Assembly (NCBI GenBank): GCA_025360045.1
Contig: JANYCY010000086.1
Location: 1 to 53,608 of the forward strand
Direction of reading: 5' to 3'
Length of the DNA stretch: 53,608 nucleotides
Source: Janthinobacterium sp.
GTDB lineage: Bacteria > Pseudomonadota > Gammaproteobacteria > Burkholderiales > Chitinibacteraceae
In this document: positions 1-53,608 of the stretch, in pieces
Position numbering within the stretch: position 1 is the first letter of the stretch
How the letters are laid out: each line of letters opens with the position of its first letter
Translations under genes and position numbers: made by a program
Notes under the pieces: model-generated
The model's database searches: none
Told to the model about the DNA's origin: nothing
What the model saw: only the letters and a program-made list of their open reading frames with translations

Positions 1-132
1 CCCGCCCTACAAATGCCCAAATACCTAAGTCGATCCTTATAAGGGTGATGTACATACCCCAATGGAGATACATATAGCAGCATCTACCCTAGGTGATATT
101 TCTCTAAAAAAATACGCTAGCCGCCATCATCA
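1..132. repeat. Right end of a GTAGGGCGGG-family repeat, then unassigned DNA
   Basis: The window opens with CCCGCCCTACAAA, which matches the right arm of the short palindromic repeat seen complete at 41210-41270. Most of that copy would lie outside the window. The rest, up to the phosphomannomutase stop codon, shows no gene or clear terminator. Confidence 0.5.
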
Positions 133-1482
133 CTAAGCTAACGGAAACTTCAGAGGTGCGATTGCAGTCGCTAATTCTGAGCGGATCCTCGCTAAGCCCA
201 AGGATGTTTGCGCCTCTATCCTGAGTGTTAAGACCGGTGTGGTATTGGATGCGCGAATCAGGCCAAAGCCATCCGCATATTCAATGCGTAAGCCATCAAT
301 CGTAAAAATACGCAAAGCCTGTGGAAAAACGGCATTTTGAGAAATTTTGGCAACCAGCTGATGCCCATCTTGCTCTAAAGCCACTTGTAGCTCCGGCGTA
401 GAAACAGAAGTAGGCAAGCTGAGTAACATTTGCTCCAAATCATGCTCAGCCATTAGGCTTAAAAAACGCGCCCCTGCAAACAAAGCGTCATCGTCTTGCC
501 AATCAATAAAAGCAAAGTGCCCCGATAACTCGCCAGCCAGCAAAGCTTGGGAGGCGTGTAAATGACGCTTCATATGCCCGTGGCCCGTCGGAATCGCTGC
601 GCAACTCCCGCCCTTGCTTTTCACCCATTCAGCAATTAAGCCGCTCGATTTCACATCGTATAAGATATGACCCGGCTGCTTTTCTAGGGCGGCGGCGGCA
701 AATAGCATCAGTAATCGATCGCCAGGGATACTCGTGCCATGGCGGGTCACCACGCCTAATCGATCGCCATCGCCATCAAACGCCAAACCAATATCTGCAC
801 CATGCGCTTGTACCGCCAGTTTTAAATCTGCCAGATTCGCCTCAACCTGTGGATCGGGATGATGATGAGGAAAAGCACCATCCACTTGGCAAAACAGCTC
901 AATCACTTCACAGCCCAAAGCGCGATATAAATCAGGGGCAAATGCACCTGGCACGCCGTTGCCACAATCGACCACAATCTTAAAAGGCCGTGCTAAAGGA
1001 CTCGTAGCGGCCACAGCAGCATAATAATCAGCGGCAATATTGAGCGGCTGAATCTGGCCGATCCCAACAATAAAATCATCCGCCTCAATCCGTAGCCGTA
1101 AAGCCTGCAAGGCTTCACCATCAATGGTTTCACCTGCCAACGTCATTTTAATACCATTGTAGTCAGCAGGATTATGGCTGCCCGTAATCATTACCCCTGA
1201 ACCATTCGCCCACCGACGGGCCGCAAAATAAAGTAAGGGCGTGGCTGCCATTCCCATATCTAAAACCGTGATTCCGCTCAGAACTAGCGCATCAATCAAA
1301 GCCCGAGCTAAGGCAGGGCTAGAAAAACGACCGTCTCTTGCCACGGCAATCTGCTTAACCCCCCGTGCATGTGCTTCGGCCCCGAGGCCTAAGCCAATAA
1401 AATGGGCCGCCTCTGGGCTCAGCAAGGAAGTTTTAGCGCGAACATCGTAAGCTTTAAAGAGGGACGGAGAAAGGATAGGCAC
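133..1482 (-). CDS. Phosphomannomutase/phosphoglucomutase
   Basis: A 449-aa alpha-D-phosphohexomutase that interconverts hexose-6-phosphates and hexose-1-phosphates in the cytoplasm, supplying sugar nucleotides for LPS or exopolysaccharide. Visible family motifs are the phosphoserine loop TGSHNP (near residue 100), the metal-binding FDGDGDR loop (near 235), the sugar-specificity loop GELSGH and the C-terminal phosphate-binding RASNTTP. An open frame extends 34 codons upstream, but I prefer the GTG at 1482: an AGGAAG ribosome-binding site lies 6 nt before it, and the family's FKAYDVR motif starts just after. That site overlaps the TAG stop of the upstream hydrolase gene, so the two are probably translated from one mRNA. 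The family is certain; whether mannose or glucose phosphates are preferred is not. Confidence 0.9.
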   Translation of the reverse strand: MPILSPSLFKAYDVRAKTSLLSPEAAHFIGLGLGAEAHARGVKQIAVARDGRFSSPALARALIDALVLSGITVLDMGMAATPLLYFAARRWANGSGVMITGSHNPADYNGIKMTLAGETIDGEALQALRLRIEADDFIVGIGQIQPLNIAADYYAAVAATSPLARPFKIVVDCGNGVPGAFAPDLYRALGCEVIELFCQVDGAFPHHHPDPQVEANLADLKLAVQAHGADIGLAFDGDGDRLGVVTRHGTSIPGDRLLMLFAAAALEKQPGHILYDVKSSGLIAEWVKSKGGSCAAIPTGHGHMKRHLHASQALLAGELSGHFAFIDWQDDDALFAGARFLSLMAEHDLEQMLLSLPTSVSTPELQVALEQDGHQLVAKISQNAVFPQALRIFTIDGLRIEYADGFGLIRASNTTPVLTLRIEAQTSLGLARIRSELATAIAPLKFPLA

Positions 1483-1492
1483 AAGCAACTTC

Positions 1493-2503
1493 CTAACGAG
1501 GTAGATGGCACTGAAAAAAACGAAGCAAAGTTTGCGGCAGCCATTGCAAATGGCCTGGCATCCCCCCCGAAACAAAGCCAACATGCCCGCCTTCTAAGGA
1601 CTGCATCAGCGTAACGTGATCAGATACATCCGCTTTCGAAGGCAAAGATTCAAAAGGCACAAAAGGATCATTTTTTGCATTAATCACTAAACTCGGCAAA
1701 CGAATCGCCGCAAGATAAGACTTACTACTGGCAGCTTGCCAATAATGGTCAACACCTTTAAAGCCATGAATTGGAGCCGTTACTAAATCATCAAATTCAC
1801 GCAAAGTGGTTGCGCGACGTAAGCCTATCTGATCAAGGAAAGGATTATCAACCAGCTTCAGTTTAGCAAAAGTCTTTTTGCGTAAGCTGCGCAAAAATTC
1901 ACGTGTGTATACACGACGATTAAAGCCCTGATCTAAAGCAGCTCCTGTTGCCGCCAAATCCATCGGTGCGCAAACCGCCGCAGCCCCATCAATCACCGCC
2001 GCCGCCGCATCACCCTGCTCCCCTAGCCACTTGAGTAAAGCATTCCCTCCAAGCGACACACCCACCGCAAAAATCGGTACATCGGGATGCTGGGCACGAA
2101 TCCGGCATAACACCCAATCGATTTCAGCAGAATCCCCTGCGTGATAAGCCCTAGGTAAGCGATTAATGGCATTACCACATGAGCGAAAATGCGGCACAAC
2201 GCCCCGCCAGCCTTGCAAATACAGATAATCAAACAGGGAAGTAGCGTAATGGCTGCGTGAGCTGCCTTCTAAACCATGAAATAACACCACCAAAGGTGTG
2301 CCTGCTCGGCCATCAACCCAATCGACCACAATAGAATCTAAATCGGGCGTGATCCATGATTCTCTTCGATACGCCGGCATTTTTTTCCACATCATGGTGG
2401 CAGGATAAATCGTCTGCGCATGCCCGCCCGGCAGCCATGCAGGGGCTAGATAAGCCGGTACAGAAAAAGGAAGGGCACGAGACATAGCGAGAGAAATATC
2501 CAA
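1493..2503 (-). CDS. yheT: YheT-family alpha/beta hydrolase
   Basis: A 336-aa alpha/beta-fold hydrolase of the YheT/EMB8 group. The opening PAWLPGGHAQTIYP is typical of the group. The nucleophile elbow is GVSLGGN, the oxyanion region is LFHGLEG, and the likely acid and base are the Asp in NAKNDPF and the His in EGGHVGF. Family members are reported as esterases of uncertain substrate, so no pathway can be given. The start is unclear: TTG at 2503 and ATG at 2485 (protein MSRALPF) are both possible and neither has a good Shine-Dalgarno sequence. It probably forms an operon with the phosphohexomutase 10 bp downstream. A terminator-like hairpin sits immediately before the start. Confidence 0.85.
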   Translation of the reverse strand: MDISLAMSRALPFSVPAYLAPAWLPGGHAQTIYPATMMWKKMPAYRRESWITPDLDSIVVDWVDGRAGTPLVVLFHGLEGSSRSHYATSLFDYLYLQGWRGVVPHFRSCGNAINRLPRAYHAGDSAEIDWVLCRIRAQHPDVPIFAVGVSLGGNALLKWLGEQGDAAAAVIDGAAAVCAPMDLAATGAALDQGFNRRVYTREFLRSLRKKTFAKLKLVDNPFLDQIGLRRATTLREFDDLVTAPIHGFKGVDHYWQAASSKSYLAAIRLPSLVINAKNDPFVPFESLPSKADVSDHVTLMQSLEGGHVGFVSGGMPGHLQWLPQTLLRFFQCHLPR

Positions 2504-2520
2504 AGAGGCAATGCAGAAAA

Positions 2521-2544
2521 AAAGGGGCGAATAAACGCCCCTTT
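2521..2544 (-). terminator. Terminator or attenuator hairpin just upstream of yheT
   Basis: The stem AAAGGGGCG/CGCCCCTTT has a 6-nt loop and, on the minus strand, is followed by a run of T. It lies ~380 bp beyond the ybiT stop codon but only ~18 bp before the first possible yheT start, so it could end the ybiT transcript or act as an attenuator for yheT. Confidence 0.65.
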
Positions 2545-2676
2545 AATTTTAACACCAAAACTTACACAAAGTTTTCTTTAGATTTCAAAAAAATAAGCAT
2601 TTTGAAATACAACTGCTCTGATCCACTAAAAACAGCTAAGGACTTGGCTTATATTAACTTCCCACGCCGATCTGTC

Positions 2677-2750
2677 CGTCATCCCCGAATGGTTTTATCG
2701 GGGATCCAGCAGAGCCACTGGATTCCCGACAGAAGCACTCGGGAATGACG
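2677..2750. repeat. 74-bp palindromic dispersed repeat (family A), copy 1
   Basis: The element begins CGTCATCCCCGA and ends TCGGGAATGACG, so its ends are inverted repeats. A copy of the same length with about three mismatches lies at 42066-42139, and a more diverged one at 53472-53544. It has no coding frame. It lies in the 422-bp gap between ybiT and yheT. Confidence 0.85.
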
Positions 2751-2810
2751 ATCAAAAGAAGTGAGCCATCTCGGGGTTTATTTCTCCCCCTATCCAAAGC
2801 ACTAAAGACA

Positions 2811-2880
2811 AGGAGAAAACCGATGATTTCTCTTGGTTTTCTCCGTGTACTCTGTGTCCTCTGTGGTTCAAGATTTGGGT
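2811..2880. repeat. CACGGAGA-type repeat (family D), copy 1
   Basis: The stretch contains GGAGAAAACC, then GGTTTTCTCCGTGTACTC and GTGGTTCAAGATTTGGGTTT. The same building blocks recur at 46470-46505 and, as a larger inverted arrangement, at 47743-47908. It is non-coding. Confidence 0.6.
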
Positions 2881-2925
2881 TTATTTCGTAAGCCTGAGTG
2901 CTTACTTTGAAATCACTTAAAGCTT

Positions 2926-4530
2926 TTAATCAAGACCTCGGCTCGCCAAGTAATCTTCATAACCACCCACATAGTAGTTATATGTGCCATCGCCATTCAG
3001 CTCTAAGATTTGCGTTGCCAGCGAGCTTACAAAAATACGGTCATGCGATACAAACAGCAGCGTGCCCTTGAATAAATCCAGTGCCAAATTCAAAGATTCA
3101 ATCGACTCCATATCCATATGGTTAGTCGGCTCATCCATAATCAGCACATTCGGCGTTTCAAGGATGAGCTTACCGTATAGCATGCGGCCTTTTTCACCAC
3201 CTGACAGCACGGTCACCATTTTCTTCACATCATCACCGCCAAACAGCAAGCGACCCAAGATGCTGCGAATCACTTGATCATCAGTACCGGGCTGGCTCCA
3301 CTGCTTCATCCAGTCAAACAGAGTGATTTCTTGTTCAAAATCGGCTTCATGATCCTGAGCAAAATAACCAAGCTGAGCTTTTTCTGCCCATTTAATTTTA
3401 CCGCTATCAGGATGAATCACATCCATCAGCAGCTTCATCAAGGTCGATTTACCCACGCCGTTACCACCAATGATGGCGATTTTCTGACCTGCTTCGATGA
3501 TCAGGTCTAGGTTTTGGATCAACGGCTTATCAAAAGACTTAGACACCAAAGACAGCTCAACGGCCTGACGATGTAGCTTGGATTTTTCTTCCACTTCAAA
3601 GCGAATATAAGGATTTTGGCGGCTCGATGGTTTGACATCAACCATGCCTTCTTTAATCTTATCCGCCAGCTTCAAGCGGCTTGTTGCCTGACGTGCTTTT
3701 GATTTATTGGCTGAGAAACGCGCAGCAAAAGAATTAAGCTCAGCTACTTTTTCTTTGGCTTTTTGGTTATCAGTCAGTAAACGCTCACGCGCTTGTGTTG
3801 ATGCAATCATATAATCGTCGTAAGTACCCGGATAAATACGGATTTCACGGAAATCTACGTCGGCCACGTGAGTGCACACTTGATTCAAAAAGTGCCTATC
3901 GTGAGAAATAATAATCATGGTGGAATCGCGCTCATTCAGCGAGTTTTCCAACCAACGAATCGTGTTGATATCCAAGTTATTGGTCGGCTCATCGAGCAGC
4001 AATACTTCTGGGTTAGAAAACAGGGCTTGCGCCAGCAATACACGCAATTTCCAACCTGGTGCTACATCACTCATCGGGCCAGAGTGCTGCTCAATTGGAA
4101 TACCCGCACCCAGCAATAACGCACCGGCGCGCGCTTCAGCCGTATAGCCATCGTACTCAGCCACTTTGCCTTCCAGCTCTGCCGCGCGCATATAATCGTC
4201 TTCAGTCGCTTCTAAATTGGCATAAATCGCATCACGCTCTGCCAATACCGCCCACAACTCTGCATGACCTTGCATCACCACATCGATCACACGCAAGTCT
4301 TCAAATGCAAATTGATCCTGTGTCAGCTTACCCAGACGCACGCCGGGTTCTAACATCACATTGCCGCCGGTCGGCTCTAAATCGCCGCCCAAAATTTTCA
4401 TAAAGGTTGATTTACCGCAACCATTTGCGCCAATCAAGCCATAACGATTACCGTCGCCAAACTTGACCGAAACCTTTTCAAACAAAGGCTTTGCGCCAAA
4501 CTGCATCGTAATATTAGCCGTACTAATCAT
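2926..4530 (-). CDS. ybiT: ABC-F family ATPase YbiT
   Basis: A 534-aa soluble ABC-F protein with two nucleotide-binding domains and no membrane segment. Domain 1 has Walker A GANGCGKS (near residue 36) and Walker [12 protein letters not shown]. Domain 2 has Walker A GGNGVGKS, the signature LSGGEKGR and Walker [12 protein letters not shown]. The charged linker lies between them. The first signature is degenerate ([13 protein letters not shown]), as in E. coli YbiT, which the sequence matches closely throughout and in length. ABC-F proteins bind the ribosomal E site and relieve stalled or non-productive translation states; the exact role of YbiT is less settled. A GAGGG site precedes the ATG. 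It appears to be a single-gene unit. Confidence 0.93.
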
Positions 4531-5296
4531 GGTCCGTTTACCCTCAACTGCACAAAAACATCGTTGTATTAAATTTAAGAAAATTTATTTTTTACTGATT
4601 CGTCAAACAAAGATGCGCTGTCGCAATTTCAAAGAAGAGACTACGCCAGCATAAAGGGTGGGATTTTATCACAGCACAGCCACTTGATCGCCATGCCATC
4701 CCTAGCAGCCGATCAAATGTGTGTAGAAAAGGCAAAACAAGCGTCTTAGTGGCATTAATTGCGTAAGCAAGGCTTTAAGTTGTAAGCCTAGCAACGCTAT
4801 ACTAAAGCGACTTTCTTACTCCATACCTATACTGATGTGGTGTCTTTCACAACAAATATCAACTTTACCAAGACATGCACAATGACATAAGCATTATCCT
4901 TTCTAACTATGTAAAATAAAACAATATTAAATTTAATTGATTAGTAAAGTAAGTAACCAAGCATAAATTATCCAATCTTTTTCAATCATGCGTTTTTCGT
5001 AGGGTGCAAAACGCCGTAGGCGTTACGCACCAAGAGCTGGTGCGCAAGAAAGGCACTTGCACACCCTACGAAAATCACATGTTTTTTCTTTTAAAAATGC
5101 GTGATAACTGATGTCGAACTACTTAGCTCTTAATTATTAATAAAAAAGAAATAAATTACACCGATCAGCAGAGGCAGATCGTAAAATAAAACAATTGCGA
5201 TCTCTCAAAAAAAACACCTCAGCCCTTTTTTTCCGCATAGCATGCGACTTAGTCATATTCTTCAACCGATTTTGTGCAGCAAGGTAGGACCACGCA
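4531..5296. other. 766-bp AT-rich intergenic region with one palindrome
   Basis: This gap separates the divergent ybiT and the PilZ-like gene, so it should hold both promoters, but no promoter stands out. The only clear structure is the imperfect palindrome at 4998-5070. No convincing short gene is visible. Confidence 0.6.
4998..5070. repeat. CGTAGGGTGCAAAACG palindromic repeat
   Basis: It starts CGTAGGGTGC and ends GCACACCCTACG, with inner complementary blocks (GCGTTACGCACC / GGTGCGCAAG) that could fold into a branched hairpin, flanked by TTTTT and AAAA. It resembles the GTAGG-ended palindromes elsewhere in the window but has different inner sequence. Confidence 0.7.
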
Positions 5297-6817
5297 ATGT
5301 TTGATATCAAAGGCCTTGTAAACTCACTCTTTCAGCCAAACACACAAGAAGGTGTTTTTGATCTGAAATCCGCCACAATATTTATGGAAGAGCTGCCTGA
5401 GAGTGATATTTTACAAGCGCAAATAGAGATCGTTAAGGCACTAAAACAGCTCAATAGCACTCCAAAAGTCAGTATGAGTGAGCGCTTTAAAACCATCCCC
5501 TACCTTGAAGAAAAAGCGCAGCCACTACAGAACCATTTACTGGATATCTATCATGGCCGCCTCATTGAAGAAGGCATCAGCGCCCACCAAGTTTTGCCCA
5601 CTATATTAAGTTTTTGGCATGAAATGGCAACCGGATATCTGAGCTGTATTAAACAAGTAAATCAAAAAAAGTTTACACTTATACAAGAAAAAAAAATTGA
5701 GCTTTTTACGCTAAGAGCAATGGAGCTATACGCTATCCAAGCGCAATACTCTTATATGCGCCACTTAGAAATTGATCATCAAATTTGGCGCAATCTCAAT
5801 CGCCTGTATCACTTTTCAGAACAAAGCAATTTTGCCAATAAATCACTAAATACAGAAAATACCAGTATTCAACGCTGCTATATTCAAGCCCTCATGCTAT
5901 CGCTTTCTAACCCAGAAAAACTTCAATCCGCCCAAATAGAGCTCATTGCAATCTGGCTACAAAAATGGAGTGCAGAGATTAAGCTTGAAACAGCGCTACA
6001 AACACAACAACACTTATTTGCGATTAATTTAACCGGCACATCGGCCCCCAAGCGTATCCGCCGCGATATGGTGGGAGAAAACTGGCGCTATTGGTCAGCA
6101 GATCCTATTACAGAACAAATCCACCGCCTCATTACACAGCTCAAACAAGGTGAAACGCCTAATAGTTTAGGCCTCCCCACAGAAACAGCATCCCCCATTA
6201 ATTTAGAACAATTACAGATTCTCAGCTCTCTATGGTCACGCGACGCAGAAACACCTGTACGCAAACACCAAAGGCAAAACAATAATAAATCAATTCGAGT
6301 CATTATCGGGATTCAAAATACTATTCCCTATATGACTCAACAAGGAAAAACATCCCGCAATAGTGGCGATCATATCAGCACCGAAAAATGGGAATTAGGC
6401 GACGAAAGTACCAGCGGCTTTGGCTTAAATTACCATAGTGACACTCAACTCGAAATTGGTGAATTGCTAGGCTTAGCCAATCTAAGCAACTACCCATTTA
6501 CCATTGGTATAGTGCGCCGCTTCAATCGAAGTCATAAAGGCTTTGTGAGTGTTGGGGTAGAAACACTCACACAAAGCCCTGTAATGGTTGAGCTCACCCC
6601 CCTACTCAGTGAAAACAGCTTTCAGTGCATTTATGCCCCCGAAGGCCCTAGCAGCAGCCCCGCGCGTTTTCTGATCATCCCCAATGCGGCATACTCTGAA
6701 AACAGAGAATATAAATTCACTGCCCAAGGTAAAAGCTACCGCATTCGGCTATCCCCTGCGCTTGAGCACACCCCCTCTTTTGTACTGGCTAAATTTACCG
6801 TGCTAGAAAAACTTTAA
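5297..6817 (+). CDS. Hypothetical protein with possible C-terminal PilZ-like domain
   Basis: A 506-aa soluble protein that I do not recognise as a named family. Residues 1-310 look mostly helical, with no signal peptide or membrane segment. The C-terminal part fits the order of a PilZ c-di-GMP-binding barrel: RKHQR at 322-326 (RxxxR), a predicted strand IRVIIGI, DESTSG at 369-374 ([D/N]xSxxG), then EIGELLGL, FTIGIVRR and VGVETL. The gap between the two binding motifs is longer than usual because of an inserted polar loop. If real, this would be a c-di-GMP receptor. The ATG follows AAGGTAGGACCACGCA, a good ribosome-binding site. It is monocistronic, with tRNA-Ser downstream. The coding call is firm; the domain call is inference. 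Confidence 0.8.
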   Translation: MFDIKGLVNSLFQPNTQEGVFDLKSATIFMEELPESDILQAQIEIVKALKQLNSTPKVSMSERFKTIPYLEEKAQPLQNHLLDIYHGRLIEEGISAHQVLPTILSFWHEMATGYLSCIKQVNQKKFTLIQEKKIELFTLRAMELYAIQAQYSYMRHLEIDHQIWRNLNRLYHFSEQSNFANKSLNTENTSIQRCYIQALMLSLSNPEKLQSAQIELIAIWLQKWSAEIKLETALQTQQHLFAINLTGTSAPKRIRRDMVGENWRYWSADPITEQIHRLITQLKQGETPNSLGLPTETASPINLEQLQILSSLWSRDAETPVRKHQRQNNNKSIRVIIGIQNTIPYMTQQGKTSRNSGDHISTEKWELGDESTSGFGLNYHSDTQLEIGELLGLANLSNYPFTIGIVRRFNRSHKGFVSVGVETLTQSPVMVELTPLLSENSFQCIYAPEGPSSSPARFLIIPNAAYSENREYKFTAQGKSYRIRLSPALEHTPSFVLAKFTVLEKL

Positions 6818-6854
6818 GACGCCAACCCCGTTTAAATCTTTTTTCATAATTTTC

Positions 6855-6884
6855 TTTACACATTCTAAAAAGTTCCGCTATAAT
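6855..6884 (+). promoter_or_regulatory. Sigma70 promoter for tRNA-Ser
   Basis: TTTACA at 6855-6860 and a perfect TATAAT at 6879-6884 are separated by 18 bp and lie 35 bp before the tRNA. Confidence 0.75.
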
Positions 6885-6918
6885 GCGTTCCTGTCTGAGT
6901 TGCAAGACAAAGAAGAAA

Positions 6919-7008
6919 GGAAGTGTGGCCGAGTGGTTTAAGGCAGCAGTCTTGAAAACTGCCGAGGATGCAAGTCCTCCGTGGGTTCGAATCCGACCGC
7001 TTCCGCCA
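6919..7008 (+). tRNA. tRNA-Ser(UGA)
   Basis: A 90-nt gene including the encoded CCA. The acceptor arms GGAAGTG and CGCTTCC pair (one G-U), the anticodon loop reads CTTGAAA with anticodon TGA, there is a long variable arm typical of serine tRNAs, and the T loop is GTTCGAATC. A strong promoter precedes it and a terminator follows within 15 bp. Confidence 0.97.
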
Positions 7009-7020
7009 GGATTCAAAATA

Positions 7021-7047
7021 AAGCCCCTGATGAGAATCAGGGGCTTT
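7021..7047 (+). terminator. Terminator after tRNA-Ser
   Basis: AAGCCCCTGAT and ATCAGGGGCTT form an 11-bp stem with a GAGA loop, directly downstream of the tRNA and followed by a short T-rich stretch. Confidence 0.8.
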
Positions 7048-7220
7048 ATGCGTTTATACGCCAGATAAATAAGCGCTAGAAAAGCAGAGCCTCATAATCC
7101 TCAATACCAGATATAGCCGCCAATCACACCTCAAAAACTCCTGCAGATACAAACTGATCGCCACCAAACCCCTCTTAATACAGTCATTTAAGTAAATATT
7201 GAGCAATACTTAGAACGCAA

Positions 7221-7244
7221 AAAACCCCACCGAAGTGGGGTTTT
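7221..7244 (-). terminator. Terminator of the 7.3-8.3 kb porin gene
   Basis: AAAACCCCAC/GTGGGGTTTT hairpin with a T run on the minus-strand side, 26 bp after the porin stop codon. Confidence 0.85.
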
Positions 7245-7269
7245 AATATCATTTAATTGAATTAAACGA

Positions 7270-8343
7270 TTAGAAGCCTGTCCATGAACCAAGAACCAGA
7301 CGCTGCATGCTGTCTTTGCCAGCTGCAATCTCTTGATTTTGCCATGTAAAACCAACTGGAGTTTTATCAGCCGCACCCAGTTTAATGTAACGGTATTGAG
7401 CGAATAGCATTGTATTTTTAGAAACGTTATAACCAAGCTGAGTGCTAAATTGATCAGCCTTGTTATCGCCACCGCCGTTATCCTTGATGTGAGTCCAACC
7501 CGCATTCAAAGACAATTTGTCATTGAAGCTGTAACCCACTTTACCGTGGATAGCATCTTCTTTGACATCAGTACGGTCAAACTTGTCGTGAGCCCAGTCC
7601 AAAGACAGTGTAACCGGACCAAACGCGCCACGTGCACCAAGGAAGAATGTGCTGTCGTAACCTGATGCAGCCAGTGCAGCTTTACCAGCCTTATCAATTG
7701 TACCGTCAAGCTTAAATGTTGCTTTTTCTTCTGCTGTTGCATTCTTTTGAGCCAAGTAAGAAGCATCAATATGGAAAGCACCAAATGTTGCACCACCGCC
7801 TAACTCATAACCCTGAGTACCATTATTCTTATCAGTAAAACCATTACCCAAATCAGCAGATGCAAAAACGTTCACATTACCAAAAGTACCTTCGTAACCC
7901 ACTGCGTTATCAAAGAATGCGCCTGAACCAACACCACGGTCTTCACCAGTATTACCCGAACCATCTGTCAGGTAAGGCCAGTCTTTTTGCAGGTAAGTTT
8001 GTTGGAAAATACGGCCAAACTTAACTGTACCCATGCCGCCTTTCACACCAATGTAAGCTTCACGAGTGCCAAATTGAGCTGGGCCAGTTGCTTTGTTGCT
8101 GCCGCCTGGGCCTGGCTTTTGCGAGATGCGCCAGATAGTGGACGCACCGTTATCCCACTTATCTGCACCATCAAAATTGATAACAACAGGGGTATCAATT
8201 GCAAACTTACCCTTGCCATCAACGGTCTGGTTGGAATAGTACATTACATCCAATTCAGCAGAACCACTAATAGTAACTTCTGCGTAAGCAGATGCGGAGC
8301 ATGCAGCTGCAACAGCAGCGACGATCAGAGCACGTTTAAACAT
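7270..8343 (-). CDS. Gram-negative trimeric porin (paralog 1)
   Basis: A 357-aa outer-membrane porin of the betaproteobacterial general-porin family. The signal peptide ends at about ASAYA|EVTISG (residue 21/22). Next come the typical first strand VTISGSAELDVMYYSNQ, the KFGRIFQQTY eyelet region, many alternating-hydrophobicity strands, and a C-terminal phenylalanine (GSWTGF) needed for BAM-dependent insertion. Such porins form 16-stranded trimers for passive uptake of small solutes. It is a diverged paralog of the next gene and lies 287 bp downstream of it on the same strand; each has its own terminator, so they are probably transcribed separately. GAGAGAGATG before the ATG gives a usable ribosome-binding site. 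Confidence 0.93.
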   Translation of the reverse strand: MFKRALIVAAVAAACSASAYAEVTISGSAELDVMYYSNQTVDGKGKFAIDTPVVINFDGADKWDNGASTIWRISQKPGPGGSNKATGPAQFGTREAYIGVKGGMGTVKFGRIFQQTYLQKDWPYLTDGSGNTGEDRGVGSGAFFDNAVGYEGTFGNVNVFASADLGNGFTDKNNGTQGYELGGGATFGAFHIDASYLAQKNATAEEKATFKLDGTIDKAGKAALAASGYDSTFFLGARGAFGPVTLSLDWAHDKFDRTDVKEDAIHGKVGYSFNDKLSLNAGWTHIKDNGGGDNKADQFSTQLGYNVSKNTMLFAQYRYIKLGAADKTPVGFTWQNQEIAAGKDSMQRLVLGSWTGF

Positions 8344-8532
8344 TATTCATCTCTCTCTTAAAGGGATATGGTTTTTTTAACTTCGGTACATCAAGGCATA
8401 TTTGCTTGTGTTACGAAGCTAGAATACTCAATAGGTACAAACCCATGCAATATTGCGTCGCGTATCTGCAACATTGTGTGGCCCAAATGCAACACAGATC
8501 CCTCAAGAGTGGCGTAGATACTAGCGCGCACG

Positions 8533-8567
8533 AAAAAACGCCACGATTTGCATCGTGGCGTTTTTTT
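8533..8567 (-). terminator. Terminator of the 8.6-9.8 kb porin gene
   Basis: The stem CGCCACGAT/ATCGTGGCG is flanked by A6 and T7, so it is a strong hairpin that could work in both directions. It lies between the two porin genes. Confidence 0.9.
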
Positions 8568-8630
8568 AGACTTTAAAGTGCTAAACCAGCATGAAATGCC
8601 TATCTATCACTTTCAGGGCAGGTTCTGTAA

Positions 8631-9752
8631 TTAGAACGCTGTCCATGTACCTACTAAGAAGCGTGTTGAGCTATCTTTACCAGCAGTAGCACCAACAGAG
8701 CCATCTAACTGCCAAGGATTAGTCATTACGCTAGCCTTGTCAGCTGAATCAAGCATGTGATGACGAACTTGAGCGAAGGCAACAGTGTTCTTAGACAGTG
8801 TGTAGTTGTACTGAGCATTGATAACGTTCATGCCGTTATCAGCTTTATTGCCATCAGTTTTGCTGTCTTGAACGCGCTGATAACCAAGGTTGAAGTTGTT
8901 CTTACCCATGGTGTAACCAGCAGCAACCAAGAATTGGTCAACAGTAGTCTTGCTACCAGCCTTATCACCAGCAATACCAGCAAGATTTACTACACCACGC
9001 CATTCATTGCGTTTGTAACCAGCAGCTAAATCAAATGCGCCAGTTTTGTACTTAGCATCGATGTTGTAAGTGCGTGCTGAGTTTTCAGCAGGTGAATCAT
9101 TGGTAGTGAACTCACCAGAATGACCCCAAGTACCGTTACCACCAAAAGCACCAGCATCAGAAGACATGTTCTTAGCGTTTTTAGCTTCAGCAGCACCAGC
9201 AGAAACATTGAAACCGTAGCCAGTGTAGTTAGCTGTCAATTCCATAGCGCGGGCAGTGTTACGACCATTACCTAAATCGTATTGACCAGCAAAGCTAAAG
9301 CCGCTGAATTTAGGTGAGAAGTAGCTGATACCGTTCGCGTATTGAACTTGTTGTGAACCAAAATCAGCCCACAAGTTGCCTTGACCTGAAGATGCAAAAC
9401 CATCTAATTCAAGGTATTGGTTAGAGAACTGATTACCGAAGCGAACTTCACCGAATTTAGTTTCGTAACCGATCCAAGCTTCACGTTGACCGAAGCTATC
9501 GTAACGGTCTGGAGTCGCTACTTTTTGCGCGATGCGCCATTTCAGTGTATCGCCAGAATCCAGCTTATCTGTACCGTCAACATTAATTACAACTGCGATT
9601 TCTTCAGCAAATTTACCCTTACCATCTGTACCAGCTTGGTTGGTTTTGTACATCAAGTCCATTTCAGCAGAACCGCTGATGGTTACATCGGCGAATGCAG
9701 GAGCTGCAAACATTGCGGATACGGCAGTAGCGATAAGAACGCGCTTAAACAT
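8631..9752 (-). CDS. Gram-negative trimeric porin (paralog 2)
   Basis: A 373-aa outer-membrane porin. The signal peptide is MFKRVLIATAVSAMFAAPAFA, cleaved before DVTISG. The mature protein starts with VTISGSAEMDLMYKTNQ, has the conserved VRFGNQFSNQY segment after the third strand and ends in GTWTAF with the terminal aromatic residue expected for BAM recognition. Its N-terminus and C-terminus match paralog 1 closely while the loops differ, consistent with an old tandem duplication and divergence of surface-exposed parts. AAGGAATCTCAGT before the ATG is a good ribosome-binding site. The substrate cannot be read from sequence. Confidence 0.93.
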   Translation of the reverse strand: MFKRVLIATAVSAMFAAPAFADVTISGSAEMDLMYKTNQAGTDGKGKFAEEIAVVINVDGTDKLDSGDTLKWRIAQKVATPDRYDSFGQREAWIGYETKFGEVRFGNQFSNQYLELDGFASSGQGNLWADFGSQQVQYANGISYFSPKFSGFSFAGQYDLGNGRNTARAMELTANYTGYGFNVSAGAAEAKNAKNMSSDAGAFGGNGTWGHSGEFTTNDSPAENSARTYNIDAKYKTGAFDLAAGYKRNEWRGVVNLAGIAGDKAGSKTTVDQFLVAAGYTMGKNNFNLGYQRVQDSKTDGNKADNGMNVINAQYNYTLSKNTVAFAQVRHHMLDSADKASVMTNPWQLDGSVGATAGKDSSTRFLVGTWTAF

Positions 9753-10611
9753 ACTGAGATTCCTTTATCAATTTTAAGAGCCACGAATCCATAGTTGAAT
9801 TCGGATCCATAGGATTTGAAAGACCACTCAAGCACTAATTTTTTAAAGCCAACTCAGTAAAAAAACTGAATCTACTTAATAAAAAATTGAGCGTGTTAAG
9901 TGCTCCGAAGCCCGTATATAACCACAGAGATAATTTTTGTTCTGCTGTAAAAGTACCAAACCCTTATAAGTAAAAATACCAACAAGTATTAACTTGGCAT
10001 ACACTAAGTAATGCAACCTATAGATAAATAATCGAGCGCAAAAATACATTAAAAATTAAATTAAATGTGGTAAATAATTTACAAATTAATATAAAAAAAT
10101 ACACGTACTTTTAATTGTTTTTAATGTATGTAAATTGGCATTATTTAAATTTTAATTTAATTGGCATAATCAAACGTCATTTAATTTTTAGTGCGTTCGT
10201 TTTCAAACTTATACAAGTTGAACTTTTTCTCCCTCAAAACAACCGCCTAAAACTGAGCCAACAAGCCATGCGCGTTGCTAATTTGCAACATATTTTCTTA
10301 TCAAAAATCGGGAAATATAGTGCCGCAAGCAAGCATAGCGAGTGGACTTAGCACAATCTCATGTAAATCTAGGGAGCTCCGATGCTTTTCTTAGGTGCTG
10401 CTTTAACCGCGAAAATACCCCTTCAAGCGATTTGCGGCTAAAGCCGTTCCTATGGCATTTGTACTTACGTAGAGAGGATTGTGAGTGCGGCCCTCTTAGA
10501 GCGGCACTAGGGAGCGATGCACCCTAAGAACACTGACTTACACCTAAAGTAAAATCACCTTAGTACAAGCAAGCACAAGCCCCCTCACGAGTCTTTCTAT
10601 TCAGCAGACAA
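9753..10611. other. Long AT-rich intergenic region upstream of porin 2
   Basis: This ~860-bp stretch holds no supportable gene. It is very AT-rich from about 9880 to 10200, which suits a strong or regulated porin promoter, though I cannot assign -35/-10 boxes with confidence. At 10427-10455 there is a half-copy of the GCGGCTAAAGCCGTTCCTA repeat type seen whole at 37557-37624. Short reading frames here have no ribosome-binding sites or recognisable content. Confidence 0.55.
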
Positions 10612-10641
10612 AAAAATACCCGCATCGCAGCGGGTATTTTT
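10612..10641 (-). terminator. Terminator of gap
   Basis: ATACCCGC/GCGGGTAT stem with a 6-nt loop, flanked by A and T runs, 44 bp after the gap stop codon. Confidence 0.88.
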
Positions 10642-10684
10642 ATAAAACTCAATACTTATTGAAAGCAAAAACAAGCCAAAGCGC

Positions 10685-11701
10685 TTATTTAGCGTTCCAC
10701 AGAGCCTTAGTGGTATCGAGCATACGGTTGGAGAAGCCCCACTCGTTATCATACCAAGATAATACTTTCACCAGCGTGCCACCGGAAACCTTAGTTTGCG
10801 ATGCTTCGTAGGTAGAAGACGCTGGATCATGGTTAAAGTCGATCGACACTAATGGCAGGTCGTTGTAGTTCAATACGCCTTTCATTGGGCCTTCTGAAGC
10901 TTCTTTCATGATCTGGTTGATTTCTTCGACAGTCGTTGCACGAGCAGCAGTGAAAGTCAGGTCAACTAGGGACACATTGATCGTTGGTACGCGAACAGCG
11001 AAACCATCCAGCTTGCCTTTCAGCTCTGGCAATACCAATGCAACCGCAGCTGCAGCGCCAGTCTTAGTAGGGATCATTGAATGCGTTGCTGAACGAGCGC
11101 GACGCAGGTCTTCGTGATAAACGTCGGTCAGAACTTGGTCATTGGTGTAGCTGTGGATGGTGGTCATCAAGCCAGAAACCAGACCGATTTTATCGTGCAA
11201 TGGCTTAACCAGCGGCGCAAGGCAGTTGGTTGTGCATGAAGCGTTAGAAATAACAGTGTCGCTTGCTTTCAACGTGTCGTGATTTACACCGAACACGATG
11301 GTTGCATCGACATCATTACCACCAGGCGCGGAGATAATGACTTTTTTCGCGCCAGCAGTAATGTGAGCCGAAGCCTTTGCTTTGCTAGCGAAGAAGCCAG
11401 TACATTCCATCACCACATCAACGCCGATTTCTGCCCATGGCAGATCAGCTGGATTACGCTGAGCACAAACACGAATTTTGTCGCCGTTTACGATCATGAA
11501 ATCGCCATCAACCGATACTTTGCCGGCAAATTTGCCGTGCACGGTATCGTATTGAGTCAGGTGAGCATTGGTCTTAGCGTCGCCCAGATCGTTAATTGCC
11601 ACGATTTGGAATTCATCAGTACGGCCAGACTCATACAAAGCGCGCAGTACATTGCGACCGATACGACCGTAGCCGTTAATTGCGATACGAATTGCTGCCA
11701 T
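10685..11701 (-). CDS. gap: Glyceraldehyde-3-phosphate dehydrogenase
   Basis: A 338-aa type I GAPDH that oxidises glyceraldehyde-3-phosphate to 1,3-bisphosphoglycerate with NAD. The start is the ATG at 11701 (protein [16 protein letters not shown]), preceded by GAGGAG at good spacing; the open frame runs 28 codons further upstream without family similarity. Visible features are the Rossmann motif INGYGRIGR, the active-site [12 protein letters not shown] with the catalytic cysteine, and the C-terminal [13 protein letters not shown]. It lies downstream of edd and eda on the same strand, so the glyceraldehyde-3-phosphate released by KDPG aldolase is its direct substrate. The 182-bp gap to eda leaves room for its own promoter. 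Confidence 0.96.
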
Positions 11702-11883
11702 TGCCTGGTGCTCCTCAGAGAGTTCAGAAAAAACGCGCTCGCTACAGAGCCGCGCATAAAAAAATTGAATACAAAGAATACCCAACTGTCGCCTTGCTGA
11801 CGATATGGCTATTCCCTATAAGTAATGAAATATTGATTTAAATCTTAGGGTGAGCAAGTTTTTATACCCACCTTACAATTTAA

Positions 11884-12507
11884 TTACTTTTTAAATGCAG
11901 CAGCGGCACGAGCCAGAGCGGTAATACCTGCCCAATCACCCGCCGCAACCATTTCTTTTGGTGCCAACCACGAGCCGCCTACACAACCTACATTCGGCAT
12001 AGCCAAGAGTTTAGGCGCAGATTCTGGGCTTACACCACCAGTTGGGCAGAATAAGATTTGTGGCAATGGGCCGCCCATTGCTTTAAGCATGCCGATGCTA
12101 CCGGCCTGCTCAGCTGGGAACAGTTTTAAGGCATCAAAACCTTCTTCCAAAGCAGCGATTGCTTCAGATGGGGTCATTACACCGGGTAGTAATTGGATAT
12201 CGGCAGCACGGGCCGCAGCAGCCAGCTTAGGTGTTAGGCCAGGCGTCACCGCAAATACCGCACCAGCGGCTTTTGCTTCAGCAAATTGCTCTGGGCGCAC
12301 TACAGTGCCCACACCAACAATCGCGCCGGGTACGTTATCAACAATGGCACGCACTGCTGCTAAAGCTGCATCGGTGCGCAAAGTCACTTCAAGCACACAA
12401 ATACCACCCTCAACCAAGGCTTTTGCCAATGGAACTGCGTGCTCTACTTTCTCGATTACCAAAACCGGCATCACCGGACAAGAGCGCATAATTTCGCGAA
12501 TTTGCAT
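11884..12507 (-). CDS. eda: KDPG aldolase (2-dehydro-3-deoxyphosphogluconate aldolase)
   Basis: A 207-aa class I aldolase, the last step of the Entner-Doudoroff pathway, splitting KDPG into pyruvate and glyceraldehyde-3-phosphate. The catalytic glutamate is in LEVTLRT, the phosphate and substrate loop is GVGTV, and the Schiff-base lysine is in LKLFPAE. The length matches the trimeric bacterial enzyme. AGGAAG precedes the ATG. It lies 143 bp downstream of edd on the same strand, a classic edd-eda arrangement, and is probably co-transcribed with it under HexR control. Confidence 0.96.
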   Translation of the reverse strand: MQIREIMRSCPVMPVLVIEKVEHAVPLAKALVEGGICVLEVTLRTDAALAAVRAIVDNVPGAIVGVGTVVRPEQFAEAKAAGAVFAVTPGLTPKLAAAARAADIQLLPGVMTPSEAIAALEEGFDALKLFPAEQAGSIGMLKAMGGPLPQILFCPTGGVSPESAPKLLAMPNVGCVGGSWLAPKEMVAAGDWAGITALARAAAAFKK

Positions 12508-12650
12508 GGGGTTGTTCTTCCTGTTCTGTAAAGATTAGATGTGTAGGATGGGAGGAGCTTAGGGACACCCATCAGAGATGACTATGCGATGAGTATCTCG
12601 CTGAGCACGAATCTTCACTCAGCGATGCTCCCCCATCAAAAAAAACTTAA

Positions 12651-14477
12651 TTAATGAGCCAAGCCCATGCTGATTGCGCCTTCTTCAGCGCCAGTTGCAG
12701 CCGCGCGGAAGGTGGCGAACAACTCGCGCCCCATGCCATGCTCGTTAGCAGAGAGATCTGCCGTATCCACGGTGCGAGCAGCCCAAACAGCGGCATCAAC
12801 CTTGGCTTCAACCACACCAGCATCGGCATCGAGGCGGATCATATCGCCTGTTCTCACCTTACCCAGTGGGCCGCCTTTTAAGACTTCTGGCGTCATATGA
12901 ATGGCTGAAGGCACTTTGCCGGACGCGCCCGACATACGGCCATCGGTAACCAAGGCCACTTTAAAGCCGCGATCTTGTAAGAGTCCTAGCACAGGCGTGA
13001 GTTTGTGCAGCTCAGGCATACCATTAGCACACGGGCCTTGGAAACGCAGCACGACGACAAAATCTTTTTCCAACTCGCCACGCTTAAAGGCGGCCAACAC
13101 ATCGTCTTGATCATCAAACACAATCGCAGGTGCTTCTACGCAGCGATTTTCTGGCTTAACTGCAGAAATTTTGATGACAGAGCGGCCCAAGTTACCCGCC
13201 AACAAGCGTAAACCACCGTCAGCACTAAATGGATTGCTTGCATGGCGAACCACATTATCGTCCACAGGCTCTAGAGGTGCAGCGCGCCATACCGCCTTAC
13301 CATCTTCACCAAGGAAAGGCTCATTGGCGTAAGGGCGCAGGCTTTTGCCCGCAACGGTTAGCACGTCTTCGTGCAGCAAGCCCGCATCGAGCAATTCGCG
13401 AATCAAGAAGCCCATTCCACCCGCAGCGTGGAAGTGATTTACATCGGCCCCACCATTTGGATAGATTTTGGCGAGCAGCGGAATAATGGCGGATAAATCA
13501 TCAAAATCAGTCCAATCAATAATGATGCCTGCTGCACGAGCAATCGCGATCATATGGATGGTGTGATTGGTCGAGCCGCCTGTTGCAAGCAAGCCAACAA
13601 TGCCATTCACGATACATTTTTCGTCGACCACCTTACCTACCGGCGTAAATTCATCGCCCTTATAAGTAATGGCAATCGCACGTTGCGCCGCTGCAACAGT
13701 CAGGGCGTCACGTAAGGGAGTATTTGGGTTAACGAAAGCTGCGCCGGGTAAATGCAGGCCCATCACTTCCATCAACATTTGATTGGAGTTGGCTGTACCA
13801 AAGAAGGTACATGTACCTGCGCCGTGGTAAGAGCCCTCTTCTGAAGCGAGTAATTCTTCGCGGCCACATTTGCCTTCAGCAAATAACTGACGCGCCTTGG
13901 CTTTTTCGCTATTAGCAATGCCCGAAGTCATCGGGCCTGCGGGAACAAACACGGTTGGCAAATGGCCAAATTGCAGGGCTCCAATCAACAAACCCGGCAC
14001 AATTTTGTCACAGACGCCTAAGCAAACCACACTATCAAATACATTGTGTGAAAGCGCCACAGCCGTCGACATAGCAATCACATCACGGCTAAACAAGCTG
14101 AGTTCCATACCCGGCTGGCCTTGAGTAACACCATCACACATCGCTGGCACGCCGCCTGCAAATTGTGCTGTTGCACCCGCCTGACGAACCGCCTCTTTAA
14201 TGATCGCAGGGAACACTTCAAAAGGCTGATGCGCCGACAGCATGTCATTGTAAGCAGAGACAATTCCCAGATTGGGCTGACGCATTTCACGCATCATGAT
14301 TTTGTCGTTTTCAGGTGCCGCAGCCCAGGCATGAGCCTGATTGGTACAGGCTAATCCTTTACGCAATGGCTCCTTGCTGGCGGCCTTTTCGAGAAGGGCT
14401 AAATAACGAGAGCGTGGGCCTTGGCTTCTTGCGATAATGCGCGCAGTGACTTCGGCAAGCTTGGGATGAACGGACAT
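12651..14477 (-). CDS. edd: 6-phosphogluconate dehydratase
   Basis: A 608-aa IlvD/Edd-family dehydratase that converts 6-phosphogluconate to KDPG using an iron-sulfur cluster. Cysteines at the expected cluster positions appear in [10 protein letters not shown] and [24 protein letters not shown] is the conserved C-terminal family motif. I chose the ATG at 14477 because a GGAG lies 9 nt upstream; the TTG at 14483 would be only 3 nt from it. The resulting length is close to E. coli Edd. It is transcribed divergently from zwf across a region with two HexR-like operators. The first enzyme of the pathway branch is therefore beside its substrate supplier (zwf, pgl). Confidence 0.96.
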
Positions 14478-14539
14478 AGACAAAGGCTCCGAGTTACGGC
14501 GCGATCACAGCACGCCACGTGCGTTTCTATAAAATTGAT

Positions 14540-14554
14540 CGTAGTTTTACTACA
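14540..14554. promoter_or_regulatory. HexR-like operator, edd side
   Basis: CGTAGTTTTACTACA is a near-perfect palindrome (GTAGTTTTACTAC) resembling the proteobacterial HexR consensus TGTARTWWWATTACA, which I quote from memory. It lies 63 bp upstream of the edd start, and hexR itself is encoded nearby. Binding has not been shown here. Confidence 0.65.
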
Positions 14555-14709
14555 AAGCACCTATAACTTCAACCGCATCAGCGTGGATTGTTCATTTCAT
14601 TGCTCTGCATCAATAGTCAACATTTACACAGGGTTACCATTCTGCGCTACGTGTTAACCCCCATCATTCTGGGGCCTTGGCGAATTTCGTTTGCGCCACT
14701 ATTTAATGG

Positions 14710-14724
14710 TGTAGTAAGATTACA
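14710..14724. promoter_or_regulatory. HexR-like operator, zwf side
   Basis: TGTAGTAAGATTACA fits the HexR consensus almost exactly and lies 57 bp upstream of the zwf start codon. It is 170 bp from the matching site on the edd side, so HexR could repress both divergent operons, with KDPG releasing it as known in Pseudomonas and Shewanella. Confidence 0.75.
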
Positions 14725-14781
14725 AAGTCTTACGTGCCCGCCAAGGCCCGAAAACCGATTCAAGAATAAGGACTCTCGCGG

Positions 14782-16236
14782 ATGACTCAGATCGACGCTT
14801 TCGACATGGTGCTGTTCGGCGGCACTGGCGACTTGGTAATGCGTAAATTGCTACCTGCGCTCTATCACCAACATCAAGAAGGCAATCTGCCCTCAGAAGG
14901 ACGTATCGTCTGTTTGGGCCGCAGTGTTCCAGATACCGCTGCTTACCTCAAGAAAGCCCATGCCTTAGCCATTGGCTACTTAGGCAGCCACTACAACGAC
15001 GCCGATTGGGCCTCATTTGCCGAGCGTATTGAATACCTGCAACTCGATGCCAACCACCCTGCAGAATTCACCAAGCTAGCCGATACGCTAAACGCCTTTC
15101 CAAAGCGTGTACGCGTGTTTTACCTCTCGACTGCTCCCGATTTATTCGCGCCAATTTCTAAGAGCTTGTCCGAAGTAGGCCTTGCCGCTGGCAACGCTCG
15201 CGTCGTGCTTGAAAAGCCATTGGGACACGATTTAGCCTCATCAAACAAAATTAATGATGAAGTCGGTGAATATTTCCAAGAACATCAAATCTACCGAATC
15301 GACCATTATTTGGGCAAAGAACCCGTCCAAAACTTGATGGCTTTACGCTTTGCCAACACCTTGCTTGAGCCACTCTGGCGTCGTGAATGGATACGCGACG
15401 TACAAATTACCGTGACCGAGCAAGTTGGCGTTGAATCCCGCGCCGATTTCTACGACAAGACCGGTGCGCTGCGCGATATGGTGCAAAACCATCTCTTGCA
15501 GCTACTGACGATTGTTGCGATGGAGCCACCTGCATCGATCGATGCCGATGCGGTTCGCGATGAAAAACTCAAAATTTTACGCGCCTTAAAGCCTCTCTCT
15601 ACTGAAGACGTTCATACCAAAGTAGTTCGTGGTCAGTATCGCGCAGGTGCCGTGGCTGGCAAACCAGTCCCTGGTTATCTGAACGAGCCTGATGTGCCTG
15701 CTGGCTCCAAAACAGAGACCTTTGTTGCGCTCAAGGTAGAAATCCAAACTTGGCGTTGGGCAGGTGTGCCGTTTTATCTACGCACCGGTAAACGTCTTTC
15801 CGACCGCCTTGCCGAGATCGTGATTAACTTCCGCGAAACGCCACATTCTATCTATGGTCGCACCGCCAGCACGCCGAATCGCTTAGTGATTCAACTGCAA
15901 CCGGATGAATCCGTGCGCCTCTATATGATGGCAAAAGAACCGGGTAATCAAGGCCGCTTGCGTCCTGTGCATTTGGATATGGATTTCAAAGAAACCTTCC
16001 AAACCCGCAGTCCAGAAGCTTACGAGCGCCTGTTGCTGGATGTGATTCGTGGCGATCTATCCTTGTTTGTACGTCGTGACGAGCAACGTGCTGCATGGCG
16101 TTGGGTTGAACCGATTATCGACAACTGGGAAAACAGCTCCGACAGTCCTAAGCCTTATACGGCAGGCACGTGGGGGCCAGCGGCATCATCTGCCCTGCTA
16201 TCTCGTGATGGCCTTTGCTGGCATGAAGAAGAATAA
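14782..16236 (+). CDS. zwf: Glucose-6-phosphate dehydrogenase
   Basis: A 484-aa enzyme that oxidises glucose-6-phosphate to 6-phosphogluconolactone with NAD(P). The nucleotide-binding loop is FGGTGDL (residues 12-18), the active-site signature is RIDHYLGKE, and KPLGHD carries a conserved substrate-contact lysine. The length matches the family. AAGGA lies before the ATG. It is the first gene of zwf-pgl-hexR-pgi and has a HexR-like operator upstream. A GC-rich hairpin separates it from pgl. Confidence 0.97.
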   Translation: MTQIDAFDMVLFGGTGDLVMRKLLPALYHQHQEGNLPSEGRIVCLGRSVPDTAAYLKKAHALAIGYLGSHYNDADWASFAERIEYLQLDANHPAEFTKLADTLNAFPKRVRVFYLSTAPDLFAPISKSLSEVGLAAGNARVVLEKPLGHDLASSNKINDEVGEYFQEHQIYRIDHYLGKEPVQNLMALRFANTLLEPLWRREWIRDVQITVTEQVGVESRADFYDKTGALRDMVQNHLLQLLTIVAMEPPASIDADAVRDEKLKILRALKPLSTEDVHTKVVRGQYRAGAVAGKPVPGYLNEPDVPAGSKTETFVALKVEIQTWRWAGVPFYLRTGKRLSDRLAEIVINFRETPHSIYGRTASTPNRLVIQLQPDESVRLYMMAKEPGNQGRLRPVHLDMDFKETFQTRSPEAYERLLLDVIRGDLSLFVRRDEQRAAWRWVEPIIDNWENSSDSPKPYTAGTWGPAASSALLSRDGLCWHEEE

Positions 16237-16251
16237 TTAAGCACTGAATCA

Positions 16252-16275
16252 AGCGGGCCGGTTTTCTGGCCCGCT
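16252..16275 (+). terminator. GC-rich hairpin between zwf and pgl
   Basis: AGCGGGCC/GGCCCGCT stem with an 8-nt loop, followed by CTTTC rather than a good T run. It is likely a weak or partial terminator, or an mRNA-stabilising hairpin inside the operon, and could set the zwf to pgl expression ratio. Confidence 0.5.
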
Positions 16276-16298
16276 CTTTCATTATCAAGAGGTAAAAC

Positions 16299-16994
16299 AT
16301 GTTGTCATGGCACGAATGTTCGTCAAAAGATGAATTAGATCAACAACTAGCTGATTTCATTGCTGAGCAATTAAGCGCAGCCATTGCAACACGTGGCCAA
16401 GCAGGAATTGCCGTATCAGGCGGTAGAACCCCTGCCGGCATGTTTAAAGCCTTGCGAGTGAAAGAATTAGACTGGTCAAAAGTGGTGATTACCTTGGCTG
16501 ACGAGCGCTGGGTAGCACCGGATCATGCAGATAGCAATGAGCGCCTTACCCGCGAAAACTTGCTACAAGACAAAGCCGCGAGCGCGACTTTTATCTCACA
16601 AGTGTCTAGTGCAGCGACCGCACATGAAGGCCAAGCAACAATCGAAGCACGCCTTGCTGCCCTGCCCTCACCGCTGGATATCTTGATTTTAGGTATGGGA
16701 GATGATGGCCATACCGCATCGCTATTTCCTAATGCCGCCGAATTAGAAGCCGCCTGTGCATCGGATGCGCTGTGTGCAGCGGTCACTCCACCTGCAGCCC
16801 CCCATCAGCGAATTACGCTTACTTTACCTACTCTGGCAAAAGCCCGTTCGGTAATCGTACATATCACTGGCGACAGTAAAAAAGCATTATTGCAAGCTGC
16901 CTTACTTGAACAAAAACCAGAAACCGAGCTGTTCCCGATCCGCCGTGTGCTAGATAAGTGCAATGGACTCAAACAGGTATTTTGGGCTACTTGA
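16299..16994 (+). CDS. pgl: 6-phosphogluconolactonase
   Basis: A 231-aa DevB-type lactonase that hydrolyses 6-phosphogluconolactone to 6-phosphogluconate. The family motifs are SGGRTP near the N-terminus, LADERWV, and [13 protein letters not shown] with the catalytic histidine. An AGAGG site precedes the ATG. It lies 62 bp after zwf and before hexR, so the oxidative steps from glucose-6-phosphate to 6-phosphogluconate are encoded together. Confidence 0.96.
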
Positions 16995-16999
16995 TACGC

Positions 17000-17104
17000 G
17001 GCCTTAGGCGATCTGAGTACGTGGTTTACCTCGTTCAACGATGTGCCCCTAGGTGCCATGGTGGGTTACGCCCAGCCAAAAACCGCTGGGCTAACCCACC
17101 CTAC
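17000..17104. repeat. GTTGGGTTA-family palindrome between pgl and hexR (family C)
   Basis: The core at 17060-17100 pairs GGTGGGTTACGCCCAGC with GCTGGGCTAACCCACC around an 8-nt loop. The preceding TACGTGGTTTACCTCGTT resembles a segment inside the copy at 24169-24308. It fills most of the 129-bp pgl-hexR spacer, so it is transcribed within the operon. Confidence 0.75.
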
Positions 17105-17123
17105 AATTGTGTGAGAAAAATAC

Positions 17124-17975
17124 ATGCTCGAACGTATCAAGGCCGCACTCGATAGCCTCAGCAAATCAGAACGCAAAGTCGCAGAATTGGTGATTGAGCA
17201 GCCTAATTTGGTGGCTAACGCACCGATCGCTCAAATTGCCGAACTGGCACTGGTTTCACAACCGACCGTGATTCGATTCTGTCGCTCACTCAACTGCTCT
17301 GGTTTACAAGATTTCAAGCTGCGTCTTACACGCAGCTTGGTGTCTGGCGTGCCTTATGTGCACTCTATGGTGAGCCGCGATGATTCAGCGCACGATCTAG
17401 CACGCAAATTATTTGATAACAATATTTCGCACCTGCTGCGTTGCCGCAATGAGCTGGATACCGAAGTCTTAGAGCGCGCCATCACTATTCTGTCGAATGC
17501 CAAAAAGATTGAAGTTTATGGCCAAGGGCAATCAGGTGCGGTGGCTATTGATGCGCAAAACAAGTTTTTCCGCTTAGGCGTGCCCACCGTTTCCTATACC
17601 GATCCGCATATGCACGGCATGAGCGCATCGATGCTTGGGCCAGGAGATGCGGTGGTTGCCGTATCAAACTCAGGCCGCACTTTAGATTTACTGCGTTCAG
17701 TAGAAATTGCCCGCGATGCAGGAGCCGATGTGATCGGCATTACCCATTCCAAATCGCCATTAGCCAAGCGTTGCACGCTTTGCCTCTATGCCGACACGAT
17801 GGAAGACCCAGATCTATACACCCCAATGATTACCCGCATCGTGCATCTGGTGATTATCGACGTGCTTGCCGTTGGCGTAGCGCTCAGACGTGGGCCAGAA
17901 CTCATAGACCAACTCGAAAAAATGAAGCGCAGCCTTAAAGAAAAGCGCGTTCGTGGTCATGATAATTACAGCTGA
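17124..17975 (+). CDS. hexR: HexR transcriptional regulator (RpiR family)
   Basis: A 283-aa RpiR-type regulator. The N-terminal helix-turn-helix covers about residues 1-75 (IAELALVSQPTVIRFCRSL), followed by a SIS sugar-phosphate-binding domain (YGQGQSGAVAIDAQNKFFRLG, then VAVSNSGRTLDLL). HexR proteins repress zwf, edd, eda and gap genes and respond to KDPG. The neighbours here are exactly those targets, and two HexR-like operators lie between edd and zwf. It is 18 bp upstream of pgi, which is probably co-transcribed. The ribosome-binding site is weak (GTGAGAAAAATAC). Confidence 0.93.
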   Translation: MLERIKAALDSLSKSERKVAELVIEQPNLVANAPIAQIAELALVSQPTVIRFCRSLNCSGLQDFKLRLTRSLVSGVPYVHSMVSRDDSAHDLARKLFDNNISHLLRCRNELDTEVLERAITILSNAKKIEVYGQGQSGAVAIDAQNKFFRLGVPTVSYTDPHMHGMSASMLGPGDAVVAVSNSGRTLDLLRSVEIARDAGADVIGITHSKSPLAKRCTLCLYADTMEDPDLYTPMITRIVHLVIIDVLAVGVALRRGPELIDQLEKMKRSLKEKRVRGHDNYS

Positions 17976-17993
17976 TTAGATAAGGATAGCAAG

Positions 17994-19640
17994 ATGTCAA
18001 ACCTCACTCAAACACCAGCGTGGCTGGCGTTAGAAGAACACTTTAATGAAGTGTCGCCACTGCATCTGCGTGATTTGTTTAACGACGATCCACAACGCTT
18101 TGACAAATTTTCGCTTGAATCAGGCGGCTTGTTTTTTGATTACTCAAAAAACCGCATCACCGCCAAGACCATGACTTTGCTGATGGATTTAGCACGTCAA
18201 TCTGGATTAGAAGCGCGCATCAAGGCGATGTTTTCTGGGCAAAAGATCAATAGCACCGAGCATCGTGCCGTGCTGCACACCGCATTGCGCAATCTAGATA
18301 AACATCCGCTGATTGTGGATGGCGAAGATGTGATGCCCAAGGTCAATGCCGTCAAAGAAAAAATCGGCGACTTCTCAGATAAAGTTCGCTCGGGTGAATG
18401 GCTGGGTTATACCGGCAAGGCGATTACCGACATTGTGAATATTGGGATTGGCGGCTCCGACCTTGGCCCACTGATGGTATGCCAAGCGCTCAAAGATTAC
18501 GGCCACAAACGCTTAAAAATGCACTTTGTTTCGACAGTAGACGGCGACCAAGTGGTTTCTACGTTGGCGGAACTTAATCCAGAAACAACGCTCTTTATTA
18601 TTTCTTCCAAAACATTTACCACCCAAGAAACACTGACCAATGCCCGCACATCACGCGCTTGGTTTGTAAAAGCTTCGGGGGACGAAAAACATATTGCCAA
18701 GCATTTTGTAGCGGTCTCTACCAACGCCAAAGCAGTGGGTGAATTTGGTATTGATACCAATAATATGTTTGAGTTTTGGGATTGGGTTGGTGGCCGCTAT
18801 AGCCTATGGAGCGCAATTGGTTTACCGATTGCTATTTATCTGGGCAAGCATAATTACCAAGACCTCCTCCATGGTGCATACACCATGGATCAGCATTTCT
18901 GCAGCAAGCCTTTAGAGCAAAATTTACCAGTGATTATGGGCATGCTTGGGGTTTGGTACGTTAATTTCTTTGGCGCATCTACCCAGCTTATTTCTCCATA
19001 CAATCAATCGCTTTATCGCTTCCCAGCTTATTTGCAACAACTGGATATGGAATCAAATGGTAAAACGGTTGATTTGAATGGCAAACGCGTGAACTATCGC
19101 ACCGGGCCTGTTGTATGGGGGGACACCGGTATTAATGGTCAGCACGCTTATTACCAGTTATTGCATCAAGGTAGCCAAATCGTCCCTGTCGATTTTATTG
19201 CCACAATCGAGCATCCAGATATTCCTGAACCGCATAACACGATTCTGATGGCCAATGTATTTGCCCAAACAGAAGCGTTTTTACGCGGTAAAAATGAAGC
19301 CGAAGTACGGGCAGAATTAGATATTCAAGGCATTACCGGCGAAGCCCAAGATGCTTTAGTTCCACATAAAGTATTTGAAGGTAATCGCCCAACTAATACC
19401 ATCTTAATGCAGCGTTTATCTCCGCGACGTTTAGGTGCATTGATTGCTCTGTACGAGCACAAAGTATTTGTGCAGGGCACGGTCTGGAATATTAATTCCT
19501 ATGACCAATGGGGTGTTGAGCTTGGCAAACAATTGGCAAAAGCCATTGAAGCCGATTTAACTACTCCGGGTTTAACCACAAACCATGACGCTTCGACCAA
19601 TGGTCTGGTGAATTATTACAAGCGAAATACCCCCCGTTAA
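17994..19640 (+). CDS. pgi: Glucose-6-phosphate isomerase
   Basis: A 548-aa isomerase that interconverts glucose-6-phosphate and fructose-6-phosphate. Visible motifs are [11 protein letters not shown] (phosphate binding), [10 protein letters not shown] with the catalytic glutamate, [13 protein letters not shown] with the catalytic histidine, and [11 protein letters not shown] with the conserved lysine. The length matches the E. coli enzyme. AAGGATAGCAAG precedes the ATG, 18 bp after hexR. In an organism relying on the Entner-Doudoroff route it would return fructose-6-phosphate to glucose-6-phosphate for Zwf. Confidence 0.97.
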
Positions 19641-19760
19641 ATGGGATGTATTTATTCTGGCCGATTACAATGCAGGCCTTTTAAAAGTAGGCGGGTCCAC
19701 ACAACCAGCCTGCCTTCGCACAATGCGAAGAATTAACCCACTCACAAGGTAGAGAGACCA

Positions 19761-22418
19761 ATGGCAGAGCAGCTTCATGACCTCGATCCCCAAGAAACGC
19801 AAGAATGGCTAGAGTCACTCGATAGCGTCCTCGAAAAAGAAGGCGCAGAGCGCGCCCATTTCCTGGTTGAAAAGCTAGTCGATCACGCACGCCAAGATGG
19901 CGTCAATATTCCATATACAGCTACTACAGCTTATATCAATACCATTCCAGCGCACCTGCAAGCCAAGCACCCTGGCAAGCCTAATCTGGAAGAACGTATT
20001 CTGGCGTATACCCGCTGGAATGCGGCGGCAATGGTGGTTAAAGCCAATCGCGATGAAGCAGAGCCGGGCGGGCATATTTCTTCATTCGCCTCCGCAGCTA
20101 CTTTATACGATATCGGCTGGAATCACTTCTGGCATGCGCCTTCAGAAAACCACGGCGGCGACTTAGTTTACTTCCAAGGCCATTCTGCACCTGGCGTTTA
20201 TGCACGTGCTTTCCTTGAAGGCCGCATTACTGAAGACCAACTGAATAAATTCCGCCGTGAAGTAGAAGGCGGCGGTTTGTCGTCCTATCCGCACCCTTGG
20301 CTGATGCCTGATTTCTGGCAGTTCCCAACGGTATCGATGGGCCTTGGCCCACTGATGGCGATTTACCAAGCGCGCTTTATGAAGTACCTGGACGATCGTG
20401 GCTTTAAGCAAAAAGGCGATCGTAAAGTTTGGTGCTTCTGCGGCGATGGTGAAATGGACGAGCCAGAATCGCTAGGTGCGATTTCCCTCGCTGGCCGTGA
20501 AAAGCTCGACAATCTGATCTTTGTGATTAACTGCAACTTGCAGCGCCTTGATGGCCCAGTACGCGGTAACGGCAAAATCATTCAAGAGCTGGAAGGCGAC
20601 TTCCGTGGCTCTGGCTGGAATGTGATTAAAGTAGTCTGGGGCACAGGCTGGGATGCCATCCTTGCTCAGGACAAAAAAGGCCTGCTGCAAAAACGCATGA
20701 TGGAAGTAGTCGATGGTGAATACCAGACTTACAAATCCAAAAATGGCGCTTATGTACGCGAACACTTCTTCGGTGCTTACCCAGAATTGCTCGACTTGGT
20801 TGCGGCCATGTCGGATGACGATATCTGGCGTCTGACTCGCGGCGGTAACGATCTTTATAAAGTGTACGCAGCTTATAAAGCCGCTTCCGAGCACAAAAAT
20901 CAACCGACGCTATTGCTGGTTAAAACCGTGAAAGGCTTTGGCGTAGGCGCGGCGGGCGAATCACAAAACGTAGCGCACAACACCAAAAAGTTGTCCGATA
21001 CCGATCTGCTTTACCTGCGTGATCGCTTTAATATCCCGCTGACCGACGAAGAAGCGATTGCTTGCAAATTCTATCGCCCTGCTGACGACAGCCAAGAACT
21101 GAAGCATATGCACGAGCGCCGTTCGGCACTCGGCGGCTTTGTGCCATCCAGAAAGCCAATCGACGAGCCACTCGAAGTGCCTGGCTTAGACGCATTACAA
21201 AGCTTATTGGGTAGCAGCGGTGAGCGTGAAATGTCCACCACCATGGCCTTTGTTCGTATCTTGAACACCTTGGTTAAAGACAAAAAAATCGGTAACCGCA
21301 TCGTGCCTATCGTGCCGGATGAATCGCGCACCTTTGGTATGGAAGGCATGTTCCGCCAGCTGGGTATTTGGTCGCATGTGGGTCAGCTGTACGAGCCACA
21401 AGATGCCGATCAGTTGATGTTCTACAAGGAATCCAAGACCGGCCAAGTATTGCAGGAAGGGATTAACGAAGCCGGTGCGATGAGCGATTGGATTGCTGCG
21501 GCAACCTCCTACGCCAACCACGGCGTCACCATGATTCCGTTCTACATCTACTACTCGATGTTTGGTTTCCAACGGATCGGCGACTTAGCATGGGCAGCGG
21601 GCGATTTACGCGCTCGCGGCTTCTTGGTTGGTGGTACGGCTGGCCGCACCACGCTAAACGGCGAAGGCTTGCAGCACCAAGATGGTCACGGCCATCTGTT
21701 TGCTGAGTTTATCCCGAACTGCGTGTCTTACGATCCAACCTTCGCTTACGAGCTGGCGGTGATTGTGCAAGACGGTATGCGCCGCATGTATCAGGATCAG
21801 GAAAACATCTATTACTACTTGTCAGTAATGAATGAAAACTACAGCCACCCAGCGATGCCAGAAGGCTCGGCAGCGGGCATTTTGCGCGGCATGTATATGT
21901 TCCAAGAAGGTAGCAAAAACGCGGCACTGAAAGTACAGCTAATGGGTTCAGGCACGATCTTCCGCGAAGTAATTGCTGGCGCAGCCTTACTTAAAGCTGA
22001 TTTTGGCATTGATGCAGATATCTGGTCTTGCCCAAGCTTTAACGAATTGCGCCGTGATGGTATGGCGGTTGAGCGCCACAATATGCTTAACCCGCTGGCT
22101 GCACAGCAAGTGCCTTACGTAACCGAATGCCTGACTGGCCGTACTGGCCCAGTGATTGCGGCAACCGATTACAAACGCGCGTTTGCTGATCAAGTTCGTG
22201 AATACGTTCCTGCTAAATACGTAGTGCTGGGTTGTGACGGCTATGGCCGCTCCGATTCACGGAAAGCATTGCGTAGCTTCTTTGAAGTCGATCGCTACCA
22301 CGTTGCGATTGCTGCACTGAAAGCCCTGGCTGACGAAGGTAAAATTCCTGCTGCGAAGGTAGCAGAGGCCATCGAAAAGTACGGCATTGCCAACCGCCCA
22401 GCGCCTTGGACCGTGTAA
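19761..22418 (+). CDS. aceE: Pyruvate dehydrogenase E1 component
   Basis: An 885-aa homodimeric-type E1 that decarboxylates pyruvate with thiamine diphosphate and acetylates the lipoyl groups of E2. The thiamine-binding motif runs from CGDGEMDEPES to INCNLQ. The transketolase central domain contains PDESRTFGMEGMFRQLG. The length is that of the proteobacterial AceE class, distinct from alpha2beta2 E1. A small hairpin (CTTCGCACAATGCGAAG) lies about 35 bp before the start. GGTAGAGAGACC is the likely ribosome-binding region. aceF follows after 100 bp. Confidence 0.97.
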   Translation: MAEQLHDLDPQETQEWLESLDSVLEKEGAERAHFLVEKLVDHARQDGVNIPYTATTAYINTIPAHLQAKHPGKPNLEERILAYTRWNAAAMVVKANRDEAEPGGHISSFASAATLYDIGWNHFWHAPSENHGGDLVYFQGHSAPGVYARAFLEGRITEDQLNKFRREVEGGGLSSYPHPWLMPDFWQFPTVSMGLGPLMAIYQARFMKYLDDRGFKQKGDRKVWCFCGDGEMDEPESLGAISLAGREKLDNLIFVINCNLQRLDGPVRGNGKIIQELEGDFRGSGWNVIKVVWGTGWDAILAQDKKGLLQKRMMEVVDGEYQTYKSKNGAYVREHFFGAYPELLDLVAAMSDDDIWRLTRGGNDLYKVYAAYKAASEHKNQPTLLLVKTVKGFGVGAAGESQNVAHNTKKLSDTDLLYLRDRFNIPLTDEEAIACKFYRPADDSQELKHMHERRSALGGFVPSRKPIDEPLEVPGLDALQSLLGSSGEREMSTTMAFVRILNTLVKDKKIGNRIVPIVPDESRTFGMEGMFRQLGIWSHVGQLYEPQDADQLMFYKESKTGQVLQEGINEAGAMSDWIAAATSYANHGVTMIPFYIYYSMFGFQRIGDLAWAAGDLRARGFLVGGTAGRTTLNGEGLQHQDGHGHLFAEFIPNCVSYDPTFAYELAVIVQDGMRRMYQDQENIYYYLSVMNENYSHPAMPEGSAAGILRGMYMFQEGSKNAALKVQLMGSGTIFREVIAGAALLKADFGIDADIWSCPSFNELRRDGMAVERHNMLNPLAAQQVPYVTECLTGRTGPVIAATDYKRAFADQVREYVPAKYVVLGCDGYGRSDSRKALRSFFEVDRYHVAIAALKALADEGKIPAAKVAEAIEKYGIANRPAPWTV

Positions 22419-22518
22419 AGCAGTGAGACTTTGTCTTAAGCAGCACGCTTAAAAGACAAGGAGAAGGGATTCGTCCCTTCTCCCCTCTCACTCCATACCC
22501 CTCACAGGATTCGTATAT

Positions 22519-24123
22519 ATGAGCACATTGATTGAAGTAAAAATCCCCGACATCGGCGGCCATGAGGGCGTTGAAGTGATCGAGGTTTTTGTAAAAGTTG
22601 GCGATACCATTGAAGTAGAGCAATCTCTCATTACTTTAGAGACCGACAAGGCCACGATGGAAGTCCCATCGACCCACGCCGGTGTTGTTAAAGAAATGAA
22701 AATTAAGATTGGCGATAAAGCATCTGAAGGCAGCGTAGTTTTACTGCTGGAAGCAGCGGCTAGCGCCAGCGCAGCAGCGGCTCCAGCTGTTGCAGCGCCT
22801 GCTCCGTCCGCCCCTGTTGCAGCGCCTGCTCCGGCAGCCGTTGCCAGCAGCATCGAAGTGCGCGTACCGGATATCGGTGGCCACGATGCGGTTGATGTGA
22901 TTGAAGTGTTTGTAAAAGTGGGCGATGTAATAGAGAAAGAACAATCACTGATCACGCTAGAAACCGATAAAGCGTCAATGGAAGTGCCCTCCCCTGAAGC
23001 GGGTATCGTTGAAAGTATCACGCTAAAAGTAGGCGATAAAATCAGCGAAGGTGGCTTGATTCTGGTTCTGAAAGGTACGGTCTCGGCAGCAGCTCCAGTA
23101 GCCGCAGCCGTTGCAGCCCCTGCACCCGTCGCAAATATTGCAACACCGGCAGCGGCCGCTCCAGTTGCTCCGGTAGCACGCAGCATCGACGAAACAGGCT
23201 TTAAAAAAGCGCACGCGTCTCCTTCGATCCGCAGCTTTGCCCGTGAACTTGGCGTAGATCTGACCCGCATCACCGGCACAGGCCCTAAGGGCCGCATTCT
23301 GCATGGCGATGTGCAAGCCTATGTGAAATCAATTATGAGCGGCGCTGCCGCTGCACCCAATGCAGCAGCTACAGCGGGTACAGGCTCTGGCCTTGATTTA
23401 CTGCCATGGCCAAAAGTTGATTTTGCCAAGTTTGGCCCAATCGAAACCAAGCCACTCACCCGCATCCAGAAATTGTCTGGCGCAAATCTGCACCGCAACT
23501 GGGTAGTGATCCCGCATGTGACGTTTAACGACGAATGCGATATCACCGAGCTGGAAGAATTCCGCAAATCCATTGGTAAAGAGTGGGAAAAGAGCGGCAT
23601 GAAGCTCTCGCCACTGGCCTTTATTATTAAGGCTGCGGCTGAAGCGCTTAAAGCCTTCCCTACCGTTAACGCCAGCCTCGATGGCGACAATTTGATCTTA
23701 AAACAGTATTACAACATCGGCTTTGCTGCTGACACGCCAAATGGCTTGGTTGTACCTGTTATCAAAAATGTCGACCAAAAAGGCCTGAAGCAAATCGCGA
23801 AAGAATTGACCGACCTTTCCGCCTTAGCGCGTGAGGGCAAGCTCAAGCCTACCGATATGCAAGGCGCAACCTTTACCATTTCTAGCCTTGGCGGCATTGG
23901 CGGCACTAGCTTTACGCCTATCGTCAACGCACCTGAAGTGGCGATTCTTGGCGTGTGCAAATCACAAGTTAAGCCGATCTGGAATGGCAAAGAATTTGTG
24001 CCACGCCTGATGTGCCCGTTGTCGCTGTCTTTCGATCACCGCGTGATCGACGGCGCAATGGCCGGCCGCTTCACCGTGCAACTCGGCAAGCTCCTAAGCG
24101 ATATCCGCCGCTTGGTGTTGTAA
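22519..24123 (+). CDS. aceF: Dihydrolipoamide acetyltransferase (E2) with two lipoyl domains
   Basis: A 534-aa E2 core of the pyruvate dehydrogenase complex, transferring acetyl groups to CoA. Two N-terminal lipoyl domains carry their modified lysines in ETDKATMEV (Lys44) and ETDKASMEV (Lys151), joined by Ala/Pro-rich linkers. A peripheral subunit-binding domain follows (ASPSIRSFARELGVDL, ending GRILHGDV). The catalytic domain ends with the active-site SFDHRVIDGAMAGRF. E. coli has three lipoyl domains; two is common in betaproteobacteria. AGGA lies 9 nt before the ATG. Confidence 0.97.
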   Translation: MSTLIEVKIPDIGGHEGVEVIEVFVKVGDTIEVEQSLITLETDKATMEVPSTHAGVVKEMKIKIGDKASEGSVVLLLEAAASASAAAAPAVAAPAPSAPVAAPAPAAVASSIEVRVPDIGGHDAVDVIEVFVKVGDVIEKEQSLITLETDKASMEVPSPEAGIVESITLKVGDKISEGGLILVLKGTVSAAAPVAAAVAAPAPVANIATPAAAAPVAPVARSIDETGFKKAHASPSIRSFARELGVDLTRITGTGPKGRILHGDVQAYVKSIMSGAAAAPNAAATAGTGSGLDLLPWPKVDFAKFGPIETKPLTRIQKLSGANLHRNWVVIPHVTFNDECDITELEEFRKSIGKEWEKSGMKLSPLAFIIKAAAEALKAFPTVNASLDGDNLILKQYYNIGFAADTPNGLVVPVIKNVDQKGLKQIAKELTDLSALAREGKLKPTDMQGATFTISSLGGIGGTSFTPIVNAPEVAILGVCKSQVKPIWNGKEFVPRLMCPLSLSFDHRVIDGAMAGRFTVQLGKLLSDIRRLVL

Positions 24124-24168
24124 GCAGACAAAGATAAAACTTCTGTAGAAACAGAGAACACCGCATTT

Positions 24169-24308
24169 GTAGGTTGGGTTAGCGGTCTGTGTGCGAGGTT
24201 TACCTCGCTCAGCGATCGCGTAACCCAACATTTTGCCAATTGAGCATGTTGGGTTACGCCGATTTGCCTGCCCTAAAAATGGCAGGCAAACCAGCTAACC
24301 CAACCTAC
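24169..24308. repeat. 140-bp compound palindrome between aceF and lpdA (family C)
   Basis: The outer arms are GTAGGTTGGGTTAGC and GCTAACCCAACCTAC. Inside is a second palindrome, GTAACCCAACA/TGTTGGGTTACG, plus smaller ones (GCGAGGTTTACCTCGC). A related copy lies at 49217-49324 and a smaller one at 17000-17104. It sits inside what should be a single pyruvate dehydrogenase operon, so it would form a cruciform-like mRNA structure. Confidence 0.85.
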
Positions 24309-24369
24309 GATGCTACAGAATTTTTAGATCTTTCCAGACTTAGCCCCTTGCACAGATCAAATGGAATAA

Positions 24370-26148
24370 ATGATGAGCAATCTAATCGAAATTAAAGTCC
24401 CCGATATCGGCGGCCATGACAATGTGGATATCATCGAAGTCTTCGTTAAAGTCGGCGACACGGTGGCCGTTGAAGAATCCTTGATTGCGCTAGAAACCGA
24501 TAAAGCAACGATGGAAGTGCCTTCCACTCATGCCGGTGTAATTAAAGAAATCAAAGTCGCCGTGGGCGGCAAAGTATCCGAAGGTAGCTTATTGGTGATT
24601 TTAGAAGTGGCAGCCACTGCCACAGCTACGCCAGCCGCAGCACCAAGTCCAGCCTCAACTGCCGCCCCAGCACCACAAGCCGCTCCCGTTGCTGGCAGCC
24701 ATAGCGGCACAGCCGACTACGAATGCGAAATGGTGGTACTCGGTGGTGGCCCCGGTGGCTACTCCGCGGCTTTCCGTGCTGCTGACCTTGGCATGAAAAC
24801 CATCGTCGTTGAGCGCTTTTCCAAGCTTGGCGGTGTGTGTCTGAATGTGGGTTGTATTCCTTCTAAAGCGCTGCTGCACAATGCGGCGGTGATTGATGAA
24901 GTGAAACACTTGGCGGCCAACGGGATTAAATTTGGCGAGCCAGAGATCGATATCGACGCGCTACGTGGCTTTAAAGAAAAAGTCATTGGCAAGCTGACTA
25001 CTGGCTTAGCCGGTATGGCCAAGGCCCGTAAAGTAGAATTCGTACGTGGTGTAGCGCGCTTTATTGATCCTCACCATATGGAAGTGCAAATCACTTCGGG
25101 TGATGGCAAAGAAGTGACTGGCGAGACCAAAATCATCAAGTTCCAGAAAGCGATTATCGCTGCTGGCTCTTCAGTATTTAAGCTACCCTTTGTGCCGAAT
25201 GATCCACGCGTGGTCGATTCAACTGGCGCGCTGGAGCTCAAATCAGTGCCAAAACGCATGCTAATTTTGGGCGGCGGGATTATTGGTCTGGAAATGGGCA
25301 CGGTTTACTCCACACTGGGCGCACGCCTTGATGTGGTGGAAATGCTCGACGGCCTGATGCAAGGCGCGGATCGCGACTTGGTTAAAGTATGGGAAAAATG
25401 GAATACCCATCGCTTTGACAACATCATGCTCAAGACCAAAACCGTAGGGCTAGAAGCCAAGGAAGACGGCATTTGGGCCACTTTTGAAGGCGAAAACGCC
25501 CCGAAAGAGCCGCAATGCTACGACCTCGTGCTGCACGCTACTGGCCGTGTGCCTAACGGCGGTAAAGTCGGCGCAGAAAACGCCGGTGTGATCGTGACTG
25601 ATCGCGGCTTTATCCCCGTCGATAATCAAATGCGCACCAACATCCCGCATATTTTTGCAATTGGCGATTTGGTTGGCCAGCCTATGCTGGCACACAAAGC
25701 CGTGCACGAAGCGCACGTTGCTGCTGAAAATGCAGCGGATCACAAAGCCTTCTTTGATGCCCGCGTGATTCCTGGCGTCGCCTATACCGATCCGGAAGTC
25801 GCCTGGGTAGGCGTGACCGAAGATGAAGCCAAGAAGAATGGCATCAACTACGGTAAAGGTGTATTCCCATGGGCCGCATCCGGCCGCGCCATTGCCAATG
25901 GCCGTGACGAAGGCTTTACCAAATTGATCTTTGATCAAGACACCAAGCAAATCATCGGCGGCGCGATTGTTGGCCCGCACGCTGGCGATATGATCGGTGA
26001 GATCTGCCTTGCCATCGAAATGGGTTGCGATGCCGTGGATATCGGCAAAACCATCCACCCTCACCCAACCATGGGCGAATCAATCGGGATGGCCGCCGAA
26101 GTATTCAAAGGCGTATGTACCGATCTACCACCGCAGAAAAAGAAGTAA
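24370..26148 (+). CDS. lpdA: Dihydrolipoamide dehydrogenase (E3) with N-terminal lipoyl domain
   Basis: A 592-aa E3 that reoxidises the dihydrolipoyl groups of E2 with FAD and NAD. Residues 1-80 form a lipoyl domain (Lys45 in ETDKATMEV), followed by an Ala/Pro linker and the flavoprotein proper: [17 protein letters not shown] for [16 protein letters not shown] with the redox disulfide, [12 protein letters not shown] for NAD, and HPHPTMGES with the catalytic His-Glu pair. A lipoyl-bearing E3 is the form known from Neisseria (p64k). The start is ATG at 24370, with another ATG one codon later. It is separated from aceF by the family C palindrome, and a strong terminator follows. Confidence 0.96.
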
Positions 26149-26161
26149 CACTTTTTCTGTG

Positions 26162-26188
26162 AAAAAACCCAGCTTGCTGGGTTTTTTT
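26162..26188 (+). terminator. Terminator of the aceE-aceF-lpdA operon
   Basis: ACCCAGC/GCTGGGT stem flanked by A6 and T7, 13 bp after the lpdA stop codon. Confidence 0.92.
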
Positions 26189-26554
26189 ACGCCTATTTTT
26201 TTAAGCAGGGCAGATCACTCAAGCCATTACCATGCCGTTTTGCAGTGCGGGTAAAACCCGCCGGACGTTGGCATGAAATTACGAACACATCGGGTTTAAT
26301 CCGCGATACGAATAACACAGCACCTGCAAATGTGCGGCCCCTCATCCTCCTACACCACAAAGCGCCCACCTTATAGGGGCCTTTTTTTATTTCCAGCCAT
26401 AAACTTACAAAATACCGACAAAATTTACAAACTAATAGCCTAAAAACTTAAAAAACATCTACCGTTAAATTACAAGAACCTTGAATGATTTTTAGACCAA
26501 CCTAAGCTACTTTAAGGGAAGAGATGAATATTCCGCTCAGAAGGTAATCTACGA
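26189..26554. other. Intergenic region upstream of the hybrid kinase-EAL gene
   Basis: This ~366-bp stretch contains a decayed GTAAAACCCGCCG repeat fragment near 26250 and a weak hairpin with T7 near 26355-26390. The last 160 bp are AT-rich and should hold the promoter of the signalling cluster, though no boxes can be assigned with confidence. No gene is seen. Confidence 0.5.
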
Positions 26555-29500
26555 ATGCTCGCTACCTTAAATGAAATTGCCCAACAGCAACTGCTTGACC
26601 AGCTCCCCTGCTGCATTTATCTATGTAATGCCAACGGGCAGTGCCGCTACACCAATACTGCCCTGCAAGGGATGTTTGGATTATCGCAGATAGAGTGCCT
26701 CGACTATGGGTGGTTAAAAAAACTGCATCCAGAAGATAGCAAAGCCGTCCATGAGCAGTGGCAAAAAGCCACCGTTACTCAGCGTGAGTTTGAGATTTCT
26801 TTTCGCATTTTAAAATCCCATCACGAAGTTCGTTTTTTACGCTCTAAAACAAAGCCTATCTGGGATGCCCACGGCCAGATTTCTAGCTTTATAGGTACGG
26901 TGGAAGACCTTACGCCTACGCTTGCACTCAATTTGCAAGAGCAAGATGACAGCCGTTTTTATACCATTATCAAAGCCTCCCCCGTGCCCAATGCTATTTA
27001 CGATACAGGGGGAAAAATAATCTATCTCAATCCCGCCTTTAGTCGTACTTTTGGCTATTTTCTGAACGATATTCCCAAACTAGAAGACTGGTGGAGCCAA
27101 GCGTATCCTGATCCAGCTTATCGGCAATGGGTGATGGAGCAAAGTTTGCTCCCCCAAACAGACGATTACGTTTTTCCCACTTTAGAATTACGTGTCTGCT
27201 GCAAAGATGGCCTTTATAAAACGGTGACCGTAAGCCGTACCCTCTTGCCATTTGAACACGCCATTTTGATTACGCTGCTTGATCTCACCGAGCTACATCA
27301 GCAAAAAGCGACCTTACAAGAGCGGGCACAGCGTTATCGGCAGTTATTCGATAATGCCGATCTATCGATCTGGAATCAGGACATGACGACCCTCTTAACC
27401 CATATCACCGCACTAAGGGAAGCGGGTATTACTGATTTGGCGGCTTACCTCGATGAAACACCGACCGCTTTACTCAATATGATCAGCATGTTTCGCGTGA
27501 TTGATATTAATCCCGCCACCCTTTTGCTGTTTGAGGGCCAGAGCAAAGCTGAATTTATGCGGGGATTTACCTCACTTTTTGGACAAGATGCCCTTGAAGT
27601 CATTCGTCAAGAGCTACTGGCTTTTTGGCGAGGAGACGCTATTTTTCGCAGCGAAATCAACCTTAAAACCTTACAAGGCAAATCTTTTCCTGCGCTGCTC
27701 TCCTACCCTATTCCTACCTCGATGGATGAAGCGGGAATTGTTCCTGTGAGCATTCAAGATATTAGTGAGCTAAAAGAGAGTGAAAGCCGCTGGCAATTTG
27801 CCATCGAGGGTTCTGGTGATGGGCTTTGGGATTGGAATGTTCAAGACAATACGATTTTCTACAGCCGCCGCTGGAAAGAAATGCTTGGCTTTTCTGACGA
27901 TGAAATTAGCAATACTTTTCATGAATGGGAAAAACGCGTTTACCCCGCTGATTTCCCTCGTGTAATTGCCAATGTACAAGCGCACCTCAATGGCAACACA
28001 CCGCACTTCTGTCATGAATACCGGATTCACAATAAAGATGACAGTTGGAAATGGATCATGGATAGGGGCATGGTCGTTGCGCGTGATATGGAAGGCTTGC
28101 CACTGCGTGTGATAGGCACGCTACATGATATTACCGAACGCAAAAACAATGAGAATGCACTCTTAGCCAATCGCAGACAGCTGGCTGGCATGATCGATTC
28201 GGCAATGGATGCCATTATCACCACCGATGGCCAATTCAACATTATTCTATTTAACCAAGCGGCAGAAAACATGTTTGGTTATTGCGCGCAAAAAGTGCTG
28301 TACACCTCCATCGAGCAATTACTCCCTAAATCACAGGCCGCCAAGCACGGCGAGCTGATGCATCAATTTGCCAAGCAAAGTGAAGGGCATCGAAAAATGG
28401 GCGGGAATACCGCGCACCAAGTGATGGGACTGCACGCCGATGGACATGAGTTTCCGGTAGAAGTGGCCATTTCTTATCTAGATAATTTTGGCAACCCGAT
28501 TTACACCGCCATGGTGCGCGATATTACCGATCGTTTGGCTTATGAAACCAGCTTGCTGCAATTGGCCACAACATTAGAGCATCGCGTCATCGAGCGCACA
28601 CAGGAGTTAGAAGCGGCCAAATTACTCGCGGAAAATGCCACCCATGCCAAGAGTGCATTCTTAGCCAATATGAGCCATGAAATTCGCACCCCGCTCAATA
28701 GCGTGCTGGGCATGGCGCATCTGGCACAGCTCACCCCTTTAAACCCCAAGCAACAAGATTACCTACAAAAAATCACGCTATCTGGCACGCATCTGCTTGA
28801 TCTTATCAACGACATTCTCGATTTTTCAAAAATAGAAGCCGGTAAGCTTGAAATTCATAGTCATGATTTTGACCTGCCCGAGCTACTAGATAATGTTTAC
28901 GAGTTGATCCAACAAAAAGCAGAAGAAAAAGGCTTACAGCTCATGATTACAATGGGTGAGCCAATGCCGACTTTTTTTCACGGTGATGAATTGCGTATTA
29001 AGCAAGTGCTGCTTAATTTACTCAGCAATGCCATTAAATTTACCGGCAGCGGCAAAATCACGCTCAGCAGCCTCTTTGATCCCTCTTCTGGTCAAATTTC
29101 ATTTAGCGTACAAGATACCGGCGTCGGCATTACCGCCAGTGCTCAAACCCAGCTATTTCAATCTTTTCAGCAAGCGGACAACTCCATTACCCGTAAATAC
29201 GGCGGCACGGGGCTGGGGCTGGCCATCAGCAGCCAATTGGTGCAATTGATGGGCGGCGAATTAACCGTAGAAAGCCAGCTTGACGCTGGGAGTGAATTTA
29301 AATTTTCACTCACACTACCGCAAGCACACTCGCCATCACAAACACACCCAGCGGTCACTGATATCGATGCCTCTTTTCTGGCTGGCAAACGTATTTTATT
29401 GGCCGATGATCATCCCTTTAATCAACAAATTGGGGCGGAGTTGTTACAGATAATGGGGGCCGATGTGGTGATTGCTAATCATGGCCTTGAAGCCGTGCTG

Positions 29501-31465
29501 CTCGCCAGCCAAAGCACCTTCGATGCTATTTTGATGGATGTGCAAATGCCTGAAATGGATGGCATTACCGCCTGCCAAACCCTCAGAAAAAACCCAGAAT
29601 TTAGCGCGCTGCCTATTATTGCCATGACCGCCAATGTGTCTAGAGAATACCGGCAGCACTGCCTCAACGCAGGCATGAATGATTTTATTGGCAAGCCAGT
29701 TCAAGCAAAAAAACTCTACCGAACACTGGCTTACTGGTTGGGATCCCAGTCCAAACCCAACCATAATACCCAAGACTTAGAGCCAGCCGAATTAATCTAT
29801 TCGCCAGAGCCCAGTACTGATTCCGCTTTGATTAATCTGACCGAAATGCAAAACATGCTGGGCGACGATCCACTGCACCAAAGAAAATACTGTGCAAAAT
29901 TTGCCCAAGCCATGCAAGAAGGGCTAAGCATCATCACCGAGGCCCAGCTCAATAGTGCAGCGTGTCTTAGCCCTGAAAACGGCGAAAATAGCCCCTTAAG
30001 AAACAAAGAGCAACCGTTTGTTTCTTATGAAATTGCACAAGAATGCCATCGCTTAAAATCGATTGCCCGCACCGTTGGCGCCATGCGCTTAGGTCAGCAA
30101 CTTGCTAAGCTGGAAAAAATCGACCCCAACACTGACCCTAAGTGGCTATTAAGTGAAATTAAGCAACTGCATATTTTGCAGCAGCAAAGCTGTGAACAAC
30201 TACAGCAAATGGGCTTGCTCAATAGCACGCCAGCCCCCCTTGCTACTTCAAATGAACAGCATCAATCCATCAGCGTGCTACTGGTGGATGATGATCATTT
30301 TATGCTGGAAGTCATACAGCAACATTTAAGCGATTTAGGCATTGCGCAAGTTATTCCCTTTCTAAATGCAAAATCAGCCTTAGCACGCCTCGCCCAAGCT
30401 AATCCTCCCAACTGGGTATTTTGTGATCTACAAATGCCCGATATGGATGGCGTCGCCTTTTTGCGGCAACTTGGCGTTCTCCATTACACCGGCAATATCG
30501 CGATCCTATCCGCCATGGACAGGCAAGTGCTAAAAGCGGCTGAATTACTCACCCATTCTTTTAATCTCAATCTCGGTGGTGTACTTACCAAGCCGGTTAG
30601 AAAGAGCGAGCTGGCCACACTACTACTCCAACACCCCGCTCAAGCCACCTTAAAAAATCATATCGAGCCAGAGCTGCAGCTAATTGAAGAAGAACTACGC
30701 AGCGGCCTAAGTAAGGGCGAAGTCGAGCTGTATTACCAACCCAAAGTCAGTACCAGTCAGCGGATTGTGATTGGTGCAGAAAGCTTGGCTCGCTGGCGTC
30801 ATCCTAGCCGTGGCTTATTAGGACCACACCTCTTTGTACCTGCCATTGAGGCGCTGGGCTTAATTGATGAGCTTACCTTTTGCGTGCTACGCCAAGCTGC
30901 AAGGCAGCTTCATATCTGGCAGGAACAAGGCGAACACATCAAGCTTTCGATCAATGTATCGATGGGTAACCTTCATTGCTTAGAGCTACCCGAGCGCTTC
31001 GCCGCCATCTTGCAAGAAAACCATGTTAGCCCCGAATACATTACGCTCGAAATTACCGAAACCCAGCTTTCCCACGATTATGTGCTGAGCCTCGACATCC
31101 TCACCCGCTTGCGCATTATGGGGTTTGGCCTATCGGTGGATGACTTTGGGACCGGGTTTTCTACCATGGAGCATTTGATTCAAATCCCCTTTACCGAGCT
31201 AAAAATCGATAAGGCTTTTGTGCGTGGCGCCACGCAAGATCTCTCTGCCAAAACCATACTGGAACACAGCGCCAACCTAGGTCGAAAATTTGCACTCAAC
31301 CTAGTCGCTGAAGGCGTTGAAACGCAAGACGATTGGGACTTGGTCGCCTTAATTGGCTGTAATGAAGTGCAAGGCTACCTCATCGGCCGCCCCATGCCCG
31401 CTGCCGACTTTATGAGCTGGAAAAAAAATTGGGAGGCAATAGCCCCTCCCAACCAAGCACACTGA
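26555..31465 (+). CDS. Multi-PAS hybrid histidine kinase fused to HPt, second receiver and EAL domain
   Basis: A 1636-aa cytoplasmic signalling protein without membrane segments. Order by approximate residues: five PAS/PAC units (10-125, 130-250, 260-400, 408-525, 538-657), HisKA with phospho-His708 in SHEIRTP, HATPase (NAIKF near 825, [10 protein letters not shown]), receiver 1 with Asp995 in LMDVQMP, HPt with His1165 in CHRLKS, receiver 2 with Asp1291 in FCDLQMP, and EAL (1380-1630). The EAL signature reads ESLARW with Glu1409; LEITE, VDDFGTG, LKIDK, AEGVE and EVQGY are all present, so it looks catalytically competent for c-di-GMP hydrolysis. It resembles a BvgS-type kinase joined to a RocR/VieA-type response regulator in one chain. 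A response regulator and a second hybrid kinase follow. The ligand is unknown. Confidence 0.93.
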   Translation: MLATLNEIAQQQLLDQLPCCIYLCNANGQCRYTNTALQGMFGLSQIECLDYGWLKKLHPEDSKAVHEQWQKATVTQREFEISFRILKSHHEVRFLRSKTKPIWDAHGQISSFIGTVEDLTPTLALNLQEQDDSRFYTIIKASPVPNAIYDTGGKIIYLNPAFSRTFGYFLNDIPKLEDWWSQAYPDPAYRQWVMEQSLLPQTDDYVFPTLELRVCCKDGLYKTVTVSRTLLPFEHAILITLLDLTELHQQKATLQERAQRYRQLFDNADLSIWNQDMTTLLTHITALREAGITDLAAYLDETPTALLNMISMFRVIDINPATLLLFEGQSKAEFMRGFTSLFGQDALEVIRQELLAFWRGDAIFRSEINLKTLQGKSFPALLSYPIPTSMDEAGIVPVSIQDISELKESESRWQFAIEGSGDGLWDWNVQDNTIFYSRRWKEMLGFSDDEISNTFHEWEKRVYPADFPRVIANVQAHLNGNTPHFCHEYRIHNKDDSWKWIMDRGMVVARDMEGLPLRVIGTLHDITERKNNENALLANRRQLAGMIDSAMDAIITTDGQFNIILFNQAAENMFGYCAQKVLYTSIEQLLPKSQAAKHGELMHQFAKQSEGHRKMGGNTAHQVMGLHADGHEFPVEVAISYLDNFGNPIYTAMVRDITDRLAYETSLLQLATTLEHRVIERTQELEAAKLLAENATHAKSAFLANMSHEIRTPLNSVLGMAHLAQLTPLNPKQQDYLQKITLSGTHLLDLINDILDFSKIEAGKLEIHSHDFDLPELLDNVYELIQQKAEEKGLQLMITMGEPMPTFFHGDELRIKQVLLNLLSNAIKFTGSGKITLSSLFDPSSGQISFSVQDTGVGITASAQTQLFQSFQQADNSITRKYGGTGLGLAISSQLVQLMGGELTVESQLDAGSEFKFSLTLPQAHSPSQTHPAVTDIDASFLAGKRILLADDHPFNQQIGAELLQIMGADVVIANHGLEAVLLASQSTFDAILMDVQMPEMDGITACQTLRKNPEFSALPIIAMTANVSREYRQHCLNAGMNDFIGKPVQAKKLYRTLAYWLGSQSKPNHNTQDLEPAELIYSPEPSTDSALINLTEMQNMLGDDPLHQRKYCAKFAQAMQEGLSIITEAQLNSAACLSPENGENSPLRNKEQPFVSYEIAQECHRLKSIARTVGAMRLGQQLAKLEKIDPNTDPKWLLSEIKQLHILQQQSCEQLQQMGLLNSTPAPLATSNEQHQSISVLLVDDDHFMLEVIQQHLSDLGIAQVIPFLNAKSALARLAQANPPNWVFCDLQMPDMDGVAFLRQLGVLHYTGNIAILSAMDRQVLKAAELLTHSFNLNLGGVLTKPVRKSELATLLLQHPAQATLKNHIEPELQLIEEELRSGLSKGEVELYYQPKVSTSQRIVIGAESLARWRHPSRGLLGPHLFVPAIEALGLIDELTFCVLRQAARQLHIWQEQGEHIKLSINVSMGNLHCLELPERFAAILQENHVSPEYITLEITETQLSHDYVLSLDILTRLRIMGFGLSVDDFGTGFSTMEHLIQIPFTELKIDKAFVRGATQDLSAKTILEHSANLGRKFALNLVAEGVETQDDWDLVALIGCNEVQGYLIGRPMPAADFMSWKKNWEAIAPPNQAH

Positions 31466-31530
31466 CAAATTGATACCCATTTTTCACTTTTTCAAATCAT
31501 CACAACGCTTCCTTTTACAGGATATTTTTC

Positions 31531-32664
31531 ATGAATGAAAAACCACTGGTACTCGTCGTTGATGATGATCTATTTATGCTGGATTTTATTTTCGACGCCC
31601 TGAGTGAAACGTGTAATGTCATCACCGCTGAAAACGGCAAAACCGCCCTGCAACTGGTGCAACAACAGCACCCCAAGCTAGTCTTGGCCGATGTAAAAAT
31701 GCCAGAAATGGATGGGTATGAGTTATGTCGACAAATCAAAGATGATTTTGATATCTGCGATACACCCGTGCTGTTTTTATCAGCACTCGATGAGATCGAA
31801 GATCGGCTACAAGGCTTTGATGTAGGCGGGGAAGATTTTGTGCTCAAGCCCGCCAACCCTAAAGTGCTACAAGCTAAAGTCGCCCATGTTTTGCAACTGA
31901 TTGAAGAGCGGCAGCAATTAAAATCGCAAGCCCAATATGCCACCAATACCGCCATGCTAGCCATGGCAAGCATGAGTGAAACTGGCTTATTGATTGAAGG
32001 CATCAAGTATTTTAATAATTGTACGACGCCACTCGATTTGGCCAAAGCCCTCATCATGGCCATCGCACTATTTGAAGTTGACAGCGTAGTTGAGTTAATT
32101 CTACCCAATGGAGAATCGCTCGCCATGAATGTGCGCGGCCCTGCCAGTGCGCTAGAAACATCGATCATGCACCATATGTCGACCATGGATCGCATCACGC
32201 AATTTAAAAGTCGAATGGCCATTAGCTACCCGCATATTCGCGCCTTTATCAGCAATATGCCCGAACATAATCCTGACCTCTGCGGCCGCTTGCGCGACAA
32301 CTTAGCCATCTTAATAGAATCCACAGAATATCGACTCGAGGCCCTCAATATCATGGTGCAAGCCAAGCAACGCGATATTGCCATTGCAGAAACCATCAAA
32401 TCACTGACAACAGCCCTGGGCAATATCGATGAAAAACAAAGAAACGGCCGCGCCTCAGTCGCTATTATTTTAAGCACGGTCACCGCCAGAATAGAAGCCG
32501 CCTTAGTCGGCTTACAGCTCACAGAGCGCCAAGAAACGTCCTTAATCGATATTGTTCGTTTTGGCTTAGAAGACGTTTCCAACACCCTACATGCCGATGC
32601 CGACTTTCAAGATCAACTTAGCGAGGCAATTAAAGCACTACAGAACACCGCGGCGAGTAGTTAA
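31531..32664 (+). CDS. Response regulator with unrecognised C-terminal output domain
   Basis: A 377-aa protein. Residues 5-125 are a receiver: the acidic pocket is VVDDD, phospho-Asp54 is in LADVKMPEMDG, Ser/Thr is in LFLSALD, and the lysine is in VLKPA. Residues 130-377 match no output domain I know. They contain a helical linker, an alpha/beta segment that might be GAF-like (TTPLDLAKAL to ELILPNG), then long helices with heptad character. There is no helix-turn-helix, GGDEF, EAL or HD-GYP motif. AGGA lies 8 nt before the ATG, 65 bp after the hybrid kinase-EAL gene, so the two are probably co-transcribed. It is a likely alternative phosphate acceptor for one or both neighbouring HPt domains. 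Confidence 0.88.
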   Translation: MNEKPLVLVVDDDLFMLDFIFDALSETCNVITAENGKTALQLVQQQHPKLVLADVKMPEMDGYELCRQIKDDFDICDTPVLFLSALDEIEDRLQGFDVGGEDFVLKPANPKVLQAKVAHVLQLIEERQQLKSQAQYATNTAMLAMASMSETGLLIEGIKYFNNCTTPLDLAKALIMAIALFEVDSVVELILPNGESLAMNVRGPASALETSIMHHMSTMDRITQFKSRMAISYPHIRAFISNMPEHNPDLCGRLRDNLAILIESTEYRLEALNIMVQAKQRDIAIAETIKSLTTALGNIDEKQRNGRASVAIILSTVTARIEAALVGLQLTERQETSLIDIVRFGLEDVSNTLHADADFQDQLSEAIKALQNTAASS

Positions 32665-32899
32665 GCCAACGAAGCTAATGCTAGTGCAGATGAAACCCAA
32701 TCCTATCAACTTAAGCAAAACCAATCGGATTGATGCCCACGTAGGTTGATGGGACTGGGATTCACCCAAGCTACGCTCCAACCATCAAGGGTGATGGCCT
32801 TGAAAGCTCGGCTTATTGCATGGTTGGCTATTATTGTGGAGACAAAAGTAGCCATATTTTGAGCATTGTTCTCCCCCACCTGCATCAATGGAGAGAGGC

Positions 32900-35800
32900 A
32901 TGACACGCTGGCTATTGCGCTCGCTCAGCACCCGAGTCACCCTTTTTACGCTACTTATTTTTATTATCAGTATCTGGGTGCAAGTCTTCTATGCAAGGCG
33001 GATTCTGCACGAAGATATGCAGCGCTTACTCAACGATCAGCAGTTTTCCACGGCCACAATTGTTGCGACCGATATCAATCAACATCTGCAAGATCGGCTT
33101 GAAGCACTTGCACGCATAGCAGCAAGCATCCCCCCTTCCCGCTTTAGCCATGACGATGAGCTGCAAGATCTTTTAGAAAAAAATACCCTATTCCAGTCTT
33201 TATTTAATGGCGGCACTTTCATCACCCAGATAGCAGGCACGGTAACGGCCTCGGTTCCTCGCTCAGCCAAGCGACGCGGCGTTAATTATATCGATAGTGA
33301 TTTTATTGCCGCCACGCTGCGATCAGGAAAAACCATGATCGGCCAGCCCATCATGGGCAGGCAGTTGCATGCCCCTATTTTTGTGATGACCGTGCCGATC
33401 AAAAACCAGCAAGGCCAAATTATTGGCTGCTTGGCAGGCGTCATCAATCTAGGCTTACCCAATTTTTTAGATACCATTATTGGCCACCGCTACGGCCAAA
33501 CAGGTGGCTATCTCTTGATCGCCCCGCAGCAACGCTTAATTGTCACTGCCACGGATAAACGACTAATTATGACCCACACTCCAGCGCTAGGAGTGAGCCC
33601 CCTCGTTGATCGATTTATTCAAGGCGATGAGGGTACGGGTATTCTGGTTAACACCCTCAATATTGAAGTACTCGCCGCCGCTAAACGAGTCCCTGTGGCT
33701 GGCTGGTATGTCGCGATCTCCCTACCTACCTCTGAAGCTTTTGCGCCGATTCTAAGCATGGAGCGGCGAATGTTCTTGATCACGGGCGTGATGACACTGC
33801 TCGCAAGCTTACTCAGCGGCTGGTTGCTGAGACGCCAGCTTTCGCCGCTACGTTCTGCTGTCAGCCTTGTGGCCCAAATGGCCCATACCGATCACCCGCT
33901 ACCCCCGCTGCCCATCGAAAGAGATGATGAAATTGGCCAGCTGCTCAGCAGCTTTAATCAGCTGCTATCCACCTTGGCAGAACGAGAAAAGGCCCTCAAA
34001 AAGAGTGAATCCTTTATTAGAACCATCACCGAAAACATCCCCGGTATGCTGGCCTATTGGACCACCGAACTACACTGCTCTTTTGCCAATAAGCCTTATT
34101 GCGCATGGTTTGATCGCACTTTAGAACAAATGCAAAATATCCCCATGCAGGAATTATTAGATGACAGGCTATTTGCAAAAATAGAACCCTATGTTCGTGG
34201 CGCCTTGCAAGGTGAAGAGCAACACTACGAGCGCACCATGACCAAAGCCAATGGTGAAAGCGTTTATCTTTTTGCCCAATATATTCCGCACAAAATAGAA
34301 AACGTGATTCAAGGTTTTTTTGTATTACTCACCGACATCACCACCATCAAGCACGGCCAAGAGCAGCTTAGATTAAGCGACATTACCCTCAAAGCGATTT
34401 CCCAAGGTGTGCTCGTTGGTAATGCAGAGCAAAATATTATTTCAGTCAATCAAGCCCTGCTGACCATTACCGGCTTTAGTAAAGAAGACTTCCTAGGGCG
34501 TAATTGCCACTTTTTACAAGGGCCACTTACCAGTCCTGATACCGTCGCTCAGATCCGCGTCGCCCTGCGAAATGGATTGGAATTCTCTGGTGAAATTCTC
34601 AACTATCGCAAAGATGGCAGCGTCTTTTGGAATGATTTAAGCATTTCCCCCGTCTTCAATAAACAGGGGGAAATGACTCACTTTATCGGCATTACTCGAG
34701 ATATCACCACTCGAAAAAATGCCGAAGCTGAGCTACTCGCCAATCAAGCACAGCTGCAAGGCATGATAGACACCGCGATGGATGCCATTATCAGCACCGA
34801 TGTGCAATTTAATATCATCTTATTCAATGCCGCAGCTGAGAAAATGTTTGGCTATCCTGCGGATAAGATCTTGGGCTGCCCCATTGAAGCGCTCATCCCC
34901 ATTAAATTAGCCCTCAGCCACCGCGAGCAAATGCACGAATTTGCCAAGCTAAAAGAAAACCCACGACTCATGCGCGGCCGTTCAGTGCGACCCGTCTTGG
35001 GGCGGCATGCAGATGGCCATGAGTTCCCTGCCGAAGTGACGATTTCTTATTTAGAAAACGAAAAACATCCCATTTTCACCGCCATGGTGCGCGACATCAC
35101 CGAGCGCAAAGCACTTGATGAAGCCTTGATGCAATTTGCCACCACACTAGAGCTGCGCGTCATTAGCCGTACCCAAGAATTAGAAACCGCCAAGCTGCAA
35201 GCAGAAAACGCCAACCAAGCAAAGAGTGCTTTTTTAGCCAATATGAGCCATGAAATTCGCACCCCACTCAATAGCGTATTAGGCATGGCGCATCTAGCCC
35301 TAATGACCGATTTAAACAGCAAACAACGTGACTATCTGCAAAAAATCAGCGTATCGGGCACGCTGCTGCTCGATTTAATCAACGACATTCTTGATTTTTC
35401 AAAAATAGAAGCGGGCAAGCTCGAGCTGAACCCCAGTAACTTTAGCTTGCCGGAGCTGATCCATCATGTTTGCGGGCTTATCCAGCACAAAGCAGTAGAA
35501 AAAGGCTTGGCACTCCACATTATCATCGATGAAAAAATCCCCAAAGCGCTGTACGGCGATGATTTACGCATCAAACAAGTACTGCTTAACCTGCTCAGCA
35601 ATGCCATTAAATTTACCGCGCACGGCGCTATTACCCTGTCGGCAACGGCAATGCCTAGCGAGGATCATATTTTATTTAGCATTGTCGATACCGGCATCGG
35701 CATTTCCCCATCCGCCCAAACTCAACTCTTCCAATCTTTTCAACAGGCGGATAACTCGATTACCCGCAAATACGGCGGTACCGGCTTAGGCTTAGCGATC

Positions 35801-36736
35801 AGCCGCCAGTTGGTAGAACTCATGGGAGGGAAACTTGGCATGCAGAGCCAACTCGGCCAAGGGAGCGAATTTAATTTTCAGCTTTGCCTGCCTCAAGCCG
35901 CTGCGGACGTTCCCTCTCCTCAAGATGCAAGCAGCCCAAACACACTCTTTTTACAAGGTAAACACATACTACTGGCCGATGATCACCCGTTTAACCAGCA
36001 AATAGGCGCTGAATTACTCGAACTCATGGGGGCAAAAGTAATGATCGCCAATAATGGCCTTGAAGCGGTGCAATTAGCTAACCAATCCAGCTTCGATGCT
36101 ATTTTAATGGATGTGCAAATGCCTGAAATGGATGGAATTACCGCCTGCCAAACCCTCAGAAAAAACCCCAAATTCGATCACACGCCAATTATCGCCATGA
36201 CGGCCAATGTATCAGCGGAATATCGACAACGCTGTATTGCAGCAGGAATGAATGACTTTATTGGTAAACCCATCCAAGCTAAAAAACTATATCTGACATT
36301 AATGATCAGCTTTAAAAAACAAGAAAATGTCGCCATGACGCAAGTCATGCTCGATACAAAAACACCTGCATCATCAAAAGAATCAATGCCAACACAAGTT
36401 GAATTAATCAACATATTAGAATTGCAATCCATGATCGGGGATAATACTGAACGCCAATTAAAATACTGCATCAAATTTGCCGCCGCCATGCAAGAAGGGC
36501 TTGCAAGTATAGATCAAGCCCAAACCAATCATGATTACCTATTGCTTAGCCAAGAGTGTCATCGTTTAAAGGCCATTGCACTCACCATCGGAGCAATGCC
36601 ATTAGGCGCATTACTAGCAAAAATGGAAAAAGAAGAGCAAGCTTTAGAAGAAAAAATAAATGATATCGCAGCATTAAAATCATTATTTCAACAAAGCTGC
36701 GAGCAGCTTCGACGCATGCAATTACTTGATCGCTAG
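32900..36736 (+). CDS. Membrane hybrid histidine kinase with a LOV-type PAS domain
   Basis: A 1278-aa inner-membrane kinase. TM1 is at about 13-33, a periplasmic Cache-like sensor follows, and TM2 is near 290-312, then HAMP, a PAS (370-490), a LOV-like PAS (491-605), another PAS (620-740), HisKA with His784, HATPase, a receiver with Asp1071 in LMDVQMP, and HPt with His1221 in CHRLKA. The LOV-like unit reads [12 protein letters not shown] with Cys536, and Asn568 (NYRKDG) and Asn578 (FWND) fall at the flavin-contact spacing of YtvA. The glutamine expected at 599 is threonine. I chose ATG 32900 because GGAG lies 6 nt upstream; ATG 32888 has no site. It shares its PAS-kinase-receiver-HPt half with the 26.5 kb kinase. 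Confidence 0.92.
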
Positions 36737-36797
36737 TTAAACACGGCAGCGCATAAGTTTTCCTGATAATGTCGATTTACCAAACTCATTATAAATA

Positions 36798-36861
36798 CCC
36801 TAGGCGGGGTACTTAGCTGCGTATTGATTCAGCATGGCTCGCGGCTTGCACCCGCCCTAGG
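36798..36861. repeat. Short GTAGGGCGGG-family hairpin, diverged copy (family B)
   Basis: It runs from CCTAGGCGGGGTAC to GCACCCGCCCTAGG, with the inner TTCAGCATGGCTCGCGG close to the loop of the copy at 41210-41270. A solitary right end (ATCCGCCCTACAA) follows near 36898-36910. It lies between the LOV kinase and the peroxidase-like gene. Confidence 0.7.
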
Positions 36862-36967
36862 AATAACATTTTGCTTACGTTAATAAGATTGGCTTTATCC
36901 GCCCTACAATACGAATTGAACAGGCTGCTCATCCTCTTTAATTAAGCTCCCCCTCAAAGGATTCCCC

Positions 36968-37492
36968 ATGCGCTTACTTGCCCTACTTAGTTTTTGCAGC
37001 TCAATCAGCATGGCAGCCTGCCCGCCGCTCTTGGATTACCAGACAAAAACACTAAAAGGAGAATCTTTTGATTTTTGCAGCTATAGCGGCAAGCCTATTC
37101 TGGTGGTCAATACCGCCAGCAAATGCGGCTTTACCCCGCAATTTGATAAATTAGAAAAAATCTATGCCAAATATAAGGAACAAGGCTTATTGGTGGTTGG
37201 ATTTCCATCGAATGATTTCAAACAAGAGCTAGCCGACAATACGGAAATTGGCGACTTTTGCCGCCTTACCTATTTTGTAGAATTCCCCATGCTAGAGAAA
37301 TCTAGCGTGCGCGGCACAGACGCTAATCTCTTATTTAAGCGATTAACAGCGGCATCAGATACCTCCCCAAAATGGAACTTCTACAAATACCTGATTGCCC
37401 CAGATGGCAAAACAGTCACCGCCTATAGCTCGATCACCGAGCCGGACGATAAGGAAATTATTAGTAAGATTGAAGGCTGGCTGAAGAAATAA
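36968..37492 (+). CDS. Secreted glutathione-peroxidase-like protein
   Basis: A 174-aa thioredoxin-fold peroxidase of the GPx family with an N-terminal export signal (MRLLALLSFCSSISMAA), so it is probably periplasmic; MAAC is a weak lipobox. The catalytic cysteine is in NTASKCGFTPQF and the conserved Trp-Asn pair is in KWNFYKYL. The family motif usually written GFPCNQFGxQE is GFPSNDFKQE here, so the usual catalytic glutamine position holds Asp. It would reduce peroxides, most likely with thioredoxin-type donors rather than glutathione, as known for bacterial GPx proteins. AAGGA lies 6 nt before the ATG. It appears monocistronic. Confidence 0.88.
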   Translation: MRLLALLSFCSSISMAACPPLLDYQTKTLKGESFDFCSYSGKPILVVNTASKCGFTPQFDKLEKIYAKYKEQGLLVVGFPSNDFKQELADNTEIGDFCRLTYFVEFPMLEKSSVRGTDANLLFKRLTAASDTSPKWNFYKYLIAPDGKTVTAYSSITEPDDKEIISKIEGWLKK

Positions 37493-37556
37493 GAGCGGAC
37501 GGGAGCAATTCCCCAATCCAATCAACTTACGCAAAACCAGAATATATGACGTTTTT

Positions 37557-37624
37557 CGTAGGAATGGCTTTAGCAGCGAAAGCGCTGTGTATTAAAAGCA
37601 CTCGCAGCTTATGCCGCTCCTACG
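37557..37624. repeat. CGTAGGAATGGCTTTAGC palindrome (family E)
   Basis: The arms CGTAGGAATGGC and GCCGCTCCTACG flank an inner GCAGCGAAAGCGCT stem region. A half-copy lies near 10427-10455. The remaining ~190 bp before the LPMO gene are AT-rich and should carry its promoter. Confidence 0.7.
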
Positions 37625-37813
37625 ATACATACTCTGAATGAAGAGACTTAAGCAAACTAGCCCAACACCTTACAGACAACCTATGTAATTAAAATTTATA
37701 GGTTTTATCCACCTAACCCCAATTGAGTTTTCTCATATCTTTCAATAAGCTGATGACGGTCATTTGGCACAGATCAAAGACCTAATCCCCTTATAACGAT
37801 GGATGAGAACGCA

Positions 37814-39037
37814 ATGAATAAATATGCTCTGCCAGCCCTGCTGGCTAGTCTGCTTGCCCCACTTGCCAGTGCCCACGGCACAATGGAAGTGCCAATCAGC
37901 CGAATCTTAAGCTGCTTTAACGAAGGTCCAGAGAATCCAAAATCAGCAGCTTGCCAAGCAGCAGTTGCGCTCTCTGGCCCGCAGATGCTTTATGACTGGT
38001 CTGGTGTTAATCAGCTACCCAATGGCAATCACAAAGCCTTTGTACCCGATGGTCAGCTTTGCGCCGGGGGTAAATCTAATTATGCGGGGATGAATTTAGC
38101 CCGCACCGACTGGCCAGTCACGCCGATTGCCGCCAATGCCAATGGGCAATTCGACTTTATCTATACCGCCCCAGCCATGCACCAAACCCGCAATTGGCAA
38201 TTCTTTATCACCAAAGATGGCTGGAACCCAAATAAAGCATTAGCTTGGTCTGATCTAGAAGAAACCCCTTTTTGTACCTTGGGCAATACGGCCGCCGTCG
38301 ATAAAAAATACAAACTAAGCTGCCCGCTGCCTAAAAAGACTGGCATACACATTATTTATAATGTGTGGCAGCGCAGCGATAGTGATGAGGCGTTTTACTC
38401 CTGCTCCGATGTTAATTTCTCTGGCACGCTTTCCACCTACAAAGAACTAGGCCAAATTCGCGCCCAGCAAGATTTAAAAGCCGATACCAAGGTCACATTC
38501 CGCCTCTTTGATAAAGATGGCCGCGACCTAGAAAGCTTCTCGATTACCACAGGCTACGATAGCCAAACCGGCGAAAATACATCTTTGGCCGCCAACTGGC
38601 CTTTCTATTTGGCGCAGAAAGTGAATGTCAACTCGCGCTATATCAGCGTGGGCGTACTAGCGAGCAACGGCAGCGTATCCCCAGTTAAATCGGTACAAGA
38701 CAACCGTGTGTATGCCCGCAATAATGGGGAATACAACTTTAAAGTGGATATTGGCGGCGTGATTGTGCCAACTCCGACGCCGACACCTGTGCCGACACCT
38801 GTGCCGACTCCAGTACCAACGCCTGTGCCAACTCCGATTCCTACACCAGTACCAACCCCTCCGCCATCCAGCAGCTGCGCACCTGATTGGAAGGCAGGCA
38901 GCACCTATGCCACGGTCAATACCAAGGTCAGCCAGAACCTGCGTAACTACCAAAACAAATGGTGGACAGTTGGTGAAGAGCCGGCAAAAAGTGGCCAGTG
39001 GGGCGTATGGAAAGACTTGGGCGCTTGCAAGAAGTAA
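37814..39037 (+). CDS. Secreted AA10 lytic polysaccharide monooxygenase with C-terminal chitin-binding module
   Basis: A 407-aa secreted copper enzyme that cleaves crystalline chitin (or possibly cellulose) oxidatively. I chose ATG 37814, giving the signal peptide MNKYALPALLASLLAPLASA and leaving His as mature residue 1 (HGTMEVPISR), which is required for the copper histidine brace. The second brace histidine is in TAPAMHQTRNWQF. After the catalytic domain (to about mature residue 290) comes a VPTP/PTP linker and a ~50-aa CBM5/12-type module (CAPDWKAGSTY, WWTVGEEP, WGVWKDLGAC). ATG 37799 is possible but would add a charged MDENA before the signal peptide. The CBM type points to chitin as substrate. 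Confidence 0.93.
   Translation: MNKYALPALLASLLAPLASAHGTMEVPISRILSCFNEGPENPKSAACQAAVALSGPQMLYDWSGVNQLPNGNHKAFVPDGQLCAGGKSNYAGMNLARTDWPVTPIAANANGQFDFIYTAPAMHQTRNWQFFITKDGWNPNKALAWSDLEETPFCTLGNTAAVDKKYKLSCPLPKKTGIHIIYNVWQRSDSDEAFYSCSDVNFSGTLSTYKELGQIRAQQDLKADTKVTFRLFDKDGRDLESFSITTGYDSQTGENTSLAANWPFYLAQKVNVNSRYISVGVLASNGSVSPVKSVQDNRVYARNNGEYNFKVDIGGVIVPTPTPTPVPTPVPTPVPTPVPTPIPTPVPTPPPSSSCAPDWKAGSTYATVNTKVSQNLRNYQNKWWTVGEEPAKSGQWGVWKDLGACKK
38765..38863 (+). repeat. Coding tandem repeat for the Pro-Thr linker of the LPMO
   Basis: Imperfect 12-bp units (CCTGTGCCGACA type) encode repeated PVPT. The flexible linker joins the catalytic and chitin-binding domains. The repeat number could vary between strains by slippage. 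Confidence 0.85.
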
Positions 39038-39043
39038 ATCTTT

Positions 39044-39412
39044 TAGGGCGGCGGGTGAAACCCCATGTGCGCTAACTAATTTGCTTTTGCCTTAGCAAGT
39101 AGCGAAAAAACATAATGACTACGCTCTCTACACGGGGCTTAAAAATCCCCTTGAAGCACGCCGAAGCGAGGAATAAGCGGATCGGGGTTTCGGAAAAGGG
39201 GTAGCGAGGCAGCGAGCGAGCAGCCTTTTTCGCCGAGCCGGTTATCCGCAGTGAGGGGCTTTCGTGCTGGTCGGGGCGGCCTTCTTTGCTTACTTTCTTG
39301 GCCGTTCAAGAAAGTGAGTCCCCGCGGGGATCCCGCACCAAAATCAACGTGCCGAAGGCACTAAATAAAAACTTTTTGTATTTGCTTAGCGCATATGGGT
39401 TAAAACCCGCCA
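39044..39412 (+). repeat. ~370-bp intergenic element, copy 1 (family G)
   Basis: The left end TTAGGGCGGCGGGTGAAACCCC and right end GGTTAAAACCCGCCAT are degenerate inverted repeats of the GTAGGGCGGG type. The core (39119-39380) shares long blocks with the copies at 42572, 46558 and 51199, including GGGGCGGCCTTCTTTG, the hairpin ACTTTCTTGGCCGTTCAAG and AACGTGCCGAAGGCACTAAA. No reading frame is kept between copies. It lies between the convergent LPMO and ahpF genes. Confidence 0.85.
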
Positions 39413-39449
39413 TATAAATGATGCAATGCTTACAAGTGAGTGGCAATGC

Positions 39450-39489
39450 AAACAGCCGCGAAAACCTATAAGGTCTTCGCGGCTGTTTT
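39450..39489 (-). terminator. Terminator of ahpF
   Basis: AAACAGCCGCGAA and TTCGCGGCTGTTT form a 13-bp stem with a T/A run on each side, 17 bp after the ahpF stop codon. Confidence 0.85.
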
Positions 39490-39505
39490 ATCGGAGCCGT
39501 GCTTG

Positions 39506-41050
39506 TTAGCTGCGCATCAAATGATCAAATGCACCCAACGAAGCTTTTGCACCATCGCCCATGGCAATCACAATTTGCTTGAATGGCACGGTCGTCACGT
39601 CTCCTGCGGCAAAGACACCAGCCAGCGAGGTCTGACCTCGGTTATCCACCTCAATCTCGCCATGTTTGCTTAAATCCAAAGTGCCTTTTAGCCAATCAGT
39701 ATTCGGCAATAAGCCAATTTGCACAAAGATCCCTGCCAAATCGACCTGATGTGATTCACCTGTTTGGCGATCGGTATATTGCAGGCCGCTGACCTTTTGC
39801 CCATCGCCCAATACGGATGTGGTTTGCGCTTGTTTAATCACCACCACATTCGGCAGGCTATAGAGTTTTTTCTGCAATACGGCATCGGCGCGCAGTTCTG
39901 CGCCAAACTCCAGCAGGGTAACGTGTTCCACAATCCCAGCCAGATCAATCGCCGCTTCTACGCCAGAATTGCCACCGCCTACGACGGCAATCCGTTTGCC
40001 TTTAAACAGCGGGCCATCGCAATGCGGGCAGTAAGCCACGCCACGGCCACGGTATTCTTTTTCGCCAGGCACATTCATTTCACGCCAGCGTGCACCAGTC
40101 GCAATAATCACCGATTTGCTTTTAAGCGTGGCACCACTAGCAAGGCGAATCTGGCTGATGCCGTTTTCATCGAGGCTGAGCGATTCGGCGCGTTGCAGAT
40201 TCATAATGTCTACATCGTATTGCTTTACATGCTGCTCCAGCGCTGTAACCAGCTTTGGCCCTTCGGTTTCTTGCACCGAAATAAAGTTTTCGATACTCAT
40301 GGTGTCCAGCACCTGTCCACCAAAGCGCTCGGCCACCACACCGGTGCGGATACCTTTACGTGCAGCGTAAACAGCAGCCGCCGCGCCAGCTGGCCCACCG
40401 CCAATCACCAGTAAATCAAATTGATCCTTGCCTGAAATCGCTTCCGCCTGACGCGCCACCGAGCCGGTATCGAGCTTGGCAACGATTTCCTCAATCCCCA
40501 TCCGGCCCTGACCAAAAGCTTCGCCATTCAGATACACCGAAGGCACCGCCATAATTTGCCTAGCGTTCACTTCATCCTGATACAGCGCACCGTCGATCAT
40601 TACATGGCTGATTTTTGGGTTAAGTACCGCCATTAAATTAAGCGATTGCACCACTTCCGGGCAATTTTGGCAGGTCAGTGAAATAAAGGTTTCAAAGCGT
40701 AACTCGCCAGGCAGCGCTTTAATTTGCTCAATCAGCGCAGCTTCAATTTTGGGAGGATGTCCACCGACTTGCAGCAAGCCCAGCACCAAGGAAGTAAACT
40801 CATGCCCCATCGGAATCCCAGCAAAGCGCACACGAGGCTCTTCGCCAATTCGGGCAATGCCAAAGGAAGGTTTCAGCACAGCATCGTCAAAACGCAGGGT
40901 AATTTTATCTGATAGCTCAGTGATTTCTTGCAATAAGCTTTGCATTTCTAGCGCAGCGCTACTTTCATCTACGGAGGCAATCAGCTCAATTGGGAATTGC
41001 AGTTTTTCTAAATAGGCAGCGAGTTGGGTTTTAATATTTGATTCAAGCAT
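39506..41050 (-). CDS. ahpF: Alkyl hydroperoxide reductase subunit F
   Basis: A 514-aa flavoprotein that passes electrons from NADH to AhpC. The N-terminal tandem thioredoxin-fold domain carries the TCQNCPEVV redox pair. The thioredoxin-reductase-like part has [17 protein letters not shown] (FAD), the redox [10 protein letters not shown], and [15 protein letters not shown] (NADH). The length matches E. coli AhpF. CGGAGAATTCATC precedes the ATG. It lies 239 bp downstream of ahpC on the same strand, with a family B hairpin between them, so the pair is probably co-regulated. Confidence 0.96.
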
Positions 41051-41209
41051 GATGAATTCTCCGGAATAGTTTTTATTGAAAAAGCGCTTTGCGCTGATAG
41101 AGAAAAGTGCTTTTGCAATAAAAGCGAAGGTTGTGTGGCGTGGCTGTATGGCTAATAAGACCTACTGACTTAAAAATATTATTACTGCACATTACAAACA
41201 TTGGATCAT

Positions 41210-41270
41210 CGTAGGGCGGGTGAAACCCGCGTACTTTTCAGCATTGCTCGCGGGTTGCACCCGCCCTACG
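41210..41270. repeat. Short 61-bp GTAGGGCGGG hairpin, complete copy (family B)
   Basis: CGTAGGGCGGGTGAAACCCG pairs with CGGGTTGCACCCGCCCTACG around the loop GTACTTTTCAGCATTGCTCG. The same arms and part of the same loop bound the ~397-bp element at 51199-51595. It lies in the ahpC-ahpF spacer. Confidence 0.88.
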
Positions 41271-41289
41271 AATCCACAAGATTAATTAA

Positions 41290-41853
41290 TTAAATCTTGC
41301 CCACTAAATCAAGCGATGGAGCCAAGGTGGCCGCACCGGGTTGCCATTTAGCTGGGCAAACTTCGCCTGGGTGCTTGGCGATATATTGAGCGGCTTGCAC
41401 TTTGCGCATCAGCTCTGCGGCAGAGCGGCCAATGCCGTTATCGTGAATTTCGCACAGCTTGATCTGGCCTTCTGGGTTGATCAAGAAAGTACCGCGCAGT
41501 GCGAGGCCTTCTTCTTCGATCATCACATCAAAATTGCGAGTCAGCGTACCGGTAGGGTCAGCCAGCATCGGGTAGTTGATCTTTTTGATCGTGTCCGATG
41601 TATCGTGCCAAGCCTTGTGGGTGAACTGGGTATCGGTAGAAACCGAGTAAACCTCTACACCCATTTTTTGGAATTCTGGGTAAAAATCAGCCAAGTCGCC
41701 TAATTCGGTAGGGCAAACAAAAGTGAAATCGGCTGGGTAGAAGAACACAATCGACCACTTGCCTTTCAGATCCGCTTCGCTGACTGAAGTGAATTTACCT
41801 GCATGGAATGCGTTAACTTTAAATGGTTTAATTTCGCTATTGATCAAAGACAT
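41290..41853 (-). CDS. ahpC: Alkyl hydroperoxide reductase subunit C (2-Cys peroxiredoxin)
   Basis: A 187-aa typical 2-Cys peroxiredoxin that reduces hydrogen peroxide and organic peroxides. The peroxidatic cysteine is in [12 protein letters not shown] and the resolving cysteine is near the C-terminus in [11 protein letters not shown]. The length is that of the AhpC/Prx1 class. AGGAG precedes the ATG. ahpF follows downstream as its reductant. An OxyR-like pattern lies upstream. Confidence 0.97.
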
Positions 41854-41934
41854 GGTGTAACTCCTAAGTAGAGAAAGTGTTGTTTGTGAAGCAGTGAAGT
41901 CATCTTAAGCCCCTGCCTCTCTTAGGTCCAATTG

Positions 41935-41980
41935 ATAGTTTTAATCTTGCACATTGATAATTGCTATAAACAAAAACTAT
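41935..41980. promoter_or_regulatory. Possible OxyR-binding region upstream of ahpC
   Basis: ATTGATAG and ATTGATAA recur 22 bp apart, the repeat distance of OxyR half-sites, and an ATAA-N7-CTAT pair follows at 41966-41980. The full four-part OxyR consensus is not met. It lies about 80-125 bp upstream of ahpC, the classic OxyR target. Confidence 0.35.
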
Positions 41981-42065
41981 TACACAGGCATGCCGAATGC
42001 TCACACCTAAATTTGTGATTGACTCGATTTGAAACGGATGAGATGAAAGCAGGGGGTGAACTAAG

Positions 42066-42139
42066 CGTCATCCCCGAATGGTTTGATCGGGGATCCAGCA
42101 GAGCCACTGGATTCCCGACAGAAGCACTCAGTAATGACG
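42066..42139. repeat. 74-bp palindromic dispersed repeat (family A), copy 2
   Basis: Identical to the copy at 2677-2750 except for about three positions, and the same length. It begins CGTCATCCCCGAATGG and ends AATGACG. It lies between ahpC and the ykgJ-like gene. Confidence 0.88.
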
Positions 42140-42220
42140 ATATTATTGAGTATGCCCTTTCGGGATTTATTTCGAGCCCTACCCTTCAGGCGAAAACACT
42201 CAGATCACAACAAGTAGTAT

Positions 42221-42520
42221 TTATTGATTAAGCTGCCAGCGCGCCGTCAAAATAGGGATGCGCTTTCTTTGCTCCATGCAATCAAAATCGCCTTCTTGAT
42301 AATCGCGACAAATCCACGGTCTTTGCTCGTAGATGGTACACATCATGCTGCGACGATCGAGCGCTGCGCACCAGCCATCCTCCAGCCTGTGCATAATCTC
42401 GCCACCCCAAGCATCTTGCTCGACATACTCCGGCGGCACATCATCATCCCCAGCAATCAGCATCACTTCTAGCTGGCAACAACAGGCTTTACAGGTAGTA
42501 CAGGATACGGCGGAAGACAT
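42221..42520 (-). CDS. YkgJ-family cysteine-cluster protein
   Basis: A 99-aa small protein with the cysteine pattern of the YkgJ/UPF0153 zinc- or iron-chelating family: CTTCKACCC near the N-terminus, then single cysteines in GWCAAL, MMCTIYEQRPWICRDY and DFDCME. The RPWICRDY-like segment is the family hallmark (usually RPxxCRxF). Function is not established; the cysteines suggest metal binding. The length is at the short end of the family. It stands alone between a repeat A copy and a long family G element. Confidence 0.85.
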   Translation of the reverse strand: MSSAVSCTTCKACCCQLEVMLIAGDDDVPPEYVEQDAWGGEIMHRLEDGWCAALDRRSMMCTIYEQRPWICRDYQEGDFDCMEQRKRIPILTARWQLNQ

Positions 42521-42571
42521 AGTTCACTCGATTGTTCTGTGAGATTCAATTTTATAAACATTGCGTCATGC

Positions 42572-42942
42572 GTAGGCTGGGTGAAACCTCATACGCTCTA
42601 AGCAATTAGTTTTGCAATAGCAAACAACCAAAAAACATACTGACCAGGCTCTCCACATAGGGCTTTTAAAATCCCCTTGAAACACGCCGGAGCGAGGCAG
42701 CGAGCCAATCCCGCCCGCCGCCGACTCGATTGTCCGCAGCGCAGGGGCCTTCGTGTTTCGTGGGGCGGCCTTCTTTGGCTTCGTTTCTTGGCCGTTCAAG
42801 AAAGGAAGGCCCCCGCGGTGGCCAACCGCTCCAAAATCAACGTGCCGAAGGCACTAAAAAGGTCTTTTAGACTTTGCTTAGTGCACTTGGCGTGAAACCT
42901 GCCAATGCTATGTGTAAATCCGGCGGGTTTCACCCTCCCTAC
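42572..42942 (+). repeat. ~371-bp intergenic element, copy 2 (family G)
   Basis: The left end GTAGGCTGGGTGAAACC and right end GGGTTTCACCCTCCCTAC are inverted repeats. The core shares GGGGCGGCCTTCTTTGG, TTTCTTGGCCGTTCAAGAAA and AACGTGCCGAAGGCACTAAA with the other copies, in the same orientation. It lies between the ends of the pat and ykgJ-like genes. Confidence 0.88.
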
Positions 42943-42957
42943 AAAAGCATAAACGCC

Positions 42958-45633
42958 TCACAACTCCTTCACCACCCACTTCAGCCCACTGTCTTCTGGA
43001 TGAGTTTGAATCGTGAAGCCAAGGTGTTTCATAAAAGCCAGCATGGTTTTATTGCTGGTGAGCACTTCGCCCTCAATGATGGATAAACCCATATCACGGG
43101 CCGCAGTGAAGAGGGCTTCCATTAGGCGGTTGCCAAGGCCTTTGCCTTGCCATGCATCGTCGATCACCACGGCAAATTCGCAGCTGTCTTTATCGGGGTT
43201 GGCAGTATAACGGGCTACGCCGATAATTTGCTCGCCCTGGCCTGCCTGCACCGTGGCGGCAATGGCCATTTCCCGTGCGTAATCAAGATGAGTAAAGCGC
43301 GCCAGCAGGCTTTGCGGCAGGGATTTAAGCACGCTCATATAGCGGTTGTAGCGCGTCTCATCCGATAGGCGGCTGACAAACTGAATCAGCAACTCGGCGT
43401 CTTCTGGCCGAATCGGGCGCAAGATCATCGGCATGCCGGTTTTGAGCTGAGTGAGCTGCATCAGATGCGATGGATAGGGATGAATGGCCATATGCGCGTA
43501 GCGGCGGGCTTTGGGGCTCACCGCCGCCACAATAATACTGGCATCCACCGCAATCACGCCGTTTTCATCGCTGATCAGCGGGTTAATATCCAGCTGCTGA
43601 ATCTGTGGTAATTCGCAGACCATTTCAGAAACGCGTAACAACACATTTTTAACTGCCTCGATATTCACTGCAGGCTGGTTTCTGAAAGGGGCGAGCATTT
43701 TTTTAATCCGCGTGCGGCGGATCAAATGGTCTGCCAGATAATCATTTAAGGGCGGCAGTGATACGGCAATATCGTTAAATACTTCTACCGCAATCCCACC
43801 CGCACCAAAGCTAATCACCGGGCCAAAGGCCGAATCGTTGACAACCCCCACCATCAGCTCACGGGCGTATTTTTTACCGTGCATAGGTTGCACCGTCAGA
43901 CCGCGCACACGCTCAACGCCCAGCTTATCGTGGGCACGGCTGAGCATTTTATTAGCTTCACTGGCCACGCCAATCAGGCTGTTTAAATTGAGCACTACGC
44001 CATCAATATCGGTTTTGTGCATCACATCGATAGCATCTATTTTCAGCACCACCGGCAGGCCCATGCCCATGGCGGCATTCACCGCATCGTCGGCACTATT
44101 GGCACGCACCGTCATGGCGACGGGGATATGAAACGCCCTTAAAATCGCTTTTGATTCAATTTCATCCAGCAGACTACGGCCATCGGCCAACACTTTATCG
44201 ATCACCATATGCGCCGTTTCCATATCCGGCGCTTCCCACTCGCCCAGCGGGGCAGGGGTTTGCAATAAAAGCTGCTGATTGTGCTGCCACGCTGCCAAGG
44301 AATAAAACACTTCTACGGCGTGCTCGGGCGCAGAAAAACTGGCGCATCCTGCCTTAACCAGCAGCTTGCGGCTGGCATCGACTTTTTTACCGCCTATCCA
44401 CGCCATCAGCAGCGGTTTGTCGCTGGTTTTTTTCAGCGCAATCATCGCCTCCGCCGTGCGCAGATGATCTGTGCCTGCTTGCGGAGTAAACACCACCAAC
44501 ACGCCATCGATATTTGGGTCGGCCAGTACGGCTTCAACCACCAATTTAAATCGCTCGGGCGAGGCGTCCCCTAAGATATCCACCGGATTATTGCGGCTGG
44601 CTTGCGCGGGCAGATTTTTAGCCAGCCAAGCCACGGTGCTAGGGGCCAGCTCGGGTAACAACACGTGTAAATCACGCGCCCTATCCACCGCCATCATCCC
44701 CGCGCCTATGCCATTGGTGACCACGGCCAAGCGGCGGCCCTTGGTTTTGAACGTGCCATTCAATACTTTTGCAGCGGTAAACAGCTGATTAATCGAGCGT
44801 AGGCGCAGCACACCGGCGCGTTTGAGCGCGGCATCAAACACATCATCTCGGCCTATCAAGCGCTCGGAATGAGTGCGGCCATGCGCGGCAGAGACATCGT
44901 TATAACGGCCGACTTTTAGCGCCATCACCGGCTTAGAGCGCGCCGCAGCCCGCACTGCCGACATAAAGGTGCGCGCCTCTTGCAAATCTTCGATATACAG
45001 CAAAATGCTCTGAGTTTTAGGGTCTGCCACCAGATAATCCAGCACCTCGCCCACATCCACATCTGCCGCCGAGCCTAAAGACACCACAGAAGAAAAACCC
45101 ACATCGTGCGATTCGGCCCAATCTAAAATCGCCGAGGTTATCGATGAGGATTGCGATACCAAGGCCATGCTGCCATTTTTAAGCTTGCCCTGATAATTGC
45201 CCGCCATAAATTTAGAGCTCACGCGGCAGAGGCCAAATACCGTTGGCCCCATTATCCGAATGCCGTAATGCCGTGCCCTCTCCATAATTTTATTCAGTAA
45301 AGTCTGGCTCTTTGTCCCCACAAAATCGCAAGACATAATCACCACAGCTTTAACGCCTTTTTTGCCACACTCCTCAATTAAATCGATCAAGGTTTTAGCT
45401 GGGGTCGCGATAATCACCAAATCCACCACCATCGGCACCTTGGCGAGTGATTTAAATGCCGCGATACCCTGCACCTGATCATGATGCAAATTAACGGGAA
45501 ATAACTTCCCCGAATAGCCTGCATCGAGCAAATTAGCAAACACCGTGCGGCCCACTGCACCTGGCGTTTCAGATGCACCAATCACCGCCACCGAGCAGGG
45601 GTCAAACAAGGGAGAAAGATAGTGTGGTTTCAT
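42958..45633 (-). CDS. Pat-type protein lysine acetyltransferase (acyl-CoA-synthetase-like plus GNAT)
   Basis: An 891-aa fusion like E. coli PatZ/YfiQ (886 aa). The N-terminal ~700 residues resemble NDP-forming acyl-CoA synthetases: a CoA-binding Rossmann domain ([15 protein letters not shown]), a succinyl-CoA-ligase-like domain ([16 protein letters not shown]) and an ATP-grasp domain ([21 protein letters not shown]). The C-terminal ~170 residues are a GNAT acetyltransferase with the acetyl-CoA loop [13 protein letters not shown]. In other bacteria these enzymes acetylate and inactivate acetyl-CoA synthetase. The open frame extends to 45678, but ATG 45633 ([12 protein letters not shown]) matches the family start; no strong ribosome-binding site is visible for either. 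Confidence 0.92.
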
Positions 45634-45803
45634 GGCTGACAAATCATAAAGGATTGCTGCGTAGTGTATACCGCCCAAGTGTTCATTGCTGTGTAAGGAG
45701 TGCTTATTATATATGGAGCAAAATACCTACAAGCAATGGTGCATGCCGCCGCCGCAAGCCTTATAATTGCCGCCGTTCTCAATTGAAACTATGGAATCAT
45801 CCA

Positions 45804-46331
45804 ATGGACATCAGCAAAATTGCCGCAGGCAAAGATTTACCAAACGATTTCAATGTCATTATCGAAATCCCTGCTAATGCACCCCCAATCAAATATGAAT
45901 TCGATAAAGCATCGGGCGCTATCATCGTCGATCGTTTTGTTGGCACATCGATGTCCTACCCAATGAACTACGGCTTTGTGCCGCACACCCTGTCGCTAGA
46001 TGGCGATCCTGTGGATGTGCTGGTTCACACACCATTTCCATTGCTGCCAGGTATGGTTATCAAATGCCGCGCGATTGGCGTATTGGACATGGAAGACGAA
46101 GCCGGTATGGACGCAAAAGTAATTGCCGTACCCGTAGAAAAAGTATGTGCGATGTACGCACATATCCAAAAACTGGAAGACCTGCCAGAACTGCTGTTAG
46201 CTCAAGTAAAACACTACTTCGAGCACTATAAAGACTTAGAAAAAGGCAAGTGGGTGAAGATTACAGGCTGGGGCGACAAAGCCGCAGCCCATGCAGAGAT
46301 CATGGAAAGCTACGATCGCGCACAGAAGTAA
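45804..46331 (+). CDS. ppa: Inorganic pyrophosphatase (family I)
   Basis: A 175-aa family I soluble pyrophosphatase that hydrolyses pyrophosphate to drive biosynthetic reactions. The metal-binding signature DGDPVDVLV is present, with the conserved KYEFDK and MNYGFVP segments. The length equals the E. coli enzyme. ATG 45804 is preceded by GGAA at suitable spacing; the longer open frame upstream overlaps the divergent acetyltransferase and lacks family similarity. It is divergent from pat and convergent with fghA. Confidence 0.97.
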
Positions 46332-46469
46332 TTAATATTCTGCAGGCAAGATCCTGCCGATAGATGCACGATAAAACGCGGGTTTCACCCGCCCTACAAG
46401 ATGATTGATCTTAAAGGGTGGCTGGGGCCCGCGTTTTTTATTGTGCTTTGAAGTTGCAAAACCAAAATA

Positions 46470-46505
46470 CTGGACCACGGAGAACACGGAGTTTCACGGA
46501 GAGAA
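46470..46505. repeat. CACGGAGA-type repeat (family D), copy 2
   Basis: The stretch reads as near-tandem units CCACGGAGAACACGGAG then TTTCACGGAGAG. It is related to the segments at 2811-2880 and 47743-47908. A solitary family B right end (CGCGGGTTTCACCCGCCC) lies nearby at 46377-46398. Confidence 0.6.
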
Positions 46506-46557
46506 ACAAGGCTTGAGTTATGTTGTTTTGTAGGTTTTGAGTATTTTAAAGCCCAGC

Positions 46558-46860
46558 AATAAGGATTCATATAGCCCTCGTGGCACGGGGCTTAAATCTC
46601 CCCTTGAAACACGCCGTAGCGAGGAACAAGCGGGGCGGGGTTTCGGCCAGGGAGCGAGGCAGCGAGCCAATCCCGCCTGCCGCCGCCTCGATTGTCCGCA
46701 GCGCAGGGGCCTTCGTGTTTCGTGGGGTCGCCTTCTTTGCTTACTTTCTTGGCGAAGCAAGAAAGTGAGTCCCAGCGGGGATCCCGCACCAAAATCAACG
46801 TGCCGAAGGCACTAAAAAGGGCTTTTAGACTTTGGTTTGCACTTATGGGTGCAACCCGCG
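46558..46860 (+). repeat. ~300-bp intergenic element, copy 3 with eroded ends (family G)
   Basis: The core is very close to the copies at 42572 and 51199 (CGCCTCGATTGTCCGCAGC, CTTTCTTGGCGAAGCAAGAA, AACGTGCCGAAGGCACTAAA). In the hairpin the loop changed from GCCGTT to GCGAAG while the stem is kept. The GTAGGGCGGG ends are missing or decayed. It lies between convergent ppa and fghA. Confidence 0.85.
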
Positions 46861-46867
46861 TTTTCAA

Positions 46868-47707
46868 CTAAGCCCCCAAATGATCCGCATGAAAGCGTAA
46901 ATGCGCTTCAATAAAGCTGGCGATAAAGTAATAGCTGTGGTCGTAGCCGGGCTGGATATTTAAAGTGAACGGCCATTGGCGCTCCCTTGCTATTTTCTCT
47001 AAAGCATCGGGCTGCAATTGCTGCGGCATAAAGCTATCTTGATCGCCCTGATCAATCAGCAGCGGCAACATTTGCGTGGCGTGCTGCATTAAGTGGCAAC
47101 TGTCGTAAGCCAGCCATGCGCTTCTATCGTCCCCAAGGTATTCGCTGAACGCCGTTTCACCCCAGGGCACTTGGGTGGGGTTTACAATCGGCGCAAAAGC
47201 CGAAGCAGAGCGATAGGCTTGCGGGTTTTTCAAAGCAATCATCAAAGCGCCATGCCCACCCATCGAATGCCCACTAATAGACTTGCGATTAGTTACCGGA
47301 AAATGCCCTTCGATTAAAGCAGGCAGTTCGCTAACGATATAATCGTACATCTGGTAATGCCGCTGCCACGGGGCCTCGGTGGCATTCACATAGAAACCCG
47401 CCCCCTGCCCTAGATCATAACGCCCCGCATCGGCGACTTCACTACCTCGCGGGCTGGTGTCTGGCATCACTAAAGCAATCCCTAGCTGCGCCGCCACCCG
47501 CTGCGCACCCGCCTTGGTGGCAAAATTTTCATCATTGCAGGTCAGGCCAGATAGCCAATAAACCACCGGCACCTTGCCCCCCTGCGCCGTTTGCGGTGGC
47601 AAATACACCGCAAACGTCATCTCGCACGAAGTGCTGCTGGCCTGATGCTTATAGCGCTTATGCCAGCCACCAAAGCTGCGGTTACTGCTGATAAGTTCCA
47701 GAGACAT
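46868..47707 (-). CDS. fghA: S-formylglutathione hydrolase
   Basis: A 279-aa esterase-D-type serine hydrolase that converts S-formylglutathione to formate and glutathione, the last step of glutathione-dependent formaldehyde detoxification. The nucleophile is in [11 protein letters not shown], the acid in [11 protein letters not shown] and the base in PGYDHSYYF. The N-terminal [13 protein letters not shown] is the family oxyanion segment. I chose ATG 47707 (MSLELISSN) because GAAAGG lies 6 nt upstream; ATG 47713 is directly against it. The length is close to E. coli FrmB/YeiG. It is downstream of frmA on the same strand, with a family D repeat between them. Confidence 0.94.
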
Positions 47708-47742
47708 AACCATCCTTTCAATTAAATGAAAACCCAAACCTT

Positions 47743-47908
47743 AAAACACGGAGAGAAGGAGGACGCGGAGATACACGGAGAAAACCCATAAACCTTGCCA
47801 TGCCACTACTTACGCAACTTACAGCTAAACCTGAAAACCTAGCTTTCGATTTTCTCCGTGAAACTCCGTACTCTCTGGGACCGAAGCGTTTCAAGACTTG
47901 GGTTTCCT
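47743..47908. repeat. CACGGAGA-type inverted arrangement (family D), copy 3
   Basis: The left part holds AACCTTAAAACACGGAGAG and ACACGGAGAAAACC. The right part holds their inverted relatives CGATTTTCTCCGTGAAACTC and CAAGACTTGGGTTTCC. It occupies most of the 217-bp spacer between frmA and fghA, so it is probably transcribed. Confidence 0.65.
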
Positions 47909-47924
47909 AAGCCATGGCTAAAAA

Positions 47925-49085
<1,161 letters not shown>

Positions 49086-49216
49086 TCAATTAAAGATAAT
49101 TAACCTAATAAGAAAGATATTGTTACTAGTGTGCAATAATTGGGGGCTGACGTACTGTGCTTTCGCTTAGCAACTCTTCGAGTTGTACGCAGAGCTTCGA
49201 GTACGTACGGTGCTTA

Positions 49217-49324
49217 GTAGGTTGGGTTAGCTGGTTTATTCGCCGTGTAGGGCGGATAAACCAGCGTAACCCAACATTTAGGCGCAATGTTGGGTTACGC
49301 GATAAAGCTGCTAACCCAACCTAC
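49217..49324. repeat. 108-bp compound palindrome between frmA and the LysR gene (family C)
   Basis: The outer arms GTAGGTTGGGTTAGC and GCTAACCCAACCTAC match those of 24169-24308 exactly. The inner part pairs GCGTAACCCAACATT with AATGTTGGGTTACGC. It also holds GTAGGGCGGATAAACC, similar to family B ends. It occupies the 340-bp divergent promoter region. Confidence 0.88.
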
Positions 49325-49383
49325 TGGTATTTTTGAATTGATAGGACTGGGTAAAACCCGCCGTTTTAACCGAGAATCAAACA

Positions 49384-50256
49384 ATGCAATGGCAAGGTAT
49401 CGTTGAATTTATCAGCGTGGCTGAAACGCAAAGCTTTACGCTGACGGCGCAAAAGCTGGAGATGTCGGTGGCGCAGGTTAGCCGCCAAGTCAGCGCGCTA
49501 GAGCAGCGCCTTGCCGCGCGTTTATTACACCGCACCACGCGTAAAGTCAGCCTGACCGAGCAAGGCCAGCTCTATTATCAATATTGCCGCCCACTACTCG
49601 ATGGCCTGCACGAGGCCGAGCTAGCGCTGCTGCAAACACAAGATAAGCCAGTAGGCAAGCTGCGCATCAGCGCGCCGGTTTACTATGGCGAAACCGTGGT
49701 GGCCCCCATCCTGCACCAATACCTGATTGATTTTCCCCAGCTCAATGCAGAATTACTGCTAGATAACCGCAAGGCCGATCTGGTGGCCGATCATATCGAC
49801 TTGGCGATTCGGCTAGGGCCGATGGATGAATCGTCCCTGATGGTGACGCAGCTAGGCAGCCGTATTCACCATGTTTGCGCCTCACCGCAGTATTTAGATC
49901 AATACGGCACCCCGCATACGCTGGCCGAGCTAAAGCAACACCAGTGCTTAATTGGCGCGGTAAATATGTGGCGATTTAAGGAAGGCACGCAGCACCGCGA
50001 AATATCCGTAAACGGGCGCTTGCGCTGTAATAGCGGAGGCAGCCTAGTACAAGCTGCTTTAAAAAACTTGGGACTGGTGCAATTGCCGGATTATTACGTC
50101 GATACTTATTTGCAAAGCGGCCAGCTAATTAGCGTGCTCGAACCCTTTGCACTCACAGACGGCATCTGGGCCATCGCGCCACGCAGCCGCTTTGTTCCAC
50201 CCAAAGTTAGCCGCTTTATTGAATACCTGCAAGCGGCTTTATCGGTGGCAGACTAG
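49384..50256 (+). CDS. LysR-family transcriptional regulator
   Basis: A 290-aa regulator with an N-terminal winged helix-turn-helix (residues 1-60; TLTAQKLEMSVAQVSRQVSALEQRL) and a periplasmic-binding-protein-like effector domain from about 90. The RTTRKVSLTEQG segment is typical of the CrgA/AaeR-like branch. It is divergent from frmA across 340 bp that include a large palindrome. Regulation of frmA-fghA is a reasonable guess from position only; no TnA box could be fixed. The nearest ribosome-binding region is CGAGAATCAAACA. Confidence 0.9.
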   Translation: MQWQGIVEFISVAETQSFTLTAQKLEMSVAQVSRQVSALEQRLAARLLHRTTRKVSLTEQGQLYYQYCRPLLDGLHEAELALLQTQDKPVGKLRISAPVYYGETVVAPILHQYLIDFPQLNAELLLDNRKADLVADHIDLAIRLGPMDESSLMVTQLGSRIHHVCASPQYLDQYGTPHTLAELKQHQCLIGAVNMWRFKEGTQHREISVNGRLRCNSGGSLVQAALKNLGLVQLPDYYVDTYLQSGQLISVLEPFALTDGIWAIAPRSRFVPPKVSRFIEYLQAALSVAD

Positions 50257-50315
50257 GGTAGAAATTAATTTACAGCATGGCTGCAATGCCGTTCACTTAA
50301 GCGGTTTTGCTTGAG

Positions 50316-50425
50316 TTCCCCCCTTTGTAAAAGGGGGGCTAGGGGGGATTTGCTTTGATGTTGGGCTTCAATCTACAAAAAACCCAAAGCAAATCCCCCT
50401 CTATCCCCCTTTTTCTAAGGGGGAA
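50316..50425. repeat. 110-bp G/C-tract inverted repeat
   Basis: The left arm TTCCCCCCTTTGTAAAAGG continues with GGGGCTAGGGGGGATTTGC. The right arm contains GCAAATCCCCCTCTATCCCC and ends CTAAGGGGGAA. The arms are complementary over about 40 bp with a loop of about 30 bp, and each arm contains its own small C5/G5 hairpin. It lies between the convergent LysR and yciH genes and could act as a transcription stop for both. Confidence 0.8.
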
Positions 50426-50459
50426 GCAAAGCCAACACCTTAATTGAACATCAATCCCC

Positions 50460-50816
50460 CTAGCCCCCCGCTCGCTTTACCACCCAGCCCTTAGGCTTTA
50501 AAAACTCCAGCACCACATCACAATGATCCCCTTGCACTTCGATCACACCGTCTTTGACGGTGCCACCAGAGCCGCAGCGGGTGCGCAGCTGCTTGGCCAG
50601 CAGGGCTAATTCATCATCATCCAGCGGCACACCTTTAATCAGCGTTACGCCCTTACCCTTGCGGCCCTTGGTTTCCCTAGAAACGCGCACCACGCCATCA
50701 CCCACTGGGCGCGGCTGTTTTTTGCAAATGCACGCGTCTTTGGGCTGGCTGCAATCTGGGCACATCGTGCCGTGTTCGGTGGAATAAACAAGGCCACCTA
50801 AAGCATTTTTCATCAT
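50460..50816 (-). CDS. yciH: SUI1/eIF1-like translation factor YciH
   Basis: A 118-aa protein of the SUI1 family. An N-terminal short stretch with four cysteines (MCPDCSQPKDACIC) is followed by the SUI1 core: GRKGKGVTLIKGVPLDDDEL, then CGSGGTVKDGVIEVQGDH. Bacterial YciH binds the small ribosomal subunit and affects start-site fidelity in vitro; its physiological role is not settled. The start is ATG 50816 or the adjacent ATG 50813; no good ribosome-binding site is seen. Confidence 0.93.
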   Translation of the reverse strand: MMKNALGGLVYSTEHGTMCPDCSQPKDACICKKQPRPVGDGVVRVSRETKGRKGKGVTLIKGVPLDDDELALLAKQLRTRCGSGGTVKDGVIEVQGDHCDVVLEFLKPKGWVVKRAGG

Positions 50817-50985
50817 GATATTTTTGAAGGTAGAAACTGGACAGCGGCAGTCTAACAGCCTGTTAGGCTTTAGTGTTCATTGCGCGGATAGAGGCTAGCT
50901 AGCAATGCAGACGCATCTAAACCATGCAAACCCGCTATTTCTGACTGATTTATGAATAAAAAATGACTAATTTATTGAAAGGGCG

Positions 50986-51014
50986 TTGACAAGCCGCCAG
51001 AGGGATCGTATTAT
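50986..51014 (+). promoter_or_regulatory. Sigma70 promoter for tRNA-Tyr
   Basis: A perfect TTGACA at 50986-50991 and TATTAT at 51009-51014 are separated by 17 bp, ending 12 bp before the tRNA. Confidence 0.8.
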
Positions 51015-51026
51015 TCGGGCCTCTGT

Positions 51027-51112
51027 GGGGGGGTTACCCCAGCGGTCAACGGGTCCGGACTGTAAATCCGGCGGCTTAGCCTTCGAAGGTTCGAATCCTT
51101 CCCCCCCCACCA
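51027..51112 (+). tRNA. tRNA-Tyr(GUA)
   Basis: An 86-nt gene including the encoded CCA. The anticodon stem-loop CGGACTGTAAATCCG has anticodon GTA, with a long variable arm as in bacterial tyrosine tRNAs, and T arm GAAGGTTCGAATCCTTC. The acceptor stem is seven consecutive G-C pairs (G7 against C7), an unusual homopolymer version of the GGTGGGG stem seen in E. coli. Confidence 0.96.
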
Positions 51113-51123
51113 GAAACCAAAAC

Positions 51124-51148
51124 AAACAGGCGCTCAGCCTGTTTTTTT
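51124..51148 (+). terminator. Terminator after tRNA-Tyr
   Basis: AAACAGGC/GCCTGTTT stem with a 5-nt loop and a long T run, 12 bp after the tRNA. Confidence 0.92.
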
Positions 51149-51198
51149 CGTCTGTATATTTCAGAATGCGGCTATTGCACGTAGGTACAGCGCAATTC

Positions 51199-51595
51199 GT
51201 AGGGCGGGTAAAACCCGATATGCGCTAACCAAATTAATTTTACATTAGCAAACAACGAAAAACGTTATAACCACGCTCTCAGCACGGGGCTTTTACCCCC
51301 CCTGAAAACACGCCGAGCGAGGAACAAGCGGGGCGGGGTAGACGTCAATTCGTGTTTGAGCGAAGCGAGTTGAATTGACGCCGCCTCGATTGTCCGCAGC
51401 GAGGGGGTGTCGTGTTTTAGGGGCGGCCTTCTTTGGCTTCGTTTCTTGGCCGCGCAAGAAAGGAAGGTCCCGCGGGACGCCCGCACCTAAATCAACGTGC
51501 CGAAGGCACTAAAAAGAACTTTTTGAATTTAGTTAGGGTATGGGGTAAAGCTTGCGTATTTACTCAACATTGCTCGCGGGTTTCACCCGCCCTAC
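51199..51595 (+). repeat. ~397-bp intergenic element with complete inverted ends, copy 4 (family G)
   Basis: The left end GTAGGGCGGGTAAAACCCG and right end CGGGTTTCACCCGCCCTAC are clear inverted repeats. The last 40 bp, including the loop-like TCAACATTGCTCGCGGG, match the right half of the short hairpin at 41210-41270. The core shares CGCCTCGATTGTCCGCAGC, TTTCTTGGCCGCGCAAGAAA and AACGTGCCGAAGGCACTAAA with the other copies. A central stretch (51340-51380, GTCAATTCGTG / GAATTGACG) is unique and itself palindromic. It lies between tRNA-Tyr and the convergent tonB-like gene. Confidence 0.9.
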
Positions 51596-51667
51596 AAAAG
51601 ATGCATTGCATACCCTTCTCTTAAAATTACGCCTTATCGTGGGCACAAAGCCCACCCTACCTTGGCC

Positions 51668-52468
51668 TCAAGACCTGCCCCACACCGCTCTCTCATTAAT
51701 AAACTGATAATAGCGCAGCAGCATAATCTGGCCGCGCTTATCCAATAGCGGCACAGGCACAGGGCCGAAGGTGGCGGAGCGTCTTACGATTTGCAAGGCC
51801 GCAGCATCTAAAGCAGGATTACCCGATGTTTGCTCTAAGGTGAGCGATGCAATATTGCCATCGCCATTGAGCACAAGGCGAAACTGCAAAGTGCCGAACA
51901 TCGAGCGCCCGTATTCATCCTTAGGGAAATTCATTTGCCCGATTCGCTCTACCTTCTTGCGAATTTGCGGCTCCCAGATATTAAACAGCGCTTGAGTATC
52001 CACACTTTGCTGCGCACGCGTTGCGCCGTTTTCCTGCGGATCTTCTTCTCTTGGCTTTAGATCAGCGTAACGAGTAATCAGCTCAGCAGGCTTACTACTC
52101 GGCTTGCCACTTAGCGCGTCCCCCAGATCTATCTCCACTTCCTTACTTGGCACAGCTTTGGCAGCAACCTGACTGGCTGGGCGTGCAGGCACCGAGTAAT
52201 CTTTTTTCACTGGCACTTTAGGTGGCGCTTTCGTCATGACCGGTGGCGGCGTAGGAATAGGCGTGGGTTCGGGCGTGGGCTTTGGGGCTGGAGCAGGTTT
52301 AGGCTGCAATTGCAGCTGAATTTCCTGGCTGCCCGCTTGCTGCGGCAATACCTTTGGCTCGGCAGCGGGCAGCAGCAAAAATAAGAGATGCACAAGGATA
52401 GAAGCCGCTAAGCCGTACCATAGCCAGGACGAATGTCGTTGAGAATCGTGTGATACGGCAATATTCAT
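51668..52468 (-). CDS. TonB-like energy-transducing protein
   Basis: A 266-aa inner-membrane protein with the TonB layout. A short cytoplasmic N-terminus is followed by one membrane helix (WLWYGLAASILVHLLFLLL, about residues 15-34), a Pro/Lys-rich periplasm-spanning region (PAPAPKPTPEPTPIPTPPP) and a C-terminal TonB_C-type fold (FGTLQFRLVLNGDGNIASL, then ALDAAALQIVRRSATFGPVP). I chose ATG 52468 because it places the helix at the usual position; the open frame extends to 52540 without an obvious signal. No exbB/exbD or receptor is adjacent, and a role in TolA-like envelope function cannot be excluded. It is divergent from the ferric-reductase-like gene. Confidence 0.85.
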   Translation of the reverse strand: MNIAVSHDSQRHSSWLWYGLAASILVHLLFLLLPAAEPKVLPQQAGSQEIQLQLQPKPAPAPKPTPEPTPIPTPPPVMTKAPPKVPVKKDYSVPARPASQVAAKAVPSKEVEIDLGDALSGKPSSKPAELITRYADLKPREEDPQENGATRAQQSVDTQALFNIWEPQIRKKVERIGQMNFPKDEYGRSMFGTLQFRLVLNGDGNIASLTLEQTSGNPALDAAALQIVRRSATFGPVPVPLLDKRGQIMLLRYYQFINERAVWGRS

Positions 52469-52621
52469 AGCGCTCGGATAGAAAACTGTGCGAGGCATTC
52501 TACATAAGCCCCAGCCTTCATGGCAGTAAACTTCTTTCATTCGCCACGCGCACTGCCATTAATACCCACGCCGCTTAAGTTTCAATTCATATTCATGGCT
52601 TCCAATAGCGAATCAGCCATC

Positions 52622-53401
52622 ATGAAACCACTCCCCTTACTCTTATTTATCAGCACCCTGCTCTACAGCCTGTGCAGTTACTTTCAAAACGATATTCCTG
52701 CTAGCTATTGGGATTGGCCGCATGAATTGGTACTGCTCAGCGGCGTGCAATTAATGACCATCATGTCCAGCGCCATACTGCTCGCCACTCGCCCCGCTTG
52801 GCTAGAAAAACCACTGCACGGGCTGGATAAAATGTACGGCTTGCATAAACAGCTAGGCATTGCGGCGGGCATCTTGCTGGCAACGCACTGGCTGATTAAA
52901 TTATCCCCCAAGCTCGTTATGGCGATGGAATGGGCCGCACCGCGCATCAAACGCAGCGGCGGAGTAAAAGACCCGCTTATCTCCTTTGCCAAAGATGTGG
53001 GTGAATGGGCGGCTTGGGCCGTACTAGCGATGGTGATTTTGGCGCTGCTACGCGCCGTGCCTTACCGCTTTTGGCGCAAAGTGCATCAGCTATTCGCCCC
53101 GCTATTTTTAATGGGCGCATTTCACGGCGTGATCCTGATGCCACGCAGCATATGGCTGACACCGGTGGGCGCACTCATGGCGGCACTGCTCATGAGCGGA
53201 TCAATCTGCGCAATCTACTCGCTGCTCGGCAAAATCGGCAAAAGCCGCCAAGTAAATGGTTATATCAGCCAAATCAGAGCCGAAACACTCGACGATATCT
53301 GGTACTGCGGCCCACAAAGCCTAGGCAAAGCCATCAGCCAACACATAGCCAAAATGAGCCAGCCACCGCGATTTCACCATGAAGCATTTGCCATGCGCTA
53401 A
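52622..53401 (+). pseudogene. Ferric-reductase-like membrane protein lacking its FAD/NAD(P)H-binding core
   Basis: A 259-aa open frame. Residues 1-205 form the ferric-reductase-like heme membrane domain, with several hydrophobic helices and paired histidines (GLHKQLG, LATHWL, KVHQLF, GAFHGV). Full-length relatives are about 440 aa and continue into FAD- and NAD-binding domains. Here SLLGKIGKSRQVNGYISQI runs after a few residues straight into DIWYCGPQSLGKAI and FHHEAFAMR, which is the extreme C-terminus of the NAD-binding domain. About 150-180 residues appear lost, in frame, near 53280-53300. Heme binding could remain but electron input from NAD(P)H could not. ATG 52622 fits the first helix; the frame is open from 52520. 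Confidence 0.75.
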
Positions 53402-53471
53402 GGGCTAAAAGCAGATCCCCCCTAAGGATGTGGCTCGAAATAAATCACTGGATGGCTTATCAACATAAAAC

Positions 53472-53544
53472 CGTCATCCCCGAGTGCTTTTATCTGGGAT
53501 CTAGTCGCACTACTGGATTCTCGCCAAAGGCACACGGGAATGAC
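53472..53544. repeat. Family A palindromic repeat, diverged copy 3
   Basis: It begins CGTCATCCCCGAGTGC and ends CACGGGAATGAC, with CTACTGGATTC in the middle matching the family. It is more diverged than the two other copies. Confidence 0.75.
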
Positions 53545-53558
53545 AAAGATTAAATCAT

Positions 53559-53608
53559 CGTAGGGCGGGTGCAACCCGCGTTCTTTTCAGCATTGCTCGC
53601 GGGTTGCA
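53559..53608. repeat. Short GTAGGGCGGG hairpin cut by the window end (family B)
   Basis: CGTAGGGCGGGTGCAACCCG is followed by TTCTTTTCAGCATTGCTCGC and the start of the right arm. It is nearly identical to 41210-41270, including the preceding ATCAT. Confidence 0.85.

What the first reader, a model, noticed from the sequence alone, without database searches (positions are those of the whole stretch)
26555..36736. Three-gene cluster as a candidate undescribed signalling system
The hybrid kinase-EAL protein, a response regulator with no recognisable output domain and the LOV hybrid kinase are consecutive and on one strand. Both kinases end in HPt domains and could feed the shared regulator at 31531 or the EAL receiver. 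One kinase is soluble and multi-PAS, the other is membrane-bound with a periplasmic sensor and a possible photosensor. Together they could integrate external, redox and light cues into c-di-GMP level. The 223-bp gap before the third gene leaves open whether it has its own promoter.
Basis: inference. Interest (0 to 1): 0.82.

Follow-up and report, generated by a model that had tools for sequence, protein, structure and literature searches.

The report
Two-kinase relay controlling cyclic di-GMP
Three neighbouring genes in an aquatic bacterium look like one signalling relay in which two related sensor proteins feed a built-in enzyme that should destroy the messenger cyclic di-GMP and a regulator whose output half matches no described family; the wiring resembles known systems, and the regulator is the new part.

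Summary
The three genes are real, consecutive and on one strand. Gene 1 is PAS-kinase-REC-HPt-REC-EAL: an unorthodox kinase fused to a RocR-like c-di-GMP phosphodiesterase, so its HPt is internal, not terminal. Gene 2 is REC plus a half without a Pfam match, predicted GAF-like plus coiled coil. Gene 3 is a dCache-HAMP-PAS-LOV-PAS-kinase-REC-HPt membrane kinase.
Core: genes 1+2, in Iodobacter, Deefgea, Chitinibacter, Chitinilyticum and Vogesella. Gene 3, seen only in Iodobacter among 18 genomes searched, is a duplicate of gene 1's kinase. At this site in nine Iodobacter genomes: five intact, two with a damaged member, one pair, one none. One genome keeps gene 3 but lost gene 1's ATPase domain.
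Of 80 loci of the gene 2 family, 37 lie near hybrid or other kinases and 23 near c-di-GMP enzymes, two of these as REC-EAL fusions; 41 near neither.
Best reading: a Roc/Vie/Pvr-type branched phosphorelay with two inputs, one phosphodiesterase and a new accessory regulator. Phosphotransfer untested; light sensing possible, redox sensing unsupported. New variant of a known kind.

The parts
26158..26191 (+). terminator-like hairpin after lpd (15 pairs, T-rich tail), likely upstream boundary of the cluster
   Evidence: consensus match only; 14 terminator-like sites found in the region against a shuffle mean of 12.6
26555..31465 (+). gene 1 (HKEAL): multi-PAS unorthodox hybrid kinase fused to a REC-EAL phosphodiesterase, 1636 aa, no clear membrane segment
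28646..28843 (+). gene 1 HisKA (aa 698-763, His708 in HEIRTP)
28982..29320 (+). gene 1 HATPase_c (aa 810-922); missing in the G002 orthologue
29393..29725 (+). gene 1 REC1
30047..30049 (+). gene 1 internal HPt histidine (aa 1165, HRLKS)
30275..30622 (+). gene 1 REC2, alpha-1 helix like that of gene 2's REC
30689..31393 (+). gene 1 EAL domain with the searched catalytic motifs (RocR-like together with REC2)
31531..32664 (+). gene 2 (RR): REC + C-terminal half without a Pfam family, 377 aa
31549..31881 (+). gene 2 REC; D11, D12, D54, S84, K106 invariant in the 22 sequences of A1
32008..32355 (+). gene 2 GAF-like domain (aa ~160-275); G252, R253, R255, D256 invariant in 60 of 60 aligned sequences
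32356..32658 (+). gene 2 C-terminal antiparallel helical hairpin (aa ~276-376, predicted)
32665..32887 (+). 223-bp gap holding fragments of interspersed repeats
32888..36736 (+). gene 3 (HK3): membrane hybrid kinase, dCache-HAMP-PAS-LOV-PAS-HisKA-HATPase-REC-HPt, 1282 aa
33014..33721 (+). gene 3 dCache_1 sensor
34403..34708 (+). gene 3 LOV domain; cysteine (aa 540) kept in 7 of 7 gene 3 proteins, usual glutamine is threonine (aa 603) in 7 of 7
35966..36292 (+). gene 3 REC
36473..36697 (+). gene 3 C-terminal HPt (His1225, HRLKA)

Best explanation
A branched His-Asp phosphorelay that sets c-di-GMP breakdown. Gene 1 autophosphorylates on its DHp histidine and passes phosphate to REC1, then its internal HPt, then REC2, which gates the fused EAL phosphodiesterase. 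The same HPt also serves the REC of gene 2. Gene 3 arose in the Iodobacter stem lineage by duplication of gene 1's PAS-DHp-ATPase-REC-HPt part; it lacks REC2-EAL and carries a new dCache/HAMP/PAS/LOV input, so it is a second sensor feeding the same HPt/REC2/gene 2 branch. Gene 2 is a REC-GAF-like-coiled-coil protein without a recognised DNA-binding or enzyme domain, most likely a phosphorylation-switched accessory or scaffold protein that tunes the kinases or the phosphodiesterase. Shown from sequence: domains, motifs, paralogy, presence/absence pattern, family context. Inferred: every phosphotransfer step, the sign of control and the role of gene 2.
For: Gene 1 REC2-EAL matches RocR nearly end to end (E 1.3e-61, RocR 4-388); the EAL, DHp and HPt motifs searched are present in gene 1. 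Genes 1+2 form a pair in other genera. The module order HK-REC-HPt / REC-EAL / REC-gene 2 half is kept with the gene break moved: L096 and L098 encode an HK-REC-HPt gene followed by a REC-EAL-REC-gene 2 half fusion (Pfam for L096). Gene 3's kinase core is one clade (100/99), sister to the Iodobacter gene 1 clade (98/95), the two joined at 100/98; the two are 73% identical over DHp-ATPase-REC against 47% for the next kinase of the genome. Among own-genome REC rows, REC2 ranks 1st of 81 for gene 2's alpha-1 segment and gene 2 ranks 2nd for REC2's. G002 lost gene 1's ATPase domain in frame but keeps DHp, REC1, HPt, REC2 and EAL beside an intact gene 3. Same-strand c-di-GMP enzyme ORFs near the gene 2 family: 21 within 1.5 kb against 10 at 1.5-7.5 kb.
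Against: No phosphotransfer, enzyme or expression data. The alpha-1 match does not extend to the wider family: over 17 modules, own enzyme-REC/regulator pairs score no better than shuffled pairs (2986 of 10000 shuffles reach the total), so shared phosphorylation is suggested only for the HPt-EAL modules. For REC2's alpha-1 another REC of the genome (L228) ranks first. 41 of 80 family loci have neither a same-strand kinase nor a c-di-GMP enzyme within 1.5 kb. G007 lacks gene 3 and G001 lacks the cluster at this site and has no close gene 2, so the module is dispensable. Hpt scores are weak.
Confidence: 0.6

Rival explanations
1. Two insulated systems: gene 1 controls its own EAL, gene 3 has diverged to other partners, and proximity is only the trace of the duplication.
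For: G007 keeps genes 1+2 without gene 3; gene 3's sensor diverges faster than its core (dCache 39-84% identity to G000 against 71-90% for DHp/ATPase over six genomes); the G000 gap is 223 bp.
Against: REC1 and gene 3's REC share 11 of 13 alpha-1 residues and the cores 73%, which predicts cross-talk; gaps are 39-90 bp in four other genomes; in G002 gene 3 is the only complete kinase of the cluster.
Confidence: 0.2
2. Gene 2 is a phosphate sink or a VieB-like inhibitor that binds the kinases and damps the relay.
For: No output domain in Pfam, REC residues intact; [quoted passage not shown]
Against: The VieB paper lists tetratricopeptide repeat domain as a keyword; gene 2's half has no TPR match and a GAF-like predicted fold. 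A mere sink would not obviously need the invariant GRxRD and E150.
Confidence: 0.35
3. Gene 2 is a ligand sensor: the GAF-like domain binds a small molecule (possibly a nucleotide) and the coiled coil acts on a target outside the cluster.
For: GAF-like fold (best PDB match KdpD GAF, E 8.8e-4, TM 0.63 of the target; then phytochrome-cyclase structures); G252, R253, R255, D256 invariant in 60 of 60 aligned sequences; family members without kinases or c-di-GMP enzymes nearby (41 of 80).
Against: No ligand, pocket or target is known; GAF-like domains can serve as mere dimer modules (recalled); the invariant residues may be structural.
Confidence: 0.25
4. Gene 3 is a working blue-light kinase and light is the main input.
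For: LOV match E 1.3e-28; cysteine kept in 7 of 7; glutamine-deficient LOV receptors, some with threonine, exist and one was shown to respond to light (PMC9098866, passages).
Against: The usual arginine varies (H, R, S, R, N, N, N) and the usual glutamine is Thr in 7 of 7; dCache and two other PAS give other inputs; gene 3 is absent in G007 and split in G005.
Confidence: 0.3

Closest known systems
Roc system of Pseudomonas aeruginosa (RocS kinases, RocR REC-EAL, RocA regulators)
   Same: HK-REC-HPt kinases; two kinases acting on several regulators including a REC-EAL phosphodiesterase (PMC12051241, search listing and passages); gene 1's REC2-EAL matches RocR nearly end to end.
   Different: Kinase and phosphodiesterase are one protein here; the further regulator has no DNA-binding match but a GAF-like half.
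VieSAB of Vibrio cholerae
   Same: Kinase, phosphodiesterase regulator and a third REC protein in one putative operon (PMC4352251, abstract and passages).
   Different: VieA is a separate protein with an HTH; VieB has a TPR (keyword of the paper); gene 2's half is GAF-like; a second kinase is present here.
PvrSR/RcsCB of P. aeruginosa PA14
   Same: Two sensors on one branch, PvrS acting upstream and likely via RcsC, with phosphodiesterase PvrR (PMC3842833, abstract and section 7); the NCBIfam PvrR model matches gene 1 with 334 bits, best stretch aa 1237-1622, below its 580 cut-off.
   Different: Four separate genes; a transcriptional regulator RcsB; no gene 2-like protein known to me.
RpfC/RpfG (HK-REC-HPt plus REC-HD-GYP), recalled
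   Same: Kinase with HPt and a REC-linked c-di-GMP phosphodiesterase; REC-HD-GYP genes occur beside members of the gene 2 family.
   Different: HD-GYP instead of EAL; no third regulator. From memory, not tested.

Membership tests
RocR/PvrR-type REC-EAL phosphodiesterase | REC followed by EAL with catalytic motifs | tested here: met
   RocR 3sy8 E 1.3e-61, RocR 4-388; AESLARW, SINVS, EITET, DDFGTG, LKIDK, EGVET, EVQGY present in gene 1; of 14 homologues checked by looser patterns one (L073) lacks the QGY pattern
RocR/PvrR-type REC-EAL phosphodiesterase | stand-alone response regulator | tested here: not met
   fused behind HK-REC-HPt in gene 1; it should work like, but is not, a stand-alone RocR
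RocR/PvrR-type REC-EAL phosphodiesterase | c-di-GMP hydrolysis | not testable with these tools
   needs enzyme assay
Unorthodox (HK-REC-HPt) kinase | DHp His, ATPase domain, REC Asp, HPt His in one chain | tested here: met
   both kinases, Hpt Pfam scores weak; the G002 gene 1 orthologue lacks the ATPase domain
VieB-type auxiliary regulator | REC plus TPR (TPR from the paper's keyword; its C-terminal place is recalled) | tested here: not met
   REC present; no TPR hit in 20 homologues; GAF-like predicted fold
VieB-type auxiliary regulator | binds and inhibits the cognate kinase | not testable with these tools
   needs biochemistry
LOV photoreceptor | PAS/LOV homology with adduct-forming cysteine | tested here: met
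   Cys in 7 of 7 gene 3 proteins
LOV photoreceptor | active-site glutamine | tested here: not met
   Thr in 7 of 7; glutamine-deficient LOV receptors are described (PMC9098866, passages)
LOV photoreceptor | flavin photochemistry | not testable with these tools
   needs purified protein
GAF domain | sequence match to a GAF family model | tested here: not met
   no Pfam GAF hit in 20 members
GAF domain | GAF fold | tested here: inconclusive
   predicted model (pLDDT 88.2, pTM 0.64) matches KdpD GAF at E 8.8e-4, prob 1.00, TM 0.63 of the target, 0.39 of the query; the only match at E <= 0.001

The most novel reading that the evidence does not exclude
Gene 2 founds an unnamed class of accessory response regulators, REC-GAF-like-coiled coil, that act as phosphorylation- and ligand-gated tuners of c-di-GMP relays with EAL, HD-GYP or GGDEF outputs, mainly in Betaproteobacteria; the invariant GRxRD could be the ligand site (perhaps for c-di-GMP itself, closing a feedback loop). 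In Iodobacter a duplicated kinase with a glutamine-less LOV domain was plugged into this relay.
Probability: 0.25. Interest if true: 0.7.

Novelty: new variant of a known kind. Interest (0 to 1): 0.5.

Why it matters
It shows how a second input may be added to a c-di-GMP relay: copy the kinase, change the sensor, keep the specificity surfaces. Natural variants (no gene 3, no ATPase in gene 1, no cluster) offer ready controls. The output half of gene 2 has no Pfam model here and recurs beside c-di-GMP enzymes, so one biochemical study could name the function of a whole family.

Tried and rejected
The gene 2 half against Pfam (20 homologues, best E 0.0047) and the PDB by sequence profile gave only chance-level matches; the best PDB profile hit (E 0.027, a helical stretch of a cytolytic delta-endotoxin) was rejected as chance. 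Rfam at gathering threshold: 0 matches in 26100-37100. Promoter-like sites: 9 found against a shuffle mean of 16.7, none in the 223-bp gap; this neither shows nor excludes a promoter. The idea that the alpha-1 match between enzyme REC and gene 2 REC is a family-wide rule was rejected (2986 of 10000 shuffles). The idea that the trio is an ancient block was rejected: gene 3's N-terminal third was sought in 18 genomes (9 Iodobacter, 9 others) and outside Iodobacter gave no close match (best 31% in G025, in another gene, not followed). The second neighbourhood control (343 other genes) uses a different gene picker from the foreground, may hold false ORFs and comes from loci of 16 kb or more only; the same-method comparison of distances in that call is the safer one. 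I looked for model coordinates in the Python box to measure contacts of the invariant residues; none were held.
Full report
What is there. The window is contig C88 of a 4.02 Mb, 97-contig genome. Between lpd (24370-26148) and a glutathione-peroxidase-like gene (36968-37492; name given from its sequence, not from a call) lie three + strand genes: 26555-31465, 31531-32664 and 32888-36736. A terminator-like hairpin follows lpd at 26158-26191.

Gene 1. Pfam gives PAS repeats, HisKA 698-763, HATPase_c 810-922, REC 947-1057, a weak Hpt match around 1159-1188, a second REC and EAL 1379-1613. The HPt is therefore internal. The REC2-EAL part matches RocR nearly end to end (E 1.3e-61) and carries the EAL motifs that I searched for. 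The best reading is a RocS-like kinase and a RocR-like phosphodiesterase in one chain.

Gene 2. REC 7-117 keeps its conserved residues. The remaining 250 residues have no Pfam hit in the window protein and only scattered weak ones (best E 0.0047) in 20 homologues. AlphaFold2 models from alignments of 30 and 60 sequences have mean pLDDT 87.9 and 88.2 and pTM 0.51 and 0.64: REC, long helix, an alpha/beta domain of GAF-like topology, then a long antiparallel helical hairpin. Foldseek with the C-terminal half alone finds one PDB match at E <= 0.001, the GAF domain of KdpD (E 8.8e-4, TM 0.63 of the target), followed by phytochrome structures. Over 60 aligned sequences E150, G252, R253, R255 and D256 are invariant.

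Gene 3. dCache_1, HAMP, PAS, LOV, PAS, HisKA, HATPase_c, REC and a C-terminal HPt. The LOV cysteine is kept in 7 of 7 gene 3 proteins; the usual arginine varies (H, R, S, R, N, N, N) and the usual glutamine is threonine in 7 of 7. Glutamine-deficient LOV receptors, including threonine forms, are described, and one was shown to respond to light (PMC9098866, passages). Light sensing is thus open. I found nothing on redox sensing.

Conservation. Nine Iodobacter genomes (G000 and the 8 same-genus genomes) were compared at this site. Genes 1-3 intact: G000, G003, G004, G006, G008 (5 of 9). G002 (one contig): all three, but gene 1 has lost about aa 257-694 and 793-902, including the ATPase domain, in frame. 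G005: gene 3 split into two ORFs. G007: genes 1+2 only, with the same flanks. G001: none; lpd is followed by the LPMO gene, and its best gene 2 match is a distant homologue elsewhere. In the 28 other same-family genomes, gene 2 orthologues of 56-70% identity occur in 4 (G018, G013, G030, G026), each beside a gene 1 homologue and without gene 3 in the 20 kb read.

Origin of gene 3. A tree of 29 kinase cores (G002's truncated gene 1 was left out) puts the seven gene 3 cores in one clade (100/99), sister to the seven Iodobacter gene 1 cores (98/95), the two joined at 100/98 inside the gene 1 family. Some outgroup branches are long and their places unsure. In the own genome, gene 3 is 73% identical to gene 1 over DHp-ATPase-REC and the next kinase 47%. 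Gene 3 is thus best read as a local copy of gene 1's kinase half with new sensors.

Wiring evidence. In 82 aligned REC rows of the own genome (79 fetched loci plus 4 window domains, one of 83 not recovered; two rows repeat window domains), gene 2's alpha-1 segment is closest to REC2 of gene 1 (6 of 13 identical, rank 1 of 81). For REC2's alpha-1, L228 ranks first and gene 2 second. Over the whole REC domain the result is uneven: REC2 ranks 26th for gene 2, but gene 2 ranks 1st for REC2. REC1 and gene 3's REC share 11 of 13. That alpha-1 reports partner choice is recalled general knowledge. Gene 2 and REC2 share 4-6 of 13 positions in the 13 of 15 genomes or loci where the script read both (not read: G013, L075). 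The test failed to generalise: over 17 modules the own pairs score no better than shuffles (2986 of 10000); the five highest scores are the five HPt-EAL modules of this family.

Family context. The gene 2 half was sought in genome contigs: 89 of 145 pattern matches confirmed, best 80 kept; by my count of record titles about 58 of the 80 bear betaproteobacterial names (genus placement partly recalled). Within 1.5 kb on the same strand, 37 of 80 have a histidine kinase and 23 of 80 a c-di-GMP enzyme or a fusion to one; 21 have both and 41 neither. Of the 23, seven (L070-L076) are gene 1 homologues, two (L096, L098) are fusions, three have EAL neighbours (L086, also GGDEF; L105; L111), and the other eleven have HD-GYP or GGDEF neighbours, eight of them checked with Pfam as REC-HD or REC-GGDEF proteins (L092, L094, L116, L124, L135, L113, L118, L119). 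L096 and L098 encode REC-EAL-REC-gene 2 half fusions directly after an HK-REC-HPt gene. Same-strand c-di-GMP enzyme ORFs: 21 within 1.5 kb against 10 at 1.5-7.5 kb. A second control, 20 of 343 other genes in the flanks, gives Fisher p 6e-8, or 7e-5 without the seven gene 1 loci; it uses a different gene picker and the genes are not independent. Enzyme detection used single-sequence searches and motifs, so some will be missed.

The 223-bp gap. Gaps between genes 2 and 3 are 223 (G000), 241 (G008), 90 (G003), 39 (G004), 49 (G006) and 41 bp (G002). Parts of the G000 gap match 30 other places of its genome, so its length is best explained by interspersed repeats within an operon; an own promoter is not excluded.

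Mechanism and comparison. I commit to a branched relay: gene 1 (and, by inference, gene 3) to HPt, to REC2-EAL and to gene 2. [quoted passage not shown] G002 recalls the RcsC case: a relay protein, here without its own ATPase, next to an intact kinase. Gene 2 is not a VieB by its C-terminal half, but could work like one.

Novelty. Searches for Iodobacter with c-di-GMP (2 papers), REC-GAF/HD-GYP/census (13 papers, 10 listed), LOV with EAL and hybrid kinase (1 paper) and orphan regulators with HD-GYP (7 papers) listed no paper that by title or start of abstract describes this cluster or the gene 2 family. Apart from passages of the one paper (PMC6848086) only listings were seen, and the library lacks most subscription journals. 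The system is a new variant of a known kind; the gene 2 half is the part worth pursuing.

Noticed in passing
32665-32887: The gap carries short repeat fragments that match 30 other places in the genome; G008 has different DNA with an inverted repeat at the same gap.
   Followed up: partly
L060-L069 (gene 2-like ORFs): A distant gene 2 subfamily (about 24-30% identity) ends in an acidic-hydrophobic tail of the type D/S-D/S/N-x-I/M/L-x-F, and in some members the REC looks degenerate.
   Followed up: no
L125:6003-7583 and the ORF upstream of the match in L134: A 527-529 aa REC-(gene 2-like middle)-HisKA-HATPase kinase sits just before a gene 2 homologue, as if the GAF-like part also serves as a kinase sensor (Pfam for L125).
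   Followed up: partly
L061:8195-12407 and L065:6045-10005: In G001 and G004 a distant gene 2 homologue neighbours a hybrid kinase; the G001 one shows a LOV-like TCRFMQG motif and a glutamine at about the usual site.
   Followed up: no
L228 (G000:C71:121690-122090): A REC in a 738-aa frame shares 7 of 13 alpha-1 residues with REC2, more than gene 2 does, and could be another target or cross-talk partner.
   Followed up: no
L050:10829-12745 and L055:6828-8744: Gene 2 homologues of about 42% lie beside a 638-aa protein that Pfam calls radical SAM with a weak B12-binding match (L050 scanned; L055 by look of the sequence).
   Followed up: no
L043:5203-9089 (G005): Gene 3 is broken into two ORFs in G005: decay or assembly error.
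   Followed up: no
L157 (G001:C14): Site without the cluster: lpd, then the LPMO gene, then the peroxidase gene; in the window the last two are in the other order.
   Followed up: yes
5297-6817 +: 506-aa ORF without any Pfam hit at E 1e-5.
   Followed up: no
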